Positions 1 through 64,000 of a stretch of DNA of 64,000 bases are shown here, piece by piece. Position 1 is the stretch's first letter. Each line of letters opens with the position of its first letter. The notes below the pieces were generated by a model. That model saw only the letters and a program-made list of their open reading frames with translations. It did no database searches and was not told where the DNA came from. The translations under genes were made by a program, and so were the position numbers. The stretch covers positions 322,222 to 386,221 of the forward strand of contig FN648038.1 of NCBI GenBank assembly GCA_000310025.1. Direction: 5' to 3'. The DNA is from Ectocarpus siliculosus. Its lineage: Eukaryota; Sar; Phaeophyceae; Ectocarpales; Ectocarpaceae.

Positions 1-1469
1 GGGGTGGGGTAGGTTGGGGGGGGTTGCGGGGTGCGTGTCAACGCACGACCCCTGTTTCCCGCCCACCTCGCCCCTAGGTGCTGCTTCTTCTTCTTCTTCT
101 TCTTCTTCTGCTGCTGCTGCTGCTGCTACGTTGTGGGTGTGGGTGCTGTTGTTTCTGTTCTGTTCACGGCATGGACGTTGTTCCAAGTTGACCGCGCGCT
201 GGTGTGTAGGGGTGGTCGGGTTTGCGTCGGTCCGGCTGCTATGATGTTGCGCGCCTGTGTGTGCCTGCTGGCGGACGTGTGACGGCGATTGGTGGTGAGG
301 ATCGCATGGTGGACTCGTCGGTGACCGAGTACTTACCTTGCCGGAGTTTTGCGCGCGGCGACCCGCCGTCCGTCACTGGCTTTAAGCGGGGCGCGGTGCG
401 TTCTACCCACCAGCACGCTGACGGGTACGGTGCCCCTGCGATGATGCGGTTGCCTTGTCACCCTTGAACCAGACTTGCTGTTGTTGAGCCTGGTGCTTTG
501 GAGCTGGCGCGCCAGCTCTCCGTCCTTTCCCCCCTTCCCCCACCCGTGCCGTCGGGTTTCCGAGCTGAAGTCGTCTGCCGTTTTCCCGCCACGCGGTGTG
601 CGGGAGACCGCGACGCGCGCGCACTGGGAACATTTCTTCGTGTTTTTTGCTCCCGACCACGCAACATACTGCCATGAGCTCTGGCGTTGTGCTTTTCAAC
701 CTACGCCCCCTATGCGGCGGGCAGTTGGGGGGGGGGGGGTGTCCTTCGCCCCCCCGACCCTGCTGGGGGCGGTGGATTGGAGTGCAGCGGCGGAGATTCA
801 ACTTACATGGGTCTTGAGTATTGGAGGCAAGGGACACTGAGAGCGAAAGGTGGTCCACGGCCGTGTCCCCGTGTAGCCGGCATTGCCGGTGGTCTTGTCC
901 GGGAATTTTGGAGGTTAGCGTGGTTGAACAGGTCCAGTGAGGCGGATGGGAATTTGACAGAGATGGGCGTGTCGCCTCAAGCGCGCCTGTTCCTGATTCC
1001 TACTCCGTCCTTTTAACAAAGGCCGCTGATTGTTATCGCCGGAGAGCCGATCGTCATGGTTGTGTAGGCCCTTGGTTCGGAGTCCCATGCGGCGACATTG
1101 AAGTGTGAAGGTGAGGCTAAGAAGGGGAACGTTCGTTGGTCTGCACCCAACAACGACGAGCGATGTCATGCTTCCAGACCCCCCAACCACGCCGAACAGG
1201 CACGCCGACGCAACTAGCACTCGCTCGGCGCGCCCCACCTCAGCAGCAGCAGCAGCACCGGCACCGTCACCAGCAGCAGCACCAGCAGCACCAGCACCAG
1301 CGACACACGCACGCCACCGCGCTACGCTCTTCACAACGCGCCCTCCCCCCCCCACCCTGCGCCATGACTTGTGTACCGACCGCGTTTATTCGGCCGGCCG
1401 GTGAACTCGGCGGTGTTGAACTTGATGTAAAAAAATGTACATGTACCACAGGCGCGCGGCGAGGTGCTG
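1..1469. other. 5' flank with triplet repeats, no gene recognised
   Basis: G/T-rich sequence with short triplet tracts (TTC then TGC at about 85-127, CAG-type at about 1240-1300) and a poly-G run at about 727-740. Several frames are open by chance because of composition, but none has a convincing exon structure. It probably holds the upstream region and 5' UTR of the gene that starts at 1470, and perhaps the end of a gene outside the window. Confidence 0.4.
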
Positions 1470-4176
1470 ATGGCGTCCCCCCCCCGGGCTAAGGAATCCA
1501 AGGCGGCGGAGGCGACGGAGGCGGCGGAGGCGACGGAGGCGGCGGCGGCGCCAGCGGCGGCGGCGACGCAGCCAAGCGACGATCCCATGGACGAGGATAC
1601 CAAGATGACGGACACGGCGACGGGGGCACCCGCCGGCGAGGCTCTGGCGGCCGGAGACGACTCGGTCAACGCGGACGGCGACGCTCCTGCGTCCTATGAG
1701 GACGGTGGCGGCGGCGGCGCCGCTGAGGCCGACCAGAACAGCGGGAAGGACTCGGAAGCGACCGCTGAAGAGGCCAACGGCGTCGAGAACAAGACGGCGG
1801 TGGTGACGGAGGAGGCCCAAAACAAGGAAGACGCAGTTGCGATCAACGGCGAAAGTCGGGGCGAGTCGGGAAGGCCTAAGGAAGACGAAGGGGAAGAGGC
1901 AGATGTGGAAGTGTACAGGCGAGACATGAGGTGGCTCCGATCGGCACACGGAATGGTCGCCGAGGTAAGGAGAGCAGGCCCGAGCCGCTAGATTGCTCGC
2001 GTGTTTTTTTGACGTGTTGCACAATCAAGATTCGATCGTCAAACGTTTTCTGTTTTGTGCGGTTAGCGGGATTGGACATCATCTGTTGTTTTGAAAGTTT
2101 TTTCTCTCGGCTTTTGTTGCCCAAGAAATCCGATCCCATCGCACGCGTTGTGTCGCCTCGATTACCATTGTTTTTTGTATCCTTTTTACAGCATGTACCG
2201 CGTCTTTGCTCCTCCTGTGCCTGAAGAGAGAGTAGCTTTGTAGGCACATGGACACAGTCCTGAAGTTTCTACGTGTCACGAACCGGGTTCCACGCCGTCT
2301 GTTGTCTGTGACACCTGCGTCCACGAACGCCAGGTCTCCACCCCGTCCCTTGGTGTCGGCTACAAGATCGCCCTAATGATCCACCAACGGTGCAAGCCCT
2401 GCTTGTGTCTGTTCAACAAGAACAAGGGACGCGGGGAAGGCGACCCTGCCACAGACAATGTGCTCCCTCACATGCTCACGGGAGACAAGAACCTCGACGT
2501 GAGTACGGTGTTCTTAGCGTTCCGTACTGCTCTTCAGATGTGGCGGTGTGTAGTTTTCGATCGATCGTTGGAATTGTACCCTAGGCTTCGTACGAGTAAT
2601 CGACTCTGGCGGTAAGTACTGCTATGGGTTTTGGCCGTCGCTGGTGTGTAATGCTCTCCAGCTCTTCCATTATTTACTTCGCATGTGGATATGCTGTTGC
2701 TGATTGTGTCGGGAATCAGCCCTAGACGCGTCTACACGAGCAGTATCTCGACCCAGCATTGCGCCCTGTGTTTGACTCGGGTTTGGAAATCGAGAGTTTT
2801 TTGTTGATTTGTCTTGACCTCGTGGTGTTTGGTGTCGTTCGGTACACACCACTTCTGGTGGCGGCTGGCTGCTCCTCACTGAACGGTGGCATCACGACAA
2901 TCACAACGACCACCGTTATCTTCACCTCCTGTTCGGGCTGGACTGGCTCCTCCTGGTTGGAGCTCAGTGTTTTGCGGTTTTACGGCTCTGACCTGCCTCT
3001 GTTTTTTTTTTTTTTTGTGTGTCGTGGCTTCCCACAGATCCACGAGTACAGCGACGTCTCGGAGATCGACGCCATCGTGACTGGCTGGATCGAGAAACAG
3101 TTCCCGAACAAGGGCCCCAACTCTCGACGGACTCGCGGTGGCCGCGGTGATAGCAGGGACCGTTCCGGCCGGAAGAGGGCGAACGAGGAAGGTAGGGGCG
3201 GTGGGCGCGACAAGGGCGGACGCGGCGGCGAGAAGGACCCCGAAAAAGGTACGCGCGCTTAATTGCTGGGTTTGAGAGAGTGTAGGGATGATGCTGGCCC
3301 GTTGGCTATCGCGCACCCGCTTTCGATTGTGTGTGCTTGACTGCCTTGTTGCACGTTTGATGGCTTGGGTGCTGGCGGCTTTTAAGTCGAGTCTGCAAAA
3401 CGCATCATGCCATACGATGAACGTCTGCGGTGTACTATCCCCTGCAGACTGCCACGCAGCCATGATCGGCGGGTGCAATGCAGCGTCTAGCGTGGTTGCG
3501 GTGTGTTTCTTGCGTGACGCAGGAGTGTTGTGTAGGCCATACCAGACCAAATCGTCCGTGATATCATGCGAGGTGGTGGGTCGCGCCCAATATTTTTCGC
3601 ATTCTTGAGGGTGTGAAATACGTGCTGGTGTGCGTCTGCCTTTTCGGGTGTGTGGTGGTTGGGGCGAGCAACCAGCTTGCGCGAAGGTTTCGGGAGTAAG
3701 TTGGTTGTGAATAGCGCAAGGCTGCCTGTGTCTACGTGCCCTGTAACCTCGATGCAGCAGAGACGTTATCCCGACGAAAGACCTTATCAGCGCTGACAAT
3801 CGTTTTGCCTGTTCCACATGCCGCCGTGCCTCTCGGTGCGATCTACGATACGTCACAATGCAACCGCGACCCAGGTGCCAGCAGTCGCCGCCGAAGCAGC
3901 AGCAACAACGACGACGACGAAGACAACAACGACCGCCAGTCCGTGACCGAAGGAGTCGGCGGTGACGGAGACGTCGGCAGCGGCGAACGCACGGAAAGCG
4001 TCATCAGTGACGACGAAGGCAACAACGACGAGCACGAGGAGGTGGAAGACGCGACCGGCGTCTACGCTGCCGGCGCCGCCACCGCCGGCAGCGACGCTGG
4101 CGGAGACGGTATTGGCAACGGTGCCGTGGGCGAGGATGACGGAGACCTAGTCAGCAACGACGGCAGCGTGCAGTAA
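1470..4176 (+). CDS. Hypothetical protein, acidic and RG-rich, with a Cys-rich centre (4 exons)
   Basis: Proposed exons are 1470-1964, 2244-2498, 3038-3248 and 3875-4176 (phases 0, 0, 1; 420 residues). Donors are GTAAGG, GTGAGT and GTACGC; the third acceptor follows a long T tract. The start is the first ATG of an Ala/Glu-rich exon. Residues 1-150 are acidic and low in complexity. Residues 165-250 contain CDTC and a CKPCLC cluster that could bind metal. Residues 250-320 begin with IHEYSDVSEIDAIV and pass into an Arg/Gly/Lys-rich stretch. The tail is Asp/Asn/Gly-rich and ends at TAA. RG-rich plus acidic composition suggests a nuclear or RNA-associated protein, but this is inference and no family was recognised. 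The exon 2 acceptor is the least certain, because an in-frame TAG lies exactly at the proposed AG. Confidence 0.62.
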
Positions 4177-5690
4177 GGGAAACCAGCGTTTGGGCGGGGC
4201 GGGACATACACCTCTGTATTCATCAGGCCCGCAGAGGTTGAATTGGGTAGTCACACCTGCCGTCTGGCGTGCAGCTTCTCCATGGAGCACCTCAGCAGCA
4301 CATTGTAGTGGGGCCAATCAGACAATACTGTGGTCGCGCTTACTTGAAGTATCCTGCAACCTTCTGGCGCACGCAGACTACGACAATTTGGATTGATTTC
4401 GGATATACGTTGTGTTGAGCTTTTCGTGTGTGCACTGTCCTCAAGGACGACAAAAGTGATTCATTTCTGTTTTTGATGGCTAGGGTCCTCTAGTACCCCC
4501 GCCGTGACGATCCTCTCGTACCCCCCCCGTGACGGCGCAATCGTGCCCATGCCCATGAAAATATTCCGTCGTGAATGCAAATGTGCTTTATTCGCGAGGG
4601 GCGCGCCTAGTGGGATGGCGTGAGTCGGCATTTTTAGGTGGGCGGGGGGTGCTTTTTCTCAGGGTGAAAAGTATAGGTGGTGTATCGCTGATTTTTTTTT
4701 CGTTGCCGCTGCCCCTTGAAGGCACACCATGCGGAATTTCGACGAACAAGATCTCTATTCAGTGGACTGGGGGGGGCGTGGCGTACAACGGTATTTTATT
4801 TTTGCTTTTACAATCACCTTTGGTTTCGAGGCCTAGACTCGGCCGCGTTGAATGTACACACGACGGAATACTTCACACAATACGTCGTGTCCGAACCAGG
4901 ACTCTGACTAAGAACTGTAGTCTCGGGTTGCCTAAGAAGCGAGATTTAACATGCGCCGGGAGTTCTTTTGATGATGCGCACGGTTGATTGTACGGGCGTC
5001 AGCGTGGATATGACGTGGTTCAAACGAGCTTTTTTCGGTGCAAGGACGAGCGAATTGTAGGCGGACATAAATGTAGCACAACAGCAGTCGTGCTGGTACT
5101 TATCACAAACGTTGCTGAAAGGTATCTATTCGTAGGTGTTCGCGTGAAAATCATGTGCACGAGCAAAACAACAAGCACTTGCAGAGCCCCAGGGCCGGGT
5201 ATTTTCGTTTTTGTCCTCCATGTGTCGTAGCATTCAATGAAGTGCATAATCAAGCCTGGATATCCTGTCGAACGCAGATGGAGCACTCGCACTGCTGTGT
5301 TGCGCCAAGAACATGTTGGAAACCACGCCACAAACATCCACATCATCCACACATCAATCCTCGAATCAATTTTCAGCGAAACCAAACGCAAAGTCAGGAG
5401 AAGCAGCACCCCTACGTGCGTGAACGCAGCATCCCAATCTTGCTCGACGGAAACCCCGCAACATGTCATGTCCTCCTCCTGCTCCTCCTCCTCTCCCAGC
5501 TGTCGCACAAGCCGTTATGTGGCCGAAACAAACTTAACGTTCACGAGATAAGCCCAAGAACGTGGCCACCGCAACACTTTGGTGGGCTAGTACATAAGCC
5601 CTATCAACGCCGCCGCGCGAAACTGTCCGGAAGCACCTCCAATGGGCACGAAATCAATTGAGCTGTGTTGTCACGCCCCCCAGCTGTCGC
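4177..5690. other. Intergenic, no gene recognised
   Basis: Sequence downstream of the RG-rich protein gene. A short direct duplication around TACCCCC(CC)CGTGACG is visible at about 4492-4530. Open frames of up to about 160 codons exist on both strands, but they lack splice-consistent neighbours or a coding-like third-base pattern. Confidence 0.4.
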
Positions 5691-5794
5691 CAAGGGGTCA
5701 ACAAACTAGCGCGCGTTGGCTGCCGATATATTCGCTAGGACAAGTGTGTGAATCGTTGAAGAAATAGAAACCCACGCAAACGGGCTTCGCGAAG

Positions 5795-6430
5795 TTCACT
5801 CCTTCGTTCTTGCCCGCAAGATGGGCAGGGTATTCGGTGTCCGAAGTCGCGGTGAAAAGCCTACATAGCCCCGACTCCTTCAAGATACCACATGTCGTTG
5901 TCGTAACCTAAAGTGACGAGTTTCACTCCTTACGTCTTGCCCATGACTTTCATAGGCAGGGCTTTCGGTGTCACATGTCGCGGTGTGAAACAGAGTCCCG
6001 TCTCCTCCGAGGCAGACGGTCGTAACCCTAATGAAAATTTCACTCAGGTCTTGTCGATGCCATCGAAGTCGATGGTTTATTGTCCGAAGTCCCGGAATGA
6101 ACCTAGTCCTCTCTCCGACACACATGTTTCCCTGGATTGATCGTATTTTCAAACGCGGGCGTCGTCGCCAAATGTCTGTTTCACTCCTGGTTTCGACGTG
6201 ACCTCGTTGTTGAGGAAACCGATAGCTTCTGAAACCAAAACTATGCGTTTTTAGTACTTCAGGAATACACTTGTTCGAGAAATGGATGTGACCCTACTGT
6301 GAAACCAAGCTTCAAAATCCAAGGCAAAATGGTACCGGTCGGCGAAAATTTAGGGCTGCATGGAAACGGCCCTGACATTTTTCACTCCTTCTGTCCATGG
6401 CATTCACAGCAGATTCGGTCTTATTCGGAG
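5795..6430. repeat. Diverged tandem repeats, period about 120-200 bp
   Basis: At least five units begin with a variant of TTTCACTCCT followed in most by a TCTTG(C/T)C block, starting at about 5797, 5921, 6037, 6178 and 6376. Internal blocks such as TTCGGTGT, GTCGCGGTG and GGTCGTAACC recur in the same order in the first two or three units. Later units are more decayed and unequal in length. There is no coding signal; this looks like an old minisatellite or degraded tandem element. Confidence 0.55.
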
Positions 6431-6470
6431 TGATACCCTGCACCGCCTGTGACAGGCGAGGAGAAGAACT

Positions 6471-6821
6471 TCAACCCATCTTGCGCTCCAGCGCAATCGC
6501 CCTTCTCCGAAACCTCTGCACCATCCGAAGCAGTTTCCGACTCGCACGCTCTTGCTGGCTCTTGCTGACGTTGCTCCGCTGAAGCGTTTCCGAAGCTAAC
6601 ACCCTTTGACGCAATCGGTGGAGTTTTTCAGCTTTCCACACCCCACCCTCTTCCCACGCTTTTTGCTGGTGGACACAGCCAGTTGCGCTCTCCTTCGCAA
6701 CTAAGAGTACGGAGATTTGGATAGTCCATGTAGATACGCCAGAAAATTTGAAAATTTCATGCTGCTGTGACCCTTGCCCACGCCTGGGAAACACACGTGA
6801 GACAATGGAGAGGGTAGCCAT
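6471..6821 (-). CDS. Possible coiled-coil exon or relic ORF
   Basis: An ATG-initiated minus-strand frame of 116 codons. Its second half, from about residue 54, is rich in Lys, Arg, Glu and Gln (for example KAEKLHRLRQRVLASE) and would form a basic coiled coil. A CCACCAG acceptor-like site lies just before that half. The first half looks non-coding. It could therefore be one exon of a decayed or unrecognised gene instead of a complete protein. No partner exons were found. Confidence 0.25.
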   Translation of the reverse strand: MATLSIVSRVFPRRGQGSQQHEIFKFSGVSTWTIQISVLLVAKESATGCVHQQKAWEEGGVWKAEKLHRLRQRVLASETLQRSNVSKSQQERASRKLLRMVQRFRRRAIALERKMG

Positions 6822-9800
6822 CTAAGCGATCAGGGGGCTTAATGTCCTTTTCCTTGACCCTCTAAAGACTGCGGGATGGTCAACGGCGACGCCATGCGTG
6901 TCCCCACGAGGGTGTGAGGACAGCCTGTCGTTGGTCCCTCAACTCAGCCAGGGAGAGTTCCTCCAGATCATCTAATCATCGATCGTACAATATCTTTCTC
7001 GTACACAGCAGCAGTCGATCAGAAGGAAAAAACAGTAGAAGCAGCAAGAAGCAACAACAGCAGCAATTTTGGCAGCAAGTAACCTTTATTAGCAGCTACA
7101 GTGGGGAAAGAGGAGGTGGTGGACTTTGGGGAAATGATATATTTTCGAAATATTCGTGTGGGAAAAACGACGTAAGTCGTCGGCATGGATTGTCGGCATC
7201 GATGCGACCTACCGACCTTCATGTATTTTGACAGATTGCGAACACAACAGCAATAACAACGACCGGTCGCACACGAGGTGCATGAATGAGATCGGCTGGA
7301 AATTGCAGCGCAAAACATGTGCCCGCACAAATAGCAGCAGCAAGCGTGAGTTGGACCTCCACACTTTTTGGACCTCCACACTTTGTTTCGAAATTCAAGA
7401 AAATACACACCCAAATGAAAATGAATGTCAAGACACACAGACGACACGACGAGTGCTTGAACAAATTCTTCGGGTGCCTTACATTTTTTGTCAATTCTAT
7501 GGAACATTCCAAGGCTATCGAGTGAATTTTCATCCATGGAGTCATCCTTCTGGAAGCAAGCAGCCCAAAGACCTTTAATGAAATTTGACGTATTGAAACG
7601 TTGCCAGAATATCCCTCTTCTTGCCAGTTCACTCGTATGACGCACTTTTGCCAGAATCAATATCAAGACTTCTTCTACAGTTATGCCTGGATTGTGAACA
7701 TAATCTTTGCATCTACGCTCAACCCTTCGCTACTACCGGCCCTTCAATAGAAGACGAGGAAATCCAAGAGGGGTTTCGATTCAATAGCACACATCCAATT
7801 GTTCGGAACGCGGATCCCGGCGGAATCGTGTTGCCGATGAAGTATAATATTTGCGCAACCTACTGAATTCATTGGGTCGAAACGTTAGCACTAAATCGAG
7901 CACGTCATGAGGCCATCCTTGAATGAACACGGCTTTGGAACTCGCGAAAGGACATTGTGTGTCAAATATCTCGTTTCTTCTGGTGATACTCGCATGAGGC
8001 ACGAAGCATTCGTTGCCTATATTTCTACAATCATCCTTTCGGCGACTGTGTTGTTGAGGAATTCATTAAGCAGAGACAGATCGACGCGCCATGGAAGTAC
8101 AAATCGTGCTTTGATCGAAAGCGTCGGACCCTTGACTTCACATTTGTTCAAGAAATGTTCAACTCTCGAAGCGCGTCGTAAATCTCAACAATTTCACAAT
8201 TTTTTTGAAACGAATGAGACTTCGCAGCTATGAACGGAATATAACCCTGCGTCCGCCCGGACTCTATCATGGCTTACGTGAAAATACGGTTTATTACGGC
8301 TAGAACAGACACAAGAATTCCATCGGAACCCGGATTTCGAACCGTAAGTGAGCTACTGTAGCGTACTAATGCACAATTTCACACCCACTCGCACTGCCAT
8401 GGCACTGACCAAAAATGTATACAATGAAGAAGATGCAATAAAGACGATCACTAAAAAAACTGCTCGAGCATCGCGTTTTGGTTCATGAGCGAGTGCTACC
8501 GCGCGGTTAACGTATTGCCAATCGACCGCACCCGACCGCCGTAGAACACCGAATACAGCCATACAAGATAATGAGATACGCGACGGGTTTTATTCGGTGA
8601 CACGTCGTGTACAGCCCAAACAGGAAAACCGCTGCTATTTTGGCCTTGTCGACATCCCATTCTGGCGAGTCTACAAAGCCGACAATGCAGGGCAGTTGAG
8701 TGAGGTACCACCTCTGATTTCTCTACCTTTCCCTTCGTTTCCGCCCGACAAACCGCCTGGTCCAAAGTTTCGTTTTCTCCACTCTGCCAACGCTTGTGAA
8801 AATGTCAACCAATCGCAGATGTCCAACCACGAGGGCAAATAGAGCAAGAGCCGAGTGTTCCTCCATCTGTATAACGCACGCGGAAATGGGGCATGGACAC
8901 GCAGATCATCGCGTGCTTCCGTTGGGACGATTACCAACTAAATAGTAGGCGGAATTCACACCTGCTTTCTCAGGGCCGTTGTGCACGATCATACGAGGAA
9001 AACAAGCCTGGCGCGATCGAACCATGGTAATCGAGATTCCCCGAGAGTGAGGCACAAAAAGAGCGCGCACACCAATCTATTTGAGTATTCCATTCTTTGG
9101 GTAAGTTAGCCTGTGACCACGAGAACCGAAACACCGGTCAAGCTTTGAACAGTGACAGATGAAAGTACTTGGTAGAGAGATCGGAACGTTTTTTCATGTT
9201 TTTTGTGTGAAAACAACAACACCCTGATTCGTCCCGGTAGGCTCTCAGGCGCACTTGTGCCTCATTGGGGTTGACTTGTAGTGGTCCACTCCGGAAGCGC
9301 CCACCCTCCCCTAGTCCCGCCGGCCGACCAACCGACATGTTCCAGAGCCCGTCGTGACGACCGTCGATGTAGCAGCCCTATGCGATTCCCAACGAGATTT
9401 TGTCGGGGTCTTCCTCGAGATGAATGAGACTACAGTAGTTCCTTTTTCCTCCACCAGGGACCCCTCGGACCGCTATGGGTTGACGGCACCGTCTGCAACA
9501 ACACCAGCCGCGACCGAAGCCGAGAGGGCAAGAATGATCTAGCCCACACCGCAGGATGCAACCGGCCGGTGCTGTCGGTTCAGATGTGCGAAGTCGGTGG
9601 TAGGTTCCCCTACACACGCAATCGATTGAGCACTGTTCTTTCTTGCAGCACATAGAAACCAAGTAGAACCATTTAGCAGCGACGCCCTCCACCCGTTGAC
9701 AAACGAAGAGTATCGGAGTCGACGAACGTTTCTATTAAGACCACAGCACGATTTTTTCTGTTGTTATTCTTTGGGCAGCGGAGGTTTAGTAAAGGAAGTT

Positions 9801-11620
9801 CGGTAAAGAAAGTAGGGTCAATACCACACCCCTTACAGTAGTCTCTCATTTGAGGTCTTGAGTACGGAGGTCGTGAGAGACGTCACCGTCCTCCTCCTAT
9901 CCAGCGTTTAGATGTCAACTGTAAATCATTTGTACACACTGATTGTATGGTTTAGTCCGTCGTCGATCGATTTCGACATTGCACTTTGACAAAAGCGATG
10001 ATGGTGCCTTTCAACGCGGCACCATTCTACAGATACGGTATACTTCCGTATATCTTTGGTGAGAGCTTCGTCTTACAGCCGTGGTGTAGACTACACGGAA
10101 GTAAATATTCGTCACCGTTCGTGATTGCGGAGAAACGACGATTTGAACATTAGCCTGGAGAGTCTACAATATAGTCTATCGTGCAATAATACCCATGAAA
10201 TGTTCGCCACGTTAGATCGTTGTTGCATCAGGACGTGCATCATCCATACAAACCGATGGAAAAATGATATCAGAGGCCAATCGAAGAGTCGGTCGCTCCC
10301 CTTTCCACCGCTACTGGATGTATGTATTGTATCTTGCCGAACCGGCATCTTCGGCACGACACCAGTGCGCTCTACTATATACAGTTCCAGGATTTCCGGA
10401 TGAATCTGTCCGAGCGGCCGCTTGCTGGGCCGGAGAAGGTGCAGCCGGGGGGAACAGAAGCTATGCCGCCTCCGGAGATCGTGCTGGGAGCTGCGTTCTG
10501 TGGGGGCAAAAGGGTCAAGAGTCAAGAGTCAAGAGAGTGAAAAAACACAATAACAAAAACCAGAATCCCACCATGATGTTCTGCAACTCCCCCCAGACAG
10601 ATCGTCCCGTCGATGTTTACAAGTGTTTGGGGATGAAAGCCGCGGTGACTCCGGGTTGAGACAGGGTGGGGGAGTCAGAGAGGGCGCGGATAGGTTGCGA
10701 CGAGTGTTGCCATTGCAGCGAGGAACACGGGGGGAAGCACTCGCCTTGTGACGGCACAGGTGAGGGATGCGATCTTTCGGTTGCCTTTGCTCCATGGGTG
10801 CTCCAGATGTTGGCCTATGACCCTCCGAGACGTCAACCTTGACGATCTACGTACACAGGTTCGCATTGATTCGCTATTGCTATGTAATGCTGCTGCGCGT
10901 GTGGCCTCTGGTGTATGCCTTCCCCCGAGCCTTTGGATATCTCGTTGCACCCCGAGTGTCTTGGGCGTACAAAAGCCTGCTGCAGCAGAAGTTGTGGTTG
11001 CCGCAATTTACAGTACACACCGTATTCTGTGTACTGCTGGGGTCTGCATACCAAACAGCAGTAGTTGTGTACCCTGCCGTCGGTGCACCATAACTACAGC
11101 ATCTTACAACGCTCCGATAATATATGTGCGAGGCACTGGCTGAGCCTTGCTTGTCCATGGTGGACAAACGGTGAGCGTTCCTTACCATGCAGGACCAGTG
11201 TAAGCACGCACGTGGACCTCCGTACTCAAGACACTGCAATTACAGGAGTACACATCGCCCGCGCTCGCGCCGGGCATCTAGACTACTATGCATTTGTACC
11301 GGTCTAAGACTGGATACAGTACCTTTATCATCAGTAGCCGTTCCGACCTCATGACCAATTGTCAGCTTCAGCAAATGGGCACTTTCTGCGAATCATGGGA
11401 TAGCAACTGGATGGATGGGTCTTGCGATGGCTTTCAAAACAACGCGGACGACAGCGATGGTGGTGCCGATGCCTTCGAGGCCGCTCTACAGCCTTTGCCG
11501 GCGTGGGATGGCCTGGCATACTCCACCAACAAGGGGGACGCAGAGAATGACATCGTCTGGGGAACGAGGTACGATACTGTCGTCACGCGGGGAGGTTGGC
11601 AGATCTCCTCTTTCTTACAA
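6822..11620. other. Gene-poor stretch, no supported gene
   Basis: About 4.8 kb with less GC-rich composition than the exons elsewhere. Many frames of 60-215 codons are present, including a 215-codon minus-strand frame at 7019-7666. They are rich in Cys and Leu from CAG/CTG-type triplets and show no splice-consistent structure or recognisable domain. I see no gene that can be supported. Confidence 0.4.
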
Positions 11621-11626
11621 TAATCA

Positions 11627-12240
11627 GGAAACGCCTGAATATTTTTCCCAAGTCGAACTCAAGTGCGAATCTACCATCGCACACTAACCGCCCGCCAATG
11701 TCGCGTGTGTACAACAGTAGTTCAGATTGTAGTTCTTGTGATACACGACCGACTTGCGGTCCGCGATTTTCCAAAGGATGCTTTATCATAGAGGTCGGTG
11801 AGCTACGAGCAGGATTTATTGAAGCTGCCGGGCGGTCCGGTTTTCGAATACTTCAAGCATACAGTCACCGCGAATGAGAGCCTATGTGAGTGTGTGGGAC
11901 CGCGAACTTCGGCGCAGGTCTTCCCTCACACATCGTGCTCATCGACCTAGGTGATTTGAACGCCTGGGGTCATGTATATGTAGGTCGAGCCGTAACGGTG
12001 CTTGAAGCTTTCGAAAATCGCCCATACGGCAGCTTCTAAAAATCCTGCTTGCAATTTTTTTCACCGATCTCGATGATCACAAGATCCTTTATTCCGGACC
12101 GCGAATCAGTCGTGTATCACACGAACTACAACATATGAGCTACTAACATTGTACGCGAGCGATCTTTGCGGACGGTTAGTGTGCGATGGTAGGTTCGTAC
12201 TGGAGTTAGATTTGGGAAACCAAGTATGGGCGTTTTCTAC
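11627..12240. mobile_element. Foldback/MITE-like element with ~220-bp terminal inverted repeats
   Basis: The segment at about 11627-11862 matches the reverse complement of about 11998-12240. Shared blocks include CTACCATCGCACACTAACCG, GTGATACACGAC and GAAGCTGCCG, and the two ends share AAACGCC(T/C). The arms differ at very roughly a quarter of positions, so the element is old. The central spacer is about 135 bp and has no open frame of interest. This fits a non-autonomous DNA transposon or foldback element. Target-site duplications could not be fixed by eye. Confidence 0.72.
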
Positions 12241-13700
12241 TTTTTTTTTTTTTATCTGCGAACTCCACTGCGGCCTTAACCTTTGTTTGCGCTGGTACGA
12301 CAGCTCGTGCACAGAGTTATCATTGGTACAACGACATCTCGAACGATGCACGGTGTGTATCAGTGGAGTCGTGCCACGTGTAGTTCTACCGTCGCTGGAT
12401 TTCGATGGTGCAAGAGTGAGAGAAATTCGCCCATCGTCTTTGAGTCTCGAAACATGCGCTCTGATGCTCACTGGCTAGTCTAGACGATCCTGCTGACCGC
12501 TAGACCCACCGCGACATGTAGCTGCTTTCAGATACAGGCTTTTCCGCACGGTTTCATGATATATCTTCATTTATACGATGAGGGATAGCGATATCAAAAT
12601 CAGAGAATAGAGCCGGGAGGGAGAGAGAGCAGAACTTGAACACTCGGATGCCTGGCGATTCAACGCGTTGGGTTATCTGAAGAGGCCATATAATGTGTAT
12701 TTCGCGACGCTACCCATAGGCACCGCGAAAGGGATAAGAGTGCGCCCAGTCCCTCGCCAGAACACCACCCAGGGATGCTGGATGACCTCGACCTGGATGC
12801 CGTCAACTTAGGACGCGACGAGGCCAGGGATTGCACAGCCCATGTGTCGTTAACGCAAAGGGCGAGCAAGCTAGCGGGCGATCCCGACGGGGTGCACCAG
12901 CCAATAGGGCAAGCGGTGAGTGAGGAATCCATCGCTACATGTCCACGCTATTGCAACACGTCGAGGGATGGTCTGTCTAGTAGCGAAGGGCGGTCCAGAG
13001 GAAGTAGGCTCTCGCGGGATTTGGTCTGAACTATCACGAATTGATTTATGGGCGGTAGGACCCGCGGCAGCAATATGATGGTTCCAGCGTTCCAGCTACA
13101 AATTAGAATGCTGATCAATTCACTCGACGTTTGGATGCTTCGAGGGCGGGCAAGCGTAACGTCCCTTGCGAAACAAATACTTCCATGTTTAACAAAGTCC
13201 ACAACGCTTTTCATTCGTGACGCGAGCTAACACCTTATTTGCAGCCGTCGTGTCGATTTTGCAGTGGTCGGTAACGCGCTCGACGTCACTTGAACCAAAG
13301 CAGCAAGGCCATGACTTGGAGACGGGAGACACCCTTACTCACGTCATCAGATTGCACAGGTGGGAGAAATGTGAATATACTAGTAAGTGGACATGCTTAT
13401 CCAGAAGATGTAACGTGGAGGAAACCTTATGTGTCCCATAGTGTGGCGCTGAGATAGCCAAAACAGTCAAGCTGAATGGTAGCAGTCGAGGTAATCTCGT
13501 GGTGTATGAGGGTTCAGTGTGCCACTCCGGGAATCGAAGACGTATGCTGGGGTCCAAAGGGAAACTGTGAATACTTCGTGTCGTTCTCGTCGTGGCAGCC
13601 GGCGTTGGTCCTGCGGCCATCGACGTGCGCATCGGGGGTGCGCCGCCGCAGTGCACAGCAGGCTACCCGCTCCCGACCGCGCAAGAATCAGTTTGCGACA
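12241..13700. other. Intergenic, no gene recognised
   Basis: Follows the foldback element; begins with a T-rich tract at about 12241-12253. Overlapping open frames occur on both strands near 12660-13030, but none has recognisable motifs or consistent splice signals. Confidence 0.35.
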
Positions 13701-13769
13701 CGAATCCATCTCAGCCTCGGTAACCGCTGCGATCTCACCATATTTCTGTAGGACTGGCAGCGTGGTTGT

Positions 13770-14480
13770 CGAACGAAAAGGGAAGCCGAACGAGCGAGGG
13801 GGCATCACTGGCGAAGCGAGAGCGCTTGGGCCTAGACAGCACGCTCCAGAAAAACACTACTACGCGGAAGAGGAGCGATTTTGGCAAGAACGGTGTCCTC
13901 CTGAAGCCGACAATGCCGTTGTTGTACAACGAACAGCACCGACGGAGTCGCCTCGAGTCACCAAAGCGAATGGGAGGGCTGCGAATTATGATTATTTCGC
14001 CGCCGAAGCTGCGTATCGAGCGGGTAGTCCCGCAGGAAAATCCGTGCCCCCCGACGGCGATGGGGCCTTGCGGGGAACAGGACCCGGGCGACCGGCAGGA
14101 GGGCGAAAAACCACTCGTTTCGAGCAAGAAGTCGACGATTGTGTCCAAGAAAGGTGCTCAACTCAAGGCACACATGTGCCACGGCCTTCGCCACGACGAA
14201 CGGCCCGTATAGGGCGTAGTGCGCGTGCCAAAGGTATCACCGAGAGGAAACGGGACAAGCCACAGCGCCGGAGGTTCCCATCCCTGCGGGACGCAGAGAG
14301 CGTTCTGCGTGGGGTGCTTGAATCGGTGGAGGATGCACCGTCGACCGAGGAGGTTTGTAGGAAAGACGGCAGCAGAAGGGGTGGTGATCGTTGCCCTGTT
14401 CACGACAACGTTAAGGACGTTGCTACTCACAACGCATGGACCACTCATTCTATTTGCGTACCACCTCATCTACCAAACCG
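13770..14480 (+). CDS. Uncertain upstream exon(s) of the coiled-coil gene
   Basis: Two plus-strand frames overlap and both look coding in part. One is open from about 13519 to 14622. The other is open from about 13766 to 14212 and has the stronger G/C third-position bias before about 14150. After about 14220 the first frame is better (Lys/Arg-rich, then SLRDAESVLRGVLESVED). This pattern suggests one or two exons with a short intron, or a decayed segment, just before the first confident coiled-coil exon. I could not settle frame or boundaries. Confidence 0.3.
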
Positions 14481-14750
14481 AGATGAAGCCCGTCACATTC
14501 ATGCGCGCGGCGATTGCTGTCAGGCGTGGCTGCGTGCTGCTCAGCGAAACCGCTCAGCATACAGTATTCCTTCGTCCGCGACCCCTTTTCTCGAATCACC
14601 ACGCCTGGTCATTCACACGTGAAGACCAACAGGTGCATTTCGTTGTTTTTCCGTTCGCTCGCTGGTCACACCATGACCCTCACTCCCACGCTTTGTCTTC
14701 TGGAACCTTTTTTTGCTGGTGTGACGGCGCTACTCGCGACTTCTTCTCAG

Positions 14751-17700
14751 GACTCTTGTTCTGCCATGCGTACGCCGCAAGGAGACCGCTTTTCCGTTCT
14801 CCGCCAGAACGTCGCCGACCTCTTCCGAGATGAGACCCATGAAGAACGGGGAGAATCCAGCACCGGTAAACACGGGGGCAGCATTGGTGGCAACAGCCCC
14901 GGTAAACACAGGGCCCAGACGTCCGACCAATACGACGGCGACAATGGTCCGTCACCGCTGGTCACACGTAGGGTGGGAAATCGTTCAGGCTTCGGGGAGA
15001 GAGGGGCAATGGCTCGGGGCACGTCGCAGCAAGTGGATCAGCACGAGCAGCAGCAATGCTTTGAAGACGAGAGAGCAGGGGGACTGGCACACTCAGAGGA
15101 GGAGGAAGAGGATGGAGATGAGGACGGAGATAACGAACAAGAGTCCGCCGGCCGGGTGGCCGAGCTCAGCAGGCGAATAGCCATGCGATGTCTCCGCATC
15201 GAGCAAGAGTGCTTGAGGAGAGAGCGTTCTCAGACAAGGCTTTTTCAAGAGCAGCTCCGGGGCGTGCGACTGGTACGAACGATCGCCGGTCGTCATCGTC
15301 GATAGTGTTTCTGTGGACAAACGCAGCGTTGTATTTGTTGTAAGCCAACCCTTTTCCGCATGGTTCTTCGGCTACGACACAGTAACCATGCGTTCCGGCG
15401 AACGCGTTGTTGTCCTTGTCGGAAATGGGCTAACATCACTTTTCGTCCTTGCACCTCTTGTTCGCCCTACGAAGGGTGCCCAACAAGTTGCTCGTCGAAC
15501 AATCCACGACGAAAGGATTCGACAAAAGCAGCTGCTTCTCGAGACTCAGCAGAGGTTCGAGGAAAAGGAGAAGGGACTTGTTGCGAAGCTCGAACTGGCG
15601 GAGGAGAGTTGGAAAGCGGAGAGGTAAGCAGTACGATTACAGGGGTCAGTCCCAAGCCGCTACAACCGAAATGTTACCGGGACCCACCTTGCTACGAGTG
15701 GTGACCACAGAGAGCCAGGAGGCCGTTGGTACTGTGGCCGTTTAAAATGTTTTAGATTTTTCGGAATTCGGAATGGTGACCACGGGGAAAAGGAGGATTC
15801 GGGGCCGTTTCACACGCGACCTAAACACGGAAGTGATTGAAAACGGACTCACTTCGAAATTTCAAGTTGATGCCAGACTTCAGGCTTCCTTTCTGGGAAA
15901 AATGTCGCACGGTTCAACTTGAAGAATCTATTCGGAAGACTGGTCAACGTGTGGAAACGACTCTCATTGCTGGACTAGGCGCCTCGTTCTCAATCTAATG
16001 CAAAGTCAAACTCTTCAACTCCCATAGCAAAACCGTCTGCTAAAGAAAGTATTTTGCATTTCCAAGGCTGGTATATCTCCAGGACCCCAGTGCCTCATTG
16101 GCGCCATTGAAAGAGGCCTGAGGATACGCACCTGCAACCAGCCGAGGGGTGACACCTCCTCTCGTCCTGTGTGCCCACCGCCACTCAGGGAATCACTTAG
16201 TGCCGACACCGCGGCCGCCAAGTGCGAAGTGGAAAAATGCCGCAGGCAGGCCCGGGCCGCCGCCGAGGCTGCGAGAAACACCACAAAGGAAGCTCTCGAA
16301 AAGCAGGTGAGAAGAAAGCTTGTCGTCGGCCTGTCTTCTGCGACTGAAGAGGTCTGAGCCGTGCATGCCTTCACTTTTATCGGTTGGGCTCTTCGAAACT
16401 GCTCTATATTTTGGCAAAGGACGAAGCGTGCATAGGGTAAACGACGGCAGAACGGTATCGATCGACCGAAATCGTTCGAGCCCTGCACGTCCCAGTCGAC
16501 GCTGAAGTTAGAGTACATAATGGTGGCGAAGAATGGTACTTTGAGGATAGCAACAAAGCATGTCACGTGAGATACCAACAGGTGTTTGCGCCTGGGATAA
16601 AACAGCCAAACGCGAGGGGTGGGAACTGGCCGGGGCGAAAGGGTGCGGGCGAGGAAGCGAGATTGTGGTGCCCGAGCCGCCGTTATTGAAATTTGCCCGC
16701 GCCACCCCGTCCTCCGCGAGACCGTCAAGCTTACTCCCTCCGCCTACCACTCAGTTGGAAATTTCGGCATGAGACGCAATCGGCTCACGGCTAGCGGTTC
16801 GGTGGTGCACGTCGTTCACATGACTTCATCAGTAGGCGTCGCTGACGCTTCACTCTAAGGATCTCGAAACTTCGTGGTGCCTGTTGTGATTTCTGTGTTG
16901 TCTGTGACTGTGCCAAGCTCTTCATCACCTAGTGAGAGCTGCGTAGGAAGGAGTGTGATGAAGGAGCGCAAAGGTTCAAACCGCATGTGCCTTGTGTTCG
17001 GAGCACTCGTGACGATTTGACACAGAATTGAACGCGATAGAGTTCATTGCTTCACGCCTCCAGATTCGACGCTCTTGCCGGCGTGCGCGACGCACCTCCG
17101 CGCTATTGTTGAGCGTTTTGATGCCCGTCTTGTTTGCCCGTTTCCGCTGCTTATCTACTGCTGCGGTAAACCTGTTGCGGCACATCAGAGACTTGATTTC
17201 CAGCGGGGTTGGGCCGAGGAAAAGGGAGGGCTTCGAAGAGCCGCCGAAGACGCGCTTCGTCGTGCCATGGAAGGAAATGTTCGGGAGAGGGAAGAAGCTG
17301 CCACAAAGGTACCGAAAACACTATGCTCGTGCGCTCGCGGGTGCAGCCAATTGCGCTGACAATGGTGACAAGGGGTTTAGTGCCCCATTGTCTGTTGGCC
17401 GTTTTTTCTGAGCGTTCTACCCCATAGATAGACTTGCGGGTGATTTTCAAAGGCCGCTATCTCCAGCTAGCACCGGTACCGTGCCAACCGCTTTCGACAC
17501 GCAGTGTTTCCAGTGTATTCTCAGAACGTGTCTGCGCGTTCAGATGGGTTGGCTCGGCTCTTTCAAACATTGGCAGCTAAAGCAAATACGATTTACGTTT
17601 TTGGATAATTATGCAGCGCTTGCTGTCCGCATGTAAGAATGGCGGACGCCGTTCACACACACGCAAACGTTCGTCGTGCGGGCTGCTTCTTTGTCTAGCT

Positions 17701-19976
17701 TCGCAGCTAATTCTGCCTTCCATGGCACGCAATCTGCGTGGTTGCCATCGCGAGAGACATCAACCATCCATAGCTCCCAGCTACTATCTGCCGTGAAAGT
17801 TCTCAACCTTGCCATGGTCCGACACTGTCTTCGGCCGTGATCGCCCCTGTGGCCTATGAATATAAATCGGCGTGGCAGGCCCAAACGGCCCAGGACTCGC
17901 TCGACGCCCAGTTGCGGTCATGGAAAGCCAAGGCTGAAACGGCCGAGAGGCGTGCCACCGAAGAACGGGAGAAGAGAAGAGGCCTTGAGGCAGGTGTGAA
18001 AGGGGTTCTTGCCCAGGTGAGTTTTTGTTCTGCCAAAGCACGCTCAACGACAAGTTTGCAATGTTTCTTGCTCAGAAGAAGGAATGTTCAAGGTGCGAAT
18101 AGAGTATACCTCTCCCTCGATCACCCTTGGCACATTTCGCCCAGGTTTGGATCCTTTCTCTCGTTGCTGTGGCTCGCTTCGAGTTATATTTCCCGTGGGA
18201 CTTTGAGCCTCAGTTTTCTGGGTCGCACGTAGGCAGCCACCCCCCCCAAAACGTTAGTACTGAAGTTGAAAGGTGGGCTGGTGCTGTTTCATCAACTACA
18301 ACCAAAACGAAATTATATTTTCAAGGGAAAACCCGACAAAGAAGGCTTGTCGGCGTCGTTTCGCTTCTTGCAGGAGGTGGAGAAGGCCCAGAAGACCCAA
18401 GACGACATGCTTCGAGACCTAAGGACCAAGGCGGAGACAGACCGGGCCACGCACGCGGAGGAGATAGAGCGTCTCCAGGTCTGTTCGGTGAACCATCTGT
18501 TTCGCTTCAGCGTTATATCTTCATCAATGAATGTACGGTAGCTTGTGGTAGAGTTGGAACTAACAACTAGCACGCTCCTGGCCTGTTGAACACTCGAACG
18601 TTTTCAACGCCCGAGGAAAAAGCGGAAGAATACTCGCAGGTACGAGAGGCAATTGCCCCGGTTCTGCCACGAAAATACCCGAATGCAATACGTCGCCGGA
18701 TTTCTGTGGACTCTTGAAGCCAGTGCGAAAACATGAACTTGTCGAAAACCACGCTTTATTTTACCCTCAGACGCAGCGCGTCCTTTTCTGCGAAACACCG
18801 GCAAGAAGGCCTTGGCCGTAGAACTCGCCGAGTTGATGCCGGCTTGGTACTATTAATAGGGGGTTTGGACCATTGTGGTTCGTCTTGGCCAAGCAGCACG
18901 TCGAAAAGCTCTGACCACACAAAAAGAGAATTTGATCGTGGGTCGATCCTTTGTAAACCGACACTCAGATAGTTCCCTGTATTTGCCGTTTGATTTGAAC
19001 ATATCTTGTACTTGCTAACCCCACAGGAGGAACACAGGGCCGGCCTTCTGCGTGTTCATCAGGACAAGAAAAGCCTCTTCGAAGCTGCCCGGCGACAATG
19101 GGAAAAGGAGATGCAAGAGGTTTGGCGTCCTTAGCACATTCACAGCGTGGTTTTCGTTGTCGGACAGCAGCCGTGCGAGGTGTCAACCTACCATTCTGCT
19201 GGAGTTGGTGTCTTCATGTTTCCGAGGGACATCTCCTACTGGCTGTTTCGACGACTTGGTTGGTTCCACGGGACTGATTTATTGTGATTGTCGCGCTTGA
19301 GCTGAAATCCAAGCCTTTGCACGTCGTTGTTTCTGTTTGGTGCGCACGCCAACCATAGCAATTCTCGCTTTCGATCGATCGGTTAACCTACTACGGCAGC
19401 TGCGTCGGGAGGCCGTGGCCAAAGCAGAAGACGCAGCAACCCGGGCAACGGCGGAGCGCTCGGAGGCGCTGAGACGATTAAGATTAGCACATGACACCGA
19501 GATGAGAAAGGCAGGCAGGGATATATTGAGACTGGAGCGAGAAGCCCGCCGCTCTCAGCAGCAGCAGGTGCGCTTTCCGTCGAGAGTTGGTCTGGTATCA
19601 CTGTCGTTCACCAGCTGTTCTTGCCTTCTGTATTTCGTACGATAGCTTGCGTCTAGCCGGTTCAGTCGCTCGACAAGTTTGCAGGACCTCTGTACCTTTG
19701 CCGTGCGATCGGTCGGGTGTTTTCTCTGCATTGCGAGCATCGCGGAAAATGCTAATGTTATCGTCGAGGACGCCTCATCGACTAGGGTGCCTTATCGACT
19801 TGCGCTGTATCTATTCTCCTCAACATCTCCACCATACCCCGACCCCTGTGCTGTACGTATCCTCTGTGTCGTGTTGGTAGGAACCCTCCGGTATGGCGCC
19901 GCGTTCGAAGGAGGACAACTCGACCCTATCGCCGTTGCCTCGAGGAAGCTACAGCCCCCGGCCTCTCCTGTCTGAG
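14751..19976 (+). CDS. Multi-exon coiled-coil protein
   Basis: Ten phase-compatible exons are visible: 14751-15272, 15475-15623, 16189-16306, 17204-17308, 17879-18016, 18374-18478, 18571-18639, 19027-19119, 19400-19567 and 19881-19976 (about 521 residues). Except for one phase-2 junction the introns are phase 0. The first exon may start at the ATG at 14766; it has a disordered N-terminus, an acidic EEEEEDGDEDGDNE run, then helical sequence. Exons 2-9 are almost pure charged coiled coil (for example RFEEKEKGLVAKLELAEESW, ATRATAERSEALRRLRLAHD). The last listed exon is Ser/Pro-rich. A structural or scaffold role is inferred; no family was recognised. The donor at 19120 (GTTTGG) is weak. Upstream and downstream exons probably exist. 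Confidence 0.72.
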
Positions 19977-20015
19977 GTATCTATTCGTACCGCCTCTTGC
20001 CGACGATTGTCCCAG

Positions 20016-21035
20016 CTTGGCCTCCTTTACTCTGCATCGTGTCGGGATCGTGGAAAAGCCCCAAAGCCAAGGACGAGTTGGTATTTCTTCCACCAAACCA
20101 TTGTCTATATACACACACATACGGGGGTCTGACGCCGTCGGAACGAGTTCGGCCGCCTCAAGCGCCCTTCCTTACGACCCTGATGCATATCATGATCACG
20201 GGCAGCAATCCCCTATGTATCTCTCCAGCGTGCACGAGCTTTGCCTTTTGCAAATATATGTTCATGCTCACCGTGAACTGCCTTCTCTGCGGTATGTGCT
20301 CCTGGAAAGATGCCACGCCGCAGTTTTCCCAGTGTGATATTTCTTCTATTCATGAGTGCTAACGCAAGCTGGTGTACTCCGACGTGTGCTCTTACCTCCC
20401 AATCATGATATCCCTCGCTGGGCAACCTCATGGACGCTGTATGGTCTACCGCGCGAATCCTCGTTTTTTCGTACGGAAAGGATTCGTGATTGATGGGTCG
20501 TTACCCCTCCCCCGCCCTCCCTAACTCCTACCCCAATGTATGCTGTGTTCGGGACCTCCCAGACGGCAGGTGCACGTTCATGCCTCGATGGTGTCGAGGA
20601 GGAGATGGGGTCTCAAACGTCTCCTTCGCCTGTGCTTACCACTCCTAGTATCAACGCGAATCCCGGGAAAGGGTAGAATCAGCCTAATAGCAACGATGTA
20701 TTGGCGAGAGGAAGCCACAGCAGGGCAGTTAGTCGCAGTTCGTCGGAATGTAAGAGGGTCGCAGCTTGTCGTGTGTGTTTCTTGGAGGTTTCACCAACAT
20801 CGAGGATGGGGCATCCGGAGCTGGATCACACCGCGGAAAATCGGCACAGAGTGACTGGCTCAAGGGGGCAGAGTCTACCAACCTGTACTCGATCCTCCAT
20901 CAGAACGTGTACTTCAATTGGCGCAGCGATGAGCATGTAAAGTGGTTCAAGATATGCTCGTGCGTTTTTGGCGAACCCACGGGGCGTCCGATGTACGTTG
21001 TATCGAAGCTGCTCGTCGTCAAGTTCCCGAGTTAG
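20016..21035 (+). CDS. Probable 3' exons of the coiled-coil gene
   Basis: Two plus-strand blocks continue the coding-like signal. Around 20150-20230 a frame reads SSALPYDPDAYHDHGQQSP, resembling the Ser/Pro-rich tail of the previous exon. Around 20775-21035 a frame with strong G/C third positions reads LYSILHQNVYFNWRSDEHVK and ends at a TAG. Splice joins between 19976 and these blocks are ambiguous. I treat them as likely terminal exons; they could also belong to a separate small gene. Confidence 0.35.
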
Positions 21036-22260
21036 GCTATTGGACAGGCAGGGCGATAAATTGGTGCATTTTTCAGGCCATTCCCGGCGCAGTTTTCGCG
21101 TAGGGGAAAGGGTCGTCATGGTCACGCGTCGTGCTGCTCGTTCTCTCTATCTGTGCTCGCTGTAGCACTAACAACCCACCCGAAGAATCTGTAACTTTTT
21201 GAATGCAGTTGCCTACAGCGTAAGCATGGCGGACTTATCTTGCACGTGGTAAGTGGGTGAGTGCTGGTGTCAGTGAAAACATGTGAAGTGCACGCTCCTT
21301 ACATTCAAATTCTAGGCACGATTGATTCCAAGTTTGGCTTGGGCCAGCTCTTGCGAATAATGTGACGGTTTGATGGTGTGGCGGTATGGTCTACACAAGT
21401 TCGCGCTGGTCCTCCCCAATCCGCGTTGCCTTCAACATCATGCGGTAGGGGATTGTCGTGGCAACGATGTCACAGTACTGCTAAGGATGTAGTCCATGTC
21501 CGTCGTTTCGCTTGCTGCGTGGTTGATGTCACGCAACACACTACGTAACTTTCCCCTTGTATCTGCCCCCCCGGTCGCCGTTGCGTACCGTGCGGCGAAC
21601 GCATCGCCACGTCAATGCTCTGCTCGTTTAGCTCGCTTGTTGACAACCGATTTCTTTATCTGTGCATAGCCTGGAGGTAGAGATGGACATTCGGTGGGTT
21701 GTTGTAAGGGAAATAAGATAGAATAAAGTCTACACCGAGCCGAGTACTACTTACTGTACAACTCTACAACATTCACTGCTGTGCAGCAGTAACGATACAC
21801 AAGATATGGCCACCAAATGTGCACAATCTTTGTTAGCCTCTGGGTAACCACGGGGGAGATGTCGCTACAATGTTCCTCAGGGAGTTGTAGCAGCACAGAT
21901 GGTGTCCGCTACGGCCATGAATCGATTGTTGATCTCCCCCGGGCTCTGTGGGGCAGAGAGATGAAGAGGAGATGACTACGTTCGTGTGCGTCGTTGCCGC
22001 GTGTGATGAGTCAAAAAACATTGTCTACGATTCACGTAGCCCCTTACCTCCCCCCCCGCACGCTGAAGTACCAACAAGAGACCCCCCAGGCTCGGCGGCC
22101 AAGCGGCGGCGGCGGTTTTGCTTTCCTGCCCGTAGCGCCGCTACAACGCTGTCCGCTGCCCGCTTGCCTGCTGCTACGCACCGCCGCTCTCCACACACCA
22201 AGGAAGACGAGACAGAAAATACCCACCGCAAAGAAGCAGCAGGAAAGCCGTCGGGAGACA
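21036..22260. other. Intergenic region
   Basis: No coding signal was found on either strand. It separates the end of the coiled-coil gene from the plastid-presequence frame and should contain a 3' UTR and the next promoter. No specific motif could be assigned with confidence. Confidence 0.4.
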
Positions 22261-22581
22261 ATGGCTCCGGTCGGACGCGTAGTTGGGGGGCTTGTGGTTG
22301 TGTGCGCATGCCTTGCGCCTGCCACTGACGCGTTTTTCACGGGCGTTGCGTTGCCTTCCAGCCGAGCGGGAGGTGAGACAACCACATCCGCCGTTCCCAC
22401 GTGCCTTGGGAAGGCTCACGCCGTAGTATTTGCACCTCAAAGTAGCAGCAGCGACATTCGTTGTGGACACGGCCGTAGGGCAGGGAGCCGGATGGCTGGG
22501 CTGGAAGGCGGTGGTTCAACTTCTGACCGCTGTGTTACTGCTGCTGTGTTTGTGAGGATGGGAAAGGTCTGCTCCGGCGTG
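22261..22581 (+). CDS. First exon of a probable plastid-targeted protein
   Basis: The ATG at 22261 opens a frame starting MAPVGRVVGGLVVVCACLAP followed by ATDAFF. This is a short basic start, a hydrophobic core, an Ala-rich cleavage region, then Phe, followed by Ser/Arg-rich sequence. In stramenopiles with secondary red plastids such signal-plus-transit presequences carry an Ala-Phe at the junction, so plastid import is a reasonable inference. The mature protein is not identifiable here. Possible donors are GTGAGG at about 22552 and GTCTGC at about 22567; without splicing the frame stops near 22581. The frame's function is unknown. Confidence 0.45.
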
Positions 22582-23611
22582 TGAGGTTGGCAAGCTGCGC
22601 ACGCCTAAGACCTCGTGTTGGTAATTGGGGATCACCACCCGGCCCTTGCTGGTGGCGCCATTGCTGGCAATTGCCGCTTTTTGGGTTCGTGTTCGTTTGT
22701 TTCGTGCGTCCGACACGTGCAACCCGTTCATTTTTCATCGCCTAGTCTGAGACGAAGACGACTCATGTTCGCCCACATGTGTCATACACATTTGCCCCAT
22801 GGTGACCTACCTTGTCAGCCTTGTCGCACTGAAAGTGTGCCTATGGCCACAACCGTAGGCGACAAATGCCCGAACCTCAGTATACGGCAGCCGCGCAGAA
22901 AACACGGCCCAGTTGCCCGAGCTGGGCGGCTTCCTGACACGCGTAGACAGCGCTCGAACACGCCCCACTGGTTGTTGATGTCAAATAACTGCCGCCCGTT
23001 ATGGTACAACACTTTAGCTTTGCATAGGAGAAGCGAAGGTTACAGCTCTCTGGCTCAGTGCTCTCGACCCACGAAGAAGGCCAAGCCTACGGCGTGTTCC
23101 AGTTGACTTCATTGACCATCCAAAATAGCTTGCACGTGACGCCTTGCCGTGCTGCTGATATACACTGGCCTGAGAGCTCTCCCTTATTCAGCGCTCGTGC
23201 TCTTCCTCGATCAAAGAGCAACTTCGTGTAGTAGTCTAAATTGGTCAATAGCCTGTCGCTTTGGAGAGATAACCCCGTTTTGGGGTCGTGTCTCCTCTGT
23301 GCTTGCTGCTGGAGCGCCTGTTGGCGTCTTTTGCCTGTACACGCCCAAAAGTAATATTTATTTTTAGCTCTGTGTCTACAGCGTAAATGTATTTTTGATC
23401 AGTAACGAAAGCCCCGCGCCGCGCGCCCCCAACTCTCACGTTTCCATCCCGCAAAGATCAGCACGCCTTTTAGTAAGCTTGATCGATCAGAGAGAGAATG
23501 GTACCAACGTCTTTCCCTTGTGATGGGTAACGGGGGCTTCACCCATCTCGGACTTGGGATCCGTGTGTATGTATTGTTTTAGAAAAAGCTCCCGCTCAAC
23601 GTGCCAGTGTT

Positions 23612-23692
23612 GAACGCAGACGCGATCAAACCGTTAAGACCAATTTTCAGCGCTGGTACGTAGTCTAACGGTTTGATTTCGGCTTGTGAAGA
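23612..23692. repeat. Palindromic short repeat
   Basis: GATCAAACCGTTAAGACC is followed about 20 bp later by GTCTAACGGTTTGATTTCGG, its near reverse complement, around a TCAGCGCTGG core. The same inverted unit occurs at 34862-34915. This looks like a very short foldback/MITE-type element. Confidence 0.6.
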
Positions 23693-23889
23693 TGCCAAAA
23701 CTAGCATACGGCGAGCGTACAAGACCAGAAGCGGGTAGTGGGACGATGCGATATCATCCCACGCCAAAGATAAGTGTAGCTGTGGGGTTGCAGGATAGCG
23801 ACGCCAAGCCTTATAGCTGAGGGCGCTCCCTTTGTCCTGTACAGCAGTAAATAGTCGACTTCGCCCCCGTGGTTGCAAACGCTCGCAGG

Positions 23890-24103
23890 CCTAGACACTC
23901 CTGCGCTTGTCCAAAGCAGCCCTTCAGTGCTTGTTCCTATGGAGCCTGCTTGGCCCATCCAGTTTTCTATGGGATACTTTTCCCCCGGCGTGAACAGGCT
24001 ATTCGGCGATTCGTTTGTTTCGGCCTCGCCGAGTGTATCATTCCAACCACTCGCGGACCCGCTCCCCTGCCGTCGTTCACGACTTGAGCCTGCGGAGCAA
24101 TGA
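23890..24103 (+). CDS. Ambiguous open segment, possible terminal exon
   Basis: A plus-strand frame after an acceptor-like CTCGCAG reads through MEPAWPIQFSMGYFSPGVN to a TGA at 24103. It could be the last exon of the presequence gene at 22261. The minus strand over the same bases is also open with plausible composition, so the strand itself is uncertain. Nothing else convincing was seen between 22600 and 23860. Confidence 0.22.
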
Positions 24104-24494
24104 TAGATTTTGACAATTTTCCTGTGCAACTACTACTGTCCCTGCAATCGTCAGAGCAAGGGACTTGACGAACGGGACAACTTGACCACGCTTTGTTGCG
24201 TTTCTCCGAGCCACATGTTTCGTGCGCGTCGGCTTGTGTCAGGCGTACGCTCGAACCCAACTTAACCAGGCTTCGTGGCTGCCTCTGAACGCCGTTTTAC
24301 CTTCTCCTCGCTCTTGGAACTCCCGTGGGTGCCGATATGGTTCTCCCTTTCTCACACGTTTGATGCCGTCGGTCGTGCCTGTTGCTCGCGTCGAATCGGG
24401 GACCCGGAAATTTCCTGGAAAATTCTGCTCTTCTCTGTGTTTCGCAATCGTCCGCGATCGAGCAGCAGCGAGGGGCGGGAACGGAGCTCTTGAA

Positions 24495-26543
24495 ATGGCC
24501 AAGCACCGGCAGAACAAGGGCACCAAAAAGCACGTCAAGAACAGGCCGCGCAAGGTGAGCATGCACCCCACCGACTCGGACTCTGGCTTGCATTACATGT
24601 ATCGGCGCTTGTCATTGCCGTTAGTGCTGGTGGTGCTGGTGACGTGTTAGGGCCGTTGCTCCCCTTGTCTTGAGTGCTTTTTGGCGCTGTTTTTGGTGGT
24701 GGGCAGTTGGTTTTGGGGTTGCTGTCGCCGTCGAAGGTGGGTCCGTTGTCGCGATGCTCTTGCGAATGCTGTTGCGTGTCACTTTTTTTGGTCAGCTCTG
24801 CGGCGTCCTAGGGTGTGCTATGGATGCATGCTGCGTTTGCCTTTGTTTTTCGGGTGTTGCAAGCAATATTTGCTTCATGTATGTACTCCATCCTTTGTTT
24901 TTGTTGGCCCCGATACGTATCGTGCAATTGACATGTACTCAAGCCCAAGTCACAAACCACTTGAATAGCCATGACTGACACGTCTAATGGTCTTATTTGA
25001 GGCTTATACTTTCAAGTAATTGTACATTCGAAATCGGCCTGCCCGCTTGAGAACCCGTTGGTCAGATTCTTGGCTCGGAAGGGTTTCGGGTGAAGCAGGC
25101 GTGTTGCCTAGCCGACCCGGTGGTTGCGGAACTTGCGCTCGATTGCCGCAGTGGGCCACCTCCCCTTGCCCAACGGTCACAGTCTTGTTTACCATGCGCT
25201 GGAATGTTTCGTACTGTGCCACAAGAAACCCTAGGGTTTTACTTGTACTACAGCACGCTTCCCGCCCCGCTTCACCCTTCCCGCTACGCTGGGGCATAGA
25301 GAAAGTGGGCTGCAAAGGCGGGAAGTTCTATCGATAGGAAAGTGAAAACATTTTTGGAGGCACCTTTGGCAAAGTAGGAGGGAACTCTGGGCCATCGGTA
25401 GGTCCTGTGGGACCAGGACTCCGTCCTCTCGACGACGCGTGGTCAATGGTCTTCACATCAAATCATCAGAGTACATCCGCCGCCCCCCTCCTGAAAAAAA
25501 TCACCCCTTTTTTTTGTCGTCGTTTTTTTTTGACAGTCTCGCCTGTCAGACCGGAACCGCAAGCCAACGGACTACTCGATCGAGGTCAACACGAACGGCA
25601 ACTTCCCGGGCGCGCCGCCGGTGTTCGAGCTCGAGTCGGAGCCCGAGGAGGGGATCGACACCAAGGTGTGCACGGACAGACTGGTTGCTGTATGTCCTTC
25701 GCAGGAAGCCGCCGCCTCTCGGTGGTCAACTCTTTTGGATGTTCAGGCGTTCTGATAGATCATGGATATAGATCATTCGCATATGCTGGTGTGTGGGCAT
25801 GCCATGGAGTTGCCGCCCGGTATCCCTTCAAGCTAGGTGTTGGCCGCCGCCGCTCTGTGGTTACCCTAGCTAGTAGACGGGCCACAGGGAGTTTTGGCGG
25901 GCCGTTCCTTCTGTCCTTACCGGTTTTGTGCGTTCTTGTTCGGGGCTCCCGCCCGGTTGTTGTACATTCTTGGTTTTTTTGGAGGGATCGAAAACCGAGT
26001 TGCGTAGGTGGTGCCGTCGGCAGCCTCTTGTTGTCGAGAGTGTAGGTTTTTTTTGTGCGTTGCGAATCCCGGGCGTTCTTGTCGAAGGCGTGAGAACCGG
26101 GGGAGGGTTTGGTGCCGTGTCGAGGACATTTTTTTTTTTTTTATCTACTGTGTACCCCCTCCTGTTTGACCCTGGATGGTTGTAGTTGTACGAAAACATA
26201 CACTGAAAAGTCTAGTTCACGTCTCACCACGAAAAATGGGTGGACTGCTGTCGCCATAATAAATAGGTCGAAAACATACGCACGCCTTCGGCTCTTGCAC
26301 GAAATGTAGGTCCTCGTCTCGCCCTGACTCTGACTACCGTTCTCCCTGCCTGCCGCCTGTTCCCTGTCACTGCTGCTGCTGCTTGCTGTCATGGCAACGC
26401 TGCCCTCGTGCCAGGCGTCGGTGATCGAGGCGCTCGCCTCGGCCGAGTGGGACGCGGAGCAGGCGGCCAAGCCGGCTGTAGACGAGAGCAAGGAGATGGA
26501 GGTCATCATGGGGGGCGACTGGAAAGTCCTTGAGACAGCTTAA
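24495..26543 (+). CDS. Small basic/acidic protein, 105 residues, 3 exons
   Basis: Exons 24495-24554, 25537-25665 and 26415-26543, all phase 0, give a complete protein of 105 residues. The start MAKHRQNKGTKKHVKNRPRK is the first exon and ends exactly at a GTGAGC donor. Exon 2 follows a T-rich acceptor and contains PTDYSIEVNTNGNFPGAPP, then an acidic stretch. Exon 3 is Ala/Glu-rich and ends GGDWKVLETA before TAA. The very basic N-terminus resembles nucleolar or ribosome-biogenesis proteins in composition only; no family was recognised. Intron 1 contains a 3' fragment of the same LINE family seen at 46 kb. Codon use is strongly G/C at third positions, supporting a real gene. Confidence 0.72.
25280..25495 (+). 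mobile_element. LINE 3'-end fragment (poly-C family)
   Basis: This intronic stretch matches the 3' end of the minus-strand LINE at 45.76-47.0 kb. Shared blocks include AAAGGCGGGAAG, CACCTTTGGCAAAG, GGCCATCGG, GGTCCTGTGGGA, ACTCCGTCCTCTCGA and GACGCGTGGTCAATGGTCT, in the same order with small indels. It ends in a shortened C-rich tail. It is heavily truncated at its 5' end and lies in sense orientation in intron 1 of the 105-residue gene. Confidence 0.75.
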
Positions 26544-29314
26544 ATGAAGAACACCACCTTTGTTTTCATGGAGGAAATAGTTTTGGTAGTCAGTTGGTCT
26601 GTGACCACGGAAGGCAGTCGGACCAGTACACGAGCATTAGAAGGTACTGAGTAGAGACCGGAACGACGTTTAACGTGAAGACGACAATAAAAGGAAGGAA
26701 ATGAACCGGCGGACCCAGCGACCGCATTGATTGGTCGATCGCGGTGTCGTCGCTTCGACTGTGGCTATTATATTTCGTCAACGCTTGATTTGTTGTCGTC
26801 TCGTGTTGGTGGGCGGGGTGGCTAAGCTGTACACCGAATCCCGCGTACAATCGGCTCTCTCTCAATTTGCTCAAGTTGGTCGAGTTGCGGGACGTGGGAA
26901 GTGTTTTTGGGTGGGTACGGGGCGATCCGTGTGGCTGGTGCGACCGCCCAATGCTGTTGGTCTAGAGTTGGGGCTGCCTGTCGTGTCGTAGGCGGGGGAT
27001 TTTTGTTATTTTGGTCCCTGCTACCAACTACCCTCACCGGGGGGGGCAGGTGGCGTTAGCTCCCCGCGGCTAAGGCGTGTCAAGTTCGCGAAGTAGCCCG
27101 CAGGGTTGCCTCACGTGCAGGTATACGGTCGACTCACGGGCAGCCTTACATGATTGAATACGGTTGTTCTTGAGAGGGCTAAGCTAGACGGGTATGCAAG
27201 GCCATCCGCCTTCGGGATTGCAGTTGGCGTGTTTATTTTTTCGCCCATAGCGTGTGCTTTGGCGTGCAGTCGTAGACGACGGCCGTTGGAGAACCAAGAC
27301 CTCAACTTTCCCGAGTGCCTTACGTTTTGTCCTTCATGCTCGCGATGCGTGTGTGTGTCGTCCGCACAAGTGATAACGACCAGTTGGATCCCTTTCGAGT
27401 TCGGTTGTTTGTCCATCCGGATGACTGCTGATCATGGCGACAGACGTATGTAAGCCCTCCACCAAAGACCAATTTCTGAAAGGACCAGAGGCGGAGGCTC
27501 AAAATTTCACACTATGGTGGGCGTATGTCCCTCACGTGACCCTGGACCCGAAAATATCGTCCCTGGCGGCGTGTGCGTTGGCGATGCCAGCCGGCGTCAC
27601 GGAAGGTGCAGTAAGATGCAAGCCACGGGTTTCCTAAAGTCGCTCGGAGGTAGCAGCCCCCCGACGTCAACCCGAGCCGTGCTACTCTTTTCCAGACAGG
27701 AGTGTTTTGGTGAGGCCAGCAACTCAATCAATCGCCCAGGTGGCTTAAAAACTGACGGGATGGATGACAAATTAAATGATTGCCGAGGGACACCCAGGCC
27801 TCGCTGCTACAGTACACCGGTGCTTGAGGCAAGTGCCAAGAGGGGTGCTGTAGAGGAACACACCCAAAAGACTCAAGCGTCGATCGTGTTCGCTTTTTTT
27901 CTCTGGTCACCAGTGTGGGGAGGTATTCTCTCTGGAAATAAACGAAAGACGACTTTGTGTGTTTGCCAGGGTATCTTGGCGCACATTTCTCGGCGTTTTT
28001 TCTTCTCGGCCGCAGAGACAGGCTTGTAAGGGGCGCTTCCCCCTTTTTTTTTCTCGAGGGAAGCAAGCAGAGTGCTATCGGGAAGACGGCCGTGCATCAC
28101 GGATGTATGTGCTTCCCTAGGCAGTGCACCTTGCACTAACGTGTTTTTCTTTGATTGCTGCATGGCCGGTACGAACGAGCCCATCGACGGCACAGGTTAC
28201 TGTAGTAGGTCGGGCAGACCCACAAAAGGCGGTCGTGTACGACGCCACGGCCTGCGCCGGAGAAGAGGCGTTATACGCAAACACCCAGAAATGACCCCCG
28301 AGACATGCAGCGCAAAAAAATATAACACGTCTATGTAGTCTGCTACAATCCACGTTTGGGAACTCTTGTCATCGTAGACAGACACTCTGTGCACGGAGTG
28401 AGCACACACACCCTCGTGACAAAAATGAACCCTCCTCAAGCTGAGGAGATTAAACCACGCCACAAACCAATGGATCAGTCGTGTTCGCTCATGCCCCTCT
28501 CGTTGTAGAGCACGCCGATCGGCGAGCTAAAGGCCGGAAATTCGGCACAAAACATCCCTCGGCACAACGTAAATAATCTCGACCGATCGTTTAGTTGGGT
28601 ACTCTTTCGAACAAACGCTTTTCGTTTGCCGAGAGATTCGACGGCACCGCGCTCATGGCCCGTCCGAAAGGTCTGCTCCAGCGAAAAAGCGGTCGATCGA
28701 CGAAGAACAAACGTGAATTTATGGCCGCTTTTTCTTTTTTGTCTTCTATAAAAACTTTGCGGACGACCGGCGTACGGCGCACTCGCTCTCGCTGTGCCCC
28801 CACGCCCCTACTCCTGTCTACTCGTCTAATCCTATCACCGGTTGTCGTCTACATCTCCCATGCACCGTCACAACCCGCCGCCGTCCTCTCCGGTACAGTA
28901 CATGAACTCCACGACATCACTCTCGACCTTCAAGGACGCTATTATAATAGTGCCAACCAACCACACATCAAACTGGACGCTCCAAAGCACCGTGATAGCG
29001 ACCGATCTTCGATCTTCGAAAACGGCCGGTAAAACAATCTCTCATTGGAGGTCTCGCTAACACCACCACCATCACACCACCACCACCAATTTATAGATAC
29101 ACCGCGCCCTTTGGGTGCCGAAACCCCTTCTACAGCAGTGCAGCTACTAACATATCCCGAGATGCCCCCGGGGCATTCCTGTCCACTCGAAACCCCCGCC
29201 AGCAGGGAGGGCACACACGACCGTAAGCGCGTAGACACCAACACGCTGAGGCAGCCGTGGCCGGACGCGAGTACCAACACACTCTCGACGGAGACAAAGA
29301 CCCTCTCGCTCTCG
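26544..29314. other. Convergent intergenic region, no supported gene
   Basis: Lies between the 3' ends of the small plus-strand gene and the minus-strand MAPKK gene. A 145-codon plus-strand frame (28595-29032) begins at a non-ATG codon and its antisense is also open; neither has a recognisable domain or exon partners. I see no gene I can support here. Confidence 0.4.
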
Positions 29315-32300
29315 CTACAAGGCCGGCGGTTCGAGCGCCGCGGGGTCCCCGAAGTACTTGAAGGCGTGCGGGCCGTACAACCCTTCCAGGTACTCCGCCA
29401 TGAGCTCGACCGCCGCCTCGCGACCGTGGACCCCCTGCTCCACGAACCAGCGCGAGTTCAACAGCTCCGCCGTCGAAAGCCGGTCCTAGGGGTGGCGGGC
29501 CGAGAAAACGGGTCGTGGTCGGTGGCATTGTTGATTGGTTTCAGTAGACTTCGAAGGGTTTTTCTACGAAATAGATATGTTGGATAAAGCATGCAATCGA
29601 GGAAGTTGGGTCAGGGTTAGGGAATACAGTCTGCGTGCCCCCTCCCTGTTCTATCACAAACTTAATTTCTCCCGAAGGAAGTCCTTGGATGACCCCGGTC
29701 TTTAGCGCGGGTGGGAGGTGTGCAACCAGTGTAGGCGGGAACAACTCAATACCGTCCTCCAAGTATCGCTTGAGATGGAACGCGCGTAGATAATGCTTCG
29801 CGTTCATGATTCAAGTTTGTGCGGGCTCTAGAAAGCACGAACATGAACTTTCATACTTCAGGAGTCCTGTACCATGGTTGAAGAGTGCGAGAACGCCCAG
29901 CTGCTACCTGTAGCCAAGAGAAGAGAAGAAGAGGACGCCCGTTGAGAGGGATAACAATCCCTACATATAGTAAAAAAAAAAAAAAAATCTACCTTGCGGG
30001 AAGGGCCACCGTCACGAACTTAGCCCTCCATTGATTCAGACCGTGCCGAAGCACTGAAAATTGCACGGAAAAAACTCTCCGAGGCATTCAACTGATTCAC
30101 ATGGCCGAGGGAATTCACACATCCCAGGATATGCACAACAAACAGAGGCTCCGGACTATAATACCAAGTCCCCCGGCTTTTGTAATCTTTTCAGCAAAAA
30201 AATTGTGACCAGGGACAAGATAGAGGCACACCAACACTGATGATGAATACACTGCAAATGAAACACCTCTCTAAATTTGGTGTGCGAGGGTATGGTGTTC
30301 GACCTGTCGTTTCTTGCTAGTCTCATCTCTCCAGTCTTCCTTACGCGCCCACAGCCCCATCCCACAAACCACATTCAAACCACTCTACCAGACCCACAGA
30401 CCCTTGCTACCGTATGCGACGCAAGATAACACACCCCCTGCATCGATGTTCAAAGCTCGATTTCTCAACAGCAGAAAGAGTCAAATCGCCGAAAACGGCG
30501 GCGTTGAAGCCGTCTGGTCGAGAACTTTCCGAAACTGTATCGTTTCGTGAAATCATCCCCTTGGTCGTGGCGTAATCGAGCTTTGAAAATCGGCCCAGGG
30601 GGTGTGTTATCTTGTGTCGACTGCCGCAGTCTCGTCTCTTCAGTCTTCCTTGCACGCCCACAGCTCCATCCCACGAAACACATTCGAACCACCCACTTTG
30701 GGGTCGCGATCCTCGTTAGTCTCATATCTGCAGCCTTCCTCGCGCGTCCAAAGCCCCCCCTTTCCCGCTACACACACATCCACTCCGCCCCTACACGCAC
30801 CCACCCACCTCCGGGTTGACCATTAGGCAGTCGCCCACGAAGCCGACGAAGGCATCGCTGAGGGGCACTCTGTCCTCCGTGCCGGAGGGCAAGAGGCCGC
30901 TGCCGCCGTGCTCTTTCAGGGTCTGCAGGATCTCAATCTGGGAACAACCGTCGGCGTAGGGGGCCTCCTGCTCTCCCGCGGGGGGAAACAATTGAGAAAG
31001 GGGTTTGGCGGGGGGGGGGGGGGAGACAGGTGATGTCAACACGTGGTTGGGGTGGTACGATTGCCGTCTTGTTTTTGTGCCTCGTTCTTGGAGAAGGCAA
31101 AAAGCAGCAAGCACTCGGGACCACACGACACCAAGCCTTTTGTATTCGACCCTTAACAACAAGCCGAGTTCTTCGCCCGACCTCCCGCCAGACCGTAACA
31201 ATTAAATCGACAACCGGTGGCCCTTACCCAGCATCAGGTAGCCCTTCGCCGCGATCATGGATAGCGTTGGCGTTAGCGTTACGGTTGGCGAACCCCGAAA
31301 AGTGCGACACCGACATACCCATACCTGACACCTCAGCTCCTCTCCCCTACTACCCCTATCACCCTATCCGCATACACACCAGTGTTGTCACAGGAAAAAA
31401 AAACAAAAAAAACGCCCGAGGGTTTCAAAAGCTAGCAAGCACCGAGTTATGTCCCGGGAAACAGACCAAAGCAATCACAACCCTGCCCTCAACCACAACA
31501 AAAAAACGCTGCTACACCTAGTCTCCGCCTGCCCCACCATAGCTGTGCAACGGAGGAGGGGGCGGGCACGCGTACCGTGTGCTCTTCCCTGCCTAGCTTT
31601 CTTCTGTCCCCGGGGCCGTCGCGACCATACGCCCGAAACACAACCATAGCCATGCCGCACATTCCACACCGCCCATGTCTCCCACCCAGGTGGAGCACTT
31701 GATCGCTCACACAAAAAACCTAGACCAACGGCGGTTTCAATAATCCACCGCGCTATCTAGCACGTCCGCCTGCATGCCCACACAAACTCTGCAGCAGAAC
31801 CAGCCTCAAAACCTTCGACCTTACTCCACACACTATTGTGGTGGGTATAACCTCGTAAACCTACACGCAGCGATAGAATTCGGAGTATACACAGAAGTGG
31901 TAAGAGAGAACGGACTACATGAAAAAAACGATTGGAAGCACCGCCGTGGGCAAAGTTGAACAACAAAAACGTTTGTCTTCCTCCTGTGTCCTGTGTGACC
32001 CTGGCTGGTACGTCAAAAACATGTACGGCAAGGTCGGGATGTGCAGACTTGCGCAAGAATAGACACGACAGATAAACAAACACACATATACAACCATGAA
32101 CACAAGGGTCCCAGATTGTGGCCTGTACAATCATTTTGTGTTAACAACCGCACTGAGACTGACGTCTTTTCATTGGTCAGCCGGTTAGCGCGGTCTATGC
32201 TAACTAATGGAAAGTAAGAAATACATACATACTTTACACACACGAGAGACTTCTTATTCCGCCGCATGACTGACCTCAGCAGGGTAGTGCTGTCGATGCT

Positions 32301-35300
32301 AATCAAGAGAGACACACACACACTCGATCATAACGACTACGGCATGCACGACTATGAGTACCCCCCCCCCGGTGTTTGCCATCGGGGTTGGGTTTTCGTC
32401 GCTTGGCAACGACGTTGTAAAACAAGCCCCCCCCCTCGGTGTTTGCCATCGGGATTGGGTTTTCGTCGCTTGGCAACGACGTTGTAAAACAAGCCAACTC
32501 ACTTCGTGAACTCGGCAACCAGGTTACAGTTTTTTTTTTTACCTCTGTTTTTTTTTTTTTGCGGTAACCATGAATGGTGGTCCAGTAGATCATGTTGTGC
32601 GGGGTCGAGAACCCTCACTCCGCGCAAGGGGGATGATCGCACCACGTTGTGGTAACATGGTAAAGCATCCTCGAGGCAGTTACACAGTGCTTATAACTGT
32701 CTCCGGAAGTAAAAGCACCAGAAATTAAATTAAGTCATACGCAGCTGTCATCCGTACGCAACGAAGTAAGCACAAGATGCCGAACACCCTTAGCAGGATG
32801 CAGCGCACCCTTCATGCGACTCGCCGAATACCTCACGGCGCTTCGCGCTTGGTGATGTGAGAGCCTGGTCCGGTGAGAACCCGGCGTGCTCCGTCCCGGC
32901 TTTGCAGGGATGCGAGGTCAATGGTCTAACGACTACGGCATGCACGACCATGAGTACAACCCCCCCCCATACACACACCTGCGTGACGCACTCGATCATC
33001 ACCAAACCGAGCCCCCACACGTCCGCGGGCCGCCCGTACGCCTCCCCGTGGAGCCTCTCCGGCGACATGTACCTGACCGTTCCCACCACCGTCTCCACCA
33101 TCGCCCCAGCGTGGTCAAGCTCTCGAGCAATGCCGAAGTCGGTGAGTTTAACCTTTTGGGTCGAATAGGGCGGGTGTGGGAAAAGGGGGGCACGCGGATG
33201 TGTGTGTGTGGTGTGTGTAGATTAGGGGACGGTCCAAAGGGAATTGTTGTCGTGGACTATCTCCTCCTGCGGGGGTGAGACAATTTTTTTTTTCTCATTT
33301 AGAAAGTAAACACAACCTGACAGAAAGACTACCCGTTCGAGATATAACCTCAGTCGAAAGGGATGCGTCTTTTTATTTCCCGAAAACACCCGCTTGTTGG
33401 GCGCCTCGCCGTGGGGAAGGTGTTGTTGGACCGCCTGAGCACTGGCGGACGACGCTAAGAGTGATGCCCGCTGCCATAGGCTACAACAAAAACATCTCTC
33501 TTGGCATGTCCCCATCCATCATTACGTTTAGGGTGTCGTGTCGTACAGCACCCCAACAACAACACGAGCCGCGCGAGCCTTCCCGCGTACCCTTCTTAAG
33601 GTCCTTGCTTCGGTGTCAGCCGCGTGCTGTGAGCGAGGATAGGGGTGGAACCATCAAACGGGTTTGCTAGATACGAGACGCCAGCACGGCATCTCTCTCT
33701 CTCATCTGTCTCGGTGCTTGACGGACTCACCTCCCCTCTGGCGTTGAGAAGGATGTTGCTCGGCTTAACGTCGCGGTGTAGCTGATTGTGCTCGTGGAGG
33801 TACGTCAGGCCCTGTCACGCCGTGATCAGACAAACACACCGACAGAGCGGCGGCAACAACAACGGTCATGAGAACGGACGCACAATCCGACCAGCAAGAC
33901 ACAAGAGCAGCCACCCAACGGGACAGGCAACTCAGCACAATCACGGCCAGATCGACTTGAAACGCAACTCATACGCCAGAGATGTAAAAACAATGTGCCA
34001 CGATTTCCTTTTGAGAAGCGACCGTTTGGCCCCAGCAGCGGGGGCGGTGGCGGCGGCGAAAAGCACAACAAGAGCACCAAACACCGCCCCCATGCCACAC
34101 GCGGTGCGTCCACGCGCCACACATCCCCAAGCCACTTACACCCCATGGCACAACACTCAGCACCAACAAAACACAGCAGCAGTAGTCGAAAATACCCTGT
34201 ACACCTCACAAAACATCTCGAGCGCCAACACCGACACCCGCGGATATCCACACCAACCCGCCTCACCCCCAGTATTTGGTAGACGCACGCCGCGACCACA
34301 TCTTCGGGAAGGCCCGTCTGCACGAGCTCCTCCTCGAAAGCTCTGTCCCACTCCTCTTGCTCCTTCTGCCTCTCCAGTTCCGCCGCCGCCTCCACCCGCC
34401 TCCTCTCCGCGGCCTCCGGTCTCTGGTGGAACGAGGACGAAGAATACAGCAACCGAACACTAAACCAGTCAGCGCTGCCTCGTCTTAAATTGGCTCCTAT
34501 CTTATCAGCGACCAAAATCAAAGCCTCGGATCAGTCAGCGCTGACTGGTCTTAAAAGCACAAGTACTTTTATCAGCGAAAAAAATCAAAGCACTAGCCTA
34601 GACACGCAGGCGCCAACTGGTCTTCATGGCTTACGTCATGAACAACCAAAGTAAAGCCTTGCATCAGTCAGCCACGACTAGTCGAAGGATATGCATTGCT
34701 ATTAGCAGCCGGCCCCAAAGCAGTGGGCGGTGACTGGTCTTGTAACGGTTTGATCTCGGTTGTCAAACCCAGCAGCAGGTACTGACTAACGCCATGCCGA
34801 ACAACCGTGCCAACGGGGCAGAGTGTGCTTGATTGTCGGCTCTCCCTACAATAGAAGCGGAACTCAAACCATTAGACTAGTCAGCGCTGACATGTCTAAC
34901 GGTTTAATATTGGCTTCTATAAAAGTTAGCCATGGGGTTCGTGCGACCCGGCACTTTCGCTTCCCCACCCACATCCACTCACCACCTCTGCTGTCACAAG
35001 AGCGGGAGAGAGAACAAGGGGCATGTAGAAGCCGAAATCAAACTGACTATAATAATGATTTGGTATACTACACAGGGCCCAGCAACAGCTCCGGTAGTAC
35101 GAGTACTAAAACATCGGGGTGGAGTGTAACCCCAAGTTGTGGGTGGTACGATGACTCGACCCAAACAAGGGGTACAAGTATACCGCGGCGGAATGTTGAG
35201 AGGAAATAGACCGATTTCCTGGAGGATGACGTGTTCCCACCACAACGACCCGCACGTCGCGAGAGGTCGACTTTCGGAATCCAGAAACACGGCGCCAACC

Positions 35301-37774
35301 AAAAAAAAAAAAAGTGTGAGGAGCAATCAGGGCGCCGGGACCTCAAGAATAAAGAAACCTTGTTGTAGGGATGCGACGTCAAACAAACGTCGCAAGCACA
35401 CAGCAAGGCTCACATCGTCTTCCTCCAGCTCCTGCTCTAACCGCAGCGCGGGCCTCCCCCCCGCCCCCCCGTCTCCATTGTCATCGAGCCACGGCGCTTC
35501 GACCTGCCCTCTCCCTCGCTCGAGAAGGGTCTCCTTGACGCCTGCCGCCGGCGTCGCCAACGCCCCCTCCGACAGCATCAGGGGCTCCAGGGAGATGTTC
35601 GCCTCCTGTTGCTGCTGACTCTCCCCTATGGAAGAATTGCTGGAGAATGACCCCGTTCGATGCTGCCGGTGCTGTCGGGTCTGATGAGCGACGCCGTTGC
35701 TTCTGCTACCGCTACTACTACCACTACCGTTGACCGCTAGGTTCTTCACCACGCTACCACTCGTGGCGGCGGCGATGCCGCCGCCGCCGCCGCCGCCTCC
35801 GTTTTTGCCGCTGCTCCCCATGATGAGGGTCTGCTGCCGCTGCTGCGTCTTTTCTCCGGCGCCGCCACCTAATCGCTCCAAGGTCGCCGGCATGTCGTCG
35901 TCGTCGTCCGAAACCTGGGGATGCGTTGCGAGCCGCTCCAACCCACCGCCGTCTTGCCCTCTCTCAGGCGGGAAGGCAACCTCCGCCTCATCAGACAACG
36001 GGAACGTCTCCGTCCTGTGAGACAATCCTTCCCCGTTTTCACCTCCGATCTGAGGGACCTTGCCGGCTGCCCCTTCATGCACCCCCGCCTTCTTCGCCAC
36101 CTCCGTCGGTCCCGCTTCCTTCGACTCTCTTTCGACGCCTTTTCGCCGGGCGTTCCATCGAGCCTGTATGTGCGTCCGGTACTCGGTAACGTCCGCGAGG
36201 CTGCCCCTGTCCATGTACTCCAGGACCACCCTGATGCTCCCGTCGGGCCTCTTGAACGCGCCGAAGAAGTCGACCAAGTGGCTGCAGCACCTGCTCGTGT
36301 TGAGAGGGGGCGAAAGAGTTGCAACAGGCGGGGACACAAAACAGCAGCAGCAGCAGCAGTTGGTGGAGCTATCATCTCTGTCTCTTGCCAAAACGGCAGA
36401 TTCTGGATCATCCGCGCTGTCTTTCTCTATCGCCAAAGCAGCAGATTCTTGAATATCATCCGCCGTCTCTTCGTCCGTCTCACCCATTCTCCAAGGACCT
36501 GAGCAGGGTCCCGATCTCCCTATCCAGCTGCCGCCGCTTCTCGCGATCGAGAAGCGAGAACACCTTCACCGCGAAGAGCTGGCCGGTGTCCTTGTGTCTC
36601 GCCAGGTTCACCACAGAGCACGCACCCCTACCGATAATACGCCCGTCTCCAAACACCAGCTGATCCGGCACCACCTGGGAGCACGTGGAAGGGTGTAGGA
36701 CACACACACATGAAGAGTGTAGGGCATACACAGGCATGTTGGTGGTCCCTTGTCCTCACGGACCGGGGTCTTGCATTTGCTCTTGTTCGCACGCCGCACA
36801 CATTAGAGCGTAGGACATGCACACGCAACAAGGACTTCGTTGCTTCCTTCTCTGTTGAGTCGGTCCTTGCCAGCGTAGCATGCAGGTCTAAAAGAATCGG
36901 TGTACATACTATGAATAAATCAAGCCAAGAAGACACGGACGAAAAGCGCGGAGGCATCAGAGTGACAATGACAGCAACAGGGCAACGCAAAGGCGTTTGC
37001 TCGCAAACATTTTCCAGGTGCATATTTGCACATCTCTATCTCCATCGGAAACTCAACCAGGCGTTAAGAAAAAAAAAAAAAATGCGGACGCTAACAGTCA
37101 AACCTTCAGACGAGAGCAAGTTAACCTTATTGCAACAGAACCACTAGGACGACAACAAAAAATTCACCTACCGAATACAGATGTTCTTGACTAGCACCAG
37201 CTGGCATCAATGAGAAAATGCATGGAATAGGCTTGAATAGACTCGAAACAAGCCCAGCATCCAGCAGGGTGTTCTCCCACTCACTGAAAAGCCTTCATGC
37301 TTACATCTCGAACGGGAATCGTTTCAATTTCTGTGAATGTATGCATGTGCGGCAAAAAAGCAATCCGTGCGTGCCCACGACACCACACACAAGCTGGAGG
37401 GGGGGGGAGGGGGGGGGAGCTCCGCGGACAGGAAACGGTTTTCCTTTCTCAGTCCGCAGGCCGTGAGACTTCGGCATGTACCATTTGGCGACTACAATAG
37501 CGAGTGCCGCAAAACGTTTCGCTCGTTAAACAGAAACACACAAGTGCACCCCCCACGGCTTACCCCTCCCCCACCACGATTGCCGCCACAACAGGAAATG
37601 CATCAAAGAAAACAAAACACAAGACCACATGTACACTCACACACAAACGCACGCGACGACTGAACACACCTGCCCCTCCAAAAGAAGCTCCTCCTGCCCG
37701 TCCCTCTGCGCGACCCGCATGCCGCGGTCGTTGACCTTGATGTTGCCGAACTCGTTCTGCCAAGTGTCGGTCAT
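29315..37774 (-). CDS. MAP kinase kinase (STE7-type), eight exons, large kinase insert
   Basis: Exons, in transcript order: 37774-37670, 36674-36499, 36290-35414, 34422-34267, 33811-33731, 33152-32979, 30967-30809, 29485-29315 (phases fit throughout; 632 residues). This dual-specificity kinase would phosphorylate a MAP kinase. Visible motifs are the Gly loop IGRGACSVV, lysine in FAVKVF, alpha-C glutamate in QLDREIGTLL, catalytic HRDVKPSN, DFG, and GTVRYMSPERL. The C-terminal lobe reads PYADGCSQIEILQTLKEH and ends in the MKK-like LMAEYLEGLYG. Between EYMDRGSLADV and LPEDVVAACVYQILGGLTYL lies an insert of roughly 300 residues, disordered with Gly, Ser, Gln and Asp runs, ending in a charged helix. 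The first ATG sits directly after an acceptor-like CCGCAG, so a 5' non-coding exon is possible. Confidence 0.93.
30315..30765. repeat. Three imperfect direct repeats split by a MITE-like inverted repeat
   Basis: Direct repeats beginning AGTCTC(A/G)T(C/A)TCT(C/T/G)CAG(T/C)CTTCCT start at about 30319, 30629 and 30719. The first two share about 65 bp to CCCATCCCAC(A/G)AA. Between them lies an inverted repeat: about 30413-30463 matches the reverse complement of about 30573-30622 (AAGATAACACACCCCCTG ... TTTCAAAGCTCGATT), with a spacer of about 110 bp. The block lies in MAPKK intron 7 and fits a ~210-bp MITE. Confidence 0.65.
32331..32500 (+). repeat. Poly-C short repeat end plus 65-bp tandem duplication
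   Basis: AACGACTACGGCATGCACGA leading into ten Cs (32334-32370) is the 3' end of the poly-C short repeat family. It is followed at once by GGTGTTTGCCATCGGG...GTTGTAAAACAAGCC, which occurs twice (about 32371-32427 and 32438-32494). The first copy ends in its own run of nine Cs. The unit contains the hairpin CGTCGCTTGGCAACGACG. Located in MAPKK intron 6. Confidence 0.7.
32859..32969 (+). repeat. SINE-like poly-C repeat, most complete copy
   Basis: Runs from GAGCCTGGTCCGGTGAGAA through GTGCTCCGTCCCGGCTTTG and GAGGTCAATGGTCTAACGAC to GGCATGCACGACCATGAGTA and a C run. It shares its terminal part with the LINE 3' end at 45758-45850. It lies in MAPKK intron 6, antisense to the gene, with its C tail 10 nt inside the 5' splice site of exon 6. 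No clear Pol III A/B boxes were seen. Confidence 0.72.
33290..33385 (+). repeat. Dispersed short repeat, copy 1
   Basis: Contains AGAAAGACTACCCGTTCGAG, ATATA, CAGTCGAA and GGGATG in the same order as a second copy near 39440-39510, about 60 bp in all. The two copies differ by small indels. The family is not recognised. Confidence 0.5.
34450..34925. repeat. Array of palindromic-core repeats
   Basis: About six diverged units of very roughly 60-150 bp, centred on variants of CAGTCAGCGCTGACTG (about 34454, 34530, 34605, 34665, 34725 and 34880). Each is followed by GGTCTTAA-like or GTCTAACGGTTT-like sequence. The last unit is an extended inverted repeat, TCAAACCATTAGAC ... GTCTAACGGTTTAA, matching the palindrome at 23.6 kb. 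The array lies in MAPKK intron 3. Confidence 0.62.
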
Positions 37775-38104
37775 CTGCGGCGAAATAGCAACGCACCGAT
37801 GGCCGTGAGAGGGGGTTTCAGTGAACGTGGCAATACAGCTGCTATACCACTCTAAATCCTAGTGTTGAAACACCATATACGGTAGATAACACCCCCCTCC
37901 TGCTGCTTGAGCCCTTCCGTGTTCAAGTACGGGCAAACCTGTGCAGCAGGTAGATACATACACAGAGCAGTGTTGTCGTTGAAAAACTTCAGGTGTCCAC
38001 AATACGATTCGAGACGAAATCACACGGTACGACGGACCGTTGTCAGACATGAGATGGACACCGTGACATCGCCTCCGCACATAGCCATGACCCCGGCCTC
38101 CCCC

Positions 38105-38180
38105 CCAGCGGCATGCTCCGTTCCGGCTTTGTAGGAATGCGAGGTCAATGGTCTAACGACTGCGTCATGCACGGGTATGG
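38105..38180 (+). repeat. SINE-like poly-C family copy, 5' and 3' truncated
   Basis: GCATGCTCCGTTCCGGCTTTG, GAATGCGAGGTCAATGGTCT and AACGACTGCGTCATGCACGG match the family seen at 32859-32969. The C tail is replaced by a C-rich GGTCCACCTCCCCACCAC. It lies about 330 bp upstream of the MAPKK start. Confidence 0.65.
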
Positions 38181-39835
38181 GTCCACCTCCCCACCACAAA
38201 CTCGACCCAAGCATCTCGCTGCCGCGGGTTGCATAGGGGCATTAGAAGCAGCACCAGGAGTTGAGAGGAACGGCACTCCGGCAACCAGCAGCGCGAAAGA
38301 GCGACTGAATTGGAGAAACTGTTTCCGTTCATTGCACGGCGCTGGCGTGCGCGCGTGGCCGGGCCAGATCCGTTTGGTCCAGGAGTCTCCCCGAAACACC
38401 GCCGGGCTATTCGCGAAATAAGACAACGTTATCTCCGGTTGGATATAACCGCTATCCGGTTGGATATACACGCATGTATCAAGCATCCGTTTGTGAAACG
38501 AAAAAAACATGTACAAAAAAGAAGATCACCCATGTGCAAAGTAGGTACAAGTCGGCACCCGTATGTGCCGCAGAGAAAACAAAAAGATGTTTCTATGCCG
38601 TCGAAATACAGCAAAATGGATGCGAACAACCTCGTTGCTCTCTATCAAGCAAAGTTAGACCGTTTCGGACTCTGGGGAGGTGTCCAGAAAAATGCATGTA
38701 AGTCTTCAGGTTTGGAGGCCCTTCCTTGGAACGGTCCTTACAGTCCCGCCTACTGGACACAGTTTTCGAGAAAAGAAGCTCCGATTGATGTCGAAGATAC
38801 GCGGAGTAACAAGTTTGAAGGTCTGCTTGTTTCGAAAGGTTTTCTTTCTCCCAGCAAACTTTAACTTTCGCAAGGGCGGACCGCCTGCCGTACACCAGGA
38901 CCCACCCAAGACATAACCTAACCAACCAAATGGCTACAGGCCCATCCTATTGTTTCGGGCTATATAGGCTACAATAGCGCCCCCGTTGAGGGGGCGAAAT
39001 GCGGGTTTGACCTGACTGCGAGTGACACAACCCAGCAGAGCAGCTCGTGTAGAACGATACAAGCAGCGCCAAGAGCCGAGGGATCGCGGTGCGCTCTTGA
39101 TGCACATCACATCACATCACATCACATGGACAGGGTGGTGGGCACACAACGACCACTCGTCCAAGCAACGCTTTCGCGCTGTTGCTCTGCCTGGCGTGAG
39201 TGACAATGACCGCCCTTGTGTGTGGGGCATTCGGCCGAACTACTTGCAAGTCAAGCTCTTTCCTGCCGCCCTGGGTATATGAGGTTTTGTCCCCCCGCCA
39301 CCACCACAGACAGCATGCCGAAAACATGCCGGGCTCGACACCGCGCCACCCTGGCCTGTTTGTTGTGGTACACGCAGCATCGACAGCAGGCTACAGAGTC
39401 TCATTCAACTAATTAAGGAAAAAAAAATACACACTCAGAAAGACTACCCATTCGAGATATACCCACATACCCACAGTCGAACGGGATGTGGTGGAGTCTT
39501 TTTCCGTGAGTGGATTTTCATGGAGACACCATGGGCGATGTCTGCAAATGTCCCCAACAGACAGCAGTCGCCAAAAATCGGAAAAACTCTTTGAGACTTG
39601 GGGCATCCAGGACTGCCCCCAGGACTGCACGCTGCCCCCATTTTTCAAAAGTTGTATGCATTGAAAGCTGTATGCATATTTCTGTGTAAATCTGAAAATT
39701 GAACAACCCATCCGAAACTGCGTGTCAATCTCGAGCTCAACGCTGACAAGTGGTTTTCCCAAATATTTCAAATTCTCAGAGGGACGGCCGGGACGCTGCC
39801 GTATTCTTGTACAAGGTATTGAGTGCTGCGACTCT

Positions 39836-39876
<41 letters not shown>

Positions 39877-39884
39877 CAGTTGTC
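39836..39884 (+). repeat. CAG trinucleotide microsatellite
   Basis: An uninterrupted run of about 14 AGC/CAG units in intergenic sequence. It creates poly-Ser/poly-Ala frames on one strand and poly-Leu/poly-Cys frames on the other, which explains the long apparent ORFs here. Confidence 0.9.
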
Positions 39885-41635
39885 CACACGTGACGTCTTT
39901 TTCTTCGCTTTCGAAGGGCACATGGGGTGTACAGCAGTAGGTAGTCGCCCGGAACCAAAGAACACCTCACGTAAGAAAGGAAACACTCCCCCCCCCCCGT
40001 CGCTTGACCGCAGTTCAGCAATCTCCGTTCGTGCCGAGAGCCCTTCCGGATCTCCACCACCAACAAGACTTGACGTACATCGCATACACGTTGCAACGGT
40101 TAGCGCGGGACCTATTATCTGCAGACAAACAACCTCCCGCTCCATTTCCATGGATTTGATCTCTGGCTGCTGTACACCCGCCCGCCCGCCCGCCCTCCCA
40201 ACCAACCTACAAGCTTGCCCTTGAACGCACATCAAGGCCCAACCGCCGGCTGGCCGCCTTTCGGGGGCGAGTGCGATTGATGTATCTATCTGCCACGGGC
40301 AACAGCAGCAGTTCCAGTGCATCTTTGAACGAGCGTAGTATCAAACATGTCACACCTGTAAAAAGAAACACCCGTTCATTTTGGCGTTGTAAGGGTGTGT
40401 ATGTATGGATACAGGGCCATTCTTTTCTCTTGTTGTGGCGCCTACATATAGTCCGCGGGGGTCAGAATTGGTTGGACATTTGAGGCTGGTCTGCGCCGCG
40501 GGTCGTTTGTTGTGGCTACCGAACAACAACACATTATCTGCCGCCGCCCGCCCTGCGTCCCTGTACTACGACATGTTTCCTCCGCCGCAGAAGGCATTCT
40601 TCGTCGGAAGGATTTATTAAATAGTTACATCTTTGCTTGGCAGCCGCGGCGGAAGAGGCATGTATGAGCACGACACAACTTTTGGGGGGGGCGGTGGTTG
40701 TTCCGTGGCTGCCTGGCGCACACGTGCGACGGGAGGGCGCATCAAAACAACAACGGAAAAAAATAAAACACCGAGCACACACGCAAACCACCTTTGGAAC
40801 CAACAACTTGGGTAGACACGCGCGTGTTAGGCTCGGGTGATGCGCACCCCCTGCTCTCCTCTGCAGAGGGATCGCTAAACTGAAAAAAATCACCGCCGCC
40901 CCTGCAATAATTATTTTTGAAGCAAGTAAACACCGGCCATGCGTCATGATGTACAATGGTTTGCGATTTCCTGCTCTTTTGAACCTGTGGTCCAAACGTC
41001 CAAACCGAAAAAGAAAAAGTCGTTCGTTGCTGTTCTTTTTAACCCCAGTCAACGTGCAAAGGACTGCTGTTGTTTTCTGCCGCTGCTGCTGTGCTGCTGT
41101 GCTGCGGTGGCTGCACTGCTGCTGTTGCCGACGCTCTCTCTCCTGTGTTTATTTCTGGTAAGGCGTGGAGTAGTGCTCGTGTCGCGGGGACAAACCGTGC
41201 TTCACACCAGCACGCCAGCAGTGGTGTGGGCGTGAACTGCGGTGCAGCCCAAGCCCCTCGGCAATCAATTCACCTTCACCTGCTGTTGTTCTCGTTGCGA
41301 CTGCAAATATCCGTAATTTCTTGCCGCGTGAAAAAAAAAACATTGGTCGTTACAATACATACCCACATCACAGGCAGCAACAACTTTGCCCCCGTTCCCT
41401 TGATGCGTAATTTGCTTGTCTGTTCGGATACTACGCTCGGCAGGGTCTTTGGCACCATGGGCTCGTGCAAGGGACGCTCATGAGACTCGAGACACAGCAG
41501 CACGGTAGCGAGGGCAGCAGGACAAACGAATAGCCGACCAGATCCCGGCAGCAGCAGCAGCAGCACAAGCAGCAGCAGCAGCAGCACAAAGGTACACACC
41601 ACACAGCTAAGCACAGCCCACTTTTTATTTCTCAC

Positions 41636-41779
41636 CGCGTCACTTCCGCCTCCTCCGTTCCCTCTGCGGTCCTCGCCTCCTCTTATTCCGAAGCCGCCTC
41701 TCCTGAACGCCATGTCTCCATCGTCATCGTCGCTATCCGCGAGGATGGGCTCCAGCCCTAGACCCGCGAAACGCGCCAT
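41636..41779 (-). CDS. First exon of an unrecognised acidic/Gly-rich protein
   Basis: The ATG at 41779 opens MARFAGLGLEPILADSDDDD followed by GDMAF, then Arg/Gly-rich sequence. The frame reaches a strong GTGAGA donor after 48 complete codons. Beyond the donor the frame runs into triplet-repeat poly-Leu and is not coding-like. G/C third-position bias and position, divergent from UBLCP1 and 459 bp away, support a real first exon. I could not find the following exon with confidence. The product is unknown. Confidence 0.42.
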
Positions 41780-42238
41780 ACCAAGCGGGAGTGCTTGTTC
41801 CCTGCTCTGCCCACCTGGGAGGTGGCCACTGAACAGGGGGGATCGCGGTTAAAGTCCACTTACAAATGGGGTATGTTTATAATGAAATCTGTAGAAAATG
41901 TATTCTAGAGGGGGGAGGGGGGGGGGAGGTATCCCTAGGTATAGGTATCCCTGTGCGTGTGTTGTTTCTCCACGCGGCCGGGCTCTGATCCGTACCTAAT
42001 ACCCGCGTCCATCCGTACCGGTCTAACTGACGCGCAGGTGGCTTCCGTGGTCACAGGCCAACCATAAAAAACACGGGTGGCTGTGAATACTGCTGCTGTA
42101 CTTTGTCTGTACAACCAGTTTTTTTTTGTGCGAGAAAAGAAGGGTGAACAAAGAGGCACAGCGTGCTCACTAATAACATACTTTCTGTACCCGTCAGGAG
42201 GAAGTTGTGAAGCAGACCGTCTTCTCCTCGAAACGAAT
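41780..42238. promoter_or_regulatory. Probable bidirectional promoter region
   Basis: A 459-bp interval separates the divergent ATGs of the 41779 minus-strand exon and UBLCP1. It contains a G-rich tract (about 41910-41930) and an A/T-rich stretch. No canonical TATA or initiator could be placed with confidence; the assignment is from gene arrangement only. Confidence 0.35.
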
Positions 42239-45200
42239 ATGAGTGCTTTAGCACAGCTGAAGAGTCCTGCTGGTTCGGAGGAAAGCGGAGAAGGAGGGCC
42301 AGCCCCTGCTGCTGCAGCTGCGGCGTCGGCGGCGGCGGCTCCGGCCGGTGAGGCAGGTGCTGCTGCTGCTACTACTGCTGCTGCTGCCGCCAGTTGCACT
42401 CTCGTCGCGAAATGGCAGGGAAGCACGATTGAGCTGCCCGTGTTGCCGAGCAGCACTACGATAGGGGAGGTGAAGGTGGGTGCGTTGGTCTCGGCAGAGA
42501 AGGAAGACACGTGTGTAGGGGGGAGGAAAAACTGTTACATACAGCACCTCAAGCAACAACGCTACTCGTGTAGAGCCCCGAGGCAAACTCCGGAATTCCC
42601 CCGCGCTATCGCACTATCGCCCCGGTGGTCTAGATAGTATCTTCGAAACCTTCTAGAGGTCAGGTACAATATTCGAATCCCGGCGTAAGCGAGCTTTTCT
42701 TGCAAAGTGAGGTTCTCTCTCGCTCCCGCTCCTAGCCTAGTGGATTGTGCTAGTTCGTGTGTACACAGAGGGAAGAGAGTGCTGAACTCTTCTCGCCCTA
42801 AAAATCGAAGGCGAAGTACCGCAGGAGGGGAGGGCACAGAGGGGCTCTTCTGTGTGACCACTGGTTGGAGTAAAACGGCACTAGTCCTGTGAGCGCTGAT
42901 TTGACTTGTAAGACAAAAAAAAAAAAAAATGTACTGTAAAAATATAACACCGCGGGTACACTTGTACAACAAAAAGGGTACATTTTCTCGGTTGCTGGTT
43001 CACGCTCGTATGTTGCATCTACGTAGCAGCTGTTTCGCGATACGTCGCTTAAACAGACAACAAGATGTTTCCTCCCTGTTGCCCGAAATGTCGCAAGCAC
43101 CGTGTGTGAGACGTTTTGTCGCCATATTTTCGTCGTACAGCAGTAGCCTTCTGGATCAAGCCGATTGACACCCTCCAACGCGAAATCGACAAGCGCAGCT
43201 GACTCTAGTTCCGGCCGCCGAACAACTATTCGATCGACCAAGATGGCCAAAGATCCTCGCAATGATGCCCACCCCTCCCAAGTGACTAAAGAACGAGCCG
43301 GTTTCCATGACCGAGTGTGGAGCCAATGCCACCGAATTATCTGCAACTTCTTCTCCCAGCCCTCACACCGATCTTGCCAGTGAGGCCGTCCAGTCCACAA
43401 TGAAGAGGTTATGTACGTGTTACCAGGTATCATACCTACTGCTGTAGACGGCTATCCTACACCGTCGTGAGGTGATTATCTCGGCTCCAGTGATTGCTTG
43501 GGATGCGGTTGACTCTGGGGGTGGAGAGTCAGGGAAGCGCACCCGAACAAATCGAACCAAGATGTAAATAAAAATGTCTCCAACAATCGGGCTTCCGATC
43601 CTGTGCTATTGAAGCTCAACTTTTTTGCACATGACGGACGTCAGATTTGTAGAGGAAGAAATCTGCTTCGAGTATCGCACATGGCCTCAATCTTGCACAC
43701 ACGCTCTCTGCTTTGGGTTGAGCTATTGGAAAAGAAGTGATGATTTTGAACACACGGTGTTTGCTTCACCCTTGCATGTGTTGAATGAGCTTGTGTTTCA
43801 CTTGTGGTATAGACATCAGGGAGATCAAGGCTCTTAGACTAGGCGCTGGGAGAGAGAGGGAGAGCGCGCTGCACGCACTTCCAGATACCCGAGCCCCGTG
43901 GATGTACCATGTGCCCCACCCAGGGTACTACCAGTTCCTATATGCGACACAACGTAATACAGTGCGGTTGGCACCTATATCCAAGTCCGCCCATGCACAC
44001 ACGAAAACAACCAAAAGTTACGTACACAAGACCGGATCAGCTGTACAATAGTAACCGCTCTGGAGAGGGTACCACGAGGAGGTGTTTGCTGAGAACGCAA
44101 CGCAGCCTGCACTATTCGAGAGGTGGAATAGTGCCGTTCGCAACACCGGATTCCCCGCATCGCGATGCTACTCCCTGTCGAGTTTTTGGTTGTGGTCATG
44201 ACCGCCCGCTGAACGTGTAACACACCGGGGGTACCGTGGCAAAGCGGGGCGTTTGGTGGTGGTGGTGGTGGTGGTTACTCATTGTCATGCATGGCGTAGT
44301 TGTTAGACCATTGACCTCTCATCCCTACAAAGCCGGGACATTTGGGGGGAGAGGTCGTTAGACCATTGACCTCGCATCCCTACAAAGCCGGGACGGAGCA
44401 CGCCGGATTCTCACCGGACCAGGCTCACATTTGGGGGGGGGGGTTATATTGTGCAACCCATCAACAAGTTAGCCGATCTCTTAGGATATACCAAGAATAT
44501 TGCCGTATTCGGCGTGAGTTTTAGCGGGGGTTTGATGTCGAAATGTGGTGCAACCTGTACCGCGATGCGTTCCGCCCCCCTCAATGGTCTAACGACTACG
44601 GCATGCACGACTATGAGTACACCCCCCCCCTCCCCATCCTCAATGCGAAAAAAAAACCCAGGAAATTCTCCGCGAGAAGACGCGCGTCCTGGCGAAGCGG
44701 CAGAAGCTCGTCGGCCTGAGCGTCGGCGGGAGGCCGGCGGCTGACGATTGTCCCCTGGAGCGGATACGCCTCAAGACTCCTCACCGCTTTATCCTCATGG
44801 GCACCCCAGAGGTCCGGGGCACCGTCAGTAGTTTTGCGTACGATAGATACCACCCAACACCCCCTGGAACATTTTTTTGCGAAGTTCTATCCGTCAGCAA
44901 GCGTGATGACGGTGGTGGTAACGAAGGATATGGCGGGGCATTGGTTGGAACAGTCTCGTCCAGAAAATTCCGAATCCGTATCATGTTGATGTTTGCGTCC
45001 TCTTCGTCGTGGAGTAGTTGGGCCTGAAAGCATCGATCCAGGTGTCATGTCATGTACCAACCCGGTGTACGCCGTCTACCTCCCTTTTGGGGGGTTCTCG
45101 TCGTACTCAATGGTGTAGTGCGGTGGGCACAGCGTACGTTAGGGGTGGCTGAGTGTGGCCAAATATGGGAGCATTTACACTATTTTCATTTTTTATGTGT

Positions 45201-48200
45201 GAGTCCTGAATACGTCACACGCTAGCGTGCAAACAAACAAAGAGATTGAAGAAAACAATCACCCCCCCCTTTTTGCGAACCTGCTGAAGTAATTCATTTC
45301 GCGGTGCCCCTGGACCGTACGCCGTCTTAATGGATTGGAAACAAGCGTCTTCTCTCTCGACTCTCACCGCGTTTCATTTGCGGTCGAATGCTGACTCTTG
45401 TTTATCGTTGGCTTTGTTTGTGTGTCGTTCTTTTGTTTTTTCGCGCTCGGTCCGCTTTTTCCTTTTCTTCCCGTTTTCCGGTTGGTTCTGGGAAACAAAG
45501 GCGGAGATTTTCGTGGACCCTCGCGAGAAGGAAGACCTACCAGAGGTTTTTGACGGTGAGAACAAGAGAAGAAACCACATGCGTGTGTTTGTGTGCTTGG
45601 CACGGGGGAGGGGGAGAGATAAAGAGAGGAAGGTCGAGATATAGGGAGGGAGAGAGAAAATGAGGGAATGGATATATACGAACAGAGAGCAAGATAAGGA
45701 GAGGTAGAGACAGAGATAGACACCAAGACGGAAAGGGAGGGAGGGAAGGGGGGGGGGGTTATGTTTTGCATGCCTTAGCGGTTAGACCATTGACCACGCG
45801 TCCTCGAGAGGACGGAGCATTGTTCCCACAGGACCGATCACCGATGGCCAATCGTTCCTTCCTCCTTTGCCAAAGGTGGCTCAATAATGTCTTCCCTAGT
45901 CTGTCTATCCTAACGATATCCCTTCCCGCCTTTTCAAACCACTTCCTACTCCCCAGTACAGCTACCGTCCTCTCCTCTCTATTCCATGCCTCAAAGATCT
46001 CCCTGTACGTCCCTTGTATTTTTCCCAGCCCAGTCATGTACACTTCCCTCTCCTCTTCGTACCACGGACATTCCGCGACTACGTGAACACCGCCTTCGCA
46101 TTCGAAGCCGCAATCACATTTGAACTTGTCGTCTTCGTCGTCTACCGTCCTATGTCTTCGTCGACGTTCTCGAAGGCCTATGTCCCCGGTCCTGAATTTG
46201 ACCTCAAGCTTTGTCCCTGCATCCATTGGTCCATGTAGGTAATCCTTGAACCCGATTCCTTCTTTCAACATTCCGTACACTTCTAGACCCTCCTTATCCT
46301 CGGTTTCTTTCCTTAGATTATGTTCTTCTCTCTCGGCACAAGCAACAGATATCTTCTCCTTGAACCCCTGTAGACCCTCCGTTTCCAGCGTTTCATCTTC
46401 GTCGATGTCTAACCCCTTCCATATGTCCTCTACAACCTTGACCCATTCCGTGGGTTGTCTACCCCTCTTGTTGTTTGCCCACTTCGCTTCCCATACTATT
46501 CTCGGCAACCTCTCCTCTCCCATCCCGAACATGCGATACTGCCATGTCAGCTTCCTTGCGTCTCTTCCCGACCGTAGGGATTGGATCCCCAATTCTGCCC
46601 TGACGGCTGCATTACTTGTGCGCTTGGAGCATCCTAGGATGATTTTCGCTGCCTTCGTCTGCGCCGTCTCGAGTTCTTTCACTACCTTCTTATTTCCTTC
46701 CCATACTTCTCCGGCGTACTCTAGCGGCGGTACGATTACGCTCTTCAAAACCGCCAATTTGATGCGTGTATCGAGGTGCCGGTTTGCGAGTATTGGGTGC
46801 AGCTTCCCTGCCCTTTTCCGCTACCTTGGACATGTGTGCATTCCACGAGCAGTCGTTTGCGATCTCTACTCCGAGGTATGTGTACTGGTCCACTACTGCA
46901 ATCTCCTCGATCCCCCACTTCCATCTGTTCTACTGGTTCCTCCCTGACCTCGTTGCACACCATGACGGCACTCTTCTTAACGTTGGCAGACAATCGGGAG
47001 GGAGGGGGGATAATAGACTGATCTTCTTGGCGGTGTTTCGCCTTGGCACATGCATCACGTACAGTGTCGTATCGCGTGGGGTACCTTCCGGGCCGGGATA
47101 AAGTATTGTACAAGTACCCTAGGTCGATACTTCCGTGTCTGTGCTGAACACCGGCGCCGGATAGATACAGATTGGACGAAAGACACGTGACACAAGCAGT
47201 TGACACAGCAGTCCCTTCTCTCCTGTCTTGCGTGCTCGCTCTCGCGTGCCCTCTCTCGTTGCCGCGGCAGACTTCGATTTGGACGTGTCTCACGCAAGTG
47301 AGGCGTGGAGGCAGGCCATAGAAAACTCGGACAACTTGGCCAAGTTTACGGAGAAGACGGAGGTGAGAGAAAGACCACGGTATGCACGAAAATGGCGTTA
47401 TTTCAGAGCAGGAAACGACAGTAAAAGAAATTACGCTATTTTTGAGTGGGGTGGGGCAATGAAACAGATTATGCCGGGACTTGCTGAGAGTTGAGCATTA
47501 CAACGATGAAATGTTTGCTACTGGTGTAAGAGTAAAGCAAACGGCAATGAGGAAATGAGCGTCGAGTACTAGCCCAAGCCCGAACGGGCCGGAAACTATG
47601 TTTCATCCACGTCAGCGTGCGTATTCATGAGCCCCCCGCTGTGCCCCCCCCCCCCTGTACGTGTTTTGAAGCTGCACTTCATGAATCCCCCACGAGACGG
47701 AAAGGCCCTTCTCGTCCTGGACCTGGACCACACCTTGCTAGACTTCACCACGCGGGTGGGGTTTCGAATAGTTGTCGAAGATGTCTACACTGATTGTTTT
47801 TTTGAGTGATGTGGAAGGAGGCACGGGGATAAGGGTAAGCCGACTTTCGTTTCGTGCGTCGAAGTGTCTTCCGGTCTATTTTTTCAGATGTGGAAGGCGA
47901 ACAGGAAAAAGGGTAAATACCGAATTCGTTGCCTGCATTTGTCGATGTTTTGCCTTCCGGCCTTTGGCTGTGCATGTTCCACGTGGAATATTCACGCAGG
48001 GTGAATGAGCCCACGAAGAAACCTTCCTTCAACATGCCTCGTGGTTTCGCTGTTGGTGATTACGATTTGGGTCATTCAACATTCCTCGCGTTTCGCTGTT
48101 CGTGAATGTCGGTCGGTTTTGACCAGGAGACGGCGAGCCCCGAGCAAATGAAACGGCCACACATGGACTCGTTCCTGTCAACGGTGTACGAGCACTACGA

Positions 48201-49671
48201 CCTGGCCATCTGGAGCCAGACCTCCTGGAGGTGGCTCGAGCTCAAGCTCACGGAGCTGGGCTTCCTCAACAACCCAAACTTTCGGTGAGAGAGTCTTGCG
48301 TGTGGACGTGTTCACGACACGATCGCTGCTGCTGCTAGCTTGGCCATGCCTCGCGATGATTTTCCGCGTATTTTTGTTTGTTCTGCCACCTTCCTTTCCC
48401 CTTAGGCGCTTGCCTTCGATGCATACTGCTCTGTTTTTTCTTGCTTTGTTGCGACGCGTTCCGATTTTTCTCCGAACCCAATGCCGGCCTGCTATGTCTT
48501 CGTGCAGGCATAATATAAATGTCTGCACCTCTCTCCCTGGCCGCACACTAAATGCCTTGCAATGGCTCTGTCCGTCTGTCTGTCTGTCTGTCTCTTTCTC
48601 TCGCCCCTTCTCGCTCTCGGCCTAGTAGTTGTTGCTTTATGTCCACCCCTTGTTTTTTCTTTTGACACAACATTGTCCTACGTTTGCTGTTTGCTGGTCG
48701 ATGTCGTGGTGGCTGTGCTCGTGATCGTCGTCGTCGTGTTGGGCGTGTTTCGGTGCCACCGCTGCCCGGGCGCCGGTCCGCAGCATTTGCACCGTGCTCG
48801 ATAAGACAAGCATGTTCGGGGTGACCTCCACCAAGAAGGACGGGGAACAGCGACGGCACCAGGTGACCACTCCAACCCGCCCCCCCCCCCCCCCCNNNNN
48901 NNNNNNNNNNNNNNNNNNNNNNNNNNNNNNNNNNNNNNNNNNNNNNNNNNNNNNNNNNNNNNNNNNNNNNNNNNNNNNNNNNNNNNNNNNNNNNNCCCCC
49001 CCCCTCCCCCCCCCCCCAAACTCTTTGTAGGGATGCTAGGTCAATGCCCTAGCAACTACGGCATGCCCAGCCATGAAGACACCCCCCCCCTCACACGCAC
49101 CTTGCTCGTTTTCAACCTCGTCACGCGCCCGATCGTGTTGGTGTACTGCGGCTTCTGCTGTGGTGGAATTTTCCTGTAAATTTCATCTCTAGCACGTCCG
49201 TGTGGCGTCGCAAGGTTACTCGCGACTCCTACGGAAATGTAGTCCTTTCCCTCCCCCCGCATCACCGCCTCGTCCTTGCTGCGCTTTCGGCCCGTGTCGT
49301 GGTTGTTCTCTTTTTTTTTTTTATCTTAATATGACACAACGAATCCATCTCTATCATAGAAAAGAGTCTGAGACAGATTAGCAATGAATTTATAGCGTCA
49401 GAAAGTACCTGTCATATAGGGACCTCTCCCCTGCGGGTAACAGGCTCAACAAGACAGTTTGGTAGCTGTCTTGTGTGTCTCATGTATGTTATGTTCGGAA
49501 CGTGCAGAAGAAATCTTTTCTCTCTTGACGACGGGTTTCGCGGTTGGTTGCGTTTCACCGAAAAAAGGTGAAACCGCTCAAGATTATCTGGGACAAGTAC
49601 CCAAGATGGCACGCCTCCAACACCTTGCATGTCGACGACCTCTCCAGGAACTTCGCGCTCAACCCAAAGTG

Positions 49672-49703
<32 letters not shown>

Positions 49704-50157
49704 GAGCCTATCAGGGCCGGCATTGCTTTTTTTTTTTTCGTTCCGTCCATGTATATATTTCTGTCTAGAATGCCCCTTTCGGTGGGTGTTTTGGGTCACA
49801 CAGAAGGAACTCTCCACGCTTCCTCCTGTGAGTACAAGGTGGAAGTACTACACAGGGAGGGCATATCAAAGCGGGCGCAACGTATTATAGTATATAAAGG
49901 GTAGGAATACGGGCGGGTTCGAAAACACCTAGCCCCTACACCTGTGTCGCGCTCGACCTGGCCGCAAACACAGGAACGGTGTTAAGGTCAAGGCGTTCCG
50001 GCGCAAGAGCGACGGGAGGCTGCCCACGGACGACGACGAGCTGATGCTGCTGGCCAGATACCTGGTGCTGGTGGCGAAGCGAGACGGGCGGGAGGGGAAA
50101 GGCTGGGATGGACTCGATCACATGGACTGGAAAGGCGAGCTGAAGAGACTTGGGTAG
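42239..50157 (+). CDS. UBLCP1: Ubiquitin-like domain CTD phosphatase (UBLCP1 family), nine exons
   Basis: Exons 42239-42475, 44662-44811, 45501-45555, 47271-47362, 47672-47755, 48127-48284, 48784-48862, 49568-49668 and 49974-50157 join in phase to 379 residues. Residues 1-52 are an Ala-rich extension absent from the roughly 320-residue animal protein. The ubiquitin-like domain spans exons 1-2 (LVAKWQGSTIELPVLP to HRFILMGTPE). The HAD/FCP-type phosphatase has the catalytic DLDHT (about residues 195-199), followed by YEHYDLAIWSQTSWRWLELK, VKPLKIIWDKY and VDDLSRNFALNPK. In animals this enzyme binds the 19S proteasome and dephosphorylates it in the nucleus. Exon 2's donor (GTCCGG) is weak but phase and homology support it. 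The sequence gap lies in intron 7. Confidence 0.94.
42628..42697 (+). other. tRNA-like fragment
   Basis: GGTGGTCTAGATAGTATC followed 30-40 bases later by ATTCGAATCCCGGCG resembles tRNA A-box and T-arm elements at about the right spacing. The T stem and acceptor do not pair well, so this is at most a tRNA pseudogene or tRNA-derived repeat. It is in UBLCP1 intron 1. Confidence 0.25.
44285..44438 (-). repeat. Two tandem SINE-like poly-C repeat copies
   Basis: Minus-strand copies at about 44285-44340 and 44352-44430 each contain GTTAGACCATTGACCTC(T/G)CATCCCTAC and AAAGCCGGGAC. The second continues to GGAGCACGCCGGATTCTCAC and CGGACCAGGCTCAC. ATTTGGGGGG separates them and recurs after the second. 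They lie in UBLCP1 intron 1. Confidence 0.7.
44580..44634 (+). repeat. SINE-like poly-C repeat abutting the UBLCP1 exon 2 acceptor
   Basis: CTCAATGGTCTAACGACTAC and GGCATGCACGACTATGAGTA lead into a C run at about 44623-44633. The acceptor AG of exon 2 is at 44660-44661, so the tail forms most of the pyrimidine-rich tract before the splice site. Confidence 0.72.
45600..45757 (+). repeat. Polypurine tract next to the LINE 3' end
   Basis: About 150 bp of almost pure A/G (GAGAGATAAAGAGAGGAAGG and similar) ending in GGGAGGGAGGGAAGGGGGGG, directly abutting the LINE tail. It may be expanded tail or target sequence. Confidence 0.7.
45758..47005 (-). mobile_element. 5'-truncated non-LTR retrotransposon (LINE), RT C-terminus
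   Basis: The minus strand encodes the C-terminal part of a LINE reverse transcriptase. An open frame of 332 codons (46757-45759) reads AVLKSVIVPPLEYAGEVWEG, RAELGIQSLRSGRDARKLTW and a terminal Cys/His cluster, CDCGFECEGGVHVVAECPW. Upstream pieces in other frames give RLSANVKKSAVM and YTYLGVEIANDCSWNAHMSK, normally just after the catalytic YxDD, which is absent. At least one frameshift lies near 46800. The stop codon TAA (45759-45761) immediately precedes a C tail (about 45749-45758), so there is almost no 3' UTR. It sits antisense in UBLCP1 intron 3. The clade is not assigned. Confidence 0.88.
48896..48995. other. Assembly gap of 100 Ns between poly-C runs
   Basis: A run of N of conventional length, flanked by a C run on the left (from about 48880) and C/T runs on the right (to about 49017). 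It is in UBLCP1 intron 7. Its true length is unknown. Confidence 0.98.
49020..49091 (+). repeat. SINE-like poly-C repeat copy beside the gap
   Basis: TTTGTAGGGATGCTAGGTCAATG, CAACTACGGCATGCCCAGCC and ATGAAGACACCCCCCCCCC match the family with more substitutions than other copies. It begins 24 bases after the N run. Confidence 0.65.
49668..49703 (+). repeat. AGCC tetranucleotide repeat starting at a splice donor
   Basis: The donor of UBLCP1 exon 8 (GTGAGCC) runs directly into about seven CAGCC/AGCC units, so the microsatellite begins within the first ten bases of intron 8. Confidence 0.85.
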
Positions 50158-53100
50158 GGTGGGGGTCACTGCTGCTGCTGCTGGACTCACCGCTGGCTTT
50201 CCTTCGGGAAGAGGCTTCGGATAGCTTTACAGGGGCGCTGCTGGTCCTTGTATTGCTTCACCAGAGGATAGCCCTGTAGAGTGGTTCTGCTGCTCGGTGC
50301 TTCAGGACATGAACTCGAGCGGCCCTTCCTTTTGTTTTGCTGCCGCCTGGATAAGGCGTGGTAGATGGCGTTTGCTCTCCCTCTCTCTCCATTTTTTCTT
50401 GGACAAGCGTCCAGAGGGGGACCGCTATCCTCCTCGTTTGGAGGGAGACGCTGCGAGAGACGCTGCTCTCTTTTTCCCGTCGTTTCTCTCTTGTCGAGTC
50501 GTAGTCTGGACAGGCAGCCGGGGAAAGTTCTTTTTGGGGGGGCACACCAGGCTGCTACGTGGATAGGGGGTGCCCTTCACGCGAAGTGGGCGAGCGCACG
50601 GAAGGAGAGTGGGCGGTAGCCGTTACGGACCACGTTTCTCCTCGCACCCTGTGCAGCACAAGAACGCTGCTAAGGGCGCGAAAGAGGAGGCAGCTCGTGT
50701 ATCCCCAGTCTTGCCTGTGAGACAGGGGGCGGCAGCTGTTGTGTGTGCTCGTGTTTGTAGTGTCGTCCGTGGCATGTACGCAGGGAGGCTTATTTTTGTG
50801 GCTTGGCGCCATATCTTTTGAGCGGCTTCGTACGACTAGAAGAAGGTGGCCTAGCAACGCGCTTCAGCCGACGCTAGAACAAGGTTCCGGTGACATGCCC
50901 GTGGAATCGACGTCGATGATCGTCCCGTTGCTGCTATCTATGTTTGGGCCGCTTCTTCGCCTCTCCGTCAGCCCCGTTTTTCTGTCGCTACTGTCGTTGT
51001 CGTTGTCGTTGCTTGTGCCTTAGCCTGGCGCCTTTTTCACTAGTTCAGATGTGCCGGGTGATATCCACCTCAAAACCCGGCCCTAGAAGGAGTCAGCAGG
51101 AAACGAGTTGGACCCTCGTCGTTTACTGGAGGTTGTGTGCTCCCGCGGGTGTTGGTTGGGGTCCTAGATCTGGAGGTTGTACAATGTGGGGAATGTTTGT
51201 GTGTCCCAGGAGTTTTGACGCCGCGTTTTTTTTTTTACGGTGCCCCAGGTATCGGTGTTCAAACAGGGAGCGAGCGCCGAAAGGGGGTGTGTTGCTTCGT
51301 GTGGTGTACTCAAAATTCTCGGCAGGGGTCATGATGTCATACGACACGGATCGGTCGCAATTTTTTTTTTTTATCTTTCTTGTGTTGGTGGAGCATTTGT
51401 GTGTGTCTCTGTCGGTATGGTTCGATTCGCTGCGCTGCCACAACAAGTTGAGGGTTCAAGCGCTGGACCGACGACCGCATGCTCCAGAAACCCTTGGGAG
51501 CGTGACATGTGTGACATGTACCCATTGCCTCCTCCCTGTGCACCGTGGTCGATCGATAAGTGTCCGTGTTTCGTCGTAGAGGCGGCCGCGGTACCGAAAT
51601 GCGTTTTCTTTTCGGAATGGCCCCTGGGACGTAGAGGAGAGTTCGCGCTGAAAGAAGCACCTTCCACCGAATATTTATATGGTGGGATCTAGTTTCTCCG
51701 CCGCAGACGGTGTATTGTCCCGTTTTCTGTGGTCTACGGAACGTGAAGAATGGACGGTATTTTTCGTGCCGGTTCGACGATAAGATCTCGAATTGCGCCG
51801 CTTTTTTGCCGTTAGGTGCTGTGTTGTTTTATACGATTACGTGCTTGCCGGAGACGAGACTACGGGGGGTTCGAAACCGATTGGATGCTCGCGTTGTGAC
51901 GGATGGCACGAAGTAGATTTCACTTTGTGAGGCGCGTTGCGTCTAGCTAGACCTTTCAAGCCCGGACAGCGCGTTGTAGCCGGGAATGGAGCAAAGCCAG
52001 CGGCGGCGGCAAGGAGTCGCGGGCAGTTCAGGGTTGTCGGTGTAAGTGACGGCGGCCCAAATGTTTCATGGATTCGTCGTCACGTCGTGTGTTGCTGTTA
52101 TGGCGTCTGCTTGTCTTGCGTGCCATTTTTTGTACAAACTAGGAGGGTGGATGTGTTGCGTTGCACGGTCGACGGCTAGGCCTTGTTGTTGGATGCTCTC
52201 ACAAGCAGTGGTTGGATCAAGGCGTGCGTTTTATACAATACTGGCACAGTATAGCGTGGTGTATTGAGCGCGTGTTGGGTGTCCTTCGGTAAGGTTAAGC
52301 TCTGGTCAAAATGTCTCTTTGGCATTCTAGCGGGGGAAGCGTCTCCGTTCCAGCGCCCGCGGCGGACCCTGCTTTTGTTTCGGAGCGGTGTGCAACCTTG
52401 GGGCATTCAGTGCCTCTCACACGCCTGCTATCCCTCGCAGATAGGTAATTGGTTTGCCTGTTGATCTCCTGTCAGGGGGCGGTTTCGTCACTTCGGCGGA
52501 GAGTGATTGTGCGTCTCTGGACGGGGCCAATTATTTGCGCGTACGTTGTGTGGGTTTTCTCCGACTCGCGCCCCTACCAGTCACTCCCAACTCCCTCTCG
52601 CGACCTTTCGCGAAGAGGGACACATAGTGAAGGTGTGAAAAATGAAGCATTGACCACAAGGCACGGCATTGAGGCCCATGTTGACAGATATTGAAGCCCA
52701 TACGGCTATTTGTATAGTACGTAGGCATCCCTCCCCCCCTAGCAACAGCATGTTGCCGACAAAGCAACAGCCGAGGCGGGAGGAGAGCAAACACACCGGA
52801 CTTGAGTGCACCATTGCGTATCGTAGCCGTCAAGTCTGCACTCAATCGTGATGAGGGAATTCACAGTTCAAATTGCCTTCTCGCGAGTAGTAGGTTACTC
52901 GTCACCTGTTTCACTCATTCTCCCCACGATGATGTAGTTGGCTGCAACACCTATTTGCTTTCGAAAGACATTACCTACCCTTGGAGCTTTACCAATCAAA
53001 TCCGAGGCGAAACATGTTTACTTCCACACCCTTTCACATCTGTGACTTGAGTGAGTTCTGGTCGTACCCGGACACTCATTTTCAAAAAAGACCTGCTGCA

Positions 53101-53305
53101 TCCGACACCAACATACTCACATATTAGGTGTCCATGTAAGGTACGTATGCTCTACATGTAGTTGGATCCAAAATTCATCATGTAGGCGACACACCACGAT
53201 CTACTCGCAACTCATGGAGAGGAAGGCCGATGGAAAGACCGAACAATACCCGTGACACTCCTTCATCGAACCAAAATAGAGAACGGGTCTCTAGGGGAGG
53301 ATAAG
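50158..53305. other. Convergent intergenic region, no supported gene
   Basis: Between the 3' ends of UBLCP1 and the armadillo-like gene. The first part is T/G-rich with T tracts at about 51228 and 51361. Open frames on both strands are not splice-consistent and contain no recognised motif. Confidence 0.45.
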
Positions 53306-56300
53306 TCACAGAGACGAGGAAGAGTACAGTGATCTAGCGTGCGCCCCGGTCTTGTCTCTGGCCAGCCGTCTTTGCGTGATGTTGCCGACCCGGATGTGCC
53401 TCTCGTCCTCGTATCTGTCGTCGTTCGTTCGAAACCAGAGATAGAAATCATCACCATCATAATGCAAAGCCGGAATGAAAAACCCCTCATGCAATACACG
53501 CAATACACCTGTCTTCGATCGATATGCGAAAGTGATGTCGACCTCAGCTAAACATCATGGGTAAGAGACCGGGGTCGCTTAATTGCCATCAAACTCTTTT
53601 GGACCGGAACCTGGTCTAAGGGCTTCCTATTGCGTCTAGGGCAGTCCCATGCCATGCGAACGGCTACGCGATGCTATTGTTGCAGTATGTGTATGACCGA
53701 TGATTTTGTTGGGAACAGTCCATTCGAGAGGCTCGACAAAATAGCACCCGAAAACGAGTCGAGAAACCGCAATTCATGATCGATTACGTCCACCATGAGG
53801 AAATTCTACGTCGAACTTTGAGTGGACAAAATACCCGCTGAAGCTCTATGGTAGTAAATATGGAATCTTGCCTCCTCAGTCGTTGGCGCCAATCGTGGAC
53901 GTCTTCGTTTGGGTGTGGCAGCAGACCCGCCTCGCTCACCACCCGGAAAAAGTGGTAGTACGCCAGATTGCCGATCTGGGAACACAAATCGTAGTACATG
54001 CAGCAGAAATGAAGAGGAATGATTGTGCTAAAGATATGTCATCAACTAGGTTCACTCCGCAGAAGAAGAGATGTCGGAAGTAAAAACGTTCATCGCATAT
54101 GAACAACTAGCAGCAGCGAGTGAAGTTTCGCGGGGATGCTCACAGTACAATTGATTTTGCAAACTATCCCCAAAGACAACCGAATGTTGAACACACAGCC
54201 CTACCCGTGGCACCGATATGCAAACAGGATGTTACCTACCTGCAGCTGGTGTTGGCTGCGCATGGTTCCCATGAAAGTTGCGAGGTTGTACGGCGTCCAG
54301 TTGGAGGCGGCCACCTCCGCTGTCTCCAGCGCCTTCTCCGTGTTTAGTCGTTCCTCCTCACTCACGGTCCACCTATGTCACGTGATGAGTGAAAAGGGGG
54401 CGGAGTGAAATTAGAAACGGAACGAGGTGATGCTAATGCACGGAAAAGAAAAAACGATAGTTTGGGACTCTTTCTCCTGCTTCTCATTATTTTACGGCGA
54501 TAACGTCAACGTACAGCATTGCGAGGAGAGTTTCTCACCCAGGTATGTGCTTCTTGCCCGGTGCGTAGCGGATCAAGGCGTCACCACCCGAGGTCCCCTG
54601 GCACAGCCACTGCCAACCCCCCTTGATACTGTCCATTTCTCGCCTCGCCTGCGTTGGCAGAGCTTCACCATATCAAGTTTGTGCCAACTCTGGCCGACTC
54701 TGGCCGACCCAACACACAAGAACAACGTCGGCTCGATGGTTCAATGCATCGCTAATTGTTTGCGATGGGTTCTTGGTACGGTAATCCCCGTTGTCGGCTG
54801 TAGAAGGGTTGGCTCGGGGTTGGCAACAGGATTTCACAACAAGCCGCAAGCACGTGGTGAAGATGTGCTAAACCTAACGGCAAAGGGTGGAAACAGTCCA
54901 GGTGAAATGAGGTACGAATATGCACGGCATATGATACGGGAGTTTCTATAGATGAAACCGAGACACCGCTGAGACTCTACTGGGCATTTTTGCTACACAC
55001 GACTGTGTTTAACAGAGCTTCTATGCTGTCGGTTTTGGTGTTCGTGGTATCCTCGCACCCACCTGTGGCTCTTCGTTGATCAACGTCTGAAGCATCTCGG
55101 CGCCCTTGACCTGCACCAAGTCGTTCCCGACCAGCCTCTGCATCGCTTCGAACACTACACGAAACCCACGCGCCTGGGACGGGCAACAACGATGCAAGTA
55201 CAACCAAACGCCGCCTGGTTGACAATACCTTGCACGCACCGAAAACAGTGCCCCCACCGCCGCTCGACCCAGTGTGCGGTTGTCGAGTGTGCTCCGCACA
55301 TGGACACAGTTTCCTAACGGTTCGAAACGGACCGCGTCCACAGAGGCAAGACCTCTGGGAGTGATACCGAGAAGCATGTCTTGATACTCCGAATCGCATG
55401 GCTTGGGGGGTTAATACCGAGCATCAAGCCTCGTAATGCTGAAACCAAAAAGAAGGGTGAGGCCCTTGAGGGAGGTGAGCCCCTAAGGAGAGCCCGTAAG
55501 ATGAGTTCTCAAGAAGGTGAACCCCGAATTCACTCCGTTATGTACAGCCTCGAGGTTCAATGATTGGAAGCTTAGGAAATCACCCGCCGCGTTGGGGAGT
55601 ACAAACCGCCAACCTGTTCGCCAATATCGCCAGATGTTCACATGCACGACACGGAGGCCCACTACAGTAATACAGCACATTAGTGAGCTGGCGAGAGCTG
55701 CACCATAACCCCATACCTTCAGTATCCGACCGCGCCCTTCCGGCGAGACGCTCAAGAGAAGTAGCAGACCGGTGGCGGCGGTTAGGACACCACTGTGGCA
55801 CCTGTCGTTTTTCGGTACCGGGCATGCGAACGCAGAGAAGAATGAGTTTCACTGTTTCTTGGGACTGCTGTACTTTTTCCCGGAGGTGGTCGGCCAGATC
55901 CAAACCTCACGTTCCCCGAGGAGGGTAGTTGAAGCTGTCCGCATACCTAGGACGGTAGCGCGCAGGTTTCTTCTCCAAGCATGAAGAAAGGACGATGGCA
56001 TCCTAAAGCCCGTGGCAACCCCCGAAACCTTGTGTTTCTGCATCCCGCGAGTGCCTATGACGCATTGGTGCCACGGTGTTCGGCTGCCGGCTAAGACACA
56101 CCTGAAGCAGCGGATGGTCGAAATGGCGATCTCCACGGAACCCCCTCTTACCAGCCGCCGCCGCCCCCGCTCGACGCAACCAAGGTATTCCATAACTCTC
56201 AGACACGTCTCCGCCAACCGAGCGTATCTGTCGCTGCAATCCTCTGCGCCTCCGTCCCACCTAGACCCCGCTTCTTGCTTCACTCTTGAAACGAGATGCT

Positions 56301-58862
56301 GCAGCGTGGCGGACATGGCGGCCACGCCTCCCGCCTTGAGGACGAGACGCTGACACACAGGGCTGTCCTGCACGGCAACCGAAAGAACGAAGACTAGATC
56401 CGTCGTCGGAACATTCATGTGAGACCCGGGCGGACTTTTCCGCGCTGAAGCTGCTGACGACATGGCGCGATCTCGACTTTTTCTCTCCGGGCTGGCATCT
56501 TCTTCCCGTTCTTCTAACCTCGTGTTGCTTGATAGACATGGCAGTAGGTTGGCCATCGATGGCGGTGCCGGGACTGCTAAAGACGAGCCATGGCCATCAC
56601 CGGCTGTTGATCCTGTTTCAGGTCCACCAAGGTCTAGGGGCTTCATCGCCGATGTGCCGTTGCTGTCGACCTTTTCAGCAGACGCTTCCGTTGTCGATGT
56701 CGCATTTCCCAGAGTTTTTCTGCCCCCGGCGCTTCCCTTCCTCCCATCGTAACCCGGATCATCTCCTACCCCTCCGCCATCCGAAGCTTGACCTGTCGAC
56801 AGGAAGCTTGCTGTGGATGCGTTCGCTGTGTTGTCGGACGGTGTCATTCTGGCGGCGCAAGCAGCGGCTACAGCGGGGTTCCCTCTAATAGCCGCAGCGG
56901 CTGTGACCTCGCTCGCAAACACCCACAGGAGCCGGACCGCCAGGGGCTCGATCTTCTTGTGGCCGGCGTGCTCCTCCAGACAGCCAAGCACGGCAGGAAC
57001 TGCCTCGAGCCTTACGCACAGAGCGGCACCGCTCTCTCCTCTGCCAGTGCTGCTGCCGTTTGTCGAGGAGGGCGTAGTCGGGTGGCCGCGGTGTGCGCGC
57101 CGAAGAGAACCATCTTCACTGCCGCTGTCGTTGCGTCCGGGGCCAGGGTAGAGCTTGGTGGCCCTTCCGCCGAGATTTGCAGCAGGGTCTTGTGAAGACT
57201 CGCCGATGCGTTTTTTTTTGTTTCCACCTTCACTTCTGCCGCCGGCTTGGCTGACTTCGCGGAGGCTACTAGGAGTTCCGACTGGTCCCTCCCGTCCTAT
57301 CCGTTCTGCTGCCACCGACAAGAGCCCTTCGAGGGAGCTGATCACGACAAATGCGTTGACCCGCGCTTCCGACAGCGCCAGCTGCACTACGCTCCGAACG
57401 TGCTCCCTCCCCACACGAGTCAACGCCGAGGGAGGTGTATGAGCATCTTCTTGACCGGAAGAAAAGGCAGGGGCACGAGCTGAGGCGGGAGTAGAGGTAG
57501 TGTTGGAAGGGGAAAGCGCAGCAGAAGAAGCGTCCCGGTGGTCTGATTCAATGTTTATGGCGGTCTGATGGCGAAGCCTCTTCAACCACTTTTGTCGTAC
57601 GAACGGCCTCTCCCGCATCGGCTGGTGGGCCCCTCCGGAGGATGTGCTGCCTCTGCCACCACCACAAATAACACCACCCAGTGGGTAGGATGGTGAAACA
57701 GCGTTCCCCGTCCTTTCCCAATCAGCACGAAAGGTTTCCGCCACCGGGTGCCTTGTGCCGTTCAGCGTTTCGGCTGAGATGCGCTGGTGTTCGGCTTCCC
57801 GCTGCCGTATGCGAGCGTCGAAGTCGAGGCAATGTGTGGTAAAAGCCGTTCTGCGGTTCAACAGCAAGTCATGGTTGAGAAGAGTTCATTGTTAGGCCAG
57901 AAAAAACACCCAGGTGCAGAGGCATTGACAGTTGTAGTACCTGCACCAACGAAACGTGAAACCAAGAGCACGCACCACCGACGCCGGTTGCACGAGCCGC
58001 CCGCTCCTGTATGTGGATGACTGCGGCTCGGACGGCGGGGATGCCAAGGCATGTATTTCTTACCCTCATCACCTCCTTGGGACTCGTTCTCACTTGTTCC
58101 CACAGCAGGTCCAGTATCCGGTCCACTGCAGTTGTTTAGAGATGGCATACTCTGCCGGTATCCAACGTCCCGAATGCTTCAGGGTGTCGCCTGCCACGGA
58201 AACGTTCGTTCGCGAGAGATATCCAGCAACCTCGCCCCTGGTCACCCGCCGAGCAAGAGGTTGATTGCGGTTCAACGCAATGAGGCTACAATAATCGATA
58301 TACTTTCCTTGTTATATGAACAGGACACTGTACCGAAAAAAAAAGGGATGTGGCCGTGGTCATTCCGAAGGTCAGGTGTGCTTGTGCTGCAGCTATGTAG
58401 CTGACTGCAGTTTCTTTCGGTGATGTTTCACAGCTTCCTTTCGGACCTACGTGCGCCCGATGCTGAAGAAGGAATCAACCTATTGGCGTTGGAATGCAGT
58501 TATGTGGAGTATCAAACCCTGGCAGTTCGCCTGCACGTAGCTTGCCGTTGTCTGGCAACTATTGTACTTTGCTGTTGCAGCGCATACCTTCCCCGCTTGT
58601 CTCCGTCGTCCGTCGTATCCTCTGGCGCAGACCTTTCCTTGTCATCATCGGCGCGAATCAGAGCAACGACAACACCCGCCGCTTCCCCCTTCCCGCACGA
58701 GATCTCCGTTGTCGCAGTCGGGGCGGGGGGATCTCCGGGTGGGCGTGGTCTTCGGGGCGGCCTCTTCAGAGGCGCAGTGCTATTGTAGTCGTTTTGCTTT
58801 TGCTCATCCCCAACCGGCGGGGGTTCTGCAGGACGAGGTCTTCGGCACGTCCGGCGGGACAT
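53306..58862 (-). CDS. IQ/armadillo-like repeat protein (multi-exon)
   Basis: Confident exons in transcript order: 57850-56102 (583 codons), 55801-55717, 55173-55063, 54356-54240, 53975-53835 and 53485-53306, joined in phase. A likely first exon is 58862-58588 (MSRRTCRRPRPAEPPP, donor GTATGC). Smaller, less certain exons lie in 58250-57950 and include an IQ-like helix, VIHIQERAARAT. The large exon alternates disordered Ser/Gly-rich sequence with helices that resemble armadillo repeats (VRLEAVPAVLGCLEEHAG, VRLLWVFASEV, LAETCLRVMEYLGC). Later exons continue with TAATGLLLLLSVSPEGRGR and VFEAMQRLVGNDLVQVKG. The C-terminus (LAYYHFFRVVSEAGLLP, GDDFYLWFRTNDDRYEDER) was not recognised. A scaffold role is inferred. 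Acceptors of the last three exons are approximate. Confidence 0.72.
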
Positions 58863-59160
58863 GTTTGACGCCCCGTTCCTTGTTGCTACGGGAACACCCG
58901 CTCTGCAGAAGACGATAGAGAGGTCTCGAGTACATCGAGCGGAGAGAGAACGAGAGAGTGAAAAGGCACGGCGGTCCGGCGGTGAGGTGCGAGCAGGAGA
59001 AACGCGGCGTAAGTGGTGCCGGTTCACACCGTCATCATTGTTTGATCAGCGGATGGGTTGATGGTCGCGCCGCGTGTATTCGTAGTGCGGTCGGTGGTCT
59101 GTGTGCCCGTTGTGTGGGGGTATAGGGCGTACACACCTCTGACCGAGCGGATGGGCCGTC
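58863..59160. promoter_or_regulatory. Probable bidirectional promoter region
   Basis: A 298-bp interval between the divergent start codons of the armadillo-like gene (-) and the inositol phosphatase gene (+). It is GC-rich with a purine tract at about 58930-58970. No TATA box was placed; the assignment rests on head-to-head gene arrangement. Confidence 0.4.
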
Positions 59161-62100
59161 ATGAAGAAGCGACTCACCAAAATTGGCGGCCCTGCTTGCA
59201 GCAACGGCAATCAAGATGAAAGTGGGCAGGAGGATGCAGCGCCTCCAACGCGGTCGGTTGGAGCTGCAGCGCCCTCGAGGAGACCCTTCTCGATGAGGGG
59301 GTTTTCGTGGAAAGCTGCCCCCCCGTCATCGTCTCCTCCCGAGGTAATTGCTAGGGCAAGACTAGCAAGGACATGTCATGCTTCTGAAAACTGACAGTTG
59401 TCATGCTTCCGAAAACTGTACCAAACCTTTCGGTAGACATCGTCTATGCTGGGCGCTTTGCAAACAAACCTCTGCCTCCGAGACGCACGGAATCATCACG
59501 TTGAGCCGCGAAGGCTCTGTAAGGTGCGCGCACATGTAGGTGTAGCCGCGTTACCCGATCCTCAACATCGCCAGGACTGATTTACGAGTACCGCACTGTG
59601 CACTCAGTCTTTGTCATCAACACGACGTTTGGCGGCGTGTTGTTCTGCGTCTCACGGTCCCTCGCACACCGCATGTACTGAAAGTGCACGTGCAGAACAA
59701 AACGTGTTCTTCGAGGGTGAAAAAAATAAGCAAGTCAGATGCTGCGCGTGCTGACATGTGGGTGCCGCCATGATATCTTTCGGGCATCCATTTAAACAAC
59801 CAATGTTACAAATCGTGTGGGGCACGTGTTCCCGTGCGAAGATTGGACGAGGCCAGTGTGCAGAAGATATGCATGCACGAGACTGATGGCCATACCGGGT
59901 GTCTCGATAGAATTTCTTCTCGCGGAAAGGCGAAGACACACGGGTCTAGAGTAAACGAAGTATGAGACAGAAATGTGAAGTGTCGACACACCAATACAAG
60001 TATTTTGTCCTGACCAACATAGATGGAAATGTTACCTGCCGCACCACAACACAACACAGTAATACTACCAATCGTTGAGTTTGCATTCCGTAGGCAAGAG
60101 CGTTAGCCCCGCACCAAATCGTCTAGCCGGTTGGAACTTTCCATGTCAAGTCAGAAGTAGCACTGATGAATACAACGGTCAGTGCCTGAGCACTTCACAT
60201 TATCACCGTCCATTTAGGTCATGGGGTCACACCGGGCTTGCTCAAGATTGGAGCTTCCGCCGTTGGTCGACCGTGCGTGCAAAAATAAAAATTCACCGCC
60301 ATCATTTACTGGTGCCAGAATAACGCGTAACGAAATAACACAACACACGCAAACGCACACAGACAGACCATCCCTTACTGTAGAGATGGTTGTATATTAT
60401 CCAAGCGACGAAGCGCCAAACTACCGTAAACCTTACCTCCCCCCCCTATCCCAAACGACACACTACTGTAGGGTGTCGGTGAAATATTTACGCGCATGGC
60501 GAAGAACCCCATGGCAACCCCTTCTCCCGGACGGCAACGACGGGATGACCAACCCCAGCATACGCCACCCCTTGGCAGCGACAACAGCTGCAACACCTCC
60601 CCGTCGCGACCTAGTGCCACCCCTCTTTCGCCAGCCCCAAAGGCGCCTGCTAGACGCTCTGTTCCGGCTGCGGGCACTCGGCGAAAAAGGATCTCGATGA
60701 GCTTGAGTCCAAGCTCCATCCGTGCGGTTCTCAAGTCGGCTGGTCAACGCGCGGGAGGCGTGCCGGAACTGGAGCGACCTGCGAGGCCGGAAGAAATCGA
60801 ATCGGCTGTCGCTACAGCTGATGGTGGGGAGGGCCTCGTTTCGGTAGGTTTGCCAGCAGGATCGTCTCGCGAAAACCGGTCGCCGGCTACGCGAGGCCGG
60901 TCGAGGACGCCTCGGCGTGGCCTGAGCGTCGGCAGAGACCTCATGCCTAACTTCCTCCGTGAGTCATCGATGAAGATGAATCCCGCCGGAACAGCCAAGG
61001 AAGTCGAACAGGGAACGCCCACTAGGATAGCGGACGGACAGACACCGAGCCCCGCCGTTGCACGCCCTGATTCAGGGGTCAAGCCACAACAGCGGCAAGG
61101 GGCAGCGGTAGCAACTCGGAGTCAATCTCAACCCTCAGCGCCACCACCTACGACATTGCGACGGCGCGTGAGCATGAGCCTGAACCCTAGCAACTTGAAG
61201 CGGGCTGTGGGTCTCAGATCCGGCCAAGAGAGCACGAAGAAGAGCGACGCCACCAACAGGAGCCCTGACGCACCCGAGTACGAAGAGGAGTTCGTTGGCG
61301 TCTCACAACAACAAGCACGGCCCGTGAGACTCCACCCTCGTCCTCGCGCTGTCGCCAAGGCGCAGCGAGGGAGCCCAAGCCTCAACCCCACGGCCGCTCG
61401 AGCGGCAGTGTCGGCGGCCATCGCCAAGGGCAACGGTACGGCTGCTAGGGAAAGCGGAGGCAAAGTCAGCAGCGACAAGGGAGCCGGCGGCGGTGGCGCC
61501 GGCGGGTTATCGCGAGCGTCCAGCGGACAACCAGCTCTCTCGACGACAGAAACTGCGACAGCACCGAAGATTGTTCCTTTTCCAGCCTCTACCACGCAGC
61601 AGCAGCAATGGGCAAGGCAGCGTCGTTCTGCGCGCCGGTCCGCGAGTTTCAGCTTTGGCGCCGGCAGCACCACCGCTTCGCTGCGGTTCCCGAAGACAGG
61701 GAGCTCCTCTGACAGCGAAGAGAAGGCCCCTGCTCTTGGGCAAGAGAACGCCGAGAGAGGCCGGCAGAGGGAAGGCGGCGCACGACTCAACCACAACACC
61801 TCCACCGAAGCAGCAGCGGGGGGCGGGGGGGCATCACCTCCGAGCGGAGGCGATCGGAGCGCCCGTAGGCACCTGCGGGGGCGCTCCATGTCCCTCGCTC
61901 GATTGAACCGAGGATCACTACTTGGGATTTCCCCCCCGTCATCCCCTGCGTCATTGAGAGGCAGCCGGAAAGGTAGTCGGTCTCCCACGTCTGGGGTTGG
62001 TGTTGGCGTTGGCGTTGGCGTTAGCGTTGGCGTTGGCGTTGGCGTTGGCGTTGGCGTTGGCAACGGCGGAGGAGGGTTTCGACAACGCTTGAGGAAAAAA

Positions 62101-64000
62101 GCGGCAGGGGTCGGGGCAGGGGTAGGCGGCGGTGGCAATGGCTTCGACCGGAGAAGATCGCGATCCATTTCACCCCCCAGAGTCGGTGGCAATCACTCTC
62201 GCACGATCTCGATGGGATCCGAGCTGCTGCCGCTTGGCCCTGTCGGAAGCTGGGCCGGGGTTGGCGGGGGTGGCGGTGGGTTCGGTGGGGAACATGATGC
62301 GAGCGAAGGCCTGCCAAGTATTCTCGATGCTATCCCTGCTTGGAAGCGACCCAGGTTGCTGAAGGGTTTGCAGGAGCGGTGAGCCGCAGCGTAATGTATT
62401 CTGCTCAACGTTGCCAGTAATATCTTCGATTTGAAGCACGTGATCCAACCTATGTCGCGTCGTGTGTTGCGGTCCTCGCAGGTTTCCCGCAGAACAATCT
62501 ATTCCTACTGAAAGCAGATCAACCCACACCATTTCAAGCAACGCGTCCTCGAGCCGCAACAGGTTCACGGCAAAAAAAAAAAAGGCGTTTGTCCACTACG
62601 CTTTGATGAGTAGAGCCTTGGCTGAATGTAGCTTCCCCCATTGTCGCTCGTCCGGACTAGGGAAACGGAGTACACCACCGTGGAAGGCGTCGGAGTCTTC
62701 ATCGGGACGTGGAACGTCAACGCCAAGAAGCCCAACTTCGATGACCCTGTGAGTGTCACCCGCTACTTGGCCAAGAGGCCATCGTGTCTAGAAGCCCTGG
62801 CAGTTCTGATTCCTGCTCCAAATGCCCTCTCCTAGTCCTCACTTCCATACAGGAAGCGAAACATGGAGGCCCACGACATTCCTCCCTCTATCTCTTAGCC
62901 CGCAGATCGTTTCTTGTCTCCTCAAGTGTCGAAACTAGTGATAGGTGTGGCACCGGTTACCACCGACGCCGCTGGGAGGGATAAGACCGACAACCCAATT
63001 GGCTGGCGCGATCTTTTAGGTTCGAGATCCGCCCCACGATTCCCAATATTTCATTGGCGTATGGGGTTTATTGCTGGCCGGAGCTCGGTGGATTTCACCT
63101 CAAATGAACTCTGTTTCCCGCCTCTCTCGTCCGACGGCCATGCTCGTCACAAAATCCCACCTCTAAGTTGTGGCTGCACGAGTGGCTTTGCCCCGCGGAG
63201 GGTCCAGAGGGCAAAGAGCGTAGCAGCGGGGATGCCTCATCGGCACCACCAGCAGCAGCAAAGGCTGGGAATGCTGAAAGCGTTTGCGCCGAGACCTCTG
63301 CCAGTGAGGAAGGCAACGGAATGGAAGACGTATACGCTATCGGGTTCCAGGAGTTGGTCGACCTCAACGCTGTCAACGTTGCTGTCGACATCAAGAGTCA
63401 GGCAAGCGAAGAACATCATCTTGATGAAGAAATAAGCGTCTAGAATGTTTGGCACGTGGAGTCATCAACACACAGCACCGGGCATACGCTGGTGCCGGGC
63501 GCTGATGCGCAACAAATGACTTGTCCCCAGGTGTTCCGTGAACCCCACCCATCGGGCGAACGGGGAAAGTGTTGCTGTTCTGTTTCGGAGACATCCTCAT
63601 CAGAAAAAGACACCGAGGCTCACCTCACATGTGAAATCGCCCGTAGGTTGCATCGCCGCCCCGAAAACAAACATGTGCAGACCAACTTCACGAAAAAGAA
63701 TAGCGATCTCGTGAACGTCCGTGTTTTGTTTTAGTCGCCACGATACGACTCTGCGGGCATTCGAGCTCGATCGTTTCTTTTTTTTTAATGAGCAGAAGCG
63801 AAGCGTAGAGTGGGAAGAGCGTGTGCTCTCCTCGCTCAACCTCGCGGCGCTCCATCAGGCCAACAAGAGAAGAAGGAGGGCGAGCGAAACCCCTCTTGTG
63901 CCTCGCTCGTCGGCGACGACCGGGGGAGCGCAAGAAAAGGGCGCTTCCGACACGGCCAAGGAGACGGTGCCGCCGGACGGCACGACACAACAGCCCCCCG
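59161..64000 (+). CDS. Inositol-polyphosphate 5-phosphatase with long disordered N-terminus (5' part, runs off window)
   Basis: Exons 59161-59343, 60472-62378, 62661-62748, 63168-63401 and 63796 onward are phase-consistent. This enzyme class removes the 5-phosphate from phosphoinositides or inositol phosphates. Family motifs begin with RETEYTTVEGVGVFIGTWNVN across the exon 2/3 junction, then LWLHEWLCP and DVYAIGFQELVDLNAVNV, then KRSVEWEERVLSSLN. The remaining catalytic motifs lie beyond 64000. About 690 N-terminal residues are disordered, with recurring Arg-rich SMSL motifs and a (Gly-Val)n tract. No SAC domain is visible upstream. Exon 4 appears to end at a GC donor (CAG/GCAAGC). Joining exon 1 to exon 2 rests on phase and a strong pyrimidine tract. 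Confidence 0.88.
61996..62066 (+). repeat. GTTGGC hexanucleotide repeat inside an exon
   Basis: About eleven tandem GTTGGC/GTTGGT units with one GTTAGC variant. In the phosphatase frame they encode alternating Gly and Val with one Ser. As a multiple of three, length changes would keep the frame. Confidence 0.9.

Follow-up and report, generated by a model that had tools for sequence, protein, structure and literature searches.

The closest described system comes from Ectocarpus itself. RTEX-N1_Ec32 is a non-autonomous element of about 600 bp with more than 6000 copies, whose 3' end is conserved with the autonomous RTE-X LINEs RTEX-1/RTEX-2_Ec32 and whose 5' origin is given there as undetermined (PMC12477816). 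In the main text of that paper, supplements apart, the words poly-C and homopolymer are absent, and the passages on RTEX elements name no target preference for them. The short element described below is like RTEX-N1_Ec32 in its size (here ~590 bp, with two head monomers) and in its LINE-like 3' end; since the two are compared by description only, we say that the common 3' end of the LINE and the short element has very probably been published already for Ectocarpus (PMC12477816).

Other RTE elements offer further points of comparison. Those of Lepidoptera are described as having an extremely short 3' UTR, regularly made of simple repeats, and many 3' fragments, and the passages concerned treat the microsatellites of these elements as plain tails (PMC2887409). 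The Ectocarpus LINE resembles them in its APE-type endonuclease and reverse transcriptase, single ORF, short simple-repeat 3' end and many 3' fragments; in the lepidopteran elements, however, the repeat is described as lying between the duplications and the sites do not appear sequence-specific, whereas here the C run lies inside the duplication (PMC2887409). The role of simple repeats at LINE and SINE 3' ends is described as lacking general consensus, and Bov-B members as rarely flanked by targets resembling their repeats (PMC13295347). The same layout as here is found in a known pair of an RTE-clade LINE and a SINE with a common 3' end and microsatellite-like ends, but the targets of that pair rarely resemble the 3' repeats, as those of the Ectocarpus elements do. 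According to the paper on the pair, site-specific LINEs occur in Tx1 and R1 only among the APE clades. LINEs that target simple repeats or telomeres include Dong at (TAA)n, TRAS at (TTAGG)n and Togen at (TG)n (PMC2887409, PMC4640811). The elements described here are like these three in being inserted into pre-existing simple repeats and unlike them in that the target is a C homopolymer. Dong belongs to a lineage with another type of endonuclease. The same is stated of NeSL, the lineage near which Togen is placed (PMC4640811).

The window analysed is a stretch of 64,000 nucleotides from Ectocarpus siliculosus (contig FN648038.1, positions 322,222 to 386,221 of the forward strand), and the features of interest in it are collected in the table.

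Table. LINE and short-element features in the window, numbered from its first letter
Feature	Position	Strand	Remarks
Older LINE 3' fragment, then GAGTAC and a C-rich stretch	25300..25488	+	79% over 25300-25452; read by eye
31-bp 3' fragment of short element (32331-32361) with C10	32331..32370	+	abuts front of full copy
Full-length short (SINE-like) element	32371..32958	+	two 67-bp head monomers, body, LINE-like 3' end
C9 run at 3' end of full-length short element	32960..32968	+	
5'-truncated short element	38109..38173	+	more diverged (91%); interrupted C-rich 3' end
5'-truncated short element	44276..44339	-	ACC repeat as 3' flank
Truncated short element	44354..44429	-	CCCCCCAAAT at both sides, C11AAAT on 5' side; by eye
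41-bp 3' fragment of short element	44581..44621	+	C6 at 5' junction, C9 at 3' end
C11 run at LINE 3' end	45748..45758	-	usual GAGTACG before the run missing in this copy
5'-truncated LINE copy	45759..46995	-	covers the final ~1.24 kb; whole element 4.67 kb or more, encoding APE endonuclease and reverse transcriptase
C-rich 5' junction of LINE copy	46996..47009	-	CCCCCCTCCCTCCC in LINE sense; duplication not cleanly readable
5'-truncated short element	49023..49076	+	more diverged (83%); C runs both sides

The LINE is a young APE-endonuclease element. Its window copy is 95% identical to a longer relative, and in the relative L018 a frame of 1383 codons, stop to stop, holds an APE-type endonuclease at residues 195-425 (PF03372, 42.6 bits against a cut-off of 24.5) and a reverse transcriptase (PF00078, 113.4 bits); the nearest solved proteins to the L018 product are L1 ORF2p and R2. 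The element exceeds 4.67 kb, its extreme 5' end not being fixed, and in addition to the endonuclease and reverse transcriptase domains it has the 5' truncation and target-site duplications of APE-type LINEs. The family is probably RTE-X, a label that we borrow from PMC12477816, where the family described is probably the same. Its copies usually end with the stop codon TAA, then GAGTACG or GAGTAC, then (C)n; since the stop codon stands just before GAGTAC(G) and the C run, there is almost no 3' UTR. The C-rich stretch at 46996..47009 is probably part of the insertion target of the window copy. A third family, ending GGCATGCAAAACCATGAGTACG, was suspected from one flank and dropped, as only 2 places in the genome match at no more than 1 mismatch.

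The short element is about 590 bp long and non-autonomous, without a long frame; its longest stop-free stretch is 81 codons in 599 nt. When the full-length copy is used as a BLAST query, all seven places listed as short repeats in the initial annotation are recovered, six of them as 3' parts of the element and one at full length. The 67-bp head unit is present one to four times per short copy, with C runs between the units (L067-L086), and a C run likewise separates the two monomers of the copy at 32371-32958. This repeated head resembles the promoter monomers of some LINEs. Among eight short copies the mean difference is 1.8% (28 pairs, gaps uncounted), a value biased to likeness because the copies are best matches. 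Two truncated short elements stand in tandem at window positions 44276-44429. The one at 44354-44429 (-) has lost the last ~25 nt of its tail and ends CTCTCCCCCC at a C-rich join; this shortened copy and its ACC-ended neighbor at 44276 suggest that copying need not begin at one fixed point.

The short repeats had been read as SINEs mobilised by the LINE. The part of this that stands is the combination of a 5' region of their own with a common 3' end, by which LINE-dependent elements are usually recognized; strict SINE status finds no support. The element is short, lacks a long ORF and has its 3' end in common with a partner LINE, as a SINE in the strict sense should, but neither a Pol III promoter nor a head derived from tRNA, 5S or 7SL was recognized in it, and a promoter could be strongly diverged. 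A tRNA search found no tRNA in the element, an Rfam search returned no family above its cut-off, and for an origin from tRNA, 5S or other RNA nothing above cut-off was obtained. Runs of T11 and T13 lie inside the element, and such internal runs are expected to stop RNA polymerase III. B-box-like matches with at most 3 mismatches number 4, compared with 6.7 per shuffle, and A-box-like matches number 2, a count without a control. Given the absence of a tRNA and of an Rfam family in these searches and the internal T11 and T13 runs, we use the term SINE-like rather than SINE. One match, to Dictyostelium class I RNA, was weak (E 0.36) and on the opposite strand, and was taken as chance.

Local alignment bears out the proposal that the LINE at 45759-46995 (-) and the seven short repeats have a common 3' end. 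The last 110 nt of the LINE and the short element align over ~83 nt with gaps at a score of 53, compared with a best score of 24 in 1000 single-letter shuffles; the shuffles, together with the abundance of copies in the genome, argue against a chance likeness. In the LINE, the common block consists for the most part of the last stretch of coding sequence. A conserved hairpin in the block is not claimed. Single-sequence folds have a stem at the same place in the LINE and the short element, but the aligned fold draws on little more than two lineages, and the aligner placed no gaps in the hairpin loops, which differ between the two elements. Of its 18 pairs, 3 have changes on both sides, and each of these is kept by one and the same set of seven LINE-type rows.

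For the genome-wide comparison, 189 Mb in 492 contigs was searched. The EsV-1-7 domain (PF19114), according to PMC12477816 a domain that has proliferated in brown algae and is otherwise found mostly in giant viruses, has 150 scored matches in this genome and none in 14 control genomes, as would suit a brown-algal source. The first pass gave 1871 candidates for the short head and 2363 for the LINE end, counts that are unconfirmed since 40 of each were scored. The 40 LINE copies collected consist of the window copy plus 20 plus 19; 28 have a usable 5' junction, and 12 were dropped for want of one (L018, L088, L090, L091, L092, L094, L098 and L101-L105). From 41 short copies, with 5' starts set by hand, 34 were used; the other seven (L037, L041, L043, L045, L048, L054 and L073) were set aside because their stretch contained N or started at, or close to, the junction. 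The LINE-end and short-element queries held 3' C or G runs and could favor tailed copies. Free of this tail bias is a protein-based LINE sample, for which the last 303 LINE residues served as query and 20 places were chosen from 131, among those reaching the C-terminus; the 5' junction lay outside both nucleotide queries.

In these samples, the copies of both families end in C runs almost throughout. In the protein-based sample, C runs of at least 6 follow 20 of 20 LINE copies. A run of at least 5 falls within the first 40 nt past the 3' end in 27 of 28 LINE copies, the exception being L100, and in all 34 short copies. Four of the seven short repeats in the window end in C runs of at least 9 (at 32361, 32960, 44622 and 49082), and the other three in an interrupted C-rich stretch (38173), the ACC repeat (44276) and the shortened tail (44354). 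Assembly gaps are often found next to the C runs of LINE ends: among the 20 tails L106-L125, 7 reach N within 90 nt, and complete copies may thus be undercounted in the assembly. In the window, C runs at 48880 and 48996 immediately flank an N stretch at ~48896-48995.

C runs are also found at the 5' junction. Within the last 30 nt upstream of the LINE copies, a run of at least seven C occurs at 21 of 28 junctions and one of at least seven G at a single junction (L016, which also has a C run and a gap). Control windows, which were placed within these flanks 120 nt or more upstream of the junction and are not mutually independent, have such C runs in 5/167 and such G runs in 2/167. The short element gives 24/34 for C and 0/34 for G, with 2/108 and 0/108 in its control windows. 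Runs of at least seven A or T are found at 1/28 and 0/28 LINE junctions, respectively, and at none of the 34 short-element junctions in either case, while in the window A/T and C/G runs of length 8 or more are about equally common (29 and 28). In full-length short copies, the head may be preceded by a C run that belongs to the element (L046, L085), so truncated copies provide a cleaner figure: 5 of 9 5'-truncated copies have at least seven C. A C run of this length is lacking at 7/28 LINE and 10/34 short junctions; those seven LINE copies have C6 or C5 in two cases (the window copy and L099), C4 in three, and C2 in L013 and L017. The orientation to the target repeat is fixed, the sense strand of the element lying on the C strand.

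The target-site duplications, whose search had been proposed, begin inside the C run where they are readable. In 8 of 28 LINE copies, the 5' and 3' flanks have an exact match that is 11 nt or longer and includes 3 or more non-C letters; among mismatched pairs, 4 of 756 do. The match in L025 is of low complexity and doubtful; the remaining seven start with C and run on into the flank, as in CCCCCCCGCGGTACGTC (L009), CCCCCCCCCTGTATT (L022) and CCCCCCCCCCTCCACA (L087). Clear duplications among the short copies are confined to L085, with the 18-nt CCCCCCTGCTTCGGCACC, and L046, with 9 nt; the short-element test at 9 nt or more gives 3/34, hardly above the background of 30/1122, and the three include one tail match. 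At both ends of L009, L022, L046, L085 and L095, the duplicated sequence extends 4-12 nt beyond the C run.

A view of the target before insertion is provided by L009, which sits inside another dispersed repeat. A search with its joined flanks gives 41 matches, two being its own halves, and at the insertion point in the five uninterrupted host copies that were read stand C5, C5, C4 and C7 in four and C2 in the fifth; L009 itself has C15 after GTAC. L079, a short element behind a LINE end, and L120, a LINE, adjoin this host repeat at that very point (81-93% over 37-57 nt against the five host copies), with C14 and C11, respectively. A C tract is thus usually present in the target before insertion, as in the targeting of a simple repeat. 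Taken together, the C runs at the 5' junctions, the duplications and the C tracts of the host copies indicate that pre-existing C tracts are where the elements insert, and that they do so in a single orientation.

Some of these tracts belong to the families themselves. In a motif search, a family tail or head with a C run lies directly upstream of 4/28 LINE and 5/34 short copies. The LINE L011 lies in the C run between the head monomers of a short element, and behind the C-run end of a family member are the LINEs L014, L095 and L099 and the short elements L029, L044, L056, L071 and L079. Insertion into family C runs indicates that insertion supplies new targets. Zepp-type LINEs nest in their own poly-A, with insertion into their own tails making nests; there the letter is A instead of C, and the copies form clusters.

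We consider it probable, with good confidence, that pre-existing C tracts are the main insertion sites of the LINE and its ~590-bp partner and that the sense strand of the element comes to lie on the C strand, by the following steps. The LINE protein would recognize the common ~83-nt 3' end of the RNA, as the sharing of this end suggests; its endonuclease would nick the G strand of a C:G tract; and the G-rich 3' end of the DNA would pair with terminal C residues of the RNA and prime reverse transcription. A second cut downstream would then account for the observed duplications of ~9-18 nt, in which the C run comes first. Each new copy would carry C runs on both sides and so offer fresh targets. 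Target-primed reverse transcription at C:G tracts would be the simplest account of the preference for C tracts and of the orientation, both of which the sequences themselves establish. We are more tentative, somewhat short of an even chance, about a wider reading in which an RTE-related APE LINE evolved homopolymer targeting through pairing of RNA C residues with the G strand, the partner hijacks its ending, each insertion duplicates its target, and the pair thereby builds and maintains its own C tracts.

The initial annotation regarded the C runs as an unusual poly-C tail. If that were all, the RNA would end in C, whether encoded or by slippage of the reverse transcriptase, and sites would not be chosen for C. 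The 3' run is indeed often longer than that of the target (15 and 7 in L009, 15 and 9 in L022), and at the host repeat of L009, L079 and L120 it measures 11-15 compared with 2-7 in the uninterrupted copies; the 3' side thus usually gains further C on insertion. Against a tail as the whole explanation are the C runs at the 5' junction and within duplications, the C4-C7 at four of five empty host copies, and two copies with little or no gain: the 3' run of L085 equals its duplicated C6, and in L087 the 3' run is 10 compared with 11. A tail with no choice of site is therefore contradicted as the full account, and we think it unlikely, but it remains true as a part: there is a C run at the 3' end and C is gained, while a C run was also in the target beforehand.

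The 5' runs by themselves could instead come from microhomology joining of the truncated cDNA end, or from recombination between tails, with no targeting of the first nick. C runs are prone to such events, and some copies are nested in family tails; however, duplications that continue 4-12 nt beyond the C run at both ends are more than joining alone can yield, and we hold this origin to be quite improbable. There is hardly any chance that the short repeats are mere truncated LINE copies with a trivially common end. Six of the seven window copies are 3' parts, as this would have it, but the full copy at 32371-32958 has a head and body of its own, the same head is present in many copies elsewhere in the genome, and the full-length element has a real match to the LINE copies examined at the 3' end alone. 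Its other matches are of 13-18 nt with E about 1, or are stretches judged to be neighboring short elements, as in L063 and L064, where several hundred bases or more separate them from the LINE part downstream (judged by position). An origin as a deletion product of the LINE was rejected because the LINE copies examined have no match beyond the 3' end and those of 13-18 nt; this rejection is not final, the extreme 5' end of the LINE not being fixed.

Insertion into pre-existing C tracts, the reading that we prefer, is the new part against the published RTE background. In a literature search that covered sections and passages of papers, no report of a LINE aimed at C tracts came up. In the two families described here, both with many similar copies, ending and target agree, and pairing between RNA and target as a guide for insertion thus becomes testable. 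C-tract insertion could also explain some of the C tracts of the genome.

Elsewhere in the window, positions 30319-30782 contain three 65-nt direct repeats, and a 53-nt inverted pair lies nearby (30417-30469 and 30567-30619, 85% complementary).
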